A stretch of DNA of 64,000 nucleotides from NCBI RefSeq assembly GCF_004364775.1, contig NZ_SOAL01000008.1:62001-126000 (forward strand), written 5' to 3'. The stretch is from Comamonas sp. JUb58. Its GTDB lineage: Bacteria > Pseudomonadota > Gammaproteobacteria > Burkholderiales > Burkholderiaceae_C. This document shows, in pieces, positions 1-64,000 of this stretch (position 1 is the stretch's first letter; every line of letters begins with the position of its first letter). The notes below the pieces were generated by a model. That model made no database searches, was not told the DNA's origin, and was given only the letters and a program-made list of their open reading frames with translations. Position numbers and translations under genes: made by a program.

Positions 1-78
1 AACTTGTTATAAAAAAGAACAGATTCGCATGAATGTTGTTAGAATTAGATAAGTTAAAGCGTCTAAGGAGTATGCGAT

Positions 79-864
79 ATGCACGTTGGTTTTAATTTTG
101 ATCCTCGAGGAAAGAGTTGGTTGAAGTATTTAAAGGCAGGAAAGGAAATTCATTCAGCAAATAAAAATATTGTCAAATCTAATTTGGGCAAGCTCAAGAA
201 TGCAGACGGTATTCTTGAGGCTACTAAAATAATTGAGAGTTGGTTTCCAGCTTTAAAGGCAAGTGTTTTCCTTTCTCATTCGCACAAGGATGAGGACATT
301 GTTGTCGGTCTTGCTGGCTGGCTCAAAGAGACGTTCGGTATAGAGTCATTTATCGACTCAATTGTATGGGGTTACTCCGACGAACTTCTGCGATTGATAG
401 ACGATGAATATTGCATGGATCCGCCTAAAGAAACATACATTTACAGAAAAAGGAATCGTTCAACAAGCCACGTTCATATGATGCTCTCAACGGCACTTAT
501 GGGTATGATTGATCAATGCGAGTGCATAATTTTTGTTAACACGCCGAGCTCATTTACGCCAAATGACTATTTTGAAACTCGAGGGGAAACAGAGTCGCCA
601 TGGATTTACTCGGAAATCGCAATGACTCGGATGCTTAGGAAAAGGTCACCTTTGGAACATCGCCGTCAATATGCTTCAGAGTCTGCTAGTCTATCGCTGG
701 AGCATCTGCAAGAATCCAAAGATTTAAGTGTTATTTATCCGACAGATTTGCTTCATTTGACTCCATTAAGCCCGGATGATTTGGATGATTGGGCTAAGTT
801 TGAGTCGAATGGGATGCGCAAAGCAAATGCTCTGGATTCACTATATAGTGCTAAGAAAATATAA
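79..864 (+). CDS. Stand-alone TIR-like domain protein
   Basis: A 261-residue protein with a TIR-like fold signature: a beta strand followed by SHSHKDED at residues 66-73 (typical TIR A-strand/box 1), a hydrophobic strand near 147-153 (CECIIFVN) and a WIYSEI motif at 175-180, where Glu179 sits at the position used as the catalytic glutamate in NADase TIR domains. No signal peptide or membrane segment is seen, so it is probably cytosolic. AAGGAG lies 8 bases upstream of the ATG, supporting this start. Base composition is clearly AT-richer than the catabolic genes that follow, suggesting transfer. Bacterial TIR proteins commonly act in anti-phage defence as NAD-cleaving or nucleotide-signal-producing effectors; a partner gene could lie to the left of the window. 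TIR identity is fairly likely, enzymatic activity is inference. Confidence 0.7.
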   Translation: MHVGFNFDPRGKSWLKYLKAGKEIHSANKNIVKSNLGKLKNADGILEATKIIESWFPALKASVFLSHSHKDEDIVVGLAGWLKETFGIESFIDSIVWGYSDELLRLIDDEYCMDPPKETYIYRKRNRSTSHVHMMLSTALMGMIDQCECIIFVNTPSSFTPNDYFETRGETESPWIYSEIAMTRMLRKRSPLEHRRQYASESASLSLEHLQESKDLSVIYPTDLLHLTPLSPDDLDDWAKFESNGMRKANALDSLYSAKKI

Positions 865-1521
865 CGTGAGAGATTTTACTAAATCTGCGGGATTTTTTGT
901 TGTATAAGCGGGTTTATTTGGCAGTTAAAGAAGTCTAAGCTCGCTCCTAAGAATACCCTAGTCTGAAGGCTAGCTGCCGCCGCAATGGGGAGCATTATTG
1001 CGGCGGTTGCTTAGCTAGTCTATTTCGGATGATGCCATCCTCGATGCAGGTGATTCTTTGACTGTCCGTCACGATGGATCCTACGCCGACATGAAGTCCG
1101 ACGTCGCTACAATGGAGCGTCCGCGGCAGGATACAAGCATGTGAGAGCGAGCTGTGGTAGCAGTGCTATTACGGGACATTTATTTGGCAGCCTCAAAAAG
1201 CAAGTTGGCGAGGCTATCACCAGAGGATGCTAAATCGTACTCCCTCCTTTTGAGAGCCTGTGGTCTCTGCATCCTTGGCTTTCCGTGAATCCTTGCGACG
1301 GCGTGGGAGGGCCTTGGGCTTCATAGCCTCAACCTTTCAGCGAATACTGTTTTCCCTGCTTTGCGCGCATTCTTTGCGGGATAAATTTTTCGCTTCCGGT
1401 TCTCCATGTTGTTGCGTCCACTGCGAGGTGCCGCCAAGAGGTTGTATCAACTTACTGCCAAGCTCATGCGCTTTCCGACCGCCACCAACCAACCCCTTGT
1501 CACCCCACCAACAACAACCCC
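865..1521. other. Non-coding stretch after the TIR gene, no gene recognised
   Basis: About 650 bases without a convincing gene; a 105-codon frame at 1260-1577 has Pro/His-rich nonsense composition and overlaps the end of the SDR gene. It holds a perfect 10-bp inverted repeat (977-986 pairing with 997-1006, CCGCCGCAAT/ATTGCGGCGG, 10-base loop) without a clear T-tract, and a 12-bp direct repeat TTTATTTGGCAG at 913-924 and 1179-1190. Composition shifts from AT-rich to GC-rich across it, so it probably contains the edge of an acquired segment. Confidence 0.4.
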
Positions 1522-2352
1522 CTAAACCGCCAACGTCCCCCCATCCACCGGCAACGTCACCCCATTCACATAACTAGCCAACCCCGACACCAAAAACACC
1601 GCCGGCCCTGCCAGCTCTTGCGGCACACCAATGCGCCCCGCAGGGGTCCGCTGGATAAAGCCTTGCAGGCGCTGCGGGTGGTTGCGGGTGGCTTCCGTCA
1701 TGGGGGTGTGGATGACGCCGGGGGCCAGGGCGTTGACGCGGATGCCGTCGCGGCCCAGGTCCAGAGCCAAGGTTTGGGTGGCCATTTTTACGGCGCCTTT
1801 GGAGGCGGAGTAGCCCATGGCATTGCCCTGGGCGATAAAGGCCGCGCCGGAGGCGATATTGAGGATGCAGCCGCGAGTGGCGCGCAGCGCGGGCAGCCAG
1901 GACTGCACCATGTTGTAGAGGCCAAAGACATTGACATCGATGACCTGGCGCAGGTGGCGCGATGCCTGGGGGTGGTCGATGCCTTCGCGGATCAGCAGGC
2001 CGGCGTTGTTGACGAGGGTGTCCACCGGGCCGATGTCGCTGCCGATGCGGGCGGCCAGCGCCTGGCAGGCCTCCAGATCGGTCACATCCAGCGCAAAGGC
2101 CCAGCCGTCTGTGCCTGCGGCTTTTACCTGGGCCAGGGTGTCGGCGCAGCGTGCAGTGTCCAGATCCGTCACGATGACGCGGGCGCCGGCCTTGGCAAAG
2201 CTGATGGCAATGGCCTGGCCGATGCCGCTGGCCGCGCCGGTGATGAGGGCGAGGCGGCCTTGCAGCAAGCCGGGCGTCTCGGGGAAATGGCTGGGGGCCT
2301 GGGCTTGGGCAGGGACTTGTGCGGGTACGGATATTGGTTCGCTCATGCTCAT
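1522..2352 (-). CDS. Short-chain dehydrogenase/reductase (SDR)
   Basis: A classical SDR of about 276 residues, an NAD(P)-dependent alcohol/ketone oxidoreductase. Seen: nucleotide-binding TGAASGIG at residues 38-45, NNAG at 115-118, catalytic Ser168, Tyr181 and Lys185 (YSASK), and the usual C-terminal NGVTLPVDGG. The longer open frame up to 2529 lies inside livM and is not used. The ATG at 2352 overlaps the livM stop as ATGA; an AAGGAG at the livM end is better spaced for a second ATG at 2346, so the true start is one of these two. It is the last gene of the leftward catabolic operon. Probable role: oxidising a secondary alcohol to the ketone used by the divergent BVMO, or a hydroxyacid later in the path; the substrate cannot be read from sequence. 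Confidence 0.9.
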   Translation of the reverse strand: MSMSEPISVPAQVPAQAQAPSHFPETPGLLQGRLALITGAASGIGQAIAISFAKAGARVIVTDLDTARCADTLAQVKAAGTDGWAFALDVTDLEACQALAARIGSDIGPVDTLVNNAGLLIREGIDHPQASRHLRQVIDVNVFGLYNMVQSWLPALRATRGCILNIASGAAFIAQGNAMGYSASKGAVKMATQTLALDLGRDGIRVNALAPGVIHTPMTEATRNHPQRLQGFIQRTPAGRIGVPQELAGPAVFLVSGLASYVNGVTLPVDGGTLAV

Positions 2353-3362
2353 GCTCCTTGTCCCGTTTGGCTGCGGCTTTGGCGCTCGGCCTGGCTTTGG
2401 GCTTCCAGCTGCGGTGCGGCCTGGCGTGCCTGGCGGGTTTCCAGCCAGGCGTAGAGCTGGCCGATGATGCCCTTGCGGAATAGCATCACGACGACGACAA
2501 AGACGAGGCCCTGGATGATCAGCACCCACTCGGCCATGGCGACCAGGTAGTTCTGCATGCTGACGATGATGGCCGCGCCAATGACGGGGCCCAGCAAGGT
2601 CTGCAGGCCGCCGACGATGCAGATGAGCAGCGCCTCGCCCGAGGTGGTCCAGTTCACATCGTTGAGGGTGGCCAGCTGGAAGGTGATGACCTTGAGTGCA
2701 CCAGCCAGGCCGGCGAGCGCGGCCGACAGCACAAAGATCACCAGCTTGTAGCGCAGCACCTGGTAGCCCAGCGACTGGGCACGCGCCTCGCTGTCGCGGA
2801 TGGCGCGCAGCACCTGGCCGAAGGGCGAGTAGACGATGCGGTAGATGAGCCAGAAGGCGGCGGCGACCAGGGTGGCGGCAAAGTAGTACAGGGTGGTGTT
2901 GTCGGCCAGCGAGATAAAGCCAAACACCTCCGGCCGGGGCACGTTCTGGATGCCATCCTCACCGCCGGTAAAGGGCAGGCGCAGCGCGAAGAAGTAGATG
3001 ACCTGGGAGAAGGCCAAGGTGATCATCGAGAAGTAGATGCCATGGCGGCGGATGGCCAGCAGCCCGGTGACCACGGCCACGGCCATGGCGCAGAGCATGG
3101 CGAGCAGGATGGCGGCCGAGCCGTCCCAACCCCAGACCTTGATGGCATGCGCGGCCGCATAGCCGGCCGTGCCAAAAAACATGGCATGGCCAAAGGACAG
3201 CAGGCCGGCGTAACCCATCAGCAGGTTGACCGATGCGGCCAGCAGCGCGTAGCACATCAGCTTGATCAGAAAGACCGGGTAGGCCACCAGCGGCGCCAGC
3301 AGCAGGGCCACCAGCGCCAGCACCAGCAAGATGGTGTTGGTGCGTTGTGAGAAGAAATGCAT
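2349..3362 (-). CDS. livM: Branched-chain amino acid-type ABC transporter permease (LivM family)
   Basis: Inner-membrane permease of the LivM family, about 337 residues with 8-10 hydrophobic segments (for example NTILLVLALVALLLAPLVAY at the N-terminus). It pairs with the LivH-type permease encoded just upstream and with the LivF/LivG ATPases to form a hydrophobic-substrate importer. The start at 3362 (MHFFSQRTN) is preceded by AAGGA at good spacing; the longer frame to 3443 runs into livH. The C-terminal tail after the last helix is Gln/Arg-rich (about 30 residues), probably cytosolic and poorly conserved. LivHMGF modules near CoA-catabolic genes often import aromatic or aliphatic acids rather than amino acids, so the substrate here is probably the growth compound of the cluster. 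No periplasmic binding protein gene accompanies it. Confidence 0.88.
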   Translation of the reverse strand: MHFFSQRTNTILLVLALVALLLAPLVAYPVFLIKLMCYALLAASVNLLMGYAGLLSFGHAMFFGTAGYAAAHAIKVWGWDGSAAILLAMLCAMAVAVVTGLLAIRRHGIYFSMITLAFSQVIYFFALRLPFTGGEDGIQNVPRPEVFGFISLADNTTLYYFAATLVAAAFWLIYRIVYSPFGQVLRAIRDSEARAQSLGYQVLRYKLVIFVLSAALAGLAGALKVITFQLATLNDVNWTTSGEALLICIVGGLQTLLGPVIGAAIIVSMQNYLVAMAEWVLIIQGLVFVVVVMLFRKGIIGQLYAWLETRQARQAAPQLEAQSQAERQSRSQTGQGA

Positions 3363-3426
3363 GTTCAATCCTTGGGAAAGACAAGAGCTTGGGTGGATAC
3401 CCAGGGGGCAGGGCGGTGCGGGCGCA

Positions 3427-4308
3427 TCAGTGCGCTCTGCCAAACAGGCCGTTGGGGCGCACGGCCAGCACGATGATCATCACGATGAAGATGACCACGC
3501 CGGCGCCTTCGGGGTAGATGACGCGGGTCAGGCCCTCGATGGCGCCCAGCGCAAAGCCGGTGATGATCGACCCCATGATCGAGCCCATGCCACCGATGAC
3601 GACCACGGCAAAGACGATGATCATCAGGTTGGAGCCCATCAGCGGGCTGACCTGGTAGATGGGCGCGGCCATGACGCCGCTGAAGCCGGCCAGGCCCACG
3701 CCCAGTGCATAGGTCAGGGTCAGCATGCGCGGCACATTGATGCCGAAGGTGCGCACCAGGGGCGTGTTCTCGTTGGCGGCGCGCAGGTAGGCGCCCAGCT
3801 TGGTTTTTTCGATGAAGTACCAGGTCACCAGGCAGACGGCCAGGCCCGCCAGGATCACCCAGACGCGGTACATCGGCAAAAAGCTCAGGCCCACATCGAT
3901 GCCGCCTTGCAGCGGGTTGGGGTAGGGTTGGCCGCTGACACCGAACCACAGGCGGAAGGCGCCCTCCATCAGGATGGAGATGCCGAAGGTGAGCAGCAGC
4001 GCGTAGACATGGTCCACCGCATAGAGGTGGCGCAGCATGGTGCGCTCCAGCAGGATGCCGAAGGCGGCCACCACCAGCGGCGCCAGGATCAGCGCCCACC
4101 AGTAGCTCAGTCCCAGGTAGTGCAGCAGGCCCCAGGCCACAAAGGCGCCCAGCATGTACTGCGCGCCGTGGGCAAAGTTCACCACATGCAGCAGGCCGAA
4201 GATGATCGACAGGCCCAGGCTCATCAGCGCGTAGAACGAGCCATTGATCAGGCCCACCACGAGCTGGCCGATCAGCGCGGCTGTCGGGATTCCGAAAAGA
4301 GTATCCAT
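3427..4308 (-). CDS. livH: Branched-chain amino acid-type ABC transporter permease (LivH family)
   Basis: About 293 residues, the usual LivH length, with repeated hydrophobic helices and the family-typical N-terminal stretch GLINGSFYALMSLGLSIIFG and a central segment with GLAGFSGVMAAPIYQVSPLMG. It forms the transmembrane channel with LivM. The start at 4308 (MDTLFGIP) follows GGAGA with suitable spacing; an upstream ATG at 4329 is inside the intergenic leader and lacks a ribosome site. It lies 17 bases after livF and 64 bases before livM in one leftward operon. Substrate is not readable from sequence; association with the acyl-CoA synthetase, lactonase and SDR genes suggests a carboxylic acid or alicyclic compound. 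Confidence 0.9.
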   Translation of the reverse strand: MDTLFGIPTAALIGQLVVGLINGSFYALMSLGLSIIFGLLHVVNFAHGAQYMLGAFVAWGLLHYLGLSYWWALILAPLVVAAFGILLERTMLRHLYAVDHVYALLLTFGISILMEGAFRLWFGVSGQPYPNPLQGGIDVGLSFLPMYRVWVILAGLAVCLVTWYFIEKTKLGAYLRAANENTPLVRTFGINVPRMLTLTYALGVGLAGFSGVMAAPIYQVSPLMGSNLMIIVFAVVVIGGMGSIMGSIITGFALGAIEGLTRVIYPEGAGVVIFIVMIIVLAVRPNGLFGRAH

Positions 4309-4325
4309 AGTGTTGTCTCCGCCTG

Positions 4326-5075
4326 TCACAGTCCCAGCAGCGCTTCGATCTCGTCGCGCCGCGTCTCCAGCTCGGCGCGGTGGAAGTGGCTGGCCACGCG
4401 CCCTTCCTCGATCACGTAGAAGCGGTCGGCCACCGATGCGGCAAAGCGGAAGTTCTGCTCCACCATCAGCACCGTGTAGCCGCGCGCGCGGATCATCTCC
4501 AGCGTCTGGCCGATCTTCTGCACGATGACCGGTGCCAGCCCTTCGGTGGCCTCATCGAGCAGCAGCAGGCGGGCGCCGGTGCGCAGGATGCGGGCAATGG
4601 CCAGCATTTGCTGCTCTCCGCCCGACAGGCGGGTGCCCGGGCTCTTGCGGCGCGCCTGCAGGTTGGGGAAGACCTGGTAGATCTCTTCCACCGTCAGCCC
4701 GCCGGGGTGCAGCACAGGCGGCAGCATCAGGTTTTCTTCGGTGCTGAGGCTGGCAAAAATGCCGCGCTCCTCCGGGCAATAGGCCACGCCCAGGTGGGCA
4801 ATGGCCTCGGGTGGCAGGCCTTCGGTGGGCTTGCCCTGAATGCTGATCTGGCCCTCACGCTTTTTGAGCAGGCCCATGATGGCGCGCAAGGTCGTCGTCT
4901 TGCCGGCGCCATTGCGGCCCAGCAGGCATACGACCTCGCCTTCGCCGACATGCAGGTCGATGCCGTCGAGCGCCAGGGTTTCGCCATACCAGGCGCGCAG
5001 GTTCTGTACCTGCAGCATCTGGCGCGGCGCGGTGTTGTTGCTGTTGCTGTTGTTGGTGTTGTTGTTCTCAGGCAT
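4326..5075 (-). CDS. livF: ABC transporter ATP-binding protein (LivF family) with Asn-rich N-terminus
   Basis: A 249-residue ATPase of the LivF type. Walker A GRNGAGKT at residues 53-60, signature LSGGEQQ, Walker B LLLLDEATEGL and a switch His-loop region VLMVEQN (Gln/Asn in place of the usual His, as is common in LivF) are all visible. The start at 5075 has GGAGGGG upstream and overlaps the livG stop by eight bases, implying translational coupling. Odd feature: residues 4-14 contain eight asparagines, encoded by a slippage-prone run of GTT/GCT-like triplets (5033-5068 on the plus strand); normal LivF proteins begin near residue 20 of this one (MLQVQNLRAWYG). Together with LivG it energises the LivHM permease. 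Confidence 0.9.
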   Translation of the reverse strand: MPENNNTNNSNSNNTAPRQMLQVQNLRAWYGETLALDGIDLHVGEGEVVCLLGRNGAGKTTTLRAIMGLLKKREGQISIQGKPTEGLPPEAIAHLGVAYCPEERGIFASLSTEENLMLPPVLHPGGLTVEEIYQVFPNLQARRKSPGTRLSGGEQQMLAIARILRTGARLLLLDEATEGLAPVIVQKIGQTLEMIRARGYTVLMVEQNFRFAASVADRFYVIEEGRVASHFHRAELETRRDEIEALLGL

Positions 5076-5841
5076 GGGCGGCCCCTCCGACATAGGCTTC
5101 AATGACCCTCGGGTCGCGCGAGACCTCGTCATAGCTGCCTTCGGCCAGCACCTGGCCGGCCTGCAGCACGGTGACGGTTTCGCACAAGTGCGATATCACC
5201 TTCATGTTGTGCTCCACCATCAGCACGGTGCGCCCCTGCGCCACCTTGCCGATCAGCTCCACCACCGGCCAGATGTCCTCATGGCCCAGGCCCGCCATGG
5301 GCTCGTCCAGCAGGATCATCTCGGGCTCCATCGCGATCGTGGTGACCAGCTCCAGCACGCGCTTGCGGCCATAGGGCAGGTCGCAGGCCTTGACGTTTTT
5401 CCAGCGCGTCAGGCCCACGCTGTCCAGCAGGTCCATCGCACGCTCGTCCAGCGCGCTCAGCACCTTGACCGAGCGCCAGAAGGTGAAAGTGCCGCCGGTC
5501 TTGCGCTGCAGCGCGATGCGCACGTTCTCCAGCACCGTCATGTGGCTGAAGACGGCCGCAATCTGGAACGAGCGCACGAGGCCCAGCGCCGACACGCTGG
5601 CCGGGTCGCTGCGCGAGATATCACGCCCGTTGAACAGCACCTGGCCCGAGCTGGGACGCAAGAAGGTGGTCAGCAGGTTGAAGCAGGTCGTCTTGCCGGC
5701 CCCATTGGGGCCGATCAGCGCATGAACCGAGTGGCGCTTGACCTTGAGGTTCACGTCCTTGACGGCATAGAAGCCACTGAACTGGCGGCAGAGCTGGCGC
5801 GCTTCCAGGATGGGGGCATCGGCCTCGGGGGGAGCAGTCAT
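5068..5841 (-). CDS. livG: ABC transporter ATP-binding protein (LivG family)
   Basis: A 257-residue ATPase of the LivG type. Walker A GPNGAGKT at residues 44-51, Walker B MILLDEPMAGL and the His switch in VLMVEHNM are visible. The ABC signature is replaced by LPYGRKR, comparable to the LAYGQQR-type divergent signature usual in LivG. It sits 14 bases after an SDR gene and overlaps livF by eight bases, so it is part of the same leftward operon. It partners with LivF on the LivHM permease at the inner membrane. Length and start (MTAPPEADAP) agree with the family apart from a slightly extended N-terminus. Confidence 0.9.
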   Translation of the reverse strand: MTAPPEADAPILEARQLCRQFSGFYAVKDVNLKVKRHSVHALIGPNGAGKTTCFNLLTTFLRPSSGQVLFNGRDISRSDPASVSALGLVRSFQIAAVFSHMTVLENVRIALQRKTGGTFTFWRSVKVLSALDERAMDLLDSVGLTRWKNVKACDLPYGRKRVLELVTTIAMEPEMILLDEPMAGLGHEDIWPVVELIGKVAQGRTVLMVEHNMKVISHLCETVTVLQAGQVLAEGSYDEVSRDPRVIEAYVGGAAHA

Positions 5842-5855
5842 CGCGGCGCCTCCGA

Positions 5856-6608
5856 TCAGATGAAGGACTGGGTGGCGCCGCCGTCGACCAGCATCGATTC
5901 GCCGGTGACAAAGCGGCTGTCGTCAGACGCGAAAAAGCAGGCGGCGCGGGCAATGTCCTGCACCGTGCCCAAGCGCCCCATCGGCGTCTTGGCGATGCGC
6001 AGCCGCACTTTTTCTGCATCGACATTGATGCCCACGCCTTCGGTCGGGATGGAGCCGGGGCAGACCGAGTTGACGCGGATGCCGCGTGGCCCCAGCTCCG
6101 CCGCCGCTGCGCGCGACAGGCCCAGTGCCCCGGCCTTGACGCCGCAGTACACCATGCCCTGGGGCATGCCGATAAAGGCCGCCGCCGAGGCGATGTTGAC
6201 GATGCTGCCGCCGTCGTCCATCGCCTCCGCTGCTGTCTGGATGCCCCAGACGATGGAGTTGAAGCCGGTGCCCACCATGCGCTGCAGCGCTTCGGGCGTG
6301 ATGTCGGCAATCGGGCCGTAGCGCACCCAGATGGCGTTGTTGACCATGATGTCGAAGCGGCCGTAGCGCTGCTTCAGATCGGCAATCGCGCTGCTGAAGC
6401 TGTCGCGGTCGGCCACATTGCCGCCATAGGCATGGGCGCGGCCGCCCTGGTCCACGATGGCTGCGGCCACCTCGGCGGCCTTGTCCTCGGCGCGGTCCAG
6501 AATGCCGACGCTGCCGCCCTCATCAGCGATGGCCTGGACGATGGCGCGGCCGATGCCTTGTGCGCCGCCGGTCACGAGTGCAACCTTGCCTGCAAAGCGT
6601 TGTGTCAT
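5856..6608 (-). CDS. Short-chain dehydrogenase/reductase (SDR)
   Basis: A 250-residue classical SDR: TGGAQGIG at residues 13-20, active-site Ser141, Tyr154 and Lys158 (YCGVK), and a C-terminal SMLVDGGATQ. The structural NNAG motif is NNAI (90-93), a mild deviation. Its N-terminus (QRFAGKV, then TGGAQGIGR) resembles the BenD-like dehydrogenase at 25898-26695, so the two belong to related SDR subfamilies; whether it oxidises a diol or a simple alcohol is unknown. It lies between the lactonase-like gene (48 bases upstream) and livG (14 bases downstream), in one operon. Likely role: alcohol-to-ketone or hydroxyacid oxidation in the pathway of this cluster. Confidence 0.9.
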   Translation of the reverse strand: MTQRFAGKVALVTGGAQGIGRAIVQAIADEGGSVGILDRAEDKAAEVAAAIVDQGGRAHAYGGNVADRDSFSSAIADLKQRYGRFDIMVNNAIWVRYGPIADITPEALQRMVGTGFNSIVWGIQTAAEAMDDGGSIVNIASAAAFIGMPQGMVYCGVKAGALGLSRAAAAELGPRGIRVNSVCPGSIPTEGVGINVDAEKVRLRIAKTPMGRLGTVQDIARAACFFASDDSRFVTGESMLVDGGATQSFI

Positions 6609-6656
6609 GGTGTTTGTCTCCTGGTATCAATAAAAATAGGGTTCGCCGCGCCGGTC

Positions 6657-7577
6657 TCAGTGCGGGCTCTGGCTGTCGTCAAAACGCGCTTCTTCCAACC
6701 CTGTCGCCGCCAGGCCGTCGATGACGAAGACGGCCCCCGCATCCGGGTGGCTGGAGCGCAGCAGGTTGCCGCTGTTGCTGATCGAGGTGAGGTAGATGGT
6801 CTGCAGCGCCGGGCCGCCAAAGGCCGGGCAGGTGACGTAGGCATCGGCGGGAAAATCCACCGTGGCCGCCAGCTCGCCACTGGGCGTAAAGCGGGCCAGC
6901 TGGCCGTTGAGCACCATGGCCACCCAGAGATAGCCCTGGGCATCAACGGTGGCGCCATCGGGCGCCAGGCCCAGCGCAGCGGTGTCAATAAAGGCCTCGC
7001 GCGCACCGCAGGCGCCGGTGGCCGGGTCATAGGCATAGCGCCAGATCTGGCGCGCCGGGCTGTCGGAAAAGTACAGCCAGCGGCCGTTGGGGCTGAAGCA
7101 GGTGGCGTTCGCGACCTGAAAGCCCTGGTCCAGCTCGCGCAGGCGGCCATCACCGCTCAGCTGGTAGAGCTTGCCGGTGGGGGACTGCGGCGTCATGCTC
7201 ATCGAGCCGACCACAAAGCGGCCGCCCCGGTCGCAGCGCCCATCGTTCAGGCGCATGCGCTCAGCGCTGTGCTGCACCTGCACGCCCATTGGCGTGATCT
7301 GGCCGCTGTCCGGGTCCAGAAAATGGAAGTCATCCTCCAGCGCCAGCAACAGGCGCCCGCTGCGACACAGTGCGATCGAGCCGATATGTGCATGCAGCGC
7401 CCACTGCTGCTGCCGGCCGTCTGCCGGCCAGTAGCGGTGTACCAACTGGGCGCGGCCATCAATCCAGTACAGCGATTGCGTGGCCACATCCCAGAGCGGG
7501 CATTCGCCCAGCAGATCGCGCTGGGGCAGCAGAGGATGGATGCGCGCGGCCAACGCCGGCGCGGTGAGGGCGTTCAT
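6657..7577 (-). CDS. SMP-30/gluconolactonase-family lactonase
   Basis: About 306 residues forming a predicted six-bladed beta-propeller of the SMP-30/gluconolactonase/LRE family, which hydrolyses lactones with a divalent metal. Metal ligands are recognisable: Glu in LGECPLWD near the N-terminus, Asn in NATCFSPNG, and Asp in LAPDGATVDAQG. No signal peptide, so cytosolic. The start at 7577 (MNALTAP) follows AGGAGAC at good spacing; a longer frame to 7604 lacks one. The gene sits between the acyl-CoA synthetase and an SDR gene and is divergent from a BVMO. A lactone is the expected BVMO product from a cyclic ketone, so this enzyme is the natural candidate for ring-opening hydrolysis. That assignment is inference from context. 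Confidence 0.87.
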   Translation of the reverse strand: MNALTAPALAARIHPLLPQRDLLGECPLWDVATQSLYWIDGRAQLVHRYWPADGRQQQWALHAHIGSIALCRSGRLLLALEDDFHFLDPDSGQITPMGVQVQHSAERMRLNDGRCDRGGRFVVGSMSMTPQSPTGKLYQLSGDGRLRELDQGFQVANATCFSPNGRWLYFSDSPARQIWRYAYDPATGACGAREAFIDTAALGLAPDGATVDAQGYLWVAMVLNGQLARFTPSGELAATVDFPADAYVTCPAFGGPALQTIYLTSISNSGNLLRSSHPDAGAVFVIDGLAATGLEEARFDDSQSPH

Positions 7578-7670
7578 GTCTTGTCTCCTGGTGCGGGCAG
7601 CCAAGGGGGCCTGGCTGCTGCGGCTGCGCCGGCCTTTTCTGGTGGGGCCGTGCGCGTACCGGGCGGGTTT

Positions 7671-9326
7671 TTATCTGTTGGCGACGGGTGCCGCTGGCAG
7701 TTGGTAGCCTTTGAACTGCTCGCGCAGCCGGGTCTTGAGCAGCTTGCCGGTCGCGGTGTGGGGCAGCTCATCGACAAACTCCACCGCATCGGGCAGCCAC
7801 CAGCGCGCCAGCCGGTCCTTCATAAAGTCCAGCACTTCCTGGCCGCTCACATCGGTGCCGGGCTTGCGCACGATGACCAGCAGCGGGCGTTCCTGCCAGC
7901 GCTCGTGGTGTACGCCGATGACGGCGGCTTCTTTGACAGCGGGGTGGGCCAGCGCCAGGTTCTCGATGTCAATCGACGAGATCCATTCGCCGCCGGACTT
8001 GATGACATCCTTGGCGCGGTCGGTGATCTGTACAAAGCCTTCTTCATCGATCCGGGCCACATCGCCGGTGTTCAACCAGCCTTGCGCGTCCAGCGCCGAG
8101 CCGGCCTCTTGCCCGTAATAGGCGGAGATGACCCAGGGCCCGCGCACACGCAGCTCGCCAGGGGCTGGGTCGCCGGGCGGCAGTTGTTGCCCCTCGTCAT
8201 TGAAGATGGCCACATCCACGCCATACATGGGCCGGCCCTGGCGGGCGCGCACATCAATGCGCTCATCGCGGGCCAGTGCCTCATGCTGGGGCAGCAGGGT
8301 GCTGACGGTGGCTACCGGGCTGGTCTCGGTCATGCCCCAGGCCTGGTTGGCGGTCACACCCAGCAGGCTGTCGAACTGGTCGATCATTGCGCGGGGCGCG
8401 GCAGAGCCGCCCATCATGATGCGTTCCAGCTTCAAGGCATCCTTGTCGCCGGCGGGCAGGCTTTCCACATATTGCAAGAAGCCCATCCAGACGGTGGGAA
8501 CGCCCAGCGAGAAGGTGCAGCCCTCGTCGCGCATCAGCTGGTACAGCGCCTTGCCACTCAAATCCGGCCCGGGCAGCACCAGCTTGGCGCCGCACATGGC
8601 GCTGGCATAGGGCAGGCCCCAGGCGTTGACATGGAACATCGGCACGGTGAGCAGCACGCAATCGCGGGCACGCAGGGCCAGGCCATCGGCCGCGCAGACC
8701 ACCCAGGAATGCAGCACGGTAGAGCGGTGGCTGTAGAGCACGCCCTTGGGGTTGCCGGTGGTGCCCGAGGTGTAGCACAGCGACGAGGCGCTGTCCTCGG
8801 TCAGCTCGGGCCAGTCAAAATCGCCCGCGTCTTCGGCCACCAGGTCCTCGTAGCACAGCAGTGGGGCGGGCAGGTCCATGGCCGGCATCTGGTCGGGCTT
8901 GCACAGCGCCACAAAGGCCTTCACCGTTTTGAGGCTGGGCGCCAGCTCGGCCACCATGCCGGCAAAGCTCAAATCAAAGAACACATAATCATCGGCCGCA
9001 TGGTTGATGATGTAGCGGATCTGGTCGGCAAATAGGCGCGGGTTGACGGTGTGCAGCACCGCGCCGGCGCCCGATACGGCGTAGTACAGCTCCAGGTGGC
9101 GGTGCGTGTTCCAGGCCAGTGTAGCCACGCGTGCACCGCTGGCCATGCCCTGGCGCAGCAGGGCGGCGGCCAGGCGCCGCGAGCGCTGGGACACGGTCAG
9201 CCAGTTCGAGCGCGTGAGCTCGCCGTCCGGCGTGCGGGAGACGACTTCCACCTGGGGATGAAAGCGTGCTGCATGTTCCAGCAAGCCGGAAATCCGCAGC
9301 GCGCGCTGCTGCATTAGCCCTTGCAT
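7671..9326 (-). CDS. Acyl-CoA synthetase (AMP-forming, medium/long-chain type)
   Basis: A 551-residue ANL-superfamily ligase that activates a carboxylic acid through an acyl-AMP to the CoA thioester. Phosphate-binding [12 protein letters not shown] is at residues 185-196, followed by WGMTET, the hinge [12 protein letters not shown], the KSGGEWIS segment and the C-terminal catalytic Lys in TATGKLLKT. Overall it looks like the AlkK-type fatty acyl-CoA synthetases. AAGGAG sits six bases before the ATG at 9326. It is the first gene of the leftward operon, with an operator-like palindrome at 9350-9365 only about 24 bases upstream. It would activate the acid released by the lactonase/SDR steps, or an imported acid, for the beta-oxidation enzymes encoded divergently. 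Confidence 0.92.
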
Positions 9327-9349
9327 GTTGCTCCTTGTTTTGTTTTATA

Positions 9350-9365
9350 TACCTGTCGGCAGGTA
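9350..9365. promoter_or_regulatory. Operator-like palindrome 1 (TetR-type) upstream of acyl-CoA synthetase
   Basis: TACCTGTCGGCAGGTA is an inverted repeat with perfect 6-bp arms around TCGG. It lies about 24 bases upstream of the acyl-CoA synthetase ATG, where a repressor would block transcription. A second copy matching 13 of 16 positions is at 9454-9469. Shape and placement fit a TetR/AcrR-family operator; no tetR gene is in the window. Confidence 0.6.
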
Positions 9366-9453
9366 AAAAGTTTAGCAGCCGCAGCAGCGCTGCAAGCTCG
9401 GGATTACCCTGGACTTGTCCCCTCCAAAACGCTTGCGGGGAAACCCTGTTGTT

Positions 9454-9469
9454 TACCGGTCGGCAAGTA
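9454..9469. promoter_or_regulatory. Operator-like palindrome 2 (TetR-type) upstream of BVMO
   Basis: TACCGGTCGGCAAGTA, the same motif as at 9350-9365 with three mismatches, 104 bp centre to centre. It lies 112 bases before the BVMO start. The pair brackets the divergent promoter region and suggests that one regulator controls both arms. Confidence 0.55.
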
Positions 9470-9580
9470 GGCATGATGCAGCGAGAACAAGGCGGAGGCG
9501 GTCTGCCATCCCCTATCGAGCCGGTGCCCCGCTGCGGTGTGGCGGGGCGGCCGGCACCAGCCAGCAGGAGACAAAGAGCA

Positions 9581-11245
9581 ATGGACAATCACACAATCCA
9601 CCAGGTGGATGCGGTCATCGTGGGCGCCGGTTTTGGCGGTCTGTGCGCAGTGCACAAGTTCCGGGAGATGGGGCTGAAGATCCAGGCCTTCGAGGCCGGC
9701 GGCGATGTGGGCGGCGTCTGGTACTGGAACCGCTACCCCGGCGCGCGGGTGGACCTGCCCAGCATCGACTACAGCTTCTCGTTCTCGCCCGAGGTCGAGC
9801 AGGAATGGACCTGGTCCGAGCAGTTTGCCGCGCAGCCCGAGCTGATGCGCTACTTCAACTTTGTCGCCGAGCGGCTGGACCTGCGCAAGCACTACCAGTT
9901 CAACACCCGCGTGGAGAGCGCCCGCTGGGACGAGGCACGCCAGCTGTGGGTGGTGCGCACCAACCGGGGCGATTGCTATGAGGCGCGCTACTGCATCATG
10001 GCGACCGGGCCGCTGTCGGTACCGAAGGAGCCCGAGATTGAAGGCATTGAGCGCTTTGGCGGGCAGATCCTGCGCGCGGCGCGCTGGCCGCATGAGCCGG
10101 TGGATTTCAGTGGCAAGCGCGTGGGCGTGATCGGCACCGGATCGACCGGCATCCAGATCGTGCAGGAAGTGGGCAAGCAGGCCTGCGAGCTGTTTGTCTT
10201 TCAGCGCACGCCGAGCTTTACGATGCCGATGCGCAATGTACCGCTAGAGGCGGACTATGTCGCCCAGGTCAAGCGCCACTATGCCGGCATCCGCGAGCTG
10301 GCGCGCAACAGCAATGTGGGTGGCGTGCGGCCGCAGTCGAGCCGCCCCTTCTTCAGCGTGACGCCGGCGCAGCGCCAGGCGCTGCTGGAAGATGCCTGGC
10401 TGCAAGGCGGCCTGGCCATGCTGGGCACCTTTGCCGACCTGATGCAGAACGAGCAGGCCAATGAGGAAGTGGCCGAGTTTGTGCGCGGCAAGATTGGCGA
10501 GGCGGTAGACGACCCAGCCACCGCCGAGGCGCTGAAGCCGCGCGGGTACCCCATCTTTGCCCGCCGCCCCTGCCTGGACACCGGCTACTACGAAACCTAC
10601 AACCAGCCCCATGTGCATCTGCGCGACTGCATCAGCGACCCGATCGTGTCCATCACCGAGAAGGGCGTGCGCACGCAATCGGGCGAGGTCGAGCTGGATG
10701 TGCTGATCTTTGCCACCGGCTACGACGGCCTGACCGGCGCGCTGCTGGCCTTTGAGGTGGAAGGGCGCGATGGCCTGACGGTGCAGCAGAAGTGGAAGGA
10801 GGGTGCGACCTCCTGCCTGGGCATCATGATGCATGGCTTCCCCAATTTGTTCATGACCACCGGGCCCAACGGCCCATCGGCCCTGGCCAATGTGGTGCGC
10901 ACCAGCGAGAACGATGTGGACTGGACGGCAGCCGCCATCCGCCACATGCAGGCCCAGGGTTTTAGTAGCATCGAGCCCAGCGCGCAAGAGGAGCAGGCCT
11001 GGATGGACCTGGTCCATTCGCTGGCGCCGCGCACCTTGCTGTCCAAGGCCAAGACCTGGTATGTGGGCGCCAATGTGCAGGGCAAGGCCCCGGGCCTGAC
11101 CATGTTTACCGGCGGCTTCCAGAAGTACCGCGAGCATTGCAACGCCGCCATCCAGAAGGGCTTCAGCGGCTACCACTTTGCGCAGAAGCGCGAATGCGAG
11201 CGCGCGGCAGACGCCAGCGCAACAGTGGAAAACGCCGCGCACTGA
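9581..11245 (+). CDS. Baeyer-Villiger-type flavin monooxygenase with altered fingerprint
   Basis: A 554-residue FAD/NADPH monooxygenase close in length and motif layout to cyclohexanone/cyclopentanone monooxygenases, which insert oxygen next to a ketone to give an ester or lactone. Seen: FAD-binding GAGFGG at residues 15-20, NRYPGARVD at 50-58, NADPH-binding GTGSTG at 185-190, the late FATGYDGLTG motif and a C-terminal KTWYVGANVQGK segment. The BVMO fingerprint FxGxxxHxxxW is present at 159-169 but its His is Arg165 (codon CGC at 10073-10075). AGGAG lies about 11 bases before the ATG; the longer frame from 9266 crosses the promoter region. Divergent from the synthetase/lactonase operon and followed by beta-oxidation genes. 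Ketone substrate unknown. Confidence 0.88.
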   Translation: MDNHTIHQVDAVIVGAGFGGLCAVHKFREMGLKIQAFEAGGDVGGVWYWNRYPGARVDLPSIDYSFSFSPEVEQEWTWSEQFAAQPELMRYFNFVAERLDLRKHYQFNTRVESARWDEARQLWVVRTNRGDCYEARYCIMATGPLSVPKEPEIEGIERFGGQILRAARWPHEPVDFSGKRVGVIGTGSTGIQIVQEVGKQACELFVFQRTPSFTMPMRNVPLEADYVAQVKRHYAGIRELARNSNVGGVRPQSSRPFFSVTPAQRQALLEDAWLQGGLAMLGTFADLMQNEQANEEVAEFVRGKIGEAVDDPATAEALKPRGYPIFARRPCLDTGYYETYNQPHVHLRDCISDPIVSITEKGVRTQSGEVELDVLIFATGYDGLTGALLAFEVEGRDGLTVQQKWKEGATSCLGIMMHGFPNLFMTTGPNGPSALANVVRTSENDVDWTAAAIRHMQAQGFSSIEPSAQEEQAWMDLVHSLAPRTLLSKAKTWYVGANVQGKAPGLTMFTGGFQKYREHCNAAIQKGFSGYHFAQKRECERAADASATVENAAH

Positions 11246-11317
11246 TAACCTGGGTTTTCAAGCCCCTGGACGGCCGCATGGCCCCGGGGGCTGTGCCTGC
11301 CTGCGTCCTGCAGCCAG

Positions 11318-11478
11318 GGATGCTCTGCAAAACCCTCGCCAAGCGGGATGGACGCGGATAGGGATGAGACGCAAGGCATCTTTTGCAGTCAATAGCCGTA
11401 GCTATTGACAAGGAAGACAACACAGCGGATCGCCCGAGACCGCGTTCAGACCACGGCAGGGAGTTTTGCAGAGGATCC
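11318..11478 (-). mobile_element. MITE-like element, copy A
   Basis: A 161-bp non-coding element, one of three in the window. Its ends are imperfect inverted repeats (GGATGCTCTGCAAAAC... and the complement of GGATCCTCTGCAAAAC), flanked by CCAG on the left and CTAG on the right. Its centre has a 9-bp inverted repeat, GTCAATAGC/GCTATTGAC. Oriented opposite to copies B and C. It sits between the BVMO and the hydratase/dehydrogenase gene, ending 36 bases before the latter's ATG. It encodes no protein; IS5-type ends are an inference. Confidence 0.8.
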
Positions 11479-11514
11479 CTAGGCATTTTTATCTTCCACC
11501 AAGAGCTGCCAGCC

Positions 11515-13620
<2,106 letters not shown>

Positions 13621-13668
13621 GGGCCTGAAGGCCGGAAGGCTTAACCATCAACATTGAAGAGCACCGCC

Positions 13669-14853
13669 ATGAAAGACGCCGTCATTGTTTCCACCGCCCG
13701 CACGGGCATCGGCCGGGCCTACAAGGGCTCGCTCAACCACACCCGCTCGCCCCACATGATGGGCCACACCATCCAGCACGCGGTGGCGCGTGCTGGGGTC
13801 GACCCGGCAGAGGTGGACGATGTCGTGGTCGGCTGCGTGCTGACGGCGGGCACGGCCGGCATGAACCTGGCACGCAATGCCTTGCTGGCCGCAGGCCTGC
13901 CGATGATCGTGGCCGGGCAGACGATAGACCGGCAATGCGCCTCGGGCCTGATGGCGATTGCCACGGCGGCCAAGCAGGTGCTGGTTGATGGCATGCAGGT
14001 GGTGGTGGCGGGCGGCTGCGACAACATCACGGCCGTGCAGACCCCCTATATGGAATGGGCCAGCCGCGAGCGCGATCCAGCCGTTATCGCCCATGCGGCC
14101 CATGCCTATATGCCGATGCTGCAAACGGCCGAGCATGTGGCGCGTAAGTACCGCATCAGCCGCGAGGCACAGGATGCCTATGCGCTGGAGTCGCAGCTAC
14201 GCACCGCGCGCGCCCAGGCCGCTGGCCTGTTCGACCGCGAGATCGTGCCCTTCAGCACCCAGATGGCGGTGACCGACAAGCTCACCAAGGAAGTCAGCCT
14301 GCAGGACGTGACCCTGGCCCGCGACGAAGGCAACCGCCCCGACACCAGCCTGAAAGGGCTGGCCGCGCTCAAGCCGGTGATCGAGGGCGGCGTCATCACC
14401 GCCGGCAATGCCAGCCAGCTGTCGGATGGCGCCTCGGCCTGCGTGGTCATGGATTCGGTGCTGGCCGAGCGCCGGGGCCTGGAGGTGCTGGGCATTTACC
14501 GGGGCATGGCGGTAGCAGGATGCGCGCCGGAAGAGATGGGCATCGGCCCCATCTATGCGATCCCCAAGCTCCTGGCCCAGCACGGGCTGAGTGTGCAAGA
14601 CATTGGTCTGTGGGAGCTGAACGAGGCCTTTGCCTGCCAGGCACTGTACTGCCGCGACCAGCTGGGTATCGATCCTGAGCGCTTCAATGTCAATGGCGGC
14701 GGTATCTCCATCGGCCACCCCTATGGCATGACGGGCGCCCGCATCGCCAGCCACGCCTTGCTGGAAGGCCAGCGCCGGGGTGTGCGCTATGTGGTGGCCA
14801 CCATGTGCGTGGGCGGCGGTATGGGGGCTGCTGCGTTGTTTGAGGTCGCGTGA
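13669..14853 (+). CDS. Thiolase (acetyl-CoA acyltransferase)
   Basis: A 394-residue degradative thiolase that cleaves 3-ketoacyl-CoA with CoA to release acetyl-CoA. The nucleophile Cys90 is in DRQCASG, the second catalytic site is [19 protein letters not shown], and the final Cys lies in [10 protein letters not shown] close to the C-terminus. The start at 13669 ([12 protein letters not shown]) gives the usual thiolase N-terminus; the ATG at 13654 adds only five residues. It is 48 bases after the hydratase/dehydrogenase gene and one base before the acyl-CoA dehydrogenase gene, consistent with one transcript. It completes the beta-oxidation cycle of this locus. Confidence 0.93.
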
Positions 14854-14854
14854 G

Positions 14855-16702
14855 ATGCAACTCGACTACGCCAGTATCCGCCAGACCCTGGATTTTTTGC
14901 TCTATGACTGGCTAGAGGTAGAGGCGCTCAGCCGCCATGCACGCTATGCCGGGCACGACCGCCAGACCTACGGCGCTGTGCTGGACATGTGCGAGCGCCT
15001 GGCCGCCGACAAGTTTGAGCCCTTCAACCGCCTGGTCGATCAGCAGGAGCCGCATTTTGACGGCCAGCAGCTGCACCTGCCCGACTGCACACCGGCGGCA
15101 TGCGCTGCCTATGCCGAATCGGGCATGCTGGCGGCATCGCACGACTACGAGGTGGGAGGGATGCAGCTGCCCTGCGTGGTGGAGATGGCGGCCAACAGCA
15201 TGGTCTCGGCGGCCAGCATCGCCCTCAAGGCCTACTCAATGCTGACGGCGGCCAATGCCAGCCTGCTGATGGCCCATGGCACGCCCGCGCAGCAAAAGGC
15301 CTTTGCGCTGCCCCAGCTGCAAGGCCGCTTTTTTGGCACGATGAACCTCAGCGAGCCGCAAGCCGGCTCCAGCCTGTCGGACATCACGACGCGTGCCGTG
15401 CCCGATGGTGCCGACCATGCCGACGACCCGCTGGGCCCGCGCTACCGGCTGACGGGCCGCAAGATGTGGATCTCCGGCGGTGAGCATGCGATGGGCGAGA
15501 ACATCGTCCACCTGGTGCTGGCCAAGGTGCCTGATGACAGCGGCCGACTGCCCGCCGGCGTGGGTGGCATCTCGCTGTTCATCGTGCCTAAATACATGGT
15601 CGATACCGAAGGCCGGGTCACCGGCGAGCGCAACGACATCGCACTGGCCGGGCTGAACCACAAGCTGGGCTACCGGGGCACCGTCAACACCTTGCTGCAC
15701 TATGGCGAGCAGGGTGGGGCCATTGGCTACCGCGTGGGCGCGCTGGGCGCGGGCCTGCAGTGCATGTTCCACATGATGAACGAGGCCCGCATCCAGGTGG
15801 GGCTGGGCGCCACCATGCTGGGCTACGCCGGCTATCTGCAATCGCGCGACTATGCCCGCCAGCGCCCCCAGGGCCGCCCGGTCGCTGCCGGCCAGAAGGT
15901 GGTAAAGAACGCGCAGCAGCCCCAGGTGCCGATTGCCGAGCATGCCGATGTCAAACGCATGCTGCTGGCGCAAAAAAGCTATGCCGAAGGCGCGCTGGCG
16001 CTGCAGCTGTACTGCGCCAAGCTGGTTGATACCCAGCGCGCTGGCGAGCAGCAGCAGGCCGATGCCGCCCAGCTGCTGCTGCAGGTGCTTACCCCCATCG
16101 CCAAAAGCTGGCCCAGCCAGTGGTGCCAGGAGGGCAACAGCCTTGCCATCCAGGTGCTCGGCGGCTATGGCTACACGCGCGACTACGCCGTGGAGCAGCA
16201 CTGGCGTGACAACCGGCTCAACATGATCCACGAAGGCACCCACGGCATCCAGGCCCTCGACCTGCTGGGCCGCAAGCTGCGCATGGACGGCGGCGCCGCC
16301 TGGTCCTTGCTGCAGGCCGAGATCGCACAAACCGTCGCCGCTGCCAGAAAGGTCCCCGCATGCGCCCCCTGGGCCGACCACCTAGCCACCGCCACCCAAG
16401 CCCTACAAGCCGCCACCGAAGCCGCCTGGTCCAGCGGCAACGCCCAACTGGCCCTCGCCAACGCCACCGCCTACATGACCGCCTTCGGCCATGTCACGCT
16501 GGCCTGGCTGTGGCTGGATGTCGCCGTCAAAGCGCATGCGGGCATGGCGGATGCCGAAGCGGGGCGGCAGGCCTTTTTGCAGGGCAAGCTCGATTGCGCG
16601 CGCTACTTTTACGCGTATGAGCTGCCGCTGGTGCAGGCTTGGTTGGCGCCGGTAATGGCGGGGGAGATGTTGTTTTTGGAGGTGGGGGGGAGGGGGTTTT
16701 GA
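14855..16702 (+). CDS. Acyl-CoA dehydrogenase, DmdC-like long form
   Basis: A 615-residue FAD enzyme, longer than ordinary acyl-CoA dehydrogenases (about 380) and matching the DmdC-type family, which has an extra N-terminal helical region and a C-terminal extension. Seen: MNLSEPQAGSSLSD, the FAD/substrate region LTGRKMWISGGEH, and YEGT-like HEGTHGIQALDLLGRK, which carries the presumed catalytic Glu. It begins one base after the thiolase stop and is the last gene of the rightward arm. It probably introduces the 2,3-double bond in the acyl-CoA made by the synthetase. DmdC itself acts on methylmercaptopropionyl-CoA, but most relatives are not characterised, so no substrate is assigned. The last 100 bases of the gene contain a marked G-run. 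Confidence 0.9.
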   Translation: MQLDYASIRQTLDFLLYDWLEVEALSRHARYAGHDRQTYGAVLDMCERLAADKFEPFNRLVDQQEPHFDGQQLHLPDCTPAACAAYAESGMLAASHDYEVGGMQLPCVVEMAANSMVSAASIALKAYSMLTAANASLLMAHGTPAQQKAFALPQLQGRFFGTMNLSEPQAGSSLSDITTRAVPDGADHADDPLGPRYRLTGRKMWISGGEHAMGENIVHLVLAKVPDDSGRLPAGVGGISLFIVPKYMVDTEGRVTGERNDIALAGLNHKLGYRGTVNTLLHYGEQGGAIGYRVGALGAGLQCMFHMMNEARIQVGLGATMLGYAGYLQSRDYARQRPQGRPVAAGQKVVKNAQQPQVPIAEHADVKRMLLAQKSYAEGALALQLYCAKLVDTQRAGEQQQADAAQLLLQVLTPIAKSWPSQWCQEGNSLAIQVLGGYGYTRDYAVEQHWRDNRLNMIHEGTHGIQALDLLGRKLRMDGGAAWSLLQAEIAQTVAAARKVPACAPWADHLATATQALQAATEAAWSSGNAQLALANATAYMTAFGHVTLAWLWLDVAVKAHAGMADAEAGRQAFLQGKLDCARYFYAYELPLVQAWLAPVMAGEMLFLEVGGRGF

Positions 16703-16801
16703 GGGTCAGGGATTAGGCGTCTTATAATATTGGTGATTGTAATAACCAATGCGACAGCGCATTCGATTATTATATTGAGATTTTACTTAGGCGTCTATGT
16801 G
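16703..16801. other. AT-rich junction with 10-bp direct repeat
   Basis: Short gap marking an abrupt change from GC-rich catabolic genes to an AT-rich segment. TTAGGCGTCT occurs twice (16713-16722 and 16787-16796), 74 bases apart. It could be a relic of an insertion boundary; no terminator-like hairpin with T-tract was seen. Confidence 0.35.
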
Positions 16802-17707
16802 TCATATGACATTCTGGTTCGATAAGTTAGGTGCCATTTCTATCACAAGGCTCTCATCTTCCGTGCCAAGTCCGTGCTGGTACAACACCGCTCCTCTGCA
16901 ATTAACGAATGCTGGCTCTGATGTGGGATCCATTTCGTTATATGCCAACCCATGCAAACTGTTCTCAAAAAGAACGCCTAGTTGCTTCTTGCCTATGCAA
17001 AGCTTCAACTGATCGTCATTATTTTGCACATATTTCTGTAAAGCATTCTCACTAACGTGGCGAAAATCCATGGCGTGGGGATAGATGGCGATCTGTAACC
17101 CGGGGTTTAGCACATCTGTAATCTTGCATGCTATCAATCCTCGAGACTTAGATGAAGCATCCGCCTTAAGCCGAATGCCTAGCTGATCTCGAGCTTGGCC
17201 TATACGCTTTAAGACTTTTGAGGCCGATTGAACTCGTTTGCTCTCTACGTATATCTTATGCTTCCCCACCCATGTGATTGTGTCGGCTATACTCGTAACG
17301 TCTACGGGGTATCCGGCAGCGATAAAGCGCGCAGAGATGGATAGTTCAAAAGCAAAGTCACGAGATGGGTCAGCTCCAATTTTCGATTTGAAAGGTGTTC
17401 CTGATGTCACTTTTTTGAGCTGCTGCAGATATGTTGCTGAGTCAATTCGTTCCATCCATTTTCGAATGCGGATGAGATCTGATGCCTCAGTGAGTGCAAT
17501 AATGTAGTTCTTGAAGCCCTCATCCGATTGAAGTGAATCTGGTTCGGCGCTCTTGAAGTCATGCAGCACCTTCATGTATGTTGCAAAGCGATTAGATGCG
17601 GTGAAGACTCCTAGAGATTTCAACCATTCACATGCTTCGATGAATGCTGCTTCTATCTTGGAGCCTTCTTCAATATATATTTGGGCAGGTAAATTGAGCT
17701 TGAGCAT
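16802..17707 (-). CDS. Putative PD-(D/E)XK nuclease-like protein
   Basis: A 301-residue protein that I do not recognise as a named family. A central region (about 118-200) has the order of a restriction-endonuclease core: Glu121 in a helix (DFAFELSISARFIAAGY), Asp142 before a strand, then KIYVESKR with Glu155 and Lys157, and a helix rich in Lys/Gln. The N-terminal 110 residues are helical and the C-terminus is mixed. No signal peptide or membrane segment. It is AT-rich relative to the flanking metabolic genes and lies 209 bases after the Mrr-like gene on the same strand. A DNA-cleaving role in phage or plasmid restriction is plausible but unproven; it might be a non-catalytic partner. Confidence 0.5.
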   Translation of the reverse strand: MLKLNLPAQIYIEEGSKIEAAFIEACEWLKSLGVFTASNRFATYMKVLHDFKSAEPDSLQSDEGFKNYIIALTEASDLIRIRKWMERIDSATYLQQLKKVTSGTPFKSKIGADPSRDFAFELSISARFIAAGYPVDVTSIADTITWVGKHKIYVESKRVQSASKVLKRIGQARDQLGIRLKADASSKSRGLIACKITDVLNPGLQIAIYPHAMDFRHVSENALQKYVQNNDDQLKLCIGKKQLGVLFENSLHGLAYNEMDPTSEPAFVNCRGAVLYQHGLGTEDESLVIEMAPNLSNQNVI

Positions 17708-17916
17708 TAGCTATTTTAATTAAAAGATAGGTGAATTTAAAATAATTTCAATGTGAAATTGAAAATTGTATTTGATATTTGCAATGTGCGAGTTGTTGAA
17801 AATATCTTCTAAATGGCTTGGTGTTTGAAAGCGCAGACTACTTTCAAGGTTTGGCGATGATATAGTCTTTATTGTTGCGCTGCAGCCTCACAAAAAAGTT
17901 GGATTGCGATTTTCAA

Positions 17917-18903
17917 TCAGGGTGTGAGTCTTAGAAAGAACTCCTCTAGTTGGACGTCCAGCACTTCTGTCGGCTTCTCTCCATATGACTTCGCACGAAT
18001 AAGGTCCTTCAGCTCTTCGTCAGAAAGAAAAAGAATGAGCTTGTCTGATTCAACCCAAGCGCGTCGTCGAGCCAGGAGGGCTGATTCCGACGGTTGTTTC
18101 CGGCTGCACAGCACTCCAAACATGCGCATAGCCTTCGTGTAAAGGTAATGCTCAATAGACTCCACTTCGCGTCGCTTGACTCCATCCGTGTAATTCTTGA
18201 ACTCGGCGACCATGAAGCGAGTGGAGCAGGTTCGTTTGATTTCTTGCCAGAAGGCGTAGTCACTTGAAATTGGATAGACGGCGTCTCGTATATCAAGACC
18301 ATCGTCGCTTCTACTTTGTATAGATGGAACACCTAGTTGAGGAAAAAATGCGTAGTTAAGAATTTCTACGCATAGATTTTCGAAATCACGAAATGTGTTT
18401 ATTCCAGGAGGAAGTGCATCTAGTTGATCAATCAACTCCTTTGCCCTCGGGTCAAGCGGTGGTGACTGCTCAAAACTGCGATATGCGCCAGTTTGTGAAT
18501 TCGATTGCAGGCGAAATTCTTGTTCAATTTGAGGACTGTCTGCAAGAATTTCATTAAGCCGATGGGAGTCCCATACGGTGATGCCCTCGCGTGATTCGAT
18601 ATCCTCTATAAGGCTCTGAGGGAGCATCATTGATACAATCAGTAAGGCATTTGTAGTACCAATTAATTGCTTTGCAGAGCTGAGTTGAACTGCTGCTTGC
18701 TTGAGTACTATTGTCCCAATTCTTGGTCGTATGAAGTGCTTTACTTCGGTAACCCAGTTTTTTCCTGAAGAATCAGTGAGCGTAAAGTCTACGCCGATAT
18801 CTGTGCTTCTTGCGTCTTGAGGCTTCAATGAATAGCCCGATGCCTTTAATAATCGGACGCAGAGTTTCTCGAACTCCAGTCTGCTGAGTTTTGAATAATC
18901 CAT
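17917..18903 (-). CDS. Mrr-like restriction endonuclease with two nuclease-fold domains
   Basis: A 328-residue protein with two restriction-endonuclease-like halves. The first (1-115) matches the Mrr catalytic pattern: FEKLCVRLLKASGY, then GVDF with Asp39 and VTEVKHF with Glu53 and Lys55, followed by the helix containing KQAAVQL. The second (about 171-250) repeats the pattern as FENLCVEILNYAF, DGLDI with Asp204, and VAEFKNY with Glu234 and Lys236. Mrr-type enzymes cut modified foreign DNA (type IV restriction) or act as core nucleases of larger defence modules. No methyltransferase is next to it, which fits type IV. AT-rich composition and long non-coding flanks suggest recent acquisition. 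The nuclease fold is well supported, its target is unknown. Confidence 0.7.
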   Translation of the reverse strand: MDYSKLSRLEFEKLCVRLLKASGYSLKPQDARSTDIGVDFTLTDSSGKNWVTEVKHFIRPRIGTIVLKQAAVQLSSAKQLIGTTNALLIVSMMLPQSLIEDIESREGITVWDSHRLNEILADSPQIEQEFRLQSNSQTGAYRSFEQSPPLDPRAKELIDQLDALPPGINTFRDFENLCVEILNYAFFPQLGVPSIQSRSDDGLDIRDAVYPISSDYAFWQEIKRTCSTRFMVAEFKNYTDGVKRREVESIEHYLYTKAMRMFGVLCSRKQPSESALLARRRAWVESDKLILFLSDEELKDLIRAKSYGEKPTEVLDVQLEEFFLRLTP

Positions 18904-19486
18904 GTCTGATGAGTCTAATATTTTTAATAGTTAAACTAATATATTTTTCAGAAATTCTCAGGATATCGAAATATCTATCGAGACATATGATGATATATTG
19001 AAAAGGTTAGCTGGAATCATGCAATTATATTTAATTGTCTAATGAATATATTTGAAATTGAATGTGGATAAATTTCTATTTGGTATGTCACATTTTGAAT
19101 ACGTGTGCTTAGACTTGTGCAGTGCTCCAAATATTGCATGTGAATCATTGGCCGATCGGGCTCTATAATTTGAAATTATTGATGATAATTTGTTTAGTAG
19201 GCAATCATACTCCTGTGATTCTCACAAATTTTTATGCGTAAGGGGGTTATTTATGCTGATTCTGAAATTCACTCTATGATCAGGGTTAATGTATTGCATT
19301 ATTAATCAGCACGATGCCCGGCGTGGAGTTGCGTCGAGGTTCAATCAGTTTTCAAGTGCTCAATTTCAATTTTGAAGCGCTCTCTCACTGGATGGGGTGC
19401 GGCGTCAACTTTTCAAGTGTCATTTGTTACGGGTCGAAGGATAAATCGATCATCAATTCGATCGTAGTCGTAACTATGGACTAGTC
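18904..19486. other. AT-rich non-coding region behind nuclease island
   Basis: About 580 bases with strong AT bias, probably the promoter region of the leftward nuclease genes and a remnant of acquired DNA. A 56-codon frame exists at 19314-19484 on the plus strand, starting MPGVELRRGS, without a ribosome site; I do not support it as a gene. No RNA gene was recognised. Composition returns to GC-rich near 19490. Confidence 0.4.
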
Positions 19487-19591
19487 TCACCAGCATTGCA
19501 TCCTAGCCCCGCCATGAGGAAAAGTAGAGGCATAGGCCATGCCGCTGAGAAATACGACCAGCGAACACCCAACCATACAGCTCTTGAGCAT
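19487..19591 (-). pseudogene. Possible fragment or small exported peptide
   Basis: A 34-codon frame beginning MLKSCMVGCSLVVFLSGMAY and looking like a signal peptide with an AYAS cleavage site, then stopping after a short tail (FPHGGARMQCW). It could be the 5' remnant of a truncated secreted-protein gene at the island edge, with a mobile element 74 bases upstream. No clear ribosome site. Low confidence. Confidence 0.25.
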
Positions 19592-19664
19592 CGTCCACAC
19601 CTTGGAAAAAACATGGGCATGTTGTTGCCCGAAGCCCGAATGGGATTTCAAGCGATGACTGTCG

Positions 19665-19823
19665 GGACCCTCTGCAAAACTCCCTGCCGTGGTCTGAACG
19701 CGGGCTCGGGCGATCCGCTGCGTTGTCTTTCTTGTCAATAGCTCGCTATTGACTGCAAAAGACGCCTTGCGCCTCATCCCGATCCGCGTCCATCCCGCTT
19801 GGCGAGGGTTTTGCAGAGCATCC
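19665..19823 (+). mobile_element. MITE-like element, copy B
   Basis: A 159-bp copy of the same element, in the same orientation as copy C and opposite to copy A. Ends GGACCCTCTGCAAAAC and complement of GGATGCTCTGCAAAAC; flanked by GTCG and CTCG (3 of 4 matching). It lies between the AT-rich nuclease island and the dynamin-like GTPase genes, 48 bases past the stop of the downstream GTPase. Confidence 0.8.
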
Positions 19824-19871
19824 CTCGGTACCTGGACAGGAGAGATGTGGGAGATTTGAGGCCGTTTGCAG

Positions 19872-21398
19872 TCAGGCCCTCAGCGCTGCGCCTAACGCCT
19901 GCAGACCCTGCGCGCACTGCCGCAAGTGCGCCCGCATCTTCTCGGTTTGCAACAGCACGGGTTCCAGCGCATGGCTGCAAGCATCCACCGCAGCAGCAAA
20001 CGCAGCCTCCATCTGCACGCGCACAGCATTTTGCAAAGCCGCGTAGAGCGCATCAGGGCCAGCGATAGCCGCTGGCAGCACCACAGCAGCGGCTTCCGTT
20101 GGCAGCACAGGCAACACATAGCCACCCAGATTCCCACGCAGCTGCTCACTGATCTCTGCTCGCACCAGCGCAGTAACCTCAGCAGACAACACAGGCAACT
20201 GGTCCGCATATTCCTCCAGCAACCCCGGCAGCGCAGGAATGGCCTGGCGCCAAGCGGCGCGCAGCATGGCAGCCTTGCTTTGCTGCAGCCGCTCTTGCTC
20301 CTGGGCCAAGGCCCGTTGCAGGTCTTGCAGCTTGGGCAGCAACTCGGCGTCGATAGCGCCTTGTACGTTTTCTTCCAGGTGGTGCAGCAGCACTTCGGCC
20401 GGTTTGCGCTGTTTATAGGCCTGGGCGGGGGCCAGTACCTCGGTGATGGCGGTGTAGAGGCGCAGCAGGCCGGCGTCGGCCAGCGCGTCGGGGCCTGGCT
20501 GGCTGCGTGCGGCGTGAACGGAGATGGAGACGGGGTGCTTCAGCACCGACACATCAATGCCCAGCTGGCGCAGCTTGTCCTGGGCGCGTGTCTGCACGTC
20601 GGCCTCTTGCAGCGCGCGGTTGGCTGGAGTTTTGTTGCGCAGGCATTTTTGGATCTCGCCGTCCACCTCGTCTTCTTCGATCAGGTCGCTGCGGGTGATG
20701 ACCGGCAGCAAGGGCTTGTTGCGGCGCAGTTCCCGGGCGAGTTCGTCCAGCTCTTGCACCTGGCCGGGGGAGGTGGAGCTGCTGAGCCAGAGCAGGCCGT
20801 CGGCGCTTTCGGTAAAGCGCTGGGTCAGCGCGGCGTTCTCGGGGGTGACGGAGTGCAGGCCGGGGGTGTCCAGCAAGACCAGGCCATTGCCCAGGCACAG
20901 GCCTTGCAGCCGTGCTGTGGTTTCGGTGGCGCCTTCGCGCAGGGGCTCGTCGCTTTCCACCATGGCCCCGTCTGCCAGGTGGAAAAAGCGCACTGGCTGG
21001 CCCTGCGCGGCAAAGCGCTCGGCCAGAAAGTTGCAGAGCGAGCTTTTGCCGGCATTGAACTTGCCAAACACCAGCAGGATCACGCGTTGCTCAAAATCCT
21101 GGGCCAGGCTGCGTGCGGGCTGCAGCGCAGACCATTGCTGCGCCCAGCGCGCCTGCAGATCCTGGCATTGCTGGTGGATGGCCTGGGTTTGTTGTGCCAG
21201 CGGGTGGCTGGGTTGCAAGCCGGGTGTTGGCGCCAGGGGGCTGCCCAAGCCTTGTTGCAGCTGGGTTTGCCAGGTTTGCAGCTGTTGCAGCTGGGAATGC
21301 AGTCGCGCCATCCCGGCCTGATCGTTGGAAGTGGCGGGCTCGGCTGAGCCACCACCCGCATGGGCCAGAAACTGCTGCTCGCCGGCCATGGCATTCAT
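19872..21398 (-). CDS. Dynamin-like GTPase, partner 2
   Basis: A 508-residue large GTPase. G1 GKFNAGKSS at residues 112-120, G3 DTPGL at 177-181 and G4 TRSD at 235-238 are clear, and the region 330-508 is long alpha-helical and charged as in bacterial dynamin-like proteins. The first 100 residues are Gln-rich coiled-coil-like. Its ATG overlaps the stop of the preceding GTPase gene as ATGA (21395-21398), so both are co-translated. Paired dynamin-like proteins typically assemble as hetero-oligomers that remodel or fuse inner membranes; some bacterial dynamins help against phage lysis. No direct evidence of function here. G/C content matches the host, unlike the adjacent nuclease island. Confidence 0.8.
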   Translation of the reverse strand: MNAMAGEQQFLAHAGGGSAEPATSNDQAGMARLHSQLQQLQTWQTQLQQGLGSPLAPTPGLQPSHPLAQQTQAIHQQCQDLQARWAQQWSALQPARSLAQDFEQRVILLVFGKFNAGKSSLCNFLAERFAAQGQPVRFFHLADGAMVESDEPLREGATETTARLQGLCLGNGLVLLDTPGLHSVTPENAALTQRFTESADGLLWLSSSTSPGQVQELDELARELRRNKPLLPVITRSDLIEEDEVDGEIQKCLRNKTPANRALQEADVQTRAQDKLRQLGIDVSVLKHPVSISVHAARSQPGPDALADAGLLRLYTAITEVLAPAQAYKQRKPAEVLLHHLEENVQGAIDAELLPKLQDLQRALAQEQERLQQSKAAMLRAAWRQAIPALPGLLEEYADQLPVLSAEVTALVRAEISEQLRGNLGGYVLPVLPTEAAAVVLPAAIAGPDALYAALQNAVRVQMEAAFAAAVDACSHALEPVLLQTEKMRAHLRQCAQGLQALGAALRA

Positions 21399-22666
21399 GC
21401 GGCGGTCTCCAGTGCTTCCAGCGCGCTAAAGGCAGCCAACGCTTGGGCGCTGGCTTGCACCTGGGCTTCTTGGTTGGCCATGCGCTGCACCAAGGCCTGG
21501 CGGTCGGCGGACAGCTCAAAGTAGCGCGTAAAGGCCTGCGCCAGTGCGCCGCGCCCGGCGGCTTCGCAAAACAGGCGGCGCAGGTCCTGGCGGTATTTCA
21601 CCGAGACGCCCATGACGGCGACCATCACGCTGTCCAGGCTCTTGACCTGGGTCTGTTGTTCCAGCGGCAGTTCCACCACGCCATGCTTGGTCAGGATGGC
21701 GCTGATGCTGATGCAAGCTTTGGAATAGGCGACCTGCAGGCGGTTGCGCTCCAGCTTGCCGGGCGTCATCTTGAACTGGTCGGCAAAGCTGTCGGGCGTG
21801 AGCGAATGGTCCGGCCCTGGCACATCGAGCACGGCCTGGATGTCCTGGCCGGTCTTGTCTTGCACGGCGGCCAGGTCGCTCGCAAAGCGCTGGCCTTGCT
21901 CTGCCTGCAGCTGGCGCAGCTGGGCCAGGCCTTGTTGGCGGTCGGCATGCAGGGTATGGAGCTGGCTGCGAATCTCCTGCAGCAGCAGGGCTTTCTCATG
22001 GCTGCGCGCCTGGGGCACCTGGGCGAGGGCTTGCTTGAGGGTCTGCTGCAGCGCCGGGATGCCGCTTTTTTCCAGCAGCAGTTTCTTGGCGCCATCCACG
22101 CCCTGGCGGTAGCGGGTGGACGAGACGGCCAGCCACATCTGGCCAGTGGCCTGCGCGGCGATGGCGCCGTTCACCTGCTGCTGGGCGGCATCGTCGGACA
22201 GTTGGTCGATCTGGGTGAGCACGCACAGCGTTTGGCGCTGGGTGCGCTCGGCATCGGCGTGCAGCGCCTGCAGCAGGCTGCGCTCGCGGGCATCGAGCTC
22301 GCCTTCCTTGGCGGCATGCACAAACAGGCGGATGTCGGACTCCAGCCAGGTGGCGCGGTGCGCGTGGTCGTCGTCGGCCTGGTCCACATCGGCATCCAGC
22401 CCCGGTGCGTCGAGCCAGCGCACCTGGTCATGCACATGGCCGGACAGGGCCAGGGTCTCGCGCCGGTCGGCCACGGCAAAGGTGGGGCTGCCGATCAGCT
22501 CATTGAGCAGGCGGCTCTTGCCGTGGTTGTACTTGCCCACCACGGTGACGACGGGCTGCAGGCCGCGCTCGGCCAGCACGCGCAGGCGCGCCAGATCCTG
22601 CCTGCGCTGGGGCAGCACGGCGCCAATGGCCTGCTCGGCATGGCTGCGGGTGTCGTTGAGGTTCAT
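21395..22666 (-). CDS. Dynamin-like GTPase, partner 1
   Basis: A 423-residue GTPase, first of the pair. G1 GKYNHGKSR at residues 44-52, G3 DAPGL at 86-90 and G4 TQID at 151-154 are present; after about residue 200 the protein is helical with Gln/Ala-rich heptads. The His inside the P-loop (GKYNHGKS) is shared by one branch of bacterial dynamin-like proteins. No signal peptide. Stop and partner start overlap by four bases. It begins 37 bases downstream of the Bug-protein gene stop, so read-through from the benzoate operon is possible, but function is probably unrelated. Expected location is the cytosolic face of the inner membrane. Confidence 0.8.
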   Translation of the reverse strand: MNLNDTRSHAEQAIGAVLPQRRQDLARLRVLAERGLQPVVTVVGKYNHGKSRLLNELIGSPTFAVADRRETLALSGHVHDQVRWLDAPGLDADVDQADDDHAHRATWLESDIRLFVHAAKEGELDARERSLLQALHADAERTQRQTLCVLTQIDQLSDDAAQQQVNGAIAAQATGQMWLAVSSTRYRQGVDGAKKLLLEKSGIPALQQTLKQALAQVPQARSHEKALLLQEIRSQLHTLHADRQQGLAQLRQLQAEQGQRFASDLAAVQDKTGQDIQAVLDVPGPDHSLTPDSFADQFKMTPGKLERNRLQVAYSKACISISAILTKHGVVELPLEQQTQVKSLDSVMVAVMGVSVKYRQDLRRLFCEAAGRGALAQAFTRYFELSADRQALVQRMANQEAQVQASAQALAAFSALEALETAA

Positions 22667-22703
22667 GGGGTTGGCCCTTGTTATCCGTTGCCAGGCTGCG
22701 GCA

Positions 22704-23684
22704 TCAATCCAGGTGGATGCCGCGTTCTTTGATCAGCTTGCCCCAGCGCGCCAACTCCTGCTGCAGGTGCGTGGCCAGTGCCTGGGGCGTGCTGCCAATG
22801 GGCTCGGCGCCCACGCTTTCGAGCTTTTTGAGGGTATCGGGCTGCTGCATCGCGCCGTTGAGCACCTGGTTGAGCCGGGCCACCACCTGGGGCGGTGTGC
22901 CGGCGGGCGCAAACACCGCAAACCAGGGCGATACCTCGTAGCCGGGCAGGCCGGCTTCGGCAATCGTGGGCACATCGGGCAGCGCGGAGGAGCGCTTGGC
23001 CGTGGTTACGCCCAGCGCGCGCAGCTTGCCCGACTGGATATGGGGCCGCGCCGAGGTGATGCTGTCAAACATCAGATCGACCTGGCCGCCCAGCATGTCG
23101 GTGATGGCCGGGCCGCTGCCTTTGTAGGGCACATGCATCAGCTCCACCCCGGCGGTGGAGGCAAACACCTCACCCGCCAGGTGGATGGAGGTGCCGTTGC
23201 CAGCGGATGCATAGCTGAGCTTGCAGGGGTTGCGGCGTGCATGGGCCAACACATCCTGCACCGCCTTGTCGGGGCTGCGGGCGGCATTGACCACCAGCAC
23301 ATTGGGCACCACCGCCAGCAGGCTTATGGGCGCAAAGTCCTTGACTGGGTCGTAGGCCAGCTTGGCATACAGCGCCGGGTTGGTGGCCATGCCGATCGAG
23401 GTGATCATGATGGTGTAGCCGTCGGCAGGCTGCTTGGCGACATAGTCGGCGCCAATATTGCCGCCGGCGCCGGGCCGGTTCTCGATCACAAAGGGCTGGC
23501 CCAGCTCGCGCGCGGCCCTATCCCCCAAGGTGCGGGCAATCACATCCATCGCGCCACCGGGCGGAAAGGGCACCACCCATTTGATGGGCTTGGCCGGCCA
23601 GGCGGCATCGGGTTGCGCCATCGCGGCGCCTGGCAGCGCCAGAGCTGCCAGCAGCAGGGCTAGGGTTCGCCGTTGCATCGTCAT
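22704..23684 (-). CDS. Bug/TctC-family periplasmic solute-binding protein
   Basis: A 326-residue Bug protein, the extracytoplasmic receptor type expanded in Burkholderiales. N-terminal signal peptide (LALLLAALALPGAAMAQ), then KWVVPFPPGGAMD, the GAGGNIG segment after ENRPG, VPYKGSGPA and the closing LPDVPTIAEAGLPGYE motif all fit. No TctA/TctB membrane genes are adjacent, as for most Bug proteins. It is the last gene of the ben-cat operon, 18 bases after catC, so it probably binds benzoate or a related carboxylate, or serves as a sensor. That ligand is inference from location. Confidence 0.9.
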   Translation of the reverse strand: MTMQRRTLALLLAALALPGAAMAQPDAAWPAKPIKWVVPFPPGGAMDVIARTLGDRAARELGQPFVIENRPGAGGNIGADYVAKQPADGYTIMITSIGMATNPALYAKLAYDPVKDFAPISLLAVVPNVLVVNAARSPDKAVQDVLAHARRNPCKLSYASAGNGTSIHLAGEVFASTAGVELMHVPYKGSGPAITDMLGGQVDLMFDSITSARPHIQSGKLRALGVTTAKRSSALPDVPTIAEAGLPGYEVSPWFAVFAPAGTPPQVVARLNQVLNGAMQQPDTLKKLESVGAEPIGSTPQALATHLQQELARWGKLIKERGIHLD

Positions 23685-23702
23685 CTGCTTTTGCCTGTCT
23701 GC

Positions 23703-23981
23703 TTATCGGATGGAAGAGGGGTGCTTGGCCAGTGGCGTCACTGTGATCTGCATGTAGGGGAACAGCGGCAGCTGGCTCAGCGTGTTGTGCAGCTCGTCGT
23801 TGCTGGCCACATCGAAGACGCTGTAGTTGGCGTACTCGCCCACCACGCGCCACAGGTGCGGCCATTGTCCGGATTCCTGCAGCTGCTGCGAATAGGCTTT
23901 TTCCGCAGCCTTGATGCGCGCGGCCTCTTCGGCGGGCACGCTGGCGGGGATGTTGACGACCATATGGACAAGATAGAGCAT
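23703..23981 (-). CDS. catC: Muconolactone delta-isomerase
   Basis: A 92-residue protein matching CatC in length and sequence pattern (MLYLVHMVVNIP start, LWRVVGEYANYSVFDV core, LPLFPYMQITVTPLAKHPS end). It isomerises muconolactone to 3-oxoadipate enol-lactone in the catechol ortho-cleavage branch, working as a cytosolic oligomer. It lies 21 bases after the transporter gene and 18 before the Bug-protein gene. It is separated from catB by eight genes, an uncommon order, though all are in one leftward run. The next step (enol-lactonase, CoA transferase, thiolase) is not in the window. Confidence 0.95.
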   Translation of the reverse strand: MLYLVHMVVNIPASVPAEEAARIKAAEKAYSQQLQESGQWPHLWRVVGEYANYSVFDVASNDELHNTLSQLPLFPYMQITVTPLAKHPSSIR

Positions 23982-24002
23982 GGGTTTTTTCCTAAGACGG
24001 GA

Positions 24003-25352
24003 TCAGACGGCGGGGCGAACGGCAGCAGCGACGACTTGGGGCGCCTCTTGCTTGCCACGGTAGTAAAGGATGAAGAAGCCGATGGCGAACGCCGCCACCA
24101 GGCCCGGTACGGCAAACACCAGGAAGTTCATCTGCAGCGGCAGCGCTGCGGCCATCAGCCAGCCGCCCAGCAGCGGGCCCACAATGGCGCCGGTGCGCCC
24201 CACACCCGAGGCCCAGCCCAGGCCGGTGGAGCGGATGGCCTGCGGGTAGAACTGGGCGGTATTGGCATACAGCAAGATCTGCGTGCCAATGGTGGTGGCG
24301 CCGGCAATGGCGATCAGCAGGTAGAGCACCGGCATGGGGCTGTTGAAGCCCAGCAGCGCGATGGCCACGGTGCCCAGCGCAAAGAAGGCCAGCACCACCT
24401 TGGGCAGGCTGAAGCGGTCACCCAGCCAGCCGCCGGCAATGGCGCCGACGACGCCGCCAAAGTTCAGCATCAGCAGGAACGACAGGCTCGATCCCAGGCT
24501 GTAGCCGGCCGTCGCCATCAGCTTGGGCAGCCAGGAGCCCAGCGCATACACCATCAGCAGGCAGCAGAAGAAGGACAGCCAGATCATGAAGGTGCCCATG
24601 GCGCGGCCCTTGAGGAACAGATCGAGCATGGGCACGCCGGCGCCCTTGGCTTCGGTCTGCAGCAGCTGTACATCGCTGCCCATGGCCACATCGGGCGCTA
24701 CCTGCGACAGCATCTGCCGCGCCTTGGCCTGCTGGCCCTGGCGCAGCAAAAATCCCACCGACTCGGGCAGCTTCCACAAGATCAGCGGCAGCAGCACCAG
24801 CGGCAGGGCTGCGGCAAAGAACATGGACTGCCAGCCAAAGCGCGGCAGCATGTAGATGCCCAGGCCCGCGCAGAGCACACCGCCCAGCGAATAGCCGCTG
24901 AACATCAGCGCCACCAGGGTGCTGCGGGCGCGCTTGGGCGCGTACTCGTTGATGAGGGCCACGGCATTGGGCATCAGGCCGCCGCAGCCCAAGCCGGCGA
25001 TAAAGCGGAAGATGCCAAACTCGGTGGGCGAGGTGGCAAAGCCGCTCATGAAGGTGGCGATACTGAACAGCACAAAGCTGATGGCCACGCCCTTTTTGCG
25101 GCCGATGCGGTCGGCCAGCGGGCCAAAGATGAAGGCGCCGAACATCATGCCGAACAGCGCATAGCTGCCCAAGGCACCGGCCTGCACGGGCGAGAGGCTC
25201 CACTCCTTCATCAGCACGGGCAGCACGGCGCCGTAGATGAACAGGTCATAGCCATCAAACACCAGCAGCAAGCCGCATAGCAGGGTGACCATCCAGTGGA
25301 AGCGCGTAAAGCGGGCGTTGTCTATGACCTGGTTGACGTCCAAGGTTTTCAT
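24003..25352 (-). CDS. benK: MFS benzoate transporter, AAHS family
   Basis: A 449-residue, 12-helix major facilitator of the aromatic acid:H+ symporter family. The diagnostic acidic motif DGYDLFIYG in the first helix (from residue 33), the loop 2-3 motif GPLADRIGRKKG and a second-half counterpart GGWLGDRFSLPK are present. It is placed between the RidA-like gene and catC in the benzoate operon, so benzoate import is the most likely role. The paralogue PcaK (4-hydroxybenzoate) has the same motifs; only context favours BenK. Confidence 0.85.
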   Translation of the reverse strand: MKTLDVNQVIDNARFTRFHWMVTLLCGLLLVFDGYDLFIYGAVLPVLMKEWSLSPVQAGALGSYALFGMMFGAFIFGPLADRIGRKKGVAISFVLFSIATFMSGFATSPTEFGIFRFIAGLGCGGLMPNAVALINEYAPKRARSTLVALMFSGYSLGGVLCAGLGIYMLPRFGWQSMFFAAALPLVLLPLILWKLPESVGFLLRQGQQAKARQMLSQVAPDVAMGSDVQLLQTEAKGAGVPMLDLFLKGRAMGTFMIWLSFFCCLLMVYALGSWLPKLMATAGYSLGSSLSFLLMLNFGGVVGAIAGGWLGDRFSLPKVVLAFFALGTVAIALLGFNSPMPVLYLLIAIAGATTIGTQILLYANTAQFYPQAIRSTGLGWASGVGRTGAIVGPLLGGWLMAAALPLQMNFLVFAVPGLVAAFAIGFFILYYRGKQEAPQVVAAAVRPAV

Positions 25353-25382
25353 CTCTGTCTCCTTTTATAGGGGCTGGGTTGT

Positions 25383-25799
25383 TCAGCCCGGTTTGGCTTC
25401 ATGGGCCGGTATCACTGCAATGGCCTTGATCTCCACGATGTAGCCGGGCGCGCCGCCCAGCATGTGTGCGCCCACCGCCGTCCAGGCGGGAAGCGGGTGG
25501 CTGTGCAAAAAGCGGTTGCGCACCTGCATGAACAAGGGCAGGTCGCGCATATCGGTGTGAAAGCTGGTCAGATCAACCACATCGGCCAGGCTGGCGCCTG
25601 CGGCCTCCAGCACCAACTGCAGGTTGGCAAAGGCCTGCGTGATCTGGGCTTCGCGGTCTTCGACCAGTTGCAGGTCGGGCCTGCGACCGATCTGGCCGGA
25701 TACATAGACGGTGTTACCGACCCGGATGGCCGGTGCGTAGCCGATCTGCTCGTACACCGCCTCCATGCCGGGCGGAACAATGGCTTGGCGATCAGTCAT
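25383..25799 (-). CDS. RidA/YjgF-family protein
   Basis: A 138-residue RidA-family protein (YVSGQIG near the N-terminus, later the conserved AWTAVGAHML and PGYIVEIKAIAVIP). The usual catalytic Arg of enamine/imine deaminases would be in the VRNRF or TAVGA region; here the typical C-terminal RVEIEA-like segment reads YIVEIKA with Lys instead of Glu/Arg pattern, so deaminase activity is uncertain. Located between benD and the transporter. Such proteins appear in several aromatic-degradation operons, perhaps handling reactive enol or imine intermediates; that role here is inference. Confidence 0.85.
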   Translation of the reverse strand: MTDRQAIVPPGMEAVYEQIGYAPAIRVGNTVYVSGQIGRRPDLQLVEDREAQITQAFANLQLVLEAAGASLADVVDLTSFHTDMRDLPLFMQVRNRFLHSHPLPAWTAVGAHMLGGAPGYIVEIKAIAVIPAHEAKPG

Positions 25800-25897
25800 G
25801 GTGTCTCCTGGGCCCGCGCATCGCCGCAGCTTTGCGGTGCTGCGCGGGCGCGGTTTTTCTTTTTTAGAGTGGGTAGGGCGGTTGGCGGCGGGTGTGC

Positions 25898-26695
25898 TCA
25901 GCCGTTGTCACCACCGGCCACGGGCAGCACCGCACCGGTGATGTAGGCCGCCTCGTCGGAGGCCAGGAAAAGGATCGGGCCGACCTGGTCATCGAGGCTG
26001 CCGTAGCGCTTGAAGTAGTTGGACTCGGTCACCTGCTGCACGGCCTCGCGCATCCAGGTCTGCTCCTGCGGGCTGTCGCCTGCGGCATTGCGCGGCACCC
26101 GCCGGGGTGGCGCATTGGTGCCGCCGGGGGCGGAGGCGACGACGCGGATGTTCTGTGGCGCGTATTCCATCGCCAGCGACTGCGTCAAGGCATTGACGCC
26201 ACCCTTGGCGGCCGAGTACGGCACCCGGCGAATGCCGCGTGTGGCGTTGGATGACACATTGACGATGGTGCCGCCGCCGCGTGCCAGCAGATGCGGCAGC
26301 ACGGCATGGCAGGCATACAGGGTAGGCATCAGCGAGCGGCGGATCTCCGCATCGATCTGTGCAGGCTCAAACTCGGCAAAAGGGCGCATGCGGATCGCGC
26401 CGCCCACGCCGTTGATGAGGATGTCGATGCCGCCAAACAGCTGCGCGGCCTGGGTCACGGCGGCCTGCGCGCCTTCGTAGGTTTCCAGGTCGGCCACCAG
26501 GCCAGCGGCATTGGGGCTGCCCGCCTCGGCCGCCACTTCGGCAATAAAGTCGGCCCGGTCGACCAACAGCACCTTGGCGCCTTCGGCCACGGCGCGCAGC
26601 GCCACACCCCGGCCAATGCCCTGGGCCGCGCCGGTCACCACCATCACCTTGCCGGCAAAGCGCTGGTAGCTTGCGGCTTGCAGGGGCGCGTTCAT
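25898..26695 (-). CDS. benD: Benzoate cis-diol dehydrogenase
   Basis: A 265-residue SDR: TGAAQGIG at residues 21-28, Ser149, Tyr160 and Lys164 (YSAAK), and a C-terminal ITGAVLPVAGGDNG. It oxidises and decarboxylates the dihydroxycyclohexadiene carboxylate made by BenABC to catechol with NAD+. The NNAG motif reads INGVGG, as in BenD-type enzymes. The ATG overlaps the benC stop by four bases (26692-26695), giving translational coupling. After it comes a 98-base gap, then the RidA-like gene. Confidence 0.94.
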   Translation of the reverse strand: MNAPLQAASYQRFAGKVMVVTGAAQGIGRGVALRAVAEGAKVLLVDRADFIAEVAAEAGSPNAAGLVADLETYEGAQAAVTQAAQLFGGIDILINGVGGAIRMRPFAEFEPAQIDAEIRRSLMPTLYACHAVLPHLLARGGGTIVNVSSNATRGIRRVPYSAAKGGVNALTQSLAMEYAPQNIRVVASAPGGTNAPPRRVPRNAAGDSPQEQTWMREAVQQVTESNYFKRYGSLDDQVGPILFLASDEAAYITGAVLPVAGGDNG

Positions 26696-27729
26696 GCCAG
26701 GGCCTCCGCCACGGCGGCCACCGGCTGGGTGGGCGTGAACTTTTCGTAATGGAAGTTGGCGGGCACTATGCCTTCGGCCTTGAAATGCTTTTGCACCGCA
26801 TCCACCATGGGCGGCGGGCCGCAGAGGTAGACATCGACATTGCCGCCATGCAGCGCCTGGGCGGGCAGGTGGTGGGTGACATAGCCCTGGCGCTCATGCC
26901 CGGTTTGCGGGTCGGCCACGCAGGTGCTGAAGGTAAAGCCCGGGATCTGCAGCGCATAGGCCTGCAGGCGCTCGACCAGCACCAGGTCCGCATCGCGGGT
27001 GACGCCATAGACCATGTGGATGGGCTGGGTTGCTCCGTTGCGGGCCAGCACCTCCAGCATCGACAGAAAGGGCGCCAGGCCGGTGCCGCCCGCCAAGAAC
27101 AGCAGCGGCCGCGTGACTGCGCGCAGGTAAAAGCTGCCCAGCGGCCCGGTCATCTGCAGCGGCTCGCCCTGGCTGGCGCCCTGGAGCCAGCTGCTCATCA
27201 GGCCGCCGGGCACCTGCTTGATCAGAAAGGTCATGCGGCCATCGGCGGGTGCGGAGCTGAACGAATAGGAGCGGTGCTGGCTGCTGCCCGGCACGCCGAT
27301 ATTGACGTACTGGCCCGGCAAAAACGCGGGTGCGGCCTCCGCCACATCCAGCACCAGCTCATAGGCGGCATCGCCAAAGGGCTGCACGGCGCTCACCGTG
27401 GCGTTGAACTGGCTGGTGCCGGTCTTGCAGGCGGTGGAGGGTACCGGCACGGCGATCACGCAGTCGGACTGGGGCACCATCTGGCAGGTGAGCACCAGGC
27501 CTTGGCCTGCCTCGTCTTCGGTCAGCGCGTCGTCGATGTAGTCGTCGCCCAGGTCGTAGGTGCCGCTTTCGGCCTTGCACTTGCAGGTGCCGCAGACGCC
27601 GTCCGAGCAGTCCATCGGCAGGTTGATGCGGTTGCGGAAGGCGGCATCCAGCACTTTTTCGTGGGCGCCGCAGTCCACAAAGCGGGTGACCCCGTCCTCA
27701 AAGTTCAGGGCAATGCGATAGCTGTTCAT
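26692..27729 (-). CDS. benC: Benzoate 1,2-dioxygenase reductase component
   Basis: A 345-residue flavo-iron-sulfur reductase that passes electrons from NADH to BenAB. The N-terminal plant-type [2Fe-2S] domain has Cys41, Cys46, Cys49 and Cys81. Then come FAD-binding RSYSFSSAP, the NADH-binding FLAGGTGLAPFLSML and the terminal CGPPPMVDA. This domain order (ferredoxin, FAD, NAD) and length match BenC/XylZ. It follows benB by 17 bases and overlaps benD by four. Confidence 0.96.
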   Translation of the reverse strand: MNSYRIALNFEDGVTRFVDCGAHEKVLDAAFRNRINLPMDCSDGVCGTCKCKAESGTYDLGDDYIDDALTEDEAGQGLVLTCQMVPQSDCVIAVPVPSTACKTGTSQFNATVSAVQPFGDAAYELVLDVAEAAPAFLPGQYVNIGVPGSSQHRSYSFSSAPADGRMTFLIKQVPGGLMSSWLQGASQGEPLQMTGPLGSFYLRAVTRPLLFLAGGTGLAPFLSMLEVLARNGATQPIHMVYGVTRDADLVLVERLQAYALQIPGFTFSTCVADPQTGHERQGYVTHHLPAQALHGGNVDVYLCGPPPMVDAVQKHFKAEGIVPANFHYEKFTPTQPVAAVAEALA

Positions 27730-27746
27730 GGTGGTCTCCTGGCGTG

Positions 27747-28256
27747 TCAGATGTGGTAGACATCAATGACCTGGCGGATGTAGTCGTTCTTGAGGACGAT
27801 CTTCTTGCGGGCGATGAGGAAGCTGTCCGCCACTTTGCGCAGGGTCAGGAAGACCGTACCGAAGAAGTGATCGGTCTGCTTGTAGCGGTGGCTGAGCGTG
27901 TGAAAGTTGTAGCGCACCTCCACCGTATCGGCCTGCTCGGCCAGCGCCTCCACATTGGTGATCATGTGGTTGGTGCGCGGCTCGGGCATCGATGCGCTGG
28001 AGCGCTCGGTCTTGATGCGGAAGACCCGGTCTTCCAGCCCATTGCGGTTGGGGTAGTAGATCAGCGAGATCTGGCTGTGCGGGTCGTCGGTGAGCTGGTC
28101 ATCGTCGTCCCAGGCGGGCATCCAGTACTCGGCATCGGGCGCGTAGAGCGCCAGCCAGGGCTCCCATTCGCGGTCGTCCAGGTAGCGGGCCTCGCGGTAC
28201 AGAAAGGCGCAGATGGCGCGGTGGTCAACTGCGTTGCTGTGGCTATCGTTGCTCAT
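27747..28256 (-). CDS. benB: Benzoate 1,2-dioxygenase small (beta) subunit
   Basis: A 169-residue ring-hydroxylating dioxygenase beta subunit of the SnoaL-like fold. Family features are ICAFLYREARYLDDREWEPW near the N-terminus and the C-terminal IVLKNDYIRQVIDVYHI. It has no catalytic cofactor and builds the alpha3-beta3 hexamer with BenA. Its ATG overlaps the benA stop by four bases (28253-28256). Confidence 0.95.
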   Translation of the reverse strand: MSNDSHSNAVDHRAICAFLYREARYLDDREWEPWLALYAPDAEYWMPAWDDDDQLTDDPHSQISLIYYPNRNGLEDRVFRIKTERSSASMPEPRTNHMITNVEALAEQADTVEVRYNFHTLSHRYKQTDHFFGTVFLTLRKVADSFLIARKKIVLKNDYIRQVIDVYHI

Positions 28257-29617
28257 GGCTGGGCTCCTGCGCGCTCTTGCTGCACGGCCTTGCGCATGGT
28301 CTTGGCCCAGTAGTCGTGCTGGCAGACAAACAGGCCTTCGTCCTCGCTGCGCTCACCGCTGAGCAAAGGGGTCATGCCCATCTTCTTCGCGTTTTCGTCG
28401 GGGCCCTCAATCCACAGCGGCGCGCCACGGCTCATGTCGTTCCAGCGCACTGCGCTGCCGGCATAGCCTGCCTGGCAGGCGCGGAACTCTTCCAGGTCAT
28501 CGGCCGTACCCATGCCCGAGACGTTGAAGAAATCCTCGTACTGGCGGATGCGGGTGGCACGGTCTTGCGCGCTTTCGCCCTTGGGGCCAAAGCAGAAGAT
28601 GCTGATCTCCGTCTGGTTCACGTTCAAGGGGCGGGCCACGCGGATCTGGGTGCCGAACTGGTCCATCAGGAACACATTGGGGTAGAGGCAGAGGTTGCGG
28701 GTCTGGCGCACGATGAAATCTGCGCGCTCCTGGCCCACGCGCTGGGCCAGCTCTTCACGCTGGTTCCAGATCGGGCGCACCTCGGGGTTCAAGGTGTTGG
28801 TCCACAGCAGGATGTGGCCGTTCTCGAAGCCATAGACGCCGGCGACCGACTTGCTCCAGTTGTTGGCATCGGTGGCCTTGGTGCCCTCGGCATTGCGGCG
28901 GCTCATCGTCGCGGCATAGTTCCAGTGCACGGAGCTGACGTGGTAGCCATCGCAGCCGTTTTCCATCTGCATCTTCCAGTTGCCGTCATAGATGTAGCTG
29001 GAGTTGCCGCGCAGCACTTCCAGGCCTTCGGGCGCCTGGTCCACGATCTGGTCAATGATGACCCGGGTCTCGCCCAGGTAGTCTTCCAGCGGCTGCACAT
29101 CGGCGTTCAGGCTGCCAAACAGAAAGCCCCGGTAGTTCTGGAAGCGTGCCACCTTGGTCAGGTCGTGCGAGCCGTTCTTATTGAAAGTGATGGGGTACTC
29201 GGTGGTCTTCTCGTCCTTGACCTTGAGCAGCTTGCCGGCGTTGCTGAAGGTCCAGCCATGGAAGGGGCAGGTGAAGCTGCCCTTGTTGCCATGCTTTTTG
29301 CGGCACAGCATGGCGCCCTTGTGCGCGCAGGCATTGATCACCGCATGCAGCTCGCCCTGCTTGTCGCGGGTGATGATGATGGGCTGGCGGCCGATCGACG
29401 TGGTGTAGTAGTCGTTGTTGTCGGGGATCTGGCTCTCATGCGCCAGGTAGACCCAGTTCGATTCGAACAGGTACTTCATCTCCAGCTCGAACAGCTCGGG
29501 GTTGGTGAAGATGTCGCGGCGGCAGCGGAAGATGCCGGCTTCCTTGTCGTCGTGCAGGGCTGTCTCCAGCAGTTGTTCGACGGCGCCGAAGGTGTCGGTA
29601 GAGGCAATCGTGGTCAT
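28253..29617 (-). CDS. benA: Benzoate 1,2-dioxygenase large (alpha) subunit
   Basis: A 454-residue Rieske oxygenase alpha subunit that dihydroxylates benzoate. Rieske ligands are Cys97-x-His99 and Cys117-x2-His120 (CAHKGAMLC and CPFHGW). The catalytic domain shows the mononuclear-iron helix NGCDGYHVSSVHWNY with bridging Asp and two His. Length and motifs match BenA/XylX. AGGAG stands at good distance before the ATG. A 126-base gap separates it from catA, so an internal promoter or attenuating leader is possible. Toluate versus benzoate preference cannot be settled from sequence. Confidence 0.95.
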   Translation of the reverse strand: MTTIASTDTFGAVEQLLETALHDDKEAGIFRCRRDIFTNPELFELEMKYLFESNWVYLAHESQIPDNNDYYTTSIGRQPIIITRDKQGELHAVINACAHKGAMLCRKKHGNKGSFTCPFHGWTFSNAGKLLKVKDEKTTEYPITFNKNGSHDLTKVARFQNYRGFLFGSLNADVQPLEDYLGETRVIIDQIVDQAPEGLEVLRGNSSYIYDGNWKMQMENGCDGYHVSSVHWNYAATMSRRNAEGTKATDANNWSKSVAGVYGFENGHILLWTNTLNPEVRPIWNQREELAQRVGQERADFIVRQTRNLCLYPNVFLMDQFGTQIRVARPLNVNQTEISIFCFGPKGESAQDRATRIRQYEDFFNVSGMGTADDLEEFRACQAGYAGSAVRWNDMSRGAPLWIEGPDENAKKMGMTPLLSGERSEDEGLFVCQHDYWAKTMRKAVQQERAGAQP

Positions 29618-29743
29618 GGTGAGGTCTCCTGGGGTACAGCTCCGCCTCGCAACGCTGGTCGCGGCGCGAATGGCTAGGGGAGGGAGGATGGGTCTGGGGG
29701 CACTGCCTGCTAGGCGGCACCCCGGCCGTGGGGCGTCAGGCGA

Positions 29744-30679
29744 TCAGGCCGCCAGGCGTGGGCGTTCCACGATCTGGTTGTCGACACCGCCGACCAGCGC
29801 GCTGAGCGTGATGTCGAAGACGATCTCGGCAAAGGGGCCGCTCAGGCCCTGGGCGCGGATGCTGGCCTCGTCGCTGTGCTCGGTCAGCGGGGGCACCAGG
29901 CCTTCGCGGGTGGCGTAGGCAAAGTCGTCAAACACCAGCGGATCGCCATCGATGTTGATCTGCGTGGTGAGCTTGCGGTGGCCATCGGCCGTGACGAAGA
30001 AGTGGATGTGCGCGGGGCGGTTGCCGTGGCGGCCCAGTTGGTTGAGCAGGGCCTGGGTGGGGCCATCGGGCGGGCAGCCGTAGCCCATGGGTACGATGCT
30101 CTGGAATTTGTAGCGGCCTTGCGCATCGGCAATGATGGTGCGGCGCATGTTGAACGGCTTTTGCTCGCCGGTGGGATCAAAGTGCGAGTAGAAGCCCTTG
30201 GTGTTGGCATGCCAGACCTCGACCTGCGCACCGGGCACTGGCTGGCCATCGGCGCCGTAGACGGTGCCATGCATGATGAGGGTGTGGCCGGCGGTGTCGC
30301 TGCCGTCATCGAGGCGGCCATAGCCTTGCACCACGGGCGCGCCTGCCACGTAGAGCGGGCCTTCAATAGTGCGTGGCGTGCCGTTGGCCACGCCCAGTGC
30401 GGCGTCTTCGGCATCCATGCGCATGTCAAAGTAGCGGTCCAGCCCCAGGCCGGGCGACAGCAGGCCGGCCTCGCCGCGCGCGCCGAGCTGGTTCAGGTAG
30501 GCCACGCCGGCCCAGTATTCGTCGGAGGTGATGTCCAGGTCTTCAATGGCCTTGAACAGGTCGGACAGGATGCGGTGGATGATCTGCTTGGTACGCGGGT
30601 TGCCACCGTCCTGGTTGAGGCCGCTGGCCAGACGCAGAAAATCCTGCACGTCGGGGGTGTTGAAGATAGGGGCGCTCAT
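29744..30679 (-). CDS. catA: Catechol 1,2-dioxygenase
   Basis: A 311-residue intradiol dioxygenase that cleaves catechol to cis,cis-muconate. The N-terminal helical dimerisation/lipid-binding domain is followed by the beta-sandwich with non-haem Fe(III) ligands: Tyr in NTKGFYSHFD, Tyr in MGYGCPPDG and the two His of RPAHIHFF. The start at 30679 has AAGGAG with seven-base spacing; the longer frame to 30712 is not needed. It lies 66 bases after catB in the same leftward run. Confidence 0.96.
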   Translation of the reverse strand: MSAPIFNTPDVQDFLRLASGLNQDGGNPRTKQIIHRILSDLFKAIEDLDITSDEYWAGVAYLNQLGARGEAGLLSPGLGLDRYFDMRMDAEDAALGVANGTPRTIEGPLYVAGAPVVQGYGRLDDGSDTAGHTLIMHGTVYGADGQPVPGAQVEVWHANTKGFYSHFDPTGEQKPFNMRRTIIADAQGRYKFQSIVPMGYGCPPDGPTQALLNQLGRHGNRPAHIHFFVTADGHRKLTTQINIDGDPLVFDDFAYATREGLVPPLTEHSDEASIRAQGLSGPFAEIVFDITLSALVGGVDNQIVERPRLAA

Positions 30680-30713
30680 CGTAGTCTCCTTGTCGTAAAT
30701 TCTTGGGGTCAAT

Positions 30714-30745
30714 CTATCTGTCTATACGGCTATCCGTCTATCGCA
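30714..30745. repeat. Four tandem 8-bp repeats between catB and catA
   Basis: Consecutive octamers CTATCTGT, CTATACGG, CTATCCGT and CTATCGCA sit directly before the catB stop codon complement and within the catB-catA gap. Unit consensus CTATcxgt. It may be a slippage tract; a regulatory role is speculative. Confidence 0.5.
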
Positions 30746-31945
30746 TCAGGCGGCCACCGGCACGCTCACACAACTGCGGTCTCTGCGGAAATGCCGCACG
30801 CGGTCTTCATCCAGTGTGATGCCCAGGCCCGGTGCGGTGGGCACGGTCAGGTGGAAATCCTTGTACTCCAGCGGCGTGGCCAGAATCTCTTCGGTCAGCA
30901 GCAGCGAGCCAAACAGCTCAGTGCCCCATTGCAGCTCGCGGAAGGTGGAGAACGCATGGGCCGAGGCGATGGTGCCCACGCCGCCTTCGAGCATGGTGCC
31001 GCCATACAGTTCAATGCCGGCCGCATCGGCAATGGCAGCCACCTGTTGCGCAGCCTGCAGCCCGCCCGATTGCTCGGTCTTGATCGCAAACACATCGGCG
31101 CCGGCAACCCGCGCCAGTGCCAACGCGGAGGCCGGGCCGGTCAGCGATTCATCGGCCATGATGGCAATCGGGTAGCGGCCTTTGAGGCGGGCCAGCACAT
31201 CGGCGCTGGCCACCGGCTGCTCGGCCAGCTCGCAGCCGGCATCCACCAGGCCGGCCAGGCCGTGGTGCGCTTCCAGCTCGCTCCAGGCCATGTTCACATC
31301 GACCCGCACGGATGCCAGATCGCCCAGCGCCTTCTTGATGGCCGCCACGTGGGCCACATCATCGCGCACGGCCTTGCGGCCGATCTTGAGCTTGAAGATC
31401 TGGTGGCGGCGCGTCTCCAGCATGCGCTGGGCTTCTTCGATGTCGCGGCCCGTGTCGCCCGAGGCCAGGGTCCAGGCGACGGGCAGGCGGTCACGCAGGC
31501 GGCCGCCCAGCAGCTCGGACACGGGCAGGCCGGTGCGCTGGCCCAGCGCATCGAACAGCGCCGTCTCGACTGCGCACTTGGCAAAGCGGTTGTCGCGGAT
31601 GGCCTGGTTCAGCCGGGCCATCAGCGCGGGCACACGGTTGGCGTTGGCGCCCACCATCTGCGGCACAAAATAGGTATCGATGGCCAGCTTCATGCCCTCG
31701 GGCGATTCGGCGCCATAGGCCAGGCCGCCAATGGTGGTGCCCTCGCCAATGCCCACCGTGCCATCGGAGCAGCGCACGCGCACCAGCATCAGCGTCTGGC
31801 CGTTCATCGTGGCCATCGACAGCTTGTGGGGGCGGATGGTGGGCAGATCGACCAGCAAGGTCTCCACCTGTTCGACGACAACGCAGCCTGCTGCCGTGTA
31901 TGCCGCAGGTCGGGCGCTGTCATGGGGTGGGTGTGTGTTTTGCAT
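30746..31945 (-). CDS. catB: Muconate cycloisomerase
   Basis: A 399-residue enolase-superfamily enzyme converting cis,cis-muconate to muconolactone. The Lys of the KxK motif is in FKLKIGRK, metal ligands are Asp in RVDVNMAW, Glu in ELAEQPV and Asp in IMADESL, and the second base Lys is in DVFAIKTEQSGGL. The chosen start at 31945 (MQNTHPP) gives a slightly long N-terminus compared with about 370-375 in CatB relatives; no strong ribosome site is seen, and the frame continues to 32005 into the operator region. First gene of the ben-cat operon, divergent from catR. Confidence 0.93.
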   Translation of the reverse strand: MQNTHPPHDSARPAAYTAAGCVVVEQVETLLVDLPTIRPHKLSMATMNGQTLMLVRVRCSDGTVGIGEGTTIGGLAYGAESPEGMKLAIDTYFVPQMVGANANRVPALMARLNQAIRDNRFAKCAVETALFDALGQRTGLPVSELLGGRLRDRLPVAWTLASGDTGRDIEEAQRMLETRRHQIFKLKIGRKAVRDDVAHVAAIKKALGDLASVRVDVNMAWSELEAHHGLAGLVDAGCELAEQPVASADVLARLKGRYPIAIMADESLTGPASALALARVAGADVFAIKTEQSGGLQAAQQVAAIADAAGIELYGGTMLEGGVGTIASAHAFSTFRELQWGTELFGSLLLTEEILATPLEYKDFHLTVPTAPGLGITLDEDRVRHFRRDRSCVSVPVAA

Positions 31946-32002
31946 GGATGCTATTGAACGACGCAGTGCACCACTTGATCCAACACCGAATTTGTCTTGT
32001 TT

Positions 32003-32019
32003 CATACCTTGCAGGTATG
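32003..32019. promoter_or_regulatory. LysR-type operator for catR/catB promoter
   Basis: CATACCTTGCAGGTATG, a perfect 6-bp inverted repeat with 5-base centre. It contains ATAC-N7-GTAT, the site known for BenM/CatM regulators of benzoate and catechol operons. It lies 58 bases upstream of catB and 70 bases upstream of catR, the usual divergent LysR arrangement with autoregulation. Confidence 0.8.
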
Positions 32020-32088
32020 GTGTGTAGTTTGAATATTAAAAAACAATGACTTAAAATCGCTGCATTCCCATATCTATGGTTTTCCCTG

Positions 32089-33042
32089 ATGGATCTGCGC
32101 CATATCCGGTATTTTGTGGCCGTGGCCACTACCCGCAACTTCACCCGAGCGGCTGAGCAAATGCATATTGCGCAGCCACCGTTCAGCCGCCAGATCCAGC
32201 AGCTGGAGGACGAGCTGGGCGTGCAACTGATCCAGCGCAACAGCCGCCCGGTGCGCCTGACCGAGGCCGGACGCCTGTTCTACGAGCAATCGCTGCAGGT
32301 GCTGCAGCGGGTGGACCAGATGAAAAGCGCGGCCCGCCAGGTGGGGCTGAACCAGCGGCAATCGATCTCGATCGCCTATGTGGCCTCCACCTTGTATGGC
32401 GGCCTGCCGATGCTGGTGCGCATGTTCCGCAAGCGCTACCCGGATACCGATGTGCACCTGGTGGACATGGGCTCGATCCAGCAGATCCAGGAGCTGCGCT
32501 CAGGCCGCATCGACCTGGGTTTTGGCCGCATCCGTACCAATGACACCTCGGTGGCGCGCACCGTGCTGCGCGAAGAAAAGCTGGTGCTGGCCATTGCGCC
32601 AGGCACCCCGCTGGCCGCCGACACTGGCCGCATCCGCCTGCCCGAGCTGGTAGGCCAGCGCCTCATCGTCTACCCCAAGGACCCGCGCCCCAGCTTTGCC
32701 GACCATGTGCTGGGCCTGTTGCATGACCAGGGCATACAACCCGCTGAGGTGCATGAGGTGCGCGAACTGCAGGCCGGCCTGGGCCTGGTCGCCGCCGAGA
32801 TGGGCGTCTGCATCGTGCCCGCAGCGGCACGCCTGCGCTCGGACCTGGTCTATCGCCTGATCGACGACGAGCGCGCTACCTCACCGATCATCCTGAGCCA
32901 CCGCGTCAATGATGACTCTTGGTACATCGCTGCGATCAAGGAGCTGACGGCCGAGATGTATGCGCAGAACCCGCCCTGGCTGGATTTTGAGACGAATGCG
33001 TTTCCGGCGGGGGAGATGTATAAGCGGGTTGGGAAGAGATGA
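32089..33042 (+). CDS. catR: LysR-family regulator of the ben-cat operon
   Basis: A 317-residue LysR regulator. The N-terminal winged helix-turn-helix (MDLRHIRYFVAVA, then RAAEQMHIAQPPFSRQIQQL) and the effector domain with SIAYVASTLYGGLPMLV match the CatR/CatM/BenM group, which respond to cis,cis-muconate and/or benzoate. It is divergent from catB with an ATAC-N7-GTAT site in between. The start agrees with the family N-terminus. It is likely to act as an activator with inducer and repress itself. The choice between CatR and BenM naming cannot be made here. Confidence 0.9.
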   Translation: MDLRHIRYFVAVATTRNFTRAAEQMHIAQPPFSRQIQQLEDELGVQLIQRNSRPVRLTEAGRLFYEQSLQVLQRVDQMKSAARQVGLNQRQSISIAYVASTLYGGLPMLVRMFRKRYPDTDVHLVDMGSIQQIQELRSGRIDLGFGRIRTNDTSVARTVLREEKLVLAIAPGTPLAADTGRIRLPELVGQRLIVYPKDPRPSFADHVLGLLHDQGIQPAEVHEVRELQAGLGLVAAEMGVCIVPAAARLRSDLVYRLIDDERATSPIILSHRVNDDSWYIAAIKELTAEMYAQNPPWLDFETNAFPAGEMYKRVGKR

Positions 33043-33105
33043 AGGGAATTGATGCGCTCTGGAGTCTCCGTTGCGGATTGAGTGAGCGCTCGGGGCTGTT
33101 GCTTT

Positions 33106-33189
33106 GATCGTATAGAAGAGGCCTTGATGAATTTGATGGAGGCTAACGATCCAGAGCGAATTTCGGCTCTTGTGAATTCGGCGACCTGA
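33106..33189 (+). pseudogene. Possible C-terminal gene remnant downstream of catR
   Basis: An open stretch of 28 codons ending in TGA reads DRIEEALMNLMEANDPERIS then ALVNSAT, with protein-like composition; the frame is open back only to about 33082. It may be a leftover C-terminus of a deleted gene. Weakly supported. Confidence 0.2.
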
Positions 33190-33236
33190 AGCCACCGTCT
33201 CGCCCCCCCCTGCTGATTCGTCAGGCGGACATCGGA

Positions 33237-34259
33237 TTATCGGAACAACGCTCCGCTGAAGGCGGCCATGGCTGTTCGCACAGTGAGAATTGCCAACACC
33301 ACGCTCAATGCACCCAACAGCACGGTAGCGAGAATCCAATGCGGAGGGCTGGCCCGGAACTCTGCATACTTCAGCGCCGCATTGACCAGTGCCGCTATCG
33401 GGAAACTGATCGCCCACCAGGCACCGGAGAATGGGATTCCGGGGCGAAACACTTTGGGTGAAAGCACTGCGAACAGGAACAGCGCAAAGTAGAAAAGCAG
33501 GGCGCCGAAGCGATCCACACTTCCCACAATGTTGCTGTATGCGAGGAAGCCCACTGCAAACGGCGCCATCAGAATCATCAAGGATGGTGTCATGCCGGGC
33601 GCCAGCGAATCCCGGTGCACGAGCCGCTGAACGATCATCGTGAAAAACACCAGCGCCAGCACCGCCCCCACTGCGCCCGCAAGCAAATTCACTTCGGCAA
33701 CCCAGCCCATAGGTATGTTGGTGCTGGTGACGGGAATGTCCAGTGTGGCCACGCACGGGACGATCCAGGCAGGAACGGCGTGCGATGCGTCGACTTGGCC
33801 CCTCAGCAACCGGGACACGACGAGGTAACACAGCACGAAGGTCGTCATGGTCCCCGCTGTCCAGATTACCTGCGCGAGAGTTGCGCTGTGCGGTTCCAGG
33901 ACAGCGGCCAACAGCAGCATGGAGATGGCGATCGTGCCAAAGAAGTTGCCCGACACGGGATGGTGAAACTCTGAGCGCACGGCTTCTGGGTATTTCGCAA
34001 ATTTGATCAGGTAGCCCGTCGACAACATCAGGAAGATGCCCAGGGCAAAAGCGCCAATCACCTCCCCTACAGCTGCTGGAACACCCAGGCTGTTGTGCGC
34101 CATGCGCCAGGCAAGTGCCAGCCCGGACAGCCCCATGACAGCAGCAAACAGGTTGACAGGCAGATTGCGCACTGAGCTTTCAGTTGGGACAGAGGGCATC
34201 GCTAGCGATGGGATTATGGGCAGGCTTGGCACGGCAGTTTCCTTTGGCTGAATTTGCAT
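33237..34259 (-). CDS. TehA/SLAC1-family transporter
   Basis: A 340-residue membrane protein with about ten hydrophobic helices of the TehA/SLAC1/C4-dicarboxylate (TDT) family. Family-like segments are MGLSGLALAWRMAHN in the first helix, FHHPVSGNFFGTIAISMLLL with the conserved HPV...NFF region, and PSLMILMAPFAVGFLAY. Members export or conduct small anions (tellurite-linked, sulfite, malate, chloride). The start at 34259 has no good ribosome site; internal ATGs at residues 20 and 42 are alternatives. It is divergent from a GlxA-type regulator and carries a perfect palindrome just upstream, so that regulator probably controls it. Confidence 0.85.
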   Translation of the reverse strand: MQIQPKETAVPSLPIIPSLAMPSVPTESSVRNLPVNLFAAVMGLSGLALAWRMAHNSLGVPAAVGEVIGAFALGIFLMLSTGYLIKFAKYPEAVRSEFHHPVSGNFFGTIAISMLLLAAVLEPHSATLAQVIWTAGTMTTFVLCYLVVSRLLRGQVDASHAVPAWIVPCVATLDIPVTSTNIPMGWVAEVNLLAGAVGAVLALVFFTMIVQRLVHRDSLAPGMTPSLMILMAPFAVGFLAYSNIVGSVDRFGALLFYFALFLFAVLSPKVFRPGIPFSGAWWAISFPIAALVNAALKYAEFRASPPHWILATVLLGALSVVLAILTVRTAMAAFSGALFR

Positions 34260-34267
34260 GAATTGTT

Positions 34268-34291
34268 AGTTTCTGCCAAACTGCAGAAACT
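34268..34291. promoter_or_regulatory. 9-bp inverted repeat operator between tehA-like gene and AraC regulator
   Basis: AGTTTCTGC, six bases, then GCAGAAACT: a perfect 9-bp inverted repeat, 9 bases upstream of the transporter ATG. A third half site (GTTTTCTGCC) lies at 34311-34320, 12 bases before the regulator ATG. Placement fits repression or autoregulation by the divergent AraC-family protein. Confidence 0.6.
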
Positions 34292-34332
34292 GTCTGCATC
34301 AAGCTGAGACGTTTTCTGCCAATCATTGGGTC

Positions 34333-35295
34333 ATGTCTGCCATGCGTATCGCCATACTCGCCTTTCCTCGTTTTCAATTGCTGGACGTCGCCGGGCCTGC
34401 CGATGTTTTTGCTGAAGCTGCGCGCCAGCTCGGCAAGCCCCGTGCATATGAGGTGCAGGTCATTGCCTCGCAGGAAGGCATGCTAAAGAGCAGCGGCGGG
34501 CTGTGTCTGGCAGCCGACGCCACAGCGGCAACGCATCGCGGGCGCATTGATACATTGCTGGTGGCGGGCAGCCCCAACATCCAGGACATGACCAGCGACT
34601 TGCAATTGCAAGCCTGGCTCACGCGTCAGTCGCACAGCGTGCGGCGTTTTGGCTCGGTATGCACGGGCGCCTTCGTATTGGCGGCAGCGGGATTGCTGGA
34701 TGGCCGGCGTGTGGCAACCCACTGGAACTCGGTCGCTCGCCTCGCTGCTGCCTATCCCGACGCCAGTGTGGAAGCGGATGCGATCTACGTGAAGGACGGC
34801 AATCTATTCACCTCTGCCGGTGTGACTGCCGGCATGGACCTCGCGCTGGCGATGGTGGAAGAGGACCACGGCCGTGAACTGGCGTTGCGGGTGGCGCGTG
34901 AGCTGGTTATGTTTATGAAGCGTCCCGGAGGCCAAAGCCAGTTCAGCGCCCACCTCGCTGCCCAAACGTCGGAACGTTCGCAGGTGCGCAACGTGCAGGA
35001 CCATGTGCTTGCCCATTTGAAGGGCGACCTGTCCGTGCCCGCACTGGCGTCACATGCCGGCATGAGCGAAAGAAGCTTTGCAAGGCTTTTCCGTAGCGAA
35101 ACCGGCACCACGCCCGCCGAGTTTGTGGAGAAGGCCAGGATAGACGCTGCGCGTCGCATGGCCGAAGAGTCCGACTGGCCCGCCAAACGCGTGGCCGATG
35201 CCGTGGGTTATGCCAATGTCGACGGCTTCCGGCGTGCATTCGGCCGCCGTCTGGGCGTAAGTCTTGTGGAGTATCGCAAGCGCTTCGTACGGTGA
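34333..35295 (+). CDS. GlxA/FtrA-type AraC-family regulator with DJ-1/PfpI domain
   Basis: A 320-residue regulator. Residues 1-185 form a DJ-1/PfpI-like domain (GSVCTGAFVLAAAGLL with Cys110 at the nucleophile elbow, ATHWNSV, TSAGVTAGMDLAL). Residues about 215-320 form two AraC helix-turn-helix motifs (VPALASHAGMSERSFARLF, then VADAVGYANVDGFRRAFGR). Proteins of this layout are usually transcription activators that sense small metabolites; enzymatic activity of the DJ-1 domain is generally absent. Divergent from the TehA-like gene. No clear ribosome site; ATG at 34342 is an alternative. Confidence 0.88.
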   Translation: MSAMRIAILAFPRFQLLDVAGPADVFAEAARQLGKPRAYEVQVIASQEGMLKSSGGLCLAADATAATHRGRIDTLLVAGSPNIQDMTSDLQLQAWLTRQSHSVRRFGSVCTGAFVLAAAGLLDGRRVATHWNSVARLAAAYPDASVEADAIYVKDGNLFTSAGVTAGMDLALAMVEEDHGRELALRVARELVMFMKRPGGQSQFSAHLAAQTSERSQVRNVQDHVLAHLKGDLSVPALASHAGMSERSFARLFRSETGTTPAEFVEKARIDAARRMAEESDWPAKRVADAVGYANVDGFRRAFGRRLGVSLVEYRKRFVR

Positions 35296-35463
35296 CCTTC
35301 AAATCCAGACATTTATGTCGCCGGAATCGCTACCGATTCTTTCGGCGCTGATCCTGCGTCCGTCATCCGCGATCTTTTAGCTACTTCGATCAAGTCTCTT
35401 GTGAGCACGCCGCTCGACGAGTTCGCGCGCACGGTGGCTAAGACAACGTACTCAATGGCATAA
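35296..35463 (+). pseudogene. Possible C-terminal fragment after the AraC gene
   Basis: Directly after the regulator stop, in the same frame, 55 codons read as protein-like sequence (DIYVAGIATDSFGADPAS, RDLLATSIKSLVS, LDEFARTVAKTTYSMA) to a TAA at 35461. No start codon or ribosome site. It may be the 3' remnant of a deleted gene, or read-through coding by chance. The remaining bases to 35687 contain nothing recognisable. Confidence 0.3.
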
Positions 35464-35687
35464 GCCATCAAGGCTGTGGAGTTGAAAGACTGCAATCAGC
35501 CTTCACCAGCCTAAGCGGCTGACCGCTGTTGGCCGATACTGGACGACCAGTGAGTAGCGTCATTCGATTCAAGATTTCAGAATAGCCGCTCTCAGCAACA
35601 CCAGAGATCAATGGGGCAGCTATGTGCTGACCATGCAGAGCCGCAAACCGGCTGTGCCATGGCAGCCATCGGCAGCCGCAGCCTCTA

Positions 35688-36329
35688 TCAATGCATCGCC
35701 CGTTCAGCCAGCAGCAGCAACGCGATGCCAACCATCAGCGCCCCTGACACACGAGATACGACCAGTGCCGCGCCTGGGCGCGTGCCCAGCACGCGCTGCG
35801 CTGTAAAACCAACCGCTAGATACACGCCACAGCAGCTCAATGCATGCACGGCACCCAGCACCATGATCTGCAGCGCGACGGGCCATGCACTCTCGGCGTG
35901 TACAAACTGCGGCAGCAAGGCCAGGAGCAAGAGAATCAGCTTGGGGTTGAAGCCGCTGATACCTGCGCCCTTGCATGCCCATTTCCATCCTCCACCCACC
36001 AGCTCGGGATTGGCACTGACGCTGGCCGCAGGGCTGCGCAACATGGCCACGCCCATCCAGAGCAGATAGGCGGAGCCGGCCACCGTCAGCACCGTCAACA
36101 CCATGGGGTGGCTGGCGACCAGCGCGCCAACGCCTGCGGCCACGGCTGCAGTGGCCAGCAAGGCGCCGCAGGCTAGACCGACGACCGCAGCGCAAGCCAG
36201 GCGGCGACCGCGCAGGCCTGCAGAAATGACATAGGCCCAATCGGCCCCCGGGGTGATCACCAACGCAAACGACACCGCCCAGAAGGCGGCTACAGCGGTC
36301 AAAGGCACAGTACTTCTCTCGTCAAACAA
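35688..36329 (-). CDS. LysE/RhtB-family exporter
   Basis: A 213-residue membrane protein with six predicted helices. The LysE/RhtB signature appears as FALVITPGADWAYVISAGLRGRRLA in the first third, then GSAYLLWMGVAMLR and FNPKLILLLLALLPQF. Such proteins export amino acids or small metabolites by proton exchange. Divergent from an Lrp/AsnC regulator 83 bases away, the standard arrangement for LysE-family genes induced by their substrate. Substrate unknown. Confidence 0.9.
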   Translation of the reverse strand: MFDERSTVPLTAVAAFWAVSFALVITPGADWAYVISAGLRGRRLACAAVVGLACGALLATAAVAAGVGALVASHPMVLTVLTVAGSAYLLWMGVAMLRSPAASVSANPELVGGGWKWACKGAGISGFNPKLILLLLALLPQFVHAESAWPVALQIMVLGAVHALSCCGVYLAVGFTAQRVLGTRPGAALVVSRVSGALMVGIALLLLAERAMH

Positions 36330-36412
36330 AGGAGAGAAGGGTAGGCAGGATGTAGCAGAATGTGCTTCCCATTAATTCCGATAAACAAGAGAAAACTGGA
36401 AGCTATTAAAGA

Positions 36413-36868
36413 ATGAATGCATTGGATCGGAAAATTCTTGCAGCACTGGAGCTAGATGGGCGTTTGAGCCTCACAGACCTGGCTGCGCAGGTGGGGCTGA
36501 GTTTGTCCTCCTGCCATCGTCGTGTGCGCACCTTGGAGGAGGCGGGTGCTATCCGAGGCTACCGTGCAGAGTTGGCTCCTGCGGCACTGGGCTTGGAATT
36601 TGCCGCCATCGTGTTCGTCACGCTCAACAGCAGCAAGGTGGTGCGCGATTTTGAAAAAGCGGTCGCGGAACTGGACAACGTCATCCAGGCCCAGCGGCTC
36701 TTTGGTGACCCCGACTATCTGCTGCAGATCGTCGTCAAGGACTTGCCTGCGTTTCAGAAGCTCTACGACGAGAAGCTGACGGCCTTGCCTGGGATGCAGC
36801 GCATGACCTCGACCTTGGTCATGAAGGATGTGGTGGTCAACCGCCCGCTGACCTCGGCGTTGGGCTGA
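36413..36868 (+). CDS. Lrp/AsnC-family regulator
   Basis: A 151-residue regulator: N-terminal helix-turn-helix (LDRKILAALELDGRLSLTDL then LSSCHRRVRTLEEAGAIRGY) followed by the alpha/beta RAM ligand-binding domain with FVTLNSSKVVRDFEKAV and GDPDYLLQIVVKDL. It probably controls the divergent LysE exporter in response to an amino acid. ATG at 36413; the preceding sequence is AT-rich, likely holding both promoters. Confidence 0.93.
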   Translation: MNALDRKILAALELDGRLSLTDLAAQVGLSLSSCHRRVRTLEEAGAIRGYRAELAPAALGLEFAAIVFVTLNSSKVVRDFEKAVAELDNVIQAQRLFGDPDYLLQIVVKDLPAFQKLYDEKLTALPGMQRMTSTLVMKDVVVNRPLTSALG

Positions 36869-36924
36869 TCCGCGCGGGCAGGCACCGACATCCAAAGCCC
36901 GATCAAACTGCAGATTACAAATTC

Positions 36925-36946
36925 AAATAGAATACGAATCATTTGC
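36925..36946. promoter_or_regulatory. Candidate Fur box upstream of fecI-like gene
   Basis: The sequence around AATACGAATCATTTGC matches the NATWAT-type repeats of a Fur site imperfectly. It lies 38 bases upstream of the sigma-factor start, where iron repression is expected for FecI systems. Confidence 0.5.
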
Positions 36947-36983
36947 AATACATGAGGGGGCACCTGCGCGGGCTCCCCTTTTT

Positions 36984-37502
36984 ATGTCCCAAGATGCCAG
37001 TGTGCACCCTGGCGTGCGACTGGAAGTCAGCACGCTCTACCGCGACCACCACAGCTGGCTGCGTGCCTGGCTGCGCCGCAAACTGGGTGATGCGCACCAT
37101 GCGGCCGACCTGGCGCATGATATTTTTCTGCGCCTGCTGTTGCGCGATGAGCCGGTGGCGGCGCAGGAGCCACGCGCTTTTCTGACCACCGCTGCCAAGC
37201 ATGCGCTGCTGAACCACTACCGTCGCCAGCGCCTGGAGCAGGCCTACCTGGAGGCCTTGGCGCAGGCGCCGGCTGTGATGGCGATGTCGCCCGAGGAGCG
37301 GGCGCTCTTGCTGGAGGCGCTGGACGAGATCGACCGCATGCTGGACCAATTGCCAGCCGCCGTGCGCCAGGCATTCTTGATGGCGCAGCTGGAGGGCATG
37401 CCCCAGCTGGAGATTGCGGCGGCACTGGGCTTGTCGCTGTCTACCGTGAAGCGCTACATCGTGCAAGCGGGCATGCAGTGCTATTTCGCCGTCCATGGCT
37501 GA
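36984..37502 (+). CDS. fecI: FecI-type ECF sigma factor
   Basis: A 172-residue ECF sigma factor. Region 2 (YRDHHSWLRAWLRRKLGDAH, then AADLAHDIFLRLL) and region 4 (LPAAVRQAFLMAQLEG, then LEIAAALGLSLSTVKRYI) are complete and typical of FecI relatives. It would direct transcription of the downstream TonB receptor when FecR signals ligand binding. It overlaps the fecR start by eight bases (37495-37502). A Fur-like site stands upstream. The name is used for the family; the actual ligand is unknown. Confidence 0.92.
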   Translation: MSQDASVHPGVRLEVSTLYRDHHSWLRAWLRRKLGDAHHAADLAHDIFLRLLLRDEPVAAQEPRAFLTTAAKHALLNHYRRQRLEQAYLEALAQAPAVMAMSPEERALLLEALDEIDRMLDQLPAAVRQAFLMAQLEGMPQLEIAAALGLSLSTVKRYIVQAGMQCYFAVHG

Positions 37503-38493
37503 GGCGGCGATTCCCCGGGCCGTTGCCCAGCAGGCCGTGGAATGGATGGTGGAGCTGCAATCGCCGGATGCCAGCCCTGATCTGAAACAACAGTGGCAGC
37601 AATGGCTTGCGGCAGACCCGCTGCATGAACAGGCCTGGCAGCGCATTGAGGCCGTCAACGGCCGGCTGGGCGCGATGGCCGGGCCCGATACCCTGGACTT
37701 TGCCAAAGCCGCCTTGGCACCGCAGGGCTCGGCGCGGCGCAGGCATATGGTCAAGTCGCTGGTGGTGCTGGTTGTTGCTGGCGGCGCGGCCTGGACGGGT
37801 TACCGCCAGACCCGCTGGCGCGAGGTGCTGGCTGACCAGCGCACCGGCGTGGGCGAGCGGCGCACGATCGATCTGGAGGATGGCACGCGGGTGGTGATGA
37901 ATGCATCCACCATGCTCGATGTCCGCTTTGGCAGCAGTGAGCGCAGGCTGCGCCTGATTGCCGGCGAGATTCTGGTGCAGAGCGGCAAGGCGGGCGATGG
38001 CCGGCCCTTGCTGGTGGAGACGCCGCATGGGCTGGCGACGGCGCTGGGCACCCGTTTTTCCGTACGGCTGGATGCGGACGGGCCGACCCGGGTGGGCGTT
38101 TACGAAGGCGCGGTGCGCCTGGCACCGGTGGACGGCCAGCGCAGCCTGGTGCTGCAGGCCGGCCAGAAGAGCAGCTTTGATAGCCAGCACATCGGCGATG
38201 CCCGGCCGGCCCGCGAGGACAGCGATGCGGCCTGGGTGGATGGGGTGCTGGTTGCGCGGGATATGCGGCTAGACGACTTTTTGCAGGAGCTGGGGCGCTA
38301 CAGCGTCCATCCGCTGTCCTGCGATGACAACGTGGCGGGCCTGCGGCTGTCGGGTGCCTACCCCTTGGGCGACATTGCCAAGGTGCTGGACAACGTGGCC
38401 GGGCTGCTGTCCTTGCAGGTGCACAGCGTCAGCCGGCTATGGGGCTGGCGCGCGGCATCGTACCGCTTGGTGCGGGCAGAGCCGAAAAAATAA
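37495..38493 (+). CDS. fecR: FecR-type transmembrane sensor/anti-sigma factor
   Basis: A 332-residue FecR protein: an N-terminal cytosolic DUF4880-like part (RAVAQQAVEWMVELQSPDAS, with WQQWLAADPLHEQAWQRIE), one membrane helix at about residues 84-100 (MVKSLVVLVVAGGAAWTGY) and a periplasmic FecR domain (ERRTIDLEDGTRVVMNASTM, VETPHGLATALGTRFSV) ending in an STN-like tail. It transmits occupancy of the receptor STN domain to FecI. Translationally coupled to fecI; the receptor gene starts 117 bases downstream. Confidence 0.93.
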   Translation: MAEAAIPRAVAQQAVEWMVELQSPDASPDLKQQWQQWLAADPLHEQAWQRIEAVNGRLGAMAGPDTLDFAKAALAPQGSARRRHMVKSLVVLVVAGGAAWTGYRQTRWREVLADQRTGVGERRTIDLEDGTRVVMNASTMLDVRFGSSERRLRLIAGEILVQSGKAGDGRPLLVETPHGLATALGTRFSVRLDADGPTRVGVYEGAVRLAPVDGQRSLVLQAGQKSSFDSQHIGDARPAREDSDAAWVDGVLVARDMRLDDFLQELGRYSVHPLSCDDNVAGLRLSGAYPLGDIAKVLDNVAGLLSLQVHSVSRLWGWRAASYRLVRAEPKK

Positions 38494-38610
38494 TGGGGAT
38501 GGGCTGAGCTGTTTGGCCGAGCAGCGTTTCAAGAAGAGGAGATCGCATTGTTGATCCGAGCTTCCTCTTGACCGCCGTCGCCTCCGTGGCGAACAGAAAG
38601 TATTGCATCC

Positions 38611-41340
38611 ATGGCCCATCACCGCACATCCGCGCGCCGCTTTGGCGGCCGCTCCACCGTTCTTATCCCTAGGGACCCTCTGCAAAACTCCCTGCCGTGG
38701 TCTGAACGCGGACTCGGGCGATCCGCTGCGTTGTCTTCCTTGTCAATAGCTACGGCTATCGACTGCAAAAGACGCCTTGCGTCTCATCCCGATCCGCGCC
38801 CATTCCGCTTGGCGAGGGTTTTGCAGAGCATCCCTAGCGCATTGGCGCTAGCGCTGTCCGCTATCTTGCCGCCTGCCGCACATGCCCAGGCCCAAGAACA
38901 GGCCTCTGTAGCGGGGCAGAGCGCCCAGGCTTATGCCATTCCCGCCGGCCCGCTGGATGCAGCCTTGACCCGCTTTGCCAAGGAGAGCGGCGTGCTGCTG
39001 TCCTTCACCCCCGATACCACCGAGGGCCTGCGCAGCCCCGGCTTGCAAGGCAGGCATACGGTGCCAGATGGCCTGGCTGCCTTGGTTGCAGGCACGGGGC
39101 TGCAGGCGGTGCAGCAGGCCAGCGGTAGCTACCTGGTTGTCAAAAAGCCAGCCAGCACCACGCCTGCACCGGCCGCACCGGTCGCTGCGGCTGCGGCGCT
39201 GGCGCCCGAGCGCTCCTTGGCCGAGATCCGCGTGACGGCGCGGCGCTCGGCCAATGGCACGACCGAGGGCACGGGCTCGTACACCAACCAGGTGACCAGC
39301 ATTGCCTCCAAGACCGACCAGTCCTTCCGCGAGATTCCGCAGTCGGTGTCGGTGGTGACGCGGCAGCTGATGGACGACAAGCGGGTGGTGGATGTGGAGC
39401 AGGCCCTGACCTTGACGCCTGGCGTCATCGTGGCCGACAACTCCGGCCGCTACTTCTCGCGCGGTTTTCAGATCACCAGCATGCAGATCGATGGCGGCGC
39501 GCCGATGGCCCTGGGTGCCTACACCTACCAGCCCCAGCAGGACATGGGCTCCTACGACCGGGTGGAGGTGATGCGTGGTGCCTCCGGCCTGCTGGGCGGG
39601 GTGGGCGACCCGGGCGGCATCATCAACCTGGTGCGCAAAAAGCCTTTGGCGCAGCGACAGGTGGAGGTGTCGCAATCGCTGGGCAGCTGGGGCAACCAGC
39701 GTACCGAGGTCGATGCCACCGGCTCTCTGACGCAGGATGGCCGCATCCGGGGCCGTACGGTGCTGAGCTACCAAAAGGGCGACTCCTACTTTGACTACAT
39801 CAGCCAGGAAAAGCCCTCGCTCTATGGCGTGCTGGAGGCCGACCTGACGGCCGACACCTTGCTGACCGTTGGTGGCTCCTACGGCAAAGTGCGGCAGAAG
39901 GGCGACTATGCCGGCCTGCCACGCTTTGCCGATGGCCGCAGCCTGGGCCTGCCGCGCAGCACGGCCTTCTCCAACCCCTGGGCCTACTTCCACTACCAGA
40001 ACGAGGAGGTGTTTGCCCAGCTGGAGCACCGCTTTGACAACCACTGGAAGTTCAAGCTCAACGCCACCCATGCGCGTACCGAGCAGCAGCGCCGCTGGAG
40101 CACCTTATCCGGCGCGGTCAACCCGCAAACCCTGACCGGGCCGGTATGGCGCGGCGGTGTGCTGGACTCGTCCAACACCCAGGACATGGTGGATCTGAAC
40201 CTGAGCGGCCCCTTCTCGCTGCTGGGCCGCAGCCATGAGCTGCTCATTGGGGCCGATTGGCAGCGGGTGCGCAGCCATTGGCAGAACATGAGCTTTGCCG
40301 ACAGCGGCACGGTGGGCGGCAATGTGTTTGACATCCAGCCCTGGAACCCGGCGTTTGACCAGTTCAACCTGAACCTCAGCGAGCGCTACGGCCCCTGGGG
40401 CCAGGAGCAGCTGGGCGCCTATGGTGTTGTGCGGTTGCACCCGACCAACAAGCTGCATGTGATTGCTGGCGCCCGCGTGGCGCGTTATGAGTTCACGCAG
40501 ACCATGTCCGACATCATCGACACCGCTGGCAACACCAGCCCCTGGTCTGCCAAATCGTTCAAGGAAAGCGCCAAGCTCACGCCCTATGGCGGTGTGATCT
40601 ATGACCTGGACCCGCATTGGTCGGCCTATGTCAGCTATTCGTCGATCTTTAAACCCCAGGCGCTCAACCTGGCGGGCCCGCAGCCGGGTACGCCACTGAA
40701 CCCCATCAAGGGCAAGAGCTATGAGGCGGGGCTGAAAGGTGAGCTGATGGATGGGCGCATGAACGCGACCTTCAGCGTCTTCAACGTGGAGCGCACCGGC
40801 ACCGCAGTGCTGGATGAGCGCTATGCGGAGAACTACAGCCTCTGGGGTGCCAGCTGCTGCTACCTGCCGCAGGGCAAGGTCACCAGCCGGGGCTTTGATG
40901 TGGAAGTGGGGGGCGAGGTCTCCAGCGGCTGGCAGCTGGCGGCGGGCTATACCTTCAACCAGACGCGGGACAAGACCGAAGGCACGGTCTTCAGCAGCAT
41001 CACGCCCAAGCATTTGTTCAAGCTGTCCACCGTCTATACCTTGCCGGGTGCGTTGTCTAACTGGCGCGTGGGTGGCAGTGGCCGTATCCAGAGCACGCAG
41101 TATGTGAGCGGCTCGGTCACCAGCAGCAGCGGCGAGAGCCAGCCCTACAAGTTCACACAGGGCGGTTATGCGACCTGGGATCTGATGCTGCAGTACCGCT
41201 TTGACCCGACCTGGACCTTGAGCCTGAACCTGAACAATGTCTTTGACAAGACCTACTACCAGACCGTCAGCTCGGTCTACAACGGCAATATGCAGGCGCT
41301 GCCACGCAATGCGATGCTGACCTTGAACGGCAAGTTCTAG
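38611..41340 (+). CDS. TonB-dependent siderophore receptor with STN domain; signal peptide split by MITE
   Basis: A 909-residue FecA-like outer-membrane receptor. The STN signalling domain lies at about residues 106-175 (YAIPAGPLDAALTRFAKESG), then plug (REIPQSVSVVTRQLMDD) and beta-barrel ending in the C-terminal Phe of LTLNGKF. Residues 21-75 are encoded by MITE copy C plus its target duplication: 165 bp, exactly 55 codons, open throughout. Without it the N-terminus would read MAHHRTSARRFGGRSTVLIP joined to SALALALSAILPPAAHAQ, a normal signal peptide. The inserted segment ends RLARVLQSIP before the hydrophobic stretch, so an Arg-containing n-region may still be formed, but from which start is unclear. 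Function may be reduced, altered or retained. It is the expected target of FecI/FecR. Confidence 0.9.
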   Translation: MAHHRTSARRFGGRSTVLIPRDPLQNSLPWSERGLGRSAALSSLSIATAIDCKRRLASHPDPRPFRLARVLQSIPSALALALSAILPPAAHAQAQEQASVAGQSAQAYAIPAGPLDAALTRFAKESGVLLSFTPDTTEGLRSPGLQGRHTVPDGLAALVAGTGLQAVQQASGSYLVVKKPASTTPAPAAPVAAAAALAPERSLAEIRVTARRSANGTTEGTGSYTNQVTSIASKTDQSFREIPQSVSVVTRQLMDDKRVVDVEQALTLTPGVIVADNSGRYFSRGFQITSMQIDGGAPMALGAYTYQPQQDMGSYDRVEVMRGASGLLGGVGDPGGIINLVRKKPLAQRQVEVSQSLGSWGNQRTEVDATGSLTQDGRIRGRTVLSYQKGDSYFDYISQEKPSLYGVLEADLTADTLLTVGGSYGKVRQKGDYAGLPRFADGRSLGLPRSTAFSNPWAYFHYQNEEVFAQLEHRFDNHWKFKLNATHARTEQQRRWSTLSGAVNPQTLTGPVWRGGVLDSSNTQDMVDLNLSGPFSLLGRSHELLIGADWQRVRSHWQNMSFADSGTVGGNVFDIQPWNPAFDQFNLNLSERYGPWGQEQLGAYGVVRLHPTNKLHVIAGARVARYEFTQTMSDIIDTAGNTSPWSAKSFKESAKLTPYGGVIYDLDPHWSAYVSYSSIFKPQALNLAGPQPGTPLNPIKGKSYEAGLKGELMDGRMNATFSVFNVERTGTAVLDERYAENYSLWGASCCYLPQGKVTSRGFDVEVGGEVSSGWQLAAGYTFNQTRDKTEGTVFSSITPKHLFKLSTVYTLPGALSNWRVGGSGRIQSTQYVSGSVTSSSGESQPYKFTQGGYATWDLMLQYRFDPTWTLSLNLNNVFDKTYYQTVSSVYNGNMQALPRNAMLTLNGKF
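38673..38833 (+). mobile_element. MITE-like element, copy C, inside the TonB receptor gene
   Basis: A 161-bp element flanked by a perfect CTAG duplication (38669-38672 and 38834-38837). Imperfect terminal inverted repeats GGACCCTCTGCAAAAC and complement of GGATGCTCTGCAAAAC, with an internal inverted repeat around CAATAGCTACGGCTATCG. CTAG matches the YTAR target type of the IS5 group. Inserted in the signal-peptide codons without a frame change or stop. Confidence 0.88.
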
Positions 41341-41347
41341 ACGAAAA

Positions 41348-41370
41348 AAGAGCCTGCAGCGCAGGCTCTT
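41348..41370. terminator. Bidirectional terminator hairpin
   Basis: AAGAGCCTGC, loop AGC, GCAGGCTCTT: a perfect 10-bp stem right after the receptor stop (41340) and four bases from the stop of the convergent Excalibur gene. An A-run on the left and TT on the right allow termination in both directions. Confidence 0.8.
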
Positions 41371-41373
41371 GGT

Positions 41374-41685
41374 TCATGGTCTTCTGTTGACGTTGCAGAA
41401 CTGCCGCTCGCAGGGGATGCCGTCGTTGTTGCCGTCCATCTTGGTGTCCGGGCAGTTCTTCAGAAAGAACTTGGCCTCCTGGCAGGAGGTCATCTGCGAG
41501 CAGTGGGTGCGGCCATCGCATTTGAAAAGCGGGTTGGGCGCACTGTTCGCAGTTGCCTCGGGTGGCTCGGGCTCGGAGAGAGCCGGCTCGGAATCCCGCA
41601 GCGATGCAGCCTGCTGCTGCTCATAGCGGCTGTACACCGTCCATGCGGCTAATGCGATCAGCAGATAGATGACGGGCCTGAACAC
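41374..41685 (-). CDS. Membrane-anchored Excalibur-domain protein
   Basis: A small protein with an N-terminal membrane helix (VIYLLIALAAWTVYSRY), a Pro/Glu linker and a C-terminal Excalibur calcium-binding domain (NCPDTKMDGNNDGIPCERQFC, with the DxDxDG-like EF-hand loop and flanking Cys; two more Cys in KCDGRTHCSQ). It would expose the domain to the periplasm. I prefer a GTG start at 41685 because AAGGGAG stands just upstream; ATG starts at 41727 and 41763 lack a ribosome site. Excalibur domains are common in extracellular nucleases and surface proteins; a function is not assigned. Confidence 0.78.
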   Translation of the reverse strand: MFRPVIYLLIALAAWTVYSRYEQQQAASLRDSEPALSEPEPPEATANSAPNPLFKCDGRTHCSQMTSCQEAKFFLKNCPDTKMDGNNDGIPCERQFCNVNRRP

Positions 41686-41795
41686 GGTCTCCCTTTCTTT
41701 GGTTGTGAGTGAGTGTAACGACTCCATCCAAAGCTGAGTCAAGCCAGGGGAGGGGGAAAGCACTTAGATACGGTGCTATCCCCGCCACCCAAACC

Positions 41796-43826
41796 TTACT
41801 GCTTGGCCGCCTGCATGCCGCGCGGGCCGTACTGCTTGGGTGCTGCGCCGGCCTCAAGGGCGCCAATGTCCGGTGCCTTGCCCTGGTAGCCATCGTTGAT
41901 GGTGGGCAGCAGCTTGCCGGCATCGATCAGCGCCGAGCCGGGGGCCGGGCTGAAGTCATAGTCCTCGGGCTTATAGAGGCGCTGTACATCTTCACGCACG
42001 GGCGACGAAGCACGGACCAGGTCCTGGTAGTCCACCTGGATGCTGCCGTGCTCCTGGCCCACAGCGGCCTGCACTTCGGCCAAGGATTTGAACTTGCGCT
42101 TCTCGGTCGGCTTGGTCCAGTCCATGCCGATGTCCAGTGCGGGCGTGTCCCACTCATAGGCATGCGGCGCTTCGGGGTTGAAGCGGTAGGCATTGTGCTC
42201 CGCCACCGAGTAGTTGCTGTAGCTGTTGATGCGCATCAGCGGTGCCTTGCGGTTGACGCCCAGCACCAGGTTGTTGATGACGGTCTGGTTGGGCGCATCC
42301 ATGCGCACTTCGCCAACAAAGGTGTTCTGCAGCACCAGCACATTGGCGGCGGTGCCGACCTTCATCACGCCTTCGGTGGTAGTGTTGTAGACCAGGTTGC
42401 GGAAGAAGTAGACCGGGCCGCCCAGCAAGGGCGTGGCGCTCAAAGCGCCGCTGATGCTGTTGAAGCAGCGGTTGTCGAACACGCGGATGTTGTGCGCGCC
42501 GCCATCGGCCTCGATGCAGTTGTCACCCATGTTGTAGATGTCGTTGCCGTAGAAGTCGATGGACACGGGCACGCGGTCGCGCTTTTCCAGGCCGTTCTCA
42601 TCGGCGTCGGGGTCGCCGTAGGTGGCGACGTCAATGCCATCGTGCCAATGGGCCACATAGTTGTGCGCCACCACATGGCCCTGGCCATAGAGCTTGATCG
42701 CGTATTCGGAGCCGTCAGGGCCGCCGAGCTTCTCAGGAAAGCCGGGCAGCTTTTCCCACTCGGCGCCACGCCAGCCCATCATCTTTTGCTGGTCATGGCG
42801 GCCGATGAAGACGTTGTCGGCGATGTAGAAATTCTTGGAGCCCGACCAGTCATCCTGCACGCCCCGGCCAATGTTCTCCAGCCGCGAATGCTTGAGCGTG
42901 AAGCCGCTGGCGCCGGCGATGTTCTTCAGCCCCAGCAGGAACACCAGGTTGGCATTGCGGAAGGTGATGCCTTCAAAGTAGTTGTAGTTGGCAGCCATCA
43001 GGTTGAAGAAGGTCTGCGCGCCGGCGCCGTCAAAGATGACCTCGCCATCGCCCGCCGCCTTGATGACGATGGGGCGCTCGGCCGTGCCGCTGGCCGTCAG
43101 GTAGTAGGTGCCGTCAAACAGGGTGCTCAGCGCCTTGTAGCCGGGCTTGGGCAGGCCGTTGAGGTAGTTCACCCGGTCCGATTCGTACACGCCGGCATGC
43201 ACCATCAGCACATCACCGGGTTTGACGCGGGCCGGGTAGGTGCCCTGAAAGTCGGAACTCGCCGAGCCTTCGTAGTAGGCATCCATCAGGCCGGTAAAGG
43301 CGGGCTCTTCCTTGGGGCCGGTCCAGTCGATGGGGTAGACATGGTAGACCTTGCCACCGGCCGCGGGCATGGGCTCGGGGCGGGTGCGTACCTCTACCGT
43401 GCGGGTAGCAGTGCCGCGCACGCCATCCGGGTCCGTCAGGCGCAGGCGGACCTGGTAGGCCGTGTCCGGTTCCAGATCAAAAATGCTGCCCGCAAACATA
43501 TTGGGGTTGGTGTAGCGGTTGGGATCGGGGTGGAAGTTGGCGCGCGGCGGCACCAGGTTGCCCACGCGCTCGCCCTGCGAGCGCACCAGTGGCAGCGCAG
43601 GGCGCCAGTCGCTTTGGCCCTTGGCGCGGTATTGCACCTCAACCTGGGCATTGCGGTTGTTGTCTCCGTCGATGCGCCATTCAACGCCAATCGATTTGAG
43701 GGTGGGCGGCTCTACCCATAGATCTCGTGCAGAGACAGCGTTGCCAGAAGTTTTAGGGGCCGCAGACGCAGGAAACGCTATGGCCATCGCCAGAGCAGCG
43801 ATGGTGAAACCAAGTTTGTTATGCAT
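41796..43826 (-). CDS. Secreted right-handed beta-helix protein with fibronectin-like N-domain
   Basis: About 676 residues with a signal peptide (LGFTIAALAMAIAFPASAAP), a fibronectin type III-like domain (PPTLKSIGVEWRIDGDNNRN to VEVRTRP, about 45-160) and a long parallel beta-helix (for example NYFEGITFRNANLVF, SGFTLKHSRLENIGRG, HNIRVFDNRCFNS, VLVLQNTFVG). This layout resembles polysaccharide lyase/chondroitinase-B-like or right-handed beta-helix proteins acting on carbohydrate in the periplasm or outside. No catalytic residues could be assigned. The ATG at 43826 is preferred over 43901 since it gives a proper signal peptide. Convergent with the topoisomerase gene on the left side of the same strand. 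Confidence 0.8.
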   Translation of the reverse strand: MHNKLGFTIAALAMAIAFPASAAPKTSGNAVSARDLWVEPPTLKSIGVEWRIDGDNNRNAQVEVQYRAKGQSDWRPALPLVRSQGERVGNLVPPRANFHPDPNRYTNPNMFAGSIFDLEPDTAYQVRLRLTDPDGVRGTATRTVEVRTRPEPMPAAGGKVYHVYPIDWTGPKEEPAFTGLMDAYYEGSASSDFQGTYPARVKPGDVLMVHAGVYESDRVNYLNGLPKPGYKALSTLFDGTYYLTASGTAERPIVIKAAGDGEVIFDGAGAQTFFNLMAANYNYFEGITFRNANLVFLLGLKNIAGASGFTLKHSRLENIGRGVQDDWSGSKNFYIADNVFIGRHDQQKMMGWRGAEWEKLPGFPEKLGGPDGSEYAIKLYGQGHVVAHNYVAHWHDGIDVATYGDPDADENGLEKRDRVPVSIDFYGNDIYNMGDNCIEADGGAHNIRVFDNRCFNSISGALSATPLLGGPVYFFRNLVYNTTTEGVMKVGTAANVLVLQNTFVGEVRMDAPNQTVINNLVLGVNRKAPLMRINSYSNYSVAEHNAYRFNPEAPHAYEWDTPALDIGMDWTKPTEKRKFKSLAEVQAAVGQEHGSIQVDYQDLVRASSPVREDVQRLYKPEDYDFSPAPGSALIDAGKLLPTINDGYQGKAPDIGALEAGAAPKQYGPRGMQAAKQ

Positions 43827-43956
43827 TGACAGCTGGCGGGGCCAGACGCTTATAGGATCGGAGGCCGTAGTGTAAAGACGGATACGCGGGCCCTGCAGCA
43901 AGCAGGTGACATGGCCTGCTTGGGCGAGGGGCGCTGCAGGGTACGCTGCCTAAAAG

Positions 43957-44979
43957 CTAGTTCTTGCGCTTGCGTTTGCCGCTTGTCAAAAACGCCATCA
44001 ATGTGCGCTCGGCCGCATGCAAACCCGTGCTGCCCCGCAGCCTGCCCGCGTAGGCATCGCAGCGCGCCCCGCCTTCGGGGCCTTCGCAGACTTCCATCAC
44101 CAGCGGGTGGATATAGAACTTGCGGCAGACTGCCACGGTATTGCCCAGGTGCTGGGCGACCTGCTTGACGATGTCAGGCCCCGTCAGCGGCGTATCGCTG
44201 CCGCGCGACTGCAACGCCAGCGACAGGGCCAGCACGCTGGCATGCCAGGTGCGAAAGTCCTTGGCGCTGAAGTCTTCACCGGCAATCTCATGTAGATAGG
44301 CATTCACATGCTCGGAGCGCAGTTGCTTGCGCTCGCCCTCGTCATCCAGGTACTGGAACAGCCGTTGGCCCGGCAGATCCTGGCAGCGCCGCACGATGCG
44401 CGCCACGCGCGGGTCTTCCAGCTCGACCTGCTGCTCCACGCCGCTCTTGCCTTTGAACGCCAGCCGGATGCGCGAGGCACGCATCTTCACATGGCGGTTG
44501 CGCAGGGTCGTCAGTCCAAACGAACCGTTCTCGCGCGCATAGCTGTCGTTGCCAATGCGCAGTGCCGTGGTGTCGAGCAAGCGCACCACAGCCGCCGCGA
44601 CCGAGGTCTGCGTGGTATCTCCCGCTTTGAGATCGCGCTGGATGCGTCGGCGAATCAAGCCTAGCTTGGCCGCAAAGGCCGCCATGCGATCGAACTTGGT
44701 CTGCTTGCGCTGCTCTTGCCACAGCGGGTGGTAGCGGTACTGCTTGCGCCCCCGGGCATCGCGGCCGGTGGCCTGCAGATGGCCCTGCGGATCGGGGCAT
44801 ATCCACACATCGGTATAGGCGGGCGGAATCACCAACAGGCGTATGCGCTCCAGCTGGCGTGGATTGCGGATGGCCTGCCCGCGCTGGTTTTGGTAGGCAA
44901 AGCCATCGCCGCGTTTGACGCGCTGCCAACCGGGCGAGGCATCTGTCACATAAGCCAGCGGCTTCTGGGGTCTGACCAT
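43957..44979 (-). CDS. DNA topoisomerase IB (poxvirus-like type)
   Basis: About 340 residues of the bacterial type IB topoisomerase family. The N-terminal domain has IRNPRQLERIRLLVIPPAYTDVWICPDP, and the catalytic domain has RLLDTTALRIGNDSYARENGSFGL, TLRNRHVKMR, KDFRTWHASVLA and the nucleophile Tyr in CRKFYIHP. It relaxes supercoils by forming a 3'-phosphotyrosine. The usual CRKSYIHP reads CRKFYIHP. The ATG at 44979 (MVRPQKPLAYV) follows the family; upstream codons to 45162 lie in a poorly conserved region. C-terminus is a short basic KRKRKN tail. Confidence 0.93.
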   Translation of the reverse strand: MVRPQKPLAYVTDASPGWQRVKRGDGFAYQNQRGQAIRNPRQLERIRLLVIPPAYTDVWICPDPQGHLQATGRDARGRKQYRYHPLWQEQRKQTKFDRMAAFAAKLGLIRRRIQRDLKAGDTTQTSVAAAVVRLLDTTALRIGNDSYARENGSFGLTTLRNRHVKMRASRIRLAFKGKSGVEQQVELEDPRVARIVRRCQDLPGQRLFQYLDDEGERKQLRSEHVNAYLHEIAGEDFSAKDFRTWHASVLALSLALQSRGSDTPLTGPDIVKQVAQHLGNTVAVCRKFYIHPLVMEVCEGPEGGARCDAYAGRLRGSTGLHAAERTLMAFLTSGKRKRKN

Positions 44980-45291
44980 GTTGGCGGCCTTTGTGCATTG
45001 GAAGAACGGATGGCCTGAGCGTAGGCCTGTGCTTTGCGGCTGGCTGTCAGCGCCCAGCTTGCATGCCGCTGCTGTTTTGGCGCATCCCAGCCTCAGACAG
45101 ATGGCAGGGCATTGGATTCTTCTATGCAGAAGAGGAGCTAGGAGAGTGCATAGTGCATGCAAAGTTCAACCCGCTTGCACGGGCCTCTTGTAAGCGCAAA
45201 TCGCTTCATTTTGTAGTTTTTGAAATCTTAGATAGATTTCGTCAAATAAATATGTAAAGTCAATTTTCCAAACAAGCTTGCAAAAAACCAA

Positions 45292-45513
45292 ATGTCTAAG
45301 GCTGATGCAGACCACCAGGATGTCGCACAAAGATTGGCTGCGCTGAGAGACGAAGGCGCCGAGCTGCTGGCCCGCAGGCCAGCGCCAGGTACCAGCGACC
45401 ATGCGCGTTTGTCCTTGATCGACGCCAAGATTGATGAGCTGACACAGCGTTTATCGCAAAGGTCCGGACCACCGACTGAGGGCAGTTTGTCAACCAATAA
45501 AGATGGCGATTGA
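45292..45513 (+). CDS. Small hypothetical protein
   Basis: A 73-residue, charged, helical frame (MSKADADHQDVAQRLAALRD start; LSLIDAKIDELTQRLSQ) with coding-like composition and predicted coiled-coil. No recognisable family, no signal peptide. No clear ribosome site. It is divergent from the topoisomerase gene and could be a real small gene. Confidence 0.45.
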   Translation: MSKADADHQDVAQRLAALRDEGAELLARRPAPGTSDHARLSLIDAKIDELTQRLSQRSGPPTEGSLSTNKDGD

Positions 45514-45819
45514 TGGTCTGATGGTCTTGGCGTTTTGGAGGCCGAACCATCCGAAGGCTTCATTGCGTTGCTTGTCAATGAACGCTTTGCCCCGGTGCCA
45601 AGGGCCGCTTTTTCGGGATGCTTGACGACCAGGCATCGTGATGGACTGATGCTGCTATTTCGCAACAAATGTAGTTGGAGGTAAGAAATTCAGGCAAACT
45701 GCTGCCGGCTTTTCGACCGCCAGGCCACCAAAGAAGGTGTGACCTGTCGTTAAAAATCTTTCCCATACGGCCGAGTCTTGCCTTTTACTGCATCAGCTTA
45801 AATAGCAGTTAAGTTTTAT
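45514..45819. other. Intergenic region without recognised gene
   Basis: About 300 bases. Competing frames on both strands have no ribosome sites or family resemblance. The last 100 bases before 45820 are AT-rich and probably hold the promoter of the lipoprotein gene (TTTTATATGAG near the start). Confidence 0.35.
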
Positions 45820-46593
45820 ATGAGTCAAAAAAAATTACATCTAACAGTGATTGCCAGTGTTTTGGGGTCAGCACTTCTTAGCGCCTGCGGCGGCGGAGGT
45901 GGCGGCGACGAGACGAACCCTTCTGTACCCGCACCGGTTCAAGCCGATTCTGAAGCTTGCGTGAACAAGGCTCTCTATACCGCGGGGACGTTCGTCGAGT
46001 ATGTCAATGTGGGTAGCGCTGGCGAAAGTGAAGAGGTGATCATCACCGTACAGCCATACACGTCGACGCGCAGTTCAGTGCCTATGGTGCAGTACTGGAC
46101 AGGTCTGTTGTTAGACCGAAACCCTGCAGTTTTGTACAGCGTAGAGCAAGACTTTGTTGTGGAGCACGGCGCCACTTTCGGAGATGTTGCAACGCAATGG
46201 ATTACTCCTCCTGTGCGTCGTCCCAACCGAATGCAAGTCGGTGACGTCTTCCGCTCAGACACCATTTCCAACACGTATGACAATATCGCGCCTGATACGC
46301 CCTACGGAAAAACGCGCTCCGAAGCTGAAAAAACCTATGTAGGGCGTGAAATAGTGGAGACTGCGCTGGGCCGCTTTGAAGCCTGTCGTTTCCAGATCAA
46401 TCGGAAATCCACCTTTGGGCTAGACGAGCCGACGCAGCGCGTTATTTCAAGCAGCCTAACGCAGTGGGTCGCAGCTACTGCTCCCTACCGCGGCCTCATC
46501 CTGAAATATGACATTACGTCGCAGCGTGAAGGTGAGCCCGAGACCCATACGCAAAGGGAGATTTCCAAGGTCACTACCTTTGATTTGAAGTAA
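45820..46593 (+). CDS. Exported lipoprotein of unknown function
   Basis: A 257-residue lipoprotein: signal peptide with lipobox LLSAC, lipidated Cys23, then a run of six Gly typical of Comamonadaceae lipoproteins. The mature part is beta-rich (TAGTFVEYVNVGSAGES, VPMVQYWTGLL, LGRFEACRFQINRKS, YRGLILKYDIT) and resembles many uncharacterised outer-membrane lipoproteins whose domain binds or folds around a beta-sheet. No catalytic motif seen. Not clearly in an operon with its neighbours. Confidence 0.82.
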   Translation: MSQKKLHLTVIASVLGSALLSACGGGGGGDETNPSVPAPVQADSEACVNKALYTAGTFVEYVNVGSAGESEEVIITVQPYTSTRSSVPMVQYWTGLLLDRNPAVLYSVEQDFVVEHGATFGDVATQWITPPVRRPNRMQVGDVFRSDTISNTYDNIAPDTPYGKTRSEAEKTYVGREIVETALGRFEACRFQINRKSTFGLDEPTQRVISSSLTQWVAATAPYRGLILKYDITSQREGEPETHTQREISKVTTFDLK

Positions 46594-46775
46594 GCCTGAG
46601 TCGGGCGAGCAAGGATGTGCAGACCCGACGACATCTCGGCGCCGTGGCCGTCAAGCCTTCTGCATTCAATGCCATCTCCCTGAATTCGGCCATCTGCAGT
46701 CGAATCACTAATTTACGGGATGGCAAAACCCGCTTGCCCCTTTAGTCTGCCCTCAATACAAGACTGGGGGTAACT

Positions 46776-49700
46776 ATGGTTAGATTTAGTAGCGCTGGTA
46801 ACGCCGACCAGTGGGATCAATGCAGCGGGGTGGGGCTGCGGACGGAGATTGAAGACGCCAAGCCGCACAGAGCGGCTGGCAGTGGCTTGCGTCGGCTGGT
46901 CTTGCTGGGTGGCTTGGTCGTCGCTTCGGCACTGCCGTTGGCGGCGCAGGCCAAGACCTATGTGGTGAATGCGGTGACCAGTTCCACAGTCAATGCGTCT
47001 GGCTGCGATGCTGGCAACGTTGGCAATTGCACCCTCAGCAATGCGATTCTGGCGCTCAATGCAGATGCGAACAGCAGCGTGGCGGCGCGCATCGAGTTCG
47101 ATGCAGGCTTGTTCTCGTCTCCGCAGACCATTGTGGTGGGGCAATTGGTACCACGGTACAGCGTGGACATTGCGGGCCCGGGTGCGCATCTGCTGACCCT
47201 CAGGGGCAGCAGCTCACAGACCATGTTTTTGATGAGCGCTGGACAAGGTGCCAGTGGTACGGGAAGCACCTTGGAGGTTCGCCTTGCGGGGCTTCGCATC
47301 AGCGGCGCCCGCCAGGGTATCAACAGCGCAGCCAAGCTCACGGTTGACAGTTGCTGGATCGATGGCAACACCAACACTAGCGCAAGCAATGGTGGCGGTA
47401 TCCAGAACCGAGGCAGCCTGACATTGCTGAACAGCACGGTGTCCAACAACGTCGCCAATCATGCATCTTTCGGCTATGGCGGCGGTATCCAGAATGATCC
47501 ATCAGCCACGGCGCTGGTGATCCAGAACAGCACCATTGCCAACAATACGGCTCGCCAGGGTGGTGGCATAAATAGCAGCTCGGGCGGCAGCATAGTCATC
47601 CACAACTCCACGATCAGTAGCAATCGGGCCTCTAGCGGTTGGGGCGGCGGCTTTTATAAAGAGGCAAGCAGTACCCCGTTGGTGGTCAACTCCATCATTC
47701 GTGGCAACACTGCACTTACCAATAGCTATCCCGATGTTGCAGGGGGCTCGTCATTCGTCGTACAAAGCAGCTTTGTCAACGTAGTTCGGATGGAAGATGC
47801 AGTGCTGTCGGGTTTGGCGCCTTTGGGCGCCTACGGCGGCACCATGCCCACGATGCCTCCATTGGCGGGTTCGCCAGCACTGGCCTTGGGCCGCTTTGTG
47901 GCAGGCGAGTTGGACCTTGACCAGGTCGGTGCACCGCGCCCATCAACCGTGGGTGCGGTCATTGACGCAGGTGCCGTGCAAGGCCAGGGCTATACCGTGA
48001 CCATTGCCAGCCCTTCGCCTTTCCCCAGCCAAGTGGCACCGGGCGCAGCATTGCCGGTGACGGTGAGTGTGCAAAGTGGGGAGCAGCCACTGGCGGGTGT
48101 CACCCCCGCATTGCGCGCCAGCGTACATGCGGGCCTGAGCGCTACGGCCAGCTGCGCGCCCAGCAATGCTAGCGGGCAGGCTGCTTGCACGGTCACCTTC
48201 ACATTGGCAGGCGCAACACCGGTCACCGGTGTCAGCTTGAGCGCTTTCCTGGGTGCGGCATCTGCGACCAGCTCGGCTTTTACCGTGGCCGCTCAGCAGT
48301 TGGGTAGCTTTGGTATCAGCTTGCCGACACCAGTGGCTGCGGGCCAGGCGTTCAATGTTTCTGTCAGTGCACTCGATATCGCTGGGAACCCCATGCCCAG
48401 CTATAGTGGCACGGTGCACTTCAGCAGCAGTGATGGTGGCGCGCTGTTGCCTGCAGATTCCGCGCTGACCGCCGGTGAAGGCAGCTTTAATGCCACGTTA
48501 AGCGCGATCGGCAGCCAGCAGATCACCGTGGCGGATAGCGTGACCAACCCTGTCATCCAAGGTTCGGCCAGCACCCAGGTCCTGCTGTTGCCGCCCACCG
48601 TCACAGGCCTGACGCCCGCCTTGGCCGATGCCGCCGGCGGTACGGTGGTGACGGTGACCGGCAGCAACTTCGATGCCACGGCCCGCGTGCAATTCGCTGG
48701 GTTTACCTATATCGATCCTTTCAACGTGACGCCCACCTCGCTCAGTTTTGAGGCGCCCGACGGTACGGCTGGCAACGATGCAGCAGTACAGGTATTTACC
48801 GAGGGCTGCTATGTGGCTCCGCCGGCGACCAACTGCATGAGCCCGATCACGCCAGCCAGCGTGCTGCACTTCTTTGCCGCCAGCTATGTCGTCAACAACC
48901 CCGGCGACAACGATGGCAGCAATCCGCAAGCCTGTGCCCAAGGCAATGCCCAGACCTGCACCTTGCGCGATGCGGTGCTGCAGGCGAATATGCTGGGCGG
49001 CGCGCCGGTGATCCAGTTTGATCCGAGCGTGTTCAGCGCTGCTGCACCGCAGACCATCACCCTGGCACACGGCCAGATCAGCCTGGCCAAAAGCATGACC
49101 ATTGAAGGGCCGGGCGCGGATGCAGTCACCATCAGTGGTGGCGGCATCAGCCGTGTGTTGCAGATCGAGGCCGCTGCCCAACCGGTGCGCGTGGCGGGCC
49201 TGACCCTGGCACAAGGCAGCTCCAACGGCGGCAGTGCGGTGCTCAACCATTCCAGCGGCTTGGTGCAGCTGCAAAACCTGGTGCTGGCCAACAATGCCGC
49301 CACGCCTGCTGGCTACAGCGGTGGCAATGCCACACTGGCCCAGGCCGGCTCGGGCGGCGCGGTGTACTCGGATGGCACGGGCACGTTGGAGATGGAAGGC
49401 TCCACCTTCGACAACAACAGCGCTGCGCAACTGGGCGGCGGCCTGTTGGTGGCATCGGGCAACACTGCCACCTTGCGCGGCAGCACCTGGGTGAACAACC
49501 AGGGCGACTTGGGCGGCAGTGCGCTGGCCAACCTGGGCAGTGTGGTGCAGATTGAGAACAGTAGCTTCAGCGCCAATGCCAGCCCGAATGCGGCCGGCCA
49601 AGGTGGCACCCTGTTCAGCCAGGGCCTGAGCCGTTTGGTGGTGGTGAACAGCACGGTGGCAGGCAATAGCAGTGGCAATGTCGGTGGTATCAGTGGGGCG

Positions 49701-50864
49701 GCCGACGGCAGCGATACCCCCAGCCTGACCCTGGTGAACAGCATCGTGGCCGGCAACAGCGGCGGCGCTGGGCAAGTGGCAGACATCCGCAGCGCGGGCC
49801 TGACCGTCAGCGACGGCGATGGCAATGTCTTTACCCAGGACACGCCTACGACCATCGACCCCGGCCTGGCACCGCTGGGCAACTACGGCGGCAATACCCA
49901 AACCCTGTTGGCGCTGCCGGGCTCGCGCAGCATTTGCGCGGGCGTGGCCAGCGCGGCTGGGGTGACGGTGTCTACGCAAGACCAGCGCGGCGCCGCACGC
50001 CCTTATGCGGCCAACGGCCTGGTGCCCGCATCCTGTGTGGACGCGGGCGCCGTGCAAAGCCGTTATGCGATGCAGTTCAGCGTTCAGCCTTTGGCCATGG
50101 AGCTGAACACGCCCATGCTGCCAGCGCCGCAAGTGACCGTGCAAGAAAACGGCCGCGCCTTTAACAGCAGTAGCTACCCAGACCTGGCTACGCTCGCCTC
50201 GCTGGGCAGCGTGCAACTGGCCCAGGGCCCGGGCACGGGCCGCCTGGCCAAGCTGGTGTTGGCCGAAACGCCGGTATCGGTAGACCTGGCCACCGCCACC
50301 GGCACCGCCGTGTTTGAGGATCTGGAGTTTGCCCAAGCCGGCAGCCACAGCCTGGTCGCCAGCCTGGCGCTCAACCCCAACCTGGCCGAGCCGGCCGTGT
50401 TGCAAAACACCAGCGCCAGCTTTGCTGTCGGCCAAGCCGGCGCGCAAGTCAGCCTGGAGGCCAGCCCGCAGCAAGTGCAGCAGGGCCAAGCGGTAATCTT
50501 GACCGCCACGGTCATCGGCAGCGCCCCTGGCGGCACCGTCACCTTCAGCGATGGCCCCAACGTGCTCTGCGGCGGCCCAGTGGCCCTGGTGACTGTGGGC
50601 GATACCGCCACCGCCAGTTGCAGCACCACCGCACTGGCCCAGGGCGAGCGTTCCATCACCGTCAGCTACAGCGGCGATACCAACAACGCCAGCGCTGTGA
50701 CCTTGACCCCGTCGCAAGTGGTCGTCACCGCGCCTCCGGGCAACGGCGGCACCAACCCGATTGCGGTCCCTGCGCTGTCGGGCTGGGCGCTGGCCTTGCT
50801 GGCAGCACTGATGGGCGGGATGGGCTTGGTCGGGCGCCGTGTGGTGGCGCGCAAGGCGGATTGA
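46776..50864 (+). CDS. Large surface protein: beta-helix, IPT/TIG and Ig-like repeats, IPTL-CTERM anchor
   Basis: A 1362-residue exported protein. A long N-region (about 40 residues) leads to a signal segment (RLVLLGGLVVASALPLAAQA). Two right-handed beta-helix blocks (about 70-380, with NSTVSNNVANHAS and NSTIANNTARQGG units, and about 700-1060) surround an Ig-like region and an IPT/TIG domain (VTGLTPALADAAGGTVVTVTG). A C-terminal Ig-like (Big_3-type) domain (VQQGQAVILTATVIGSAPGG) precedes PALSGWALALLAALMGGMGL and a basic tail: an IPTL-CTERM-like sorting signal, processed by exosortase H in other bacteria. It is probably a cell-surface or matrix adhesin. CSLREA-like NPGDNDGSNPQACAQGNAQ motifs recur. 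No exosortase gene in the window. Confidence 0.85.
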   Translation: MVRFSSAGNADQWDQCSGVGLRTEIEDAKPHRAAGSGLRRLVLLGGLVVASALPLAAQAKTYVVNAVTSSTVNASGCDAGNVGNCTLSNAILALNADANSSVAARIEFDAGLFSSPQTIVVGQLVPRYSVDIAGPGAHLLTLRGSSSQTMFLMSAGQGASGTGSTLEVRLAGLRISGARQGINSAAKLTVDSCWIDGNTNTSASNGGGIQNRGSLTLLNSTVSNNVANHASFGYGGGIQNDPSATALVIQNSTIANNTARQGGGINSSSGGSIVIHNSTISSNRASSGWGGGFYKEASSTPLVVNSIIRGNTALTNSYPDVAGGSSFVVQSSFVNVVRMEDAVLSGLAPLGAYGGTMPTMPPLAGSPALALGRFVAGELDLDQVGAPRPSTVGAVIDAGAVQGQGYTVTIASPSPFPSQVAPGAALPVTVSVQSGEQPLAGVTPALRASVHAGLSATASCAPSNASGQAACTVTFTLAGATPVTGVSLSAFLGAASATSSAFTVAAQQLGSFGISLPTPVAAGQAFNVSVSALDIAGNPMPSYSGTVHFSSSDGGALLPADSALTAGEGSFNATLSAIGSQQITVADSVTNPVIQGSASTQVLLLPPTVTGLTPALADAAGGTVVTVTGSNFDATARVQFAGFTYIDPFNVTPTSLSFEAPDGTAGNDAAVQVFTEGCYVAPPATNCMSPITPASVLHFFAASYVVNNPGDNDGSNPQACAQGNAQTCTLRDAVLQANMLGGAPVIQFDPSVFSAAAPQTITLAHGQISLAKSMTIEGPGADAVTISGGGISRVLQIEAAAQPVRVAGLTLAQGSSNGGSAVLNHSSGLVQLQNLVLANNAATPAGYSGGNATLAQAGSGGAVYSDGTGTLEMEGSTFDNNSAAQLGGGLLVASGNTATLRGSTWVNNQGDLGGSALANLGSVVQIENSSFSANASPNAAGQGGTLFSQGLSRLVVVNSTVAGNSSGNVGGISGAADGSDTPSLTLVNSIVAGNSGGAGQVADIRSAGLTVSDGDGNVFTQDTPTTIDPGLAPLGNYGGNTQTLLALPGSRSICAGVASAAGVTVSTQDQRGAARPYAANGLVPASCVDAGAVQSRYAMQFSVQPLAMELNTPMLPAPQVTVQENGRAFNSSSYPDLATLASLGSVQLAQGPGTGRLAKLVLAETPVSVDLATATGTAVFEDLEFAQAGSHSLVASLALNPNLAEPAVLQNTSASFAVGQAGAQVSLEASPQQVQQGQAVILTATVIGSAPGGTVTFSDGPNVLCGGPVALVTVGDTATASCSTTALAQGERSITVSYSGDTNNASAVTLTPSQVVVTAPPGNGGTNPIAVPALSGWALALLAALMGGMGLVGRRVVARKAD

Positions 50865-51030
50865 GTCGTGGGATGCCGGGCCACCCTGCATTGCGGGTGC
50901 CTGGCGCCGAGATGTTGTGAATAAGCAGAGGTGGAGGTGGTGCAGGAGGGCAGGGTGACCGGCCCTATGAGCGCGGCTGGCTTGGCAGTGAATGCTAGGT
51001 CAGCCGTTAGTCTTTATGAAGCTTGGGCCG

Positions 51031-51444
51031 TCATTCACCCTCAAGAGCATGTTCCGTGGCGTTGACCAAGCCAGTTAAAAAACGAATGGCCTTATCTAAG
51101 TCGTCGCGCTTGACCAAATGAGGGAGCGGTGCCCCGACCGTTACTTGTTTCGAGCGATGAACTACATCTCCACGGCGGCTGATGAGATGATCCAGTGGCT
51201 TTTTGGCTAAGGCAGTGTCGTAGTGAAGCCATACCCACCCTGCAGTCACATCGACCTGCAAATAATCCAGGAACAGCCTTTTGGTCTTCTCCGCATTGGG
51301 GTTGTGAAAGCGCTTCAATTCCTCCGTGAGTTTGTTGTTCACAAAATCCCCGATTGGACTGCCGTTCACAGCTTTTAATCTGGCGGTCACAGCTTCGATA
51401 GCACGATCTTCTACATAGGTCTCCCATGCGGTGAGTGCCATCAC
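51031..51444 (-). CDS. HEPN-domain protein, probably 5'-truncated
   Basis: A 137-residue frame with an N-terminal segment MALTAWETYVEDRAIEAVTA typical of RiboL-PSP/MAE_28990-type HEPN proteins, then RGDVVHRSK with the Rx4-6H-like motif (RRGDVVH) expected in HEPN RNases. In-frame, protein-like codons continue upstream (SRFDALNKQNAESAEVLKRA) to a stop at 51538, with no ATG, GTG or TTG in them that has a ribosome site. So either a rare start is used or the gene lost its beginning. HEPN proteins serve as RNase toxins or defence effectors. No antitoxin gene found next to it. Confidence 0.55.
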   Translation of the reverse strand: MMALTAWETYVEDRAIEAVTARLKAVNGSPIGDFVNNKLTEELKRFHNPNAEKTKRLFLDYLQVDVTAGWVWLHYDTALAKKPLDHLISRRGDVVHRSKQVTVGAPLPHLVKRDDLDKAIRFLTGLVNATEHALEGE

Positions 51445-51649
51445 CAGACCCGCTCGTTTTAGAACCTCTGCGGATTCCGCGTTTTGTTTATTGAGTGCGT
51501 CGAAACGCGAGGAGCGTGGCTGCGTCTTCGATGGAGCTTAAAAACGTTTTTGATGCGCGGGACATTGGTAGCGAGCGATTCTTCTAATTTGTTGAATGAT
51601 TTCTTAGTCTAATCCAGTCGTATCTCAAATAGCTGACTACGCAGGGGTG

Positions 51650-53614
51650 TCAGACCTCGGATATGTCTCGGACTTCCGTCTCAGCCGCTAGCGGCACGCG
51701 CAATACCACCGTTGTCAGCCCCCCTTGTGACCCCACCGACAACTGAGCGCCCAGCCGCTGCGACCGGGCCTGCATGCTGCGCAGGCCGGTGCCGTGCGTG
51801 GGGCTGTTGGCCGCTTTGGCCGCAGGCAGGCCCACGCCGTTGTCTTGTACCTGCAGCAGCAGCTGGCCGGCCTCGCGGGCCAGCACCACGTCCACGCGTT
51901 TGGCGTGGCTGTGCTTGAAGGCATTGGTCAGGGCCTCCTGGAGAATCCGCAGCACATCCAGGCTGGCGCTGGTGGGCAGGTGGAGCTGGTCGATATGGCT
52001 CAGCTGCCAATGCACCTCGATGTCATGTACCTCGAAGAGCTGGCTCATGCGGTAGCGCATGGGGGCGAGCAGCTCGCCCAGCGACAGCTCGCCATAGTGC
52101 TGGGCGGAGGCCAGGTCGATGATCAGCCGCAGGTCATCGCGCATGCCTCGGAGCATGCCCAGCACCTGGTCGGGCGGCAGCGAGCCGCGTGTGCGCTCCA
52201 AGGTGGTGATGTTACCGATCAGCATGCCACCCAGGCCGTCGTGCAGGTCGTGGGCGATGTTGACGCGCTCGCCCAGGCGGGCCTGCAGCAGCTCCAGCTC
52301 ATGGCGGCCGGCCAGCGATTCGGTCAGCTCGGCGCGGGCTTCGGCCACATGGTGCTGCATCTCGTCGTTGAAGCTCTCGACGCGCCGGGTGTTCTGCACA
52401 AAGGTCCAGGCCAGGGTCAGCGCAATGCCCACGGTGGCCAGCGGCTCGGTGTAGGTGGCCAGGTAGAAGTTGTCGTCCACGATGCGGGTGAAGACCAGCA
52501 GGTCATGCGCCATGGCTAGGACGCTGGCCAGCGCCGTGAGCGACAGCAGGCGCTGGGCCTGGTTGCCGTTGCGCCAGGCCAGGCCGACAAACACGCCAGC
52601 GGTGGTGAACAGCAGGGCCGACGAGGCCCAGGCCATCACGTTGCGCATGGTTCTGAGCTGGTCATCGGGCGCCAGCAAGGTGGCGGCCGACAGCAGGGCT
52701 ATGACCAGCCACATGGCCGCTTCGCGCCTTGGCCAGCGGCGCCCCATGAAGCGCAGCACAAACATCGCATTGCAACCGTGGTAGAGCACATAGGCAATCG
52801 ACACCACGGCCGAGTAAGTATGGATGTGGCTGAAGGGCCAGGGCGTGGCGCTGACAAAGTTGACGGTAAAGCCCACCCAGGCCGCCTGGCGTGCGGCGTA
52901 CCAGCCGTAGGCGGACTCTTGGCGGCGCATCAGCCACAGCACCAGGAAGAAGCAGCCCAAGGTCGCCCCCACGCCCAGGTGCAGCCAGTTGAGGTTTTGC
53001 CGCACCAGGTAGCTGTCCTGTTGCGCGGTACGCAGCAACTCGGGTGGGCCGATCTCCACCGGCCCCAGCGCGGGCTGGTAGGCGTAGTAGCCGCTCACGC
53101 GGATCAGCAGCTCGTTGCTGCCGCTGTGCAGCAGCGGCGCGGGCAGCACCAGGTAGCGCGGCGTGTTCCAGCTGCGCGTCATGGGCTCGGTCAGATGCGG
53201 GTCGCGCTGCAGCTCCACGCCGTTGACCGAGATGACGCCGGCATGGATCAGGTAGTGGATGTAGAGGCCCTGGGTCTGCGGCTCGCCACTGATGTCCCAG
53301 CGCAGCCGGTACCAGACGACGCCGCTATAGCCGGGCCATTGCTGGTTCCAGTCGTTGGGCACCTTCACTGGCACCCAGCCGGTGTCGGGCGGCTGCTGGG
53401 CATCCCAATCCGAACGTACGGCCTCGGCCGTGCCCGCCCAGGGCTGGCCTTGGGCTTGCGCGGGCAGCGCCAGGCACAGCGCTGCCAGGCAGATCAGCGC
53501 AGCAAGCCATGCTCGCGAGCACGCCGCAAGGCCTGTGTGCGCGAGCTCACGGCCAATTTGTCGTAGATATGCCGGATATGGGTGTCTATGGTCCATCGGG
53601 ATAGGTGCAGGCAT
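51650..53614 (-). CDS. NarL-type sensor histidine kinase with 7TM-DISM-like sensor
   Basis: A 654-residue membrane kinase. A signal-like segment (LAALICLAALCLALPAQAQ) is followed by a periplasmic beta-sandwich domain (galactose-binding/7TMR-DISMED2-like, about 60-195), about seven membrane helices (200-400), then a HisKA_3 dimerisation helix with IAHDLHDGLGG and a HATPase_c domain (LQEALTNAFKHSHA, DNGVGLP, GTGLRSMQARSQ). It phosphorylates the LuxR-type regulator encoded just upstream. The only ATG starts, 53614 and 53596, lie inside the last 120 bases of that regulator gene; no other start fits. Such long overlap is unusual. Stimulus unknown. Confidence 0.88.
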   Translation of the reverse strand: MPAPIPMDHRHPYPAYLRQIGRELAHTGLAACSRAWLAALICLAALCLALPAQAQGQPWAGTAEAVRSDWDAQQPPDTGWVPVKVPNDWNQQWPGYSGVVWYRLRWDISGEPQTQGLYIHYLIHAGVISVNGVELQRDPHLTEPMTRSWNTPRYLVLPAPLLHSGSNELLIRVSGYYAYQPALGPVEIGPPELLRTAQQDSYLVRQNLNWLHLGVGATLGCFFLVLWLMRRQESAYGWYAARQAAWVGFTVNFVSATPWPFSHIHTYSAVVSIAYVLYHGCNAMFVLRFMGRRWPRREAAMWLVIALLSAATLLAPDDQLRTMRNVMAWASSALLFTTAGVFVGLAWRNGNQAQRLLSLTALASVLAMAHDLLVFTRIVDDNFYLATYTEPLATVGIALTLAWTFVQNTRRVESFNDEMQHHVAEARAELTESLAGRHELELLQARLGERVNIAHDLHDGLGGMLIGNITTLERTRGSLPPDQVLGMLRGMRDDLRLIIDLASAQHYGELSLGELLAPMRYRMSQLFEVHDIEVHWQLSHIDQLHLPTSASLDVLRILQEALTNAFKHSHAKRVDVVLAREAGQLLLQVQDNGVGLPAAKAANSPTHGTGLRSMQARSQRLGAQLSVGSQGGLTTVVLRVPLAAETEVRDISEV

Positions 53615-54186
53615 TCGGCGATTTCGCGGTTGCTCATGCCCTCGGCCACATGGTCGAGGATCTGCCGCTCGCGCTCGGTCAGGGCTTCGCGCAACGCCGG
53701 GTCGGGCGGCTGCGAGGGGGAGGCAGGGCGCCCGGCCGGGCGGCCGACCAGGTCCAGAATGCGCCGGGCAATGAAGGGGTCGATGGGCGCGCCGCCCTTG
53801 AGCACATTGCGCACCGACAGCGCAATCTCCAGGTCGTCGCGCTCCTTGAGCACATAGCCATTGGCGCCGGCGCGCAGCGCACCCAGGATCATCTCCTCGG
53901 TGCTCCAGGCCGACACCACCAGAATCGGCAGCACCGGGTTGCGCGCGCGCAGCCAGTCAATCAGGTCGATGCCATTGCCATCGGGCAGGCCCAGATCGAT
54001 CAGCGCCATCACCATGGGCTGCAGGCCGCCTTCGGGCGCGGTCACCAATTGCTGGCACTCGGCCAGCGAACCGGCTTGCCACAGCTGCTCAGGCGTCACG
54101 CCCACCGAGCCCAGCACCTCGCCCAGGCGGGCCAGCATGTCGGGGTCGTCATCAACCAGCAGTACGGGGAGGGGTGCAATAGCCAT
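53494..54186 (-). CDS. NarL/LuxR-family response regulator
   Basis: A 230-residue regulator: receiver domain with acidic pocket (LVDDDPD), phospho-acceptor Asp64 (LIDLGLPDGNG), Ser/Thr region VVSAWS and Lys114, then a LuxR helix-turn-helix (LTERERQILDHVAEGMSNRE, LHLSRWTIDTHIRHIYDKL). The start at 54186 (MAIAPLPVLL) is the usual receiver N-terminus; ATGs to 54228 are less likely. It is transcribed with the sensor kinase gene that overlaps its 3' end. Target genes unknown. Confidence 0.92.
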   Translation of the reverse strand: MAIAPLPVLLVDDDPDMLARLGEVLGSVGVTPEQLWQAGSLAECQQLVTAPEGGLQPMVMALIDLGLPDGNGIDLIDWLRARNPVLPILVVSAWSTEEMILGALRAGANGYVLKERDDLEIALSVRNVLKGGAPIDPFIARRILDLVGRPAGRPASPSQPPDPALREALTERERQILDHVAEGMSNREIAECLHLSRWTIDTHIRHIYDKLAVSSRTQALRRAREHGLLR

Positions 54187-54303
54187 CGCAACATTTTGAC
54201 GCAAAGATGGAGATCTGCCATCACGCATTTACGGTAAATGCACGGGCTGCAGCCCTATGGCAAAGGAGGGAATCAATATGTCTTGAATCGAAAAATCTAT
54301 TAA

Positions 54304-54322
54304 TGAATGATAATCATTTTCA
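54304..54322. promoter_or_regulatory. Fur box upstream of PchR-like regulator
   Basis: TGAATGATAATCATTTTCA contains the palindrome ATGATAATCAT and matches the 19-bp Fur consensus well. It stands 26 bases before the AraC-type regulator start, so iron repression is expected. Confidence 0.78.
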
Positions 54323-54347
54323 TTTGTAGAGAGGCTGGAGGAAGCAC

Positions 54348-55205
54348 ATGTTTGCATGGTCTCGCAAGCTCGGGGGCGATCTGGTGGTCTCCGCGGGCTG
54401 CACGGTGTTGCCCGAGCGGGTGGAGATTCGCAAGCCCATTTTTCGGGGACTGCAGATCATTGTGTCGCTCAACAGCCGGGTGCAGGGCGGTGTCGATGAT
54501 TACCGGCCTTTTGACATCGACGACTCAGGCACCTTTTTTGTGCTGTGCACCGGTGAGCACGACGGGCTGGACCGTTTTGAGGCCAATGTGCTGCAGCGCC
54601 ATGTGCGTATCGGGATTGACGCCGATGCCGCCGAGCGCAGCGGCTTCAGTCTGGAGCAGGTGGCGCGCAGCGGTGGCCGGCGGCTGCACCATGAGGAGGT
54701 TCTGGTGCTGCAGCAACCGCTGACCTCGGCCTTGCGCGCGGCGGCCATGCAGATTCTGTACTGCCCCTACCAGGAAGGCGCCGTGCGCGATATGTTCCTT
54801 GGCGCCAAGAGCATGGAGCTGGCCGCTGCTGCCCTGCAGCGGCCGCTCGCCGGCAACACCGCTGCCAGCGATGGCCAGGATGCCTTGCCCGCTGCCGAGG
54901 TGCAGCGCCTGTGGCTGGCGCGTGATCTGCTGCTGGCTCGCGCGCATGAGCCGCCCACCTTGGCCGAGCTGGCCCGCGAGACCGGCACCAATGTGAAGAA
55001 GCTCACCACCGGCTTCCGGCGCATGTTTGGCATGAGCGTTTTTGAATACCTGCAGCAGCACCGGCTGCAGGAGGCCTACCGCATGCTGTCCAGCGGCGGC
55101 TACACCGTCACCCAGGTCGCCGCCCATGTGGGCTATGCGGTGGCGCACTTCTCGACGGTGTTCCGCCAGCGCTTTGGCATTTCGCCGCGCGAGTTGTTGC
55201 GCTAG
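54348..55205 (+). CDS. PchR-like AraC-family siderophore regulator
   Basis: A 285-residue AraC regulator. The N-terminal ligand domain has the typical start of PchR-like proteins (IIVSLNSRVQGGVDDYRPF). The C-terminal DNA-binding domain is complete: LAELARETGTNVKKLTTGF with RRMFG, followed by MLSSGGYTVTQVAAHVGYA, then FSTVFRQRFGISPRELL. PchR proteins sense the ferri-siderophore and activate receptor genes. GGAGG stands before the ATG. A strong Fur box lies upstream and the receptor gene follows after 116 bases with its own Fur-like site. Confidence 0.85.
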   Translation: MFAWSRKLGGDLVVSAGCTVLPERVEIRKPIFRGLQIIVSLNSRVQGGVDDYRPFDIDDSGTFFVLCTGEHDGLDRFEANVLQRHVRIGIDADAAERSGFSLEQVARSGGRRLHHEEVLVLQQPLTSALRAAAMQILYCPYQEGAVRDMFLGAKSMELAAAALQRPLAGNTAASDGQDALPAAEVQRLWLARDLLLARAHEPPTLAELARETGTNVKKLTTGFRRMFGMSVFEYLQQHRLQEAYRMLSSGGYTVTQVAAHVGYAVAHFSTVFRQRFGISPRELLR

Positions 55206-55285
55206 CAGCATCTACCGCCGGCCCACAAACGAAAGACATAGCGCGGCTGGCGAAAGCCAAAGAGGGAGCAATTTCTTACATTTAT

Positions 55286-55300
55286 TGAGATTGATTCTCA
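55286..55300. promoter_or_regulatory. Fur-like palindrome upstream of the siderophore receptor
   Basis: TGAGATTGATTCTCA, an inverted repeat (TGAGA/TCTCA) in AT-rich sequence, 21 bases before the receptor ATG; matches a Fur-type site and may also be the site of the PchR-like activator. Confidence 0.65.
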
Positions 55301-55321
55301 TTTTCTGTGGAGATTGTTCTC

Positions 55322-57505
55322 ATGCGCAAGAAACCAGCGGCCAGTGTGGCCGCGCTCGCCCCGGTGGCCTTGGCCGTGGCTGCCCTGGTCGGCTCGGGCC
55401 TGGCCCAGGCGGAAGACACCACCTTGTCTACCGTGGAGGTGCGGGCCCAGCAGGCCAAGGACATGCCCACCGAGATCTCCGAAGGCTATACCCCGGCGGG
55501 CATTACCGTGGGCAGCAAGCTGCCCGCCACGCTCAAGGAGACGCCGCATTCGGTCTCTGTCATCACCCGCCAGCAGATCGAGGACCAGAACCTGACCTCG
55601 CTGGACCAAATCATGGCGCAGACGCCGGGCGTCAGCGTTGACCTCTCGGGCACGGGCGTGATCCCGGCCTTCTACGCACGTGGCTACCCGGTGGAGTATT
55701 TCCAGTACGACGGCCTGCCGGTGCAAACCGGCGGTGCCTCCTGGAGCCAGCCCGACATGGTGATGTTCGACCATGTGGAGATGCTGCGCGGTGCCGCAGG
55801 CCTGTTCAATGGTGCGGGCCAGCCAGGCGGTGTCATCAACCTGGTGCGCAAGCGCCCGCTGGGCGACCGGCGCTTTACCGGCTCCCTCGGCCTGGGTTCC
55901 TGGAACGCGCGTCGGGCAGAGCTGGACTACAGCACGCCGCTGAACAGCGATGGCTCGGTGCGGGGCCGTGTGGCAGCAGCCCTGGACAAGCGCGACTCGC
56001 ATATCGACTACGCCAACAGCGACCGCCGCTCACTGTATGGCATTGTCGAGGCAGATCTGGGCGCATCCACCACCGTATCGCTGGGCGCCGGCTACCAAAA
56101 GCGCGACTGGGTGCCGCCGATGATGGGCGTGCCTCGCTATGCCGACGGGGGCGACCTGAAGCTGCCGCGCAGCACCTTCCTGAGCACCCCTTGGACGCAT
56201 TGGGATTTCGAGACCACGCAGGTGTTTGCCGACCTGACGCACCGCTTCGACAACGACTGGCAGCTCAAGCTGGCGGCGGTGTCGGACCACGAAACCAGCG
56301 ATCTCAAGTACGCCTATGTCTCTGGTGCGGTCGATCGCAACACGCTGACCGGTCCACGCATTCTGGGCGGCGCCAATGCCTATGACAACAAGCAGCTGGC
56401 GCTCGATGCCATGCTCAGCGGTGGCTTCAACGCCTGGGGCCGGCGCCATGAGCTGGTGCTGGGCGCCAACTGGTACGACCGCAAGGCCAACTCCCAAGGC
56501 GGCAGCCTGCCGGGCTTTGGCGGCACGGCGGTGGATGTGATGCACTTCAACCCAGCGGACTACGCGGACCCGGGTGACGTCAGCTGGACCAGCGACAGCC
56601 GCGCCAATACCCGACAGCACGGTATTTATGGTGCGACGCGCCTGAAGCTGGCCGACCCCTTGACCCTGCTGCTGGGCGGGCGCTGGAGCTGGTGGGATGT
56701 GGAGAACACCAACCTGCGCACCGGCGCCATCACCTCCAGCTACAAGCAAAGCGGCAAGTTCACGCCCTATGGCGGCCTGGTCTATGAACTCAACCCGACC
56801 TGGTCCCTGTACGGCAGCTATGCCGAGATCTTCCGGGTGCAAAGCAACCTCAAGGACGAGAGCGGTGCCGGCCTGCCACCGGTGGTGGGTGCCAACTACG
56901 AAGCGGGGCTCAAGGGCGCGCTCTATGGCGGCAAGCTCAATGTGGGCATGGCCGTGTTCCGCATTGTTGAAAGCAACCGGGGCGTGCAGGTCTCACCGAC
57001 GGTGATCGACAACTGCTGCTATGCCAGCAGCGGCAAGGTGCAGAGCCAGGGCTTTGACCTGGAAGCTGCGGGGCAGCTGATGCCAGGCTGGCAGGTGATG
57101 GCCGGCTACACCTACAACACGAGCGAGTACAAGCAGGATCCCACAAACCAGGGCCAGCCTTTCCGCAGCATTGCACCGCGCCACCTGCTGCGCCTGTGGA
57201 GCAATGTGCGCCTGCCCGGCGCTCTCAATGCCTGGGATGTGGGCGCGGGCCTGAATGCGCAGAGCAGTATTTACAGCGAAGGCGGCAGCCCGGCCATCCG
57301 TGCGACGCAGGGCGGCTATGCCGTCGCCAGCATGCGTGTCGGCTACCGCATCAACCCGCACTGGAATCTGGCACTGAATGTGAGCAACCTGTTTGACCGC
57401 CGCTACTACACGCGCCTGGGCAGCGGCGGCTTTGGGCCGGCGAACTTTGGCAACGTCTACGGCGAGCCGCGCAACGTACAGGTCACCCTGCGTGCCAAGT
57501 TCTGA
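55322..57505 (+). CDS. TonB-dependent siderophore receptor
   Basis: A 727-residue outer-membrane receptor without STN domain. Signal peptide VAALAPVALAVAALVGSGLAQA, plug domain (SKLPATLKETPHSVSVITRQ, then DGLPVQTGGASWSQPDMVMF) and a 22-strand barrel ending in VQVTLRAKF with terminal Phe. It imports a ferric siderophore with TonB energy. The first internal ATG at 55322 is chosen since it produces a normal signal peptide. Followed without gap (14-base overlap) by the PepSY gene, so one operon. Ligand unknown; no siderophore biosynthesis genes are in the window. Confidence 0.92.
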   Translation: MRKKPAASVAALAPVALAVAALVGSGLAQAEDTTLSTVEVRAQQAKDMPTEISEGYTPAGITVGSKLPATLKETPHSVSVITRQQIEDQNLTSLDQIMAQTPGVSVDLSGTGVIPAFYARGYPVEYFQYDGLPVQTGGASWSQPDMVMFDHVEMLRGAAGLFNGAGQPGGVINLVRKRPLGDRRFTGSLGLGSWNARRAELDYSTPLNSDGSVRGRVAAALDKRDSHIDYANSDRRSLYGIVEADLGASTTVSLGAGYQKRDWVPPMMGVPRYADGGDLKLPRSTFLSTPWTHWDFETTQVFADLTHRFDNDWQLKLAAVSDHETSDLKYAYVSGAVDRNTLTGPRILGGANAYDNKQLALDAMLSGGFNAWGRRHELVLGANWYDRKANSQGGSLPGFGGTAVDVMHFNPADYADPGDVSWTSDSRANTRQHGIYGATRLKLADPLTLLLGGRWSWWDVENTNLRTGAITSSYKQSGKFTPYGGLVYELNPTWSLYGSYAEIFRVQSNLKDESGAGLPPVVGANYEAGLKGALYGGKLNVGMAVFRIVESNRGVQVSPTVIDNCCYASSGKVQSQGFDLEAAGQLMPGWQVMAGYTYNTSEYKQDPTNQGQPFRSIAPRHLLRLWSNVRLPGALNAWDVGAGLNAQSSIYSEGGSPAIRATQGGYAVASMRVGYRINPHWNLALNVSNLFDRRYYTRLGSGGFGPANFGNVYGEPRNVQVTLRAKF

Positions 57506-58370
57506 TCTGCGCAGCGCGCCCCTGCAGGGCCGGCGCGCATTGTGGCGCAAGCTGCACCTGTGGCTGGCGCTGCTGCTGGGCTGGGTGTTCGCCTTGCTGG
57601 GTGCCAGTGGCGCGGTGCTGGAGCTGCGCGCCCCCTTGCTGCGGTGGGAGGTGGGCGCCCAGGCGCTGCAGCTGCAGGCGCCGCCCGCACCCGGCAGCGC
57701 ACAGGCCAGCTCCGAGGCCTGGCAGCAGGCCGCCCGCCAGGCTTATCCGCAGTTCGCCCGGGTTCTGGGTGCGGCGCCGCCGCGTGCGGGCTTTCTGACC
57801 TCGGACAACGCCCTGGTGTTTGGCCCTGTGCAAGGGCGCCACGCCATGGGCATTGCCATGGTGGATCCCTACAGCGCCGAGCCGCGCGGCTTTTTTGTCT
57901 ATGACGACCTCTGGCTGGCCAAGGCCGTGGCGCTGCACCGGGGCTTGCTGCTGCCCGGCCCGGCTGGCAGCGTGGCGGTAGCGGCCAGTGGCGTGGTACT
58001 GCTGGCTTCGCTGGTCAGCGGCATCTGGCTGTGGTGGCCGCGCAAGGCAACGCGCAAGGCCTGGCGGGCGGCGCTGCTGCCACGCCTGCGCGGCCCCGGC
58101 CTGTGGCGCGGGTTGCACAACGCCAGTGCGGGCTGGCTGCTGCTGCCGCTGTTGTTGACCAGCGCCAGCGGCATCTGGCTGGCCCGTCCGGGCTGGTTTG
58201 GTGGCAGCGCCAATGGCGCTGCCAAGCAGTGGCTGTCTGCCCTGCACGGGCAGTTGCTGCTGGGCAGCCTGGGGCAAGTGCTGGTCGCGCTGGCGGGTGT
58301 GGCGCTGCCCCTGCTGTATGGCACGGGTTTGCTGATGTGGATGCGGGGCCGGCGTGGACCCCGGCGATGA
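57492..58370 (+). CDS. PepSY-TM domain protein (reductase-like, siderophore uptake)
   Basis: About 292 residues with four membrane helices (LWLALLLGWVFALLGASGAV; VAVAASGVVLLASLVSGIWL; LLLPLLLTSASGIWL; LVALAGVALPLLYGTGLL) of the PepSY_TM family, with conserved His in RKLHLWLAL, VALHRG, RGLHNASA and SALHG. These His may bind haem and the relatives are thought to reduce ferri-siderophore iron. The start is GTG at 57492, overlapping the receptor gene by 14 bases; no earlier ATG exists without a much longer unrelated N-terminus. Its position inside the uptake operon supports a role in iron release. Confidence 0.85.
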   Translation: MPSSDLRSAPLQGRRALWRKLHLWLALLLGWVFALLGASGAVLELRAPLLRWEVGAQALQLQAPPAPGSAQASSEAWQQAARQAYPQFARVLGAAPPRAGFLTSDNALVFGPVQGRHAMGIAMVDPYSAEPRGFFVYDDLWLAKAVALHRGLLLPGPAGSVAVAASGVVLLASLVSGIWLWWPRKATRKAWRAALLPRLRGPGLWRGLHNASAGWLLLPLLLTSASGIWLARPGWFGGSANGAAKQWLSALHGQLLLGSLGQVLVALAGVALPLLYGTGLLMWMRGRRGPRR

Positions 58371-58381
58371 AAGGAAGAAAC

Positions 58382-59563
58382 ATGGAAACGGTAAATACAG
58401 AGCGGGCAGCCATGCCCAGCGGATGGGCGCGCAGCCTGCGCAGGCTGGGGATCGGCTGCTTGATCGCAGGCGCCATTGCAGGTGGAAGCATGCAGCTTGC
58501 CCAGGCCGCGCAGGTGCGTGATCTGGCAGGGCGCGACGTGCAGGTGCCCGACAAGGTGCAGCGCGTGCTGCTGGGCGAGGGACGCTTGATCTATACCTTG
58601 GCCATTCTGGAAGACAAGCAGGCCTTTGCGCGCGTGGCCGGCTGGCAGGGTGATTTCCGAGGGTTGGATGTGCAGGGCTATGCCGCCTTTGCGCAGACTT
58701 TTCCGCAAGCGGCCCAGGTACCGGTGGTGGGTGGCGCCACGCCCGAGAGCTTTAGCGTGGAAAAAGCGCTGTCGGTGCGTCCGGATGTTGCCTTTATGGC
58801 GCTGACCGGTGGGCATGGCCCGGGCCCTGGCAGCGAGGCGGTGCAACAGCTCGAAGCCGCTGGTGTGCCGGTGGTGTTTGTCGATTTCAGCAGCCAGCCG
58901 CTGACCCATACCGTACCCAGCCTGCGACTGATGGGCCAGGTGCTGGGCCGCCAGGCGCGAGCGGCGGAGTACATCGCCTTCTATGAGGCGCATGTGGGCC
59001 AGGTGCGAGAGCGCGTGGCCAAGGCGGCGGCACAGCCGGGCTTTCGCAGGCCAACGGTGGTGGTCGACATGCTCGCCGGTCTGCGCGACTGCTGCGGCTC
59101 GCCTGGCAAGGGCAACCTGGGCCAGATGGTGGAGCTGGCCGGCGGCGAGAACATTGGTGCCGGGCGCATTCCCGGGCCCACCGGCAATCTGAGCACCGAA
59201 TACATCCTGGCGCGCGACCCGCAGGTCTATGTGGCCACGGGCGTGTTTGCGGCGGGGCAGGGCGGCGTCACCCTGGGCTACCAGGCCACGCCCGAGCAGG
59301 CAGGCAGCAGCCTGCGCGAGGTGGCACGCCGGCCTGAGACGCGCGAGCTGAGCGCCGTGCGCCAGGGGCGGGTGCATGGGCTCTGGCATATCTTCTACGA
59401 CTCGCCTGAGCACCCGATTGCGGTAGAGGCGCTGGCCAAGTGGCTGCACCCCGAGCTGTTTGCCGATCTCGACCCGCAGCGCACCCGGGCCGAGCTGTAC
59501 CAGCGCTTTATGCCGATACCGATGCGTGGCGTGCTGCTGACGGATGAGGCCGCGGCGCCATGA
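58382..59563 (+). CDS. ABC transporter periplasmic substrate-binding protein (ferri-siderophore/haem type)
   Basis: A 393-residue helical-backbone binding protein of the BtuF/FhuD/HmuT family. Signal peptide near residues 20-40 (RLGIGCLIAGAIAGGSMQLA), then VRDLAGRDVQVPDKVQRVLL, VVGGATPESFSVEKALSVRPD, and the C-lobe VVVDMLAGLRDCCGSPGKGN and RQGRVHGLWHIFYDSPEHP. It delivers the ligand to the FecCD permease whose gene overlaps by four bases. AAGGAAG precedes the ATG. Long insertions in the C-lobe and a pair of adjacent Cys (DCCG) are unusual for the family. Confidence 0.87.
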   Translation: METVNTERAAMPSGWARSLRRLGIGCLIAGAIAGGSMQLAQAAQVRDLAGRDVQVPDKVQRVLLGEGRLIYTLAILEDKQAFARVAGWQGDFRGLDVQGYAAFAQTFPQAAQVPVVGGATPESFSVEKALSVRPDVAFMALTGGHGPGPGSEAVQQLEAAGVPVVFVDFSSQPLTHTVPSLRLMGQVLGRQARAAEYIAFYEAHVGQVRERVAKAAAQPGFRRPTVVVDMLAGLRDCCGSPGKGNLGQMVELAGGENIGAGRIPGPTGNLSTEYILARDPQVYVATGVFAAGQGGVTLGYQATPEQAGSSLREVARRPETRELSAVRQGRVHGLWHIFYDSPEHPIAVEALAKWLHPELFADLDPQRTRAELYQRFMPIPMRGVLLTDEAAAP

Positions 59564-60612
59564 TGGTGGCGCTCCCTTCTGCGGCGGCGCAGTACCTGCG
59601 CCGCCGGCGCCAGCGTGTGCTGTTGCTGGGCCTGTTGGCCTTGGCCTTGCTTGCCAGTGTGGCGCTTGATATAGCGACTGGTCCCTCAGGCATGGGTCTG
59701 GGCCGGCTGCTGCAGATCTTGCGTGATCCTGGCAGCGTGCCGCGCGTGGAGGCAGTGATCGTCTGGAACGTGCGCCTGCCTTATGCGCTGATGGCCGTGC
59801 TGGTGGGCGCGGCGCTGGCCTTGGCAGGGGTAGAGATGCAGACCGTGCTGGACAACCCGCTGGCCAGCCCCTTCACCTTGGGCGTTTCGGCGGCCGCGGC
59901 CTTTGGCGCGGCCTTGGCCATTGTGCTGGGACTGCGCTTGCCTGGCGTGCCGCCCGCCTATGTGGTGGCGGTCAATGCCTTTGTCTTTGCACTGGCCTCG
60001 GTGGGCCTGTTGTACCTGCTGGCGGTATGGCGCGGTTTTGGGGTGGAAAGCCTGGTGCTGTTTGGCATTGCGCTGGTGTTCAGCTTCAATGCGCTGGTGG
60101 CCTTGCTGCAGTTTGTGGCCAGCCAGGACAGCTTGCAGCAGCTGGTGTTCTGGACCATGGGCTCGTTGGCACGCGCCTCCTGGGACAAGCTGGCCATTCT
60201 GGCTGCCGTGCTGGCGCTGTGCCTGCCACTGGCCTGGCGCCAGTCCTGGGCGATGACGGCGCTGAGCCTGGGCGAGGACCGGGCACGCAGCTTCGGCCTG
60301 CCGGTAGGGCGCATGCGCGCCGGCGCGCTGCTGCGCATCAGCCTGCTGTCGGGGGTGGCGGTGGCCTTTGTCGGCACCATCGGCTTTGTGGGTCTGGTGG
60401 CACCCCATATCGCCCGCATGCTGGTGGGAGAGGACCACCGCGTGCTGCTGCCCGCGTCGGCACTGGCCGGGGCGCTGATCCTGTCGATGGCCTCGGTGGC
60501 TAGCAAGACCTTGATCGACGGAGTGCTGGTGCCGGTAGGCATCGTCACGGCGCTGGTGGGGATACCGTTTTTCATGGCCATCGTGGCCCGTACCCGAAAG
60601 GCGGCAGCATGA
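59560..60612 (+). CDS. FecCD-family ABC transporter permease
   Basis: A 350-residue permease with about ten helices. The FecCD signature is visible in GVEMQTVLDNPLASPFTLGVSAAAAFGA, and the coupling region in GFVGLVAPHIARMLVGEDHR. It would form a homodimer and work with the binding protein and the ATPase of this operon to move a ferri-siderophore or haem across the inner membrane. ATGATG start overlaps the preceding stop, and its own stop overlaps the next start, both as ATGA. Confidence 0.93.
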   Translation: MMVALPSAAAQYLRRRRQRVLLLGLLALALLASVALDIATGPSGMGLGRLLQILRDPGSVPRVEAVIVWNVRLPYALMAVLVGAALALAGVEMQTVLDNPLASPFTLGVSAAAAFGAALAIVLGLRLPGVPPAYVVAVNAFVFALASVGLLYLLAVWRGFGVESLVLFGIALVFSFNALVALLQFVASQDSLQQLVFWTMGSLARASWDKLAILAAVLALCLPLAWRQSWAMTALSLGEDRARSFGLPVGRMRAGALLRISLLSGVAVAFVGTIGFVGLVAPHIARMLVGEDHRVLLPASALAGALILSMASVASKTLIDGVLVPVGIVTALVGIPFFMAIVARTRKAAA

Positions 60613-61391
60613 GCCCAACGAAGGATGCCGGCCTGCGCGTGCAAGGGCTGCAGATGCGCTATGGCGCGCAGACCGTGCTGCAAGGGCTGTCGCTGCCGCT
60701 GCTATCGCCCGGTCAGGTCCATGCCTTGATTGGGCCCAATGCGGCGGGCAAATCCACGCTGCTGCGGGGCTTGGCAGGCTTGCAGGCCGCGCAGGGCCAG
60801 GTCTGGCTGGATGGCGAAGACATCAGCGGCTGGGCGCCAGCAAGGCGGGCGCAGCGCCTCGTCTACCTGCCGCAAAGCCTGCCTACGCGCACGGGCTTGG
60901 CGGTGTTCGAAGCCGTGCTGAGTGCGGCCATGGCCGGCCGCCGCGGCCGGAGCGCGGATGCGCTGACCCAGGTGGAATCGGTGTTGCAGCGGCTGGATCT
61001 GATCGAACTGGCCAGCCGGCCGCTGCTCAGCCTCTCGGGCGGGCAGCGCCAGTTGGTGGGCCTGGCCCAGGCCTTGGTGCGGCGCCCGCGCGTGTTGCTG
61101 CTGGACGAGCCCACCAGTGCGCTCGACCTGTACCACCAGCACCTGGTGCTGGAGCGTGTGCGGCAAGAGGCCCGCGACCAGGACATGGCCGTGTTGACGG
61201 TGCTGCATGACCTGCCACTGGCGCTGGCCCGGGCTGACCAGGTACTGGTGCTGGACCAGGGCCGGCTGCTGGCAGCGGGCCCCCCTGCGCAGGTGATTGC
61301 CCCGGCGCTGCTGGCCAAGGTGTACCGGGTGGATGCCGTGGTAGGCGATCTGGCTGGCCACCCGGCGCTGGCCGTTGCGGGGGCGCTGTGA
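60609..61391 (+). CDS. ABC transporter ATP-binding protein (FecE/FhuC-like)
   Basis: A 260-residue ATPase: Walker A GPNAAGKS (with Ala for the usual Gly), signature LSGGQRQLV, Walker B VLLLDEPTSALD and His switch VLHDLPLA. It powers the FecCD permease. Four-base overlaps at both ends (60609-60612 and 61388-61391) show tight coupling. The C-terminal tail VYRVDAVVGDLAGHPA resembles FhuC/BtuD-type ends. Confidence 0.93.
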   Translation: MSPTKDAGLRVQGLQMRYGAQTVLQGLSLPLLSPGQVHALIGPNAAGKSTLLRGLAGLQAAQGQVWLDGEDISGWAPARRAQRLVYLPQSLPTRTGLAVFEAVLSAAMAGRRGRSADALTQVESVLQRLDLIELASRPLLSLSGGQRQLVGLAQALVRRPRVLLLDEPTSALDLYHQHLVLERVRQEARDQDMAVLTVLHDLPLALARADQVLVLDQGRLLAAGPPAQVIAPALLAKVYRVDAVVGDLAGHPALAVAGAL

Positions 61392-63169
61392 TGCTGCGGT
61401 CCATCCAGGTGCAGATGCTGCGCGACGTTCGGCTGCGCATTGCGCAGTGCATTGTCTGGGGGCTGGTGGTGCAGGCCTTGTATGTGCTGCAGGGGCTGGG
61501 CCTGGCCTGGGCCATGGCCGTGGTGCTGCGGCAGGCACCGTTGGCGCAGGCACTGCCCGGTCTGCTGCTGGCCCTGGCCGCGATTGCGGTGCGGGCCGTT
61601 TGTGTCTGGGCGGCTGAGCTGGCGGCAGACGCCTTGGGTCAGCGCTTCAAGGCGCGGCTGCGTGCCGACATACTGGCGCAGATGGTGCGACTGGGGCCTG
61701 CCGGCATGCCGGGTCAGCGCAATGGAGCGCTGCAACTGGCAGCCGTCGCTGGGGTGGAGACGCTGGAGAGCTACTACAGCCGTTACCTGCCCGCGCTGGG
61801 CGTAGCGCTGCTGGGGGTGGCCGCTGTGCTGGCGCTGTTGGCCTGGGTCGACCCGGTCACGGCCGGCGTGCTGGCGCTGTTTGCGCTGGCCCAGCCGCTG
61901 ATTGAGTTGCTGTGGATGCGGCGGCAGATGCCGGTGGCATCGGGGGTGTTTGCGGCGATGGCGGCGTTTGCTGCGGCGCTGCTCGATGCCTTACAGGGCC
62001 TGGTCACCTTGAAGGCGTTTGGCGCCTCAGCCCGCTGGCGGGATGACCTGGCCCAGCATGCATCCCACCTGCGGACTGCGTCGATGGACGCGCTGCGGGC
62101 GACCTTGGCGCGCACGGGGCTCAGCACCTTGGTCGGCCTGGGTGGGATAGCGACGGTGCTGGCGCTCAATACCGCGCGCTTGGCCGCCGGGGACTTGGCG
62201 GCACCGGCCTTGCTGCTGAGCCTGTTGCTGGCCCGCGAGGTGTTCCGCCCCTTGGATCGGCTGGAGAAAGCCTTCCATGCTGTCTGGATGGCGGCAGGTG
62301 CCTGGGAGCCCATTGCGCAGTTGATGGCTGCCGCGCCTGCCGTGGCCGACCCGCCATGCCCCGCGCCGGGATGCCCCACGCCGGGATGCCCCGTGCCTAT
62401 GCCTGCGGGCCATGCCATTGCCTTTGAGAAGGTCAGCTTTCGCTACCCAGGTGCAGAGGCATGGGCTTTGAAGGATTTTTCGCTGCAGATCGCCGAAGGC
62501 GAATTTGTGGCCCTGGTCGGTGCGTCGGGCGCAGGCAAGTCGAGTGTTGCAGCCTTGTTGCTGCGCTTCTTTGATCCCGAGCATGGGAGTGTGCGCCTGG
62601 GCGGCTGCGATCTGCGCGAGCTGTCCCTGGCGCAACTGCGCTCGCGCATGGCCTGGGTGCCGCAGGACAGCAGCTTGCTGGCCGGCAGCGTTGCCCGCAA
62701 TCTGCGCCTGGGCCAGCCCGGCGCGGGACTGCAGGCGCTACAGCAGGCTACGCTTGCTGCGGGGGTGGCGGAAGACATCCAGCGCATGCCCCAGGGCTAC
62801 GACAGCCCCGTGGGCGAGGGTGGTAGCCGGCTCTCTGGCGGGCAGCGGCAACGGCTGGCGCTGGCCCGTGCGCTGCTGCGCGATGCAGCGGTGCTGGTGC
62901 TGGACGAGCCCAGCGCCCACCTCGATGCTGCTGCGCAAGCGCATGCGATGCAGACCCTGGCGCAGCTTCGCGGGCACTGCAGCATCCTGATGGTGGCGCA
63001 CCGGCTGGAGACGGTGCGCGATGCCGACCGGATCGTGGTGCTGGCGCAAGGTGGGGTGGTCGAAGAGGGCAGCCACAGCGAACTGGCGCAGCGCCCTGGC
63101 AGTGCCTATGCCAGCCTGATGGCAGCGCAGCGGCTGGAAACACAGCGTTTGAAGGGAGGGCCGCGATGA
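61388..63169 (+). CDS. Exporter-fold ABC transporter subunit 1 (YbtP/PchH/CydD-like)
   Basis: A 593-residue fused transmembrane plus ATPase subunit. Six helices ([19 protein letters not shown] and on), then the nucleotide domain with Walker A GASGAGKS, signature [11 protein letters not shown], Walker [13 protein letters not shown] and His switch MVAHRLE. The linker between the domains has a Cys-Pro-rich triplicated segment ([15 protein letters not shown]; 62356-62400). It begins with overlap of the ATPase gene and ends with overlap of a second, incomplete subunit: a heterodimer. In siderophore operons such pairs (YbtPQ, PchHI, IrtAB) import or process ferri-siderophores despite the exporter fold; elsewhere similar genes (cydDC) export thiols. 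Confidence 0.85.
62356..62400 (+). repeat. Triple 15-bp in-frame repeat in the ABC linker
   Basis: Three units of ATGCCCCGCGCCGGG type at 62356-62370, 62371-62385 and 62386-62400, the third diverged. In frame of the transporter it encodes Cys-Pro-x-Pro-Gly-like repeats between membrane and ATPase domains. Probably a slippage-prone length-variable tract. Confidence 0.7.
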
Positions 63170-64000
63170 GATGGTCTTTGCCGCAAGAGCTGCGGGATCT
63201 GATGGCCCCCGTGCAAGGGCAGCGCAGGCGACTGGCCTGGGCCCTGCTGGCTTGTTTGGTAGCTGCAGGCGCCAGCTTGGCCGCCCTGGCTATTGCGGCC
63301 TGGTTGGTGGGGCAGGCCTTGGTGGGGACAGGCTGGGCAGCGCTGCAAGCTGGCGCCTGGGCCTTGGCACTGGCCGTATTGACGGCTGCGCTAGGGCGTT
63401 GGTGGCAATCGCTGGCCTCGCATGCGCTGGCCTTTGCGTTGATCGAAACCCTGCAAATGGGCATTTATGACGGTCTGGAGCGGGCCAGCCCCGCGCGCTT
63501 GCCTGGACAGCGCAGCGGTGATCAGGCCGCCACTGCCACAGCCGATGCTGAATTGATGGAGAGCCTCTACGCCCATATGCTGGGCGATCTGGTGGGGGCG
63601 CTGGCGGTGCCCTTGGCGGGCCTGGTGCTGCTGGCCTGGCTGCATCCGGCGCTGGCACTGCTATGGCTGCCGTTTGCGCCCGCGCTGGTGGCCGCGCCGC
63701 TGTGGCTGGCCCGGCGCGCGGCCCGGCAAGCGGCGCGCCAGGCGCGGGCCATGGGGCGGCTCAATGCTGATGTGGTAGAAGGCCTGCAAGCCCAAGCCGA
63801 GCTGGCCGCATTTGGCCAGCAGGGCCGTTGGCTGGAGCGCATGGCCCGGGCCACCCGTGCGCTGGCTGCGCGGCAGCGCCAAATGGCATCGCGTGCGGGG
63901 GCGGAGCAGGCATTGATTGATGCACTGCTGGCGCTGGCTGCCATGGCGGTGGCCAGCCTGGCGGCCTGCCTGGTCGCGCAAGGCCGTTTGGCACCTGCCC
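63166..64000 (+). CDS. Exporter-fold ABC transporter subunit 2 (YbtQ/PchI/CydC-like), cut by window end
   Basis: The frame opens at ATG 63166, overlapping the previous stop as ATGA, and stays open to the end of the window (278 codons). Visible are membrane helices (RLAWALLACLVAAGASLAAL, AGAWALALAVLTAALGRWW, LVGALAVPLAGLVLLAWLHP) and the coupling-helix region VEGLQAQAELAAFGQQGRWL of a type IV exporter subunit; the ATPase part lies outside. It should pair with the gene at 61388-63169. Partial gene, so family naming rests on its transmembrane part and neighbour. Confidence 0.82.
   Translation, partial: MRWSLPQELRDLMAPVQGQRRRLAWALLACLVAAGASLAALAIAAWLVGQALVGTGWAALQAGAWALALAVLTAALGRWWQSLASHALAFALIETLQMGIYDGLERASPARLPGQRSGDQAATATADAELMESLYAHMLGDLVGALAVPLAGLVLLAWLHPALALLWLPFAPALVAAPLWLARRAARQAARQARAMGRLNADVVEGLQAQAELAAFGQQGRWLERMARATRALAARQRQMASRAGAEQALIDALLALAAMAVASLAACLVAQGRLAPA

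Follow-up and report, generated by a model that had tools for sequence, protein, structure and literature searches.

How can the gene of an exported receptor take up a mobile element within the codons of its signal peptide and still be open from start to stop? This question is raised by a locus in the 64,000-nucleotide stretch of Comamonas sp. JUb58 DNA that was analysed as a whole (the window), for which the original prediction had proposed an in-frame insertion of exactly 55 codons with a CTAG duplication. The features of the window that are relevant to this question are:

36984..37502, + strand: gene for a FecI-like ECF sigma factor (profile matches)
37495..38493, + strand: gene for a FecR-like regulator (FecR PF04773 and DUF4880; profile matches)
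38611..41340, + strand: gene for a TonB-dependent siderophore receptor (open reading frame and profile matches), 909 aa with the insert and open through the element; STN, Plug and barrel domains at residues 130-179, 240-337 and 411-877 (profile matches)
38611..38668, + strand: codons of the native n-region; G019, G026, G038 and G003 share the start MAH
38669..38672, + strand: left CTAG target-site duplication (sequence)
38673..38833, + strand: MITE core of 161 bp with the ends GGACCCTCTGCAAAAC / GGATGCTCTGCAAAAC
38834..38837, + strand: right CTAG target-site duplication (sequence)
38836..38889, + strand: h- and c-region SALALALSAILPPAAHA and the first mature residue Q, with residues as in the empty orthologue
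11316..11482, - strand: second MITE copy (sequence match)
19664..19825, + strand: third MITE copy (sequence match)

The STN domain of the receptor (PF07660, 31.6 bits against a cut-off of 28.4) and its FecI- and FecR-like neighbours characterise it as a FecA-type signalling receptor. The ferric citrate receptor FecA itself was considered and rejected, as the FecA equivalog model NF041676 gave 69.8 bits against a cut-off of 1100; among the models listed, only TIGR01783, a general siderophore-receptor model, scored over its cut-off. Within the receptor gene, the 161-bp core and one 4-bp CTAG add 165 bp without a stop codon and hence the predicted net gain of 55 codons, with the core encoding RDPLQNSLPWSERGLGRSAALSSLSIATAIDCKRRLASHPDPRPFRLARVLQSI in the receptor frame. 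The terminal inverted repeats (38669-38688 and 38818-38837) are 20 nt long and imperfect, being 90% complementary, and the RNA of the element folds as a whole into one hairpin (-85.4 kcal/mol, z -8.15). The element is short and free of any transposase gene, its only frame being the 55-codon one that passes through it: with terminal inverted repeats, a target duplication, dispersed copies and three empty-site comparisons, it presents itself as a MITE. The genome of the window (G000) contains 45 matches to it, 33 of them long (a query span of at least 149/169). Across a comparison set of 53 genomes of the genus, labelled G0xx, matches were obtained in 16 by DNA search and in 10 with the translated frame, the stronger ones in G000, G015, G017, G018, G019, G021, G029 and G040; a plasmid search reaching beyond the genus returned two records, from Comamonas and Cupriavidus, both with partial matches and the Cupriavidus match being weak (the plasmid record NZ_CP083452.1 matches at 201079-201136, coordinates identical to those of the G017 match C2:201079-201136, which makes G017 very likely Comamonas odontotermitis). 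Many of the copies inspected are flanked by CTAG, the rest exhibiting variant or decayed flanks. Some copies are also arranged in tandem, as head-to-tail series of two or three that adjoin at each other's CTAG (G000:C16:47728-48057; L176 and L189 in G019); at L176 the pair is open throughout, over 110 codons.

Among the 53 genomes and leaving G000 aside, the receptor was matched best in G019 (locus L032), with 99% amino acid identity and a match beginning behind the insert. The G019 locus is without the element and exhibits the empty site MAHHRTPARRFGGHSSVLIHSALALALSAILPPAAHAQ, its nucleotide identity to the window being 94.7% upstream and 96.7% downstream of the insertion, with ATAG as target where the window has CTAG. 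Removal of the element had been predicted to join the flanks into a signal peptide, and the empty peptide of G019 is this very peptide except for four residues (S/P, R/H, T/S and P/H); G019 is no case of a relative in which the element and the joined peptide are absent together. The two receptors further differ by a length of 4 residues just behind the signal peptide, and the orthologues from G026, G038 and G003, whose N-termini likewise start with MAH, have no insert. As the closest receptor found has an empty site, we regard the insertion, found in the receptor of G000 only, as a real event: the exonisation of a MITE in frame within a signal peptide is borne out at the sequence level by an empty-site relative. 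Both receptor genes are open to the stop codon, G000 carries no disabling change outside the insert and, with 66 synonymous against 12 non-synonymous differences over 850 aligned codons (dN/dS 0.05), the remainder of the receptor protein is strongly constrained. In the stretch of sigma factor, anti-sigma factor and receptor (37164-38493 and 38611-41340 against L032), G000 and G019 share 94-97% identity, compared with 88-94% for two other loci, and an exchange of the receptor locus between the two species may have taken place. The G040 receptor orthologue (L037 / L347, G040:C1:2428247-2434237) is without approximately the first 373 residues (window numbering) and for this reason is unusable as an empty site; a diverged MITE copy is located at its TAG stop codon, with CTAG supplying the stop.

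An autonomous element with matching ends and target is present in G029. This element, found through PF01609, is 1159 bp long with the ends GGAAACTCTGCAAAAC / GGAAGGTCTGCAAAAC and CTAG on both sides, and its transposase belongs to the IS5 family (NF033581, 319.9 bits against a cut-off of 140). The likeness to the MITE lies in the ends and the CTAG flanks, whereas only about the terminal 16 bp are common to both, with mismatches, and the MITE has no transposase. The G029 element is likely to represent the type of parent of the MITE, and we infer that an IS5 element of this type mobilised it. In G019 and G000, where the parent was sought at unpaired ends, no transposase was seen by eye between paired ends among the 12 stretches read of those listed. 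A shortened IS5-type relic 7.6 kb before the window (L369, G000:C8:54389), with 855 bp between MITE-type ends flanked by CTAG, is possibly what locally remains of the parent.

The receptor frame is the only stop-free one of the six frames of the element. Shuffled cores are stop-free in this frame with a probability of 0.22, so that an open 165-bp insert taken alone is not remarkable. We surveyed 147 distinct copies (those of G000, G015, G019, G021, G029 and G040 plus one each from G017 and G018; ends extrapolated from BLAST, with a minimum of about 110 nt of the query covered, 149 minus 2 duplicate readings) and found a core length of 161 bp in 67 and of 159 bp in another 67: only the 161-bp form, not the 159-bp form, provides a gain that is a multiple of three. 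No stop is present in 58 of the 67 copies of 161 bp, and those common to several genomes that lie outside recognisable genes are mostly open too; the open frame is therefore a property of the MITE family and no sign of use. Coding selection across the family was tested on the same 67 copies and rejected. Raw differences by codon position were 130/85/162 against approximately 127/122/128 expected, with 130 synonymous changes against 114.5 expected (P 0.04) and 8 stops against 11 (P 0.23), but this mild pooled signal is driven by a few subfamily sites and vanishes at the site level, where variable sites (37/31/31) and distinct changes (56/38/44) exhibit no third-position excess. A conserved peptide of the family, of the kind encoded by the Rickettsia palindromic elements (RPE), is thus not apparent in the 67 copies, given the absence of site-level coding constraint. 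Codon statistics of the flanks did not separate right from wrong frames (in-frame median 15, 95th percentile of the best wrong frame 25).

The insertion recurs in two further predicted signal peptides. Defining a pass as a frame that leads from a start codon outside the element through the whole element and then over at least 15 codons, we obtained 48 passes in the 147 copies; 39 additional, weaker copies yielded another 21. Six passes, at three loci, run into proteins recognisable by eye as exported; the others appeared on visual inspection to be antisense, non-genic or ahead of the gene's own start and were set aside, and none of the passes was judged by eye to be a convincing in-frame insertion in a mature domain. 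At all three loci the element has the same orientation and frame and follows the first residues, ahead of the hydrophobic core, with the native ATG preceding it in all six inserted gene copies read; the common orientation and frame are forced wherever this frame is the only open one. The second locus encodes a lipoprotein with a WXXGXW repeat (PF12779), which in G000 reads MSHTPNS-[55 aa]-PRRSAALCAGALAVATLVTGC and whose ATG is preceded by GGAG. G040 and G015 carry the insertion alike, in G021 the insert is six residues shorter, and the gene is empty in G019 (MSHTPSSWRSAALCAGALAVATLVTGC) and alike in G018 and G017; no match to the lipoprotein was obtained in G029. The third is a clan AA aspartic protease of the TIGR02281 type, which carries the insert in G019 alone (MTPSLSKPCPAP-[55 aa]-PSRLRRLALTLAWCASAAWAAHAQ), is empty in seven close relatives (G000, G015, G021, G029, G040, G017 and G018) and is also without the element in the more distant genes of G031 and G038.

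In the downstream part of the protease region, the four lipoprotein carriers are 90.2-94.4% identical to each other and 87.9-89.1% identical to G019, which fits one lipoprotein insertion in the ancestor of the carriers. At the lipoprotein locus itself, the downstream identity to G000 is 88.3% for the empty G019 and 84.3-88.0% for the other carriers: with G019 no more distant from G000 than the carriers, the case for a single ancestral insertion is drawn from the protease region and not from this locus. Among three of the carriers, pS is 0.07-0.08 for the element and 0.40-0.50 for the rest of the gene, and the element may thus be younger than the carriers' ancestor or may have been homogenised among copies. 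The G021 element exhibits two deletions of 2 and 16 bp, which sum to -18 and leave the upstream ATG in frame; such paired deletions favour translation through the element, with a sum divisible by three having a 1 in 3 chance. Pairwise differences within the element of the other three carriers (synonymous/non-synonymous 3.0/1.0, 3.5/5.5 and 3.0/6.0) gave no clear indication of selection.

Recognition of a signal peptide depends on its h- and c-regions, while the n-region requires a positive charge and little besides. A positive n-region, a hydrophobic core and an AXA motif or lipobox, the features of a Sec signal peptide, were identified from sequence and hydropathy in all three inserted proteins. 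In case of the receptor, the hydrophobic core SALALALSAIL is unchanged by the insert and the net charge of the 20 residues before the h-region is +2 with the insert, which ends in RLARVLQSIP, and +3 in the empty receptor. The original idea that the element rebuilt an n-region is therefore valid to the extent that the n-region was lengthened, but nothing was restored, since the empty receptor is already at +3 before the h-region. Its alternative, a loss of export, found no support, and neither did a change of iron signalling: the h-region and the cleavage site between AHA and Q are unchanged and the receptor is free of disabling changes. What we consider probable is that a MITE with IS5-type ends entered a CTAG in the n-region codons of this FecI/FecR-linked TonB-dependent receptor and that the ribosome would start at the native ATG (38611) and read through the element, affording a preprotein with a signal sequence of 92 residues (20 native, 55 from the element and 17 of the unchanged h- and c-region). 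The Sec machinery would then recognise the distal h-region and signal peptidase would cut between AHA and Q, leaving no element residue in the mature receptor. The gene stayed open because the 161-bp form adds 165 bp and possesses one open frame, and the insertion would be tolerated, close to neutrality, because all element-coded residues are discarded with the signal peptide.

Three other explanations have to be weighed against this reading. The element could itself provide a new start, a TTG located towards its right end (CGC TTG GCG AGG GTT TTG CAG), giving a short signal peptide of MARVLQSIP and the h-region, and a peptide started here would be of normal length in all three genes. We hold this for quite improbable: an internal start is the less likely one because both TTGs fall in the stem region of the highly stable hairpin, where the second is completely paired and the first in part, and because no Shine-Dalgarno sequence was seen by eye at a usable distance before the first. 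A simple scan for sigma-70-like promoters found none in 38450-38950, and the position of the native ATG in the six inserted copies likewise argues against a start within the element. An artefact of assembly at a repeat, suggested by a draft of 60 contigs in which the element has 33 long copies, can hardly be given credence, and the misassembly at 38673-38833 that had been named as a danger is unlikely: the insertion has its target duplication, it exhibits copy-specific substitutions with the nearest other copy of the genome at 98%, it lies in the interior of a 242-kb contig, the element is presumably shorter than common reads, and among the genomes that carry the two parallel cases, G019, G021 and G040 each consist of a single contig.

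The third explanation, that the insertion impairs export or expression and that the receptor is a young allele with partial loss of function, is unlikely in our estimation, yet several observations speak for it. The n-region is over-long, and the hairpin, which begins at nucleotide 59 of the receptor gene and hence in its 5' coding region, might lower expression. The element moreover encodes a second, moderately hydrophobic stretch, ALSSLSIATAI, with a value of 1.72 (in the protease, the real h-region has 1.70), and as far as hydropathy can indicate, this stretch could mis-target the protein. The receptor insertion was seen in a single genome, in which the many related receptors could mask a loss (at least 17 matches to the receptor query at E <= 1e-100, self included). 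On the other side stand the remaining 850 aligned receptor codons without a disabling change and the same kind of insertion in the lipoprotein gene of four genomes. Readthrough from the native ATG thus remains our preferred reading, with an insert that is most likely tolerated rather than adaptive.

The ESPR of autotransporters is a native part of its protein. Autotransporter signal sequences with an ESPR exceed 50 residues, an otherwise ordinary signal peptide being preceded by an N-terminal extension (PMC2805444). The extension in Comamonas is instead a mobile-element insertion, likened to the ESPR by architecture and not by sequence comparison. Closer in origin are the RPEs, small palindromic MITE-like repeats that, according to two articles (PMC10969869, PMC2229807), lie in frame in genes; one RPE-containing product that was tested keeps its enzyme activity, and RPEs occur in many conserved protein genes, each encoding a conserved peptide. 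The Comamonas MITE resembles them through its in-frame insertion in protein genes at three loci, but differs in that the three convincing cases are all n-regions of signal peptides and in that its frame is without site-level coding constraint. Among enterobacteria, the RU-2 / Yersinia palindromic sequence present as a fusion in YPO1552 contributes to the signal peptide of a protein presumed to be exported, with no empty-site orthologue mentioned in the passages concerned (PMC2229807); its likeness to the Comamonas MITE is not one of sequence comparison. In Comamonas, by contrast, a pre-existing signal peptide was lengthened, and this in three protein families with empty orthologues. In-frame MITE fusions, one of them in a predicted signal peptide, are hence already published, while for this Comamonas MITE family no published report was found in a partial coverage of the literature. 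Added here are the MITE family, the three signal peptides with empty orthologues and the one insertion common to four genomes.

These loci provide natural allele pairs with and without a 55-residue n-region insert in three unrelated exported proteins, which permit a direct test of what sequence is tolerated before the hydrophobic core of a bacterial signal peptide, and also of whether mobile DNA commonly enters proteins by way of signal peptides. They also carry a warning for annotation: signal-peptide predictors that look only at approximately the first 70 residues may miss such proteins. Export signals may be a place in a gene where insertions of this kind survive. A further-reaching proposal would treat n-regions as a safe harbour in which MITEs turn into protein, the Arg-containing RLARVLQSIP end of the single open frame as a portable n-region that gives a longer but functional signal sequence when placed before an h-region and that at least three exported proteins gained independently, and the lipoprotein extension as having come under selection; we offer it tentatively, as an idea with a modest chance of being correct. 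For 117 distinct sites, of which 98 are single copies and 19 are groups, a rough estimate predicts about one usable insertion in an n-region, where three were seen. It assumes that n-regions account for about 1% of the genome, that intergenic DNA accounts for about 12% and that about 1 insertion in 8 is of usable form, orientation and frame. With these assumed numbers, three against roughly one would not demand adaptation.

A diverged copy (78%) in G019 (L326, G019:C1:1054853-1055011) lies in open frame directly behind the intact-looking signal peptide MKSPLFFVKLSLAFFPLMGVQPIWAQ and might represent a fourth fusion, located in the start of a mature protein.
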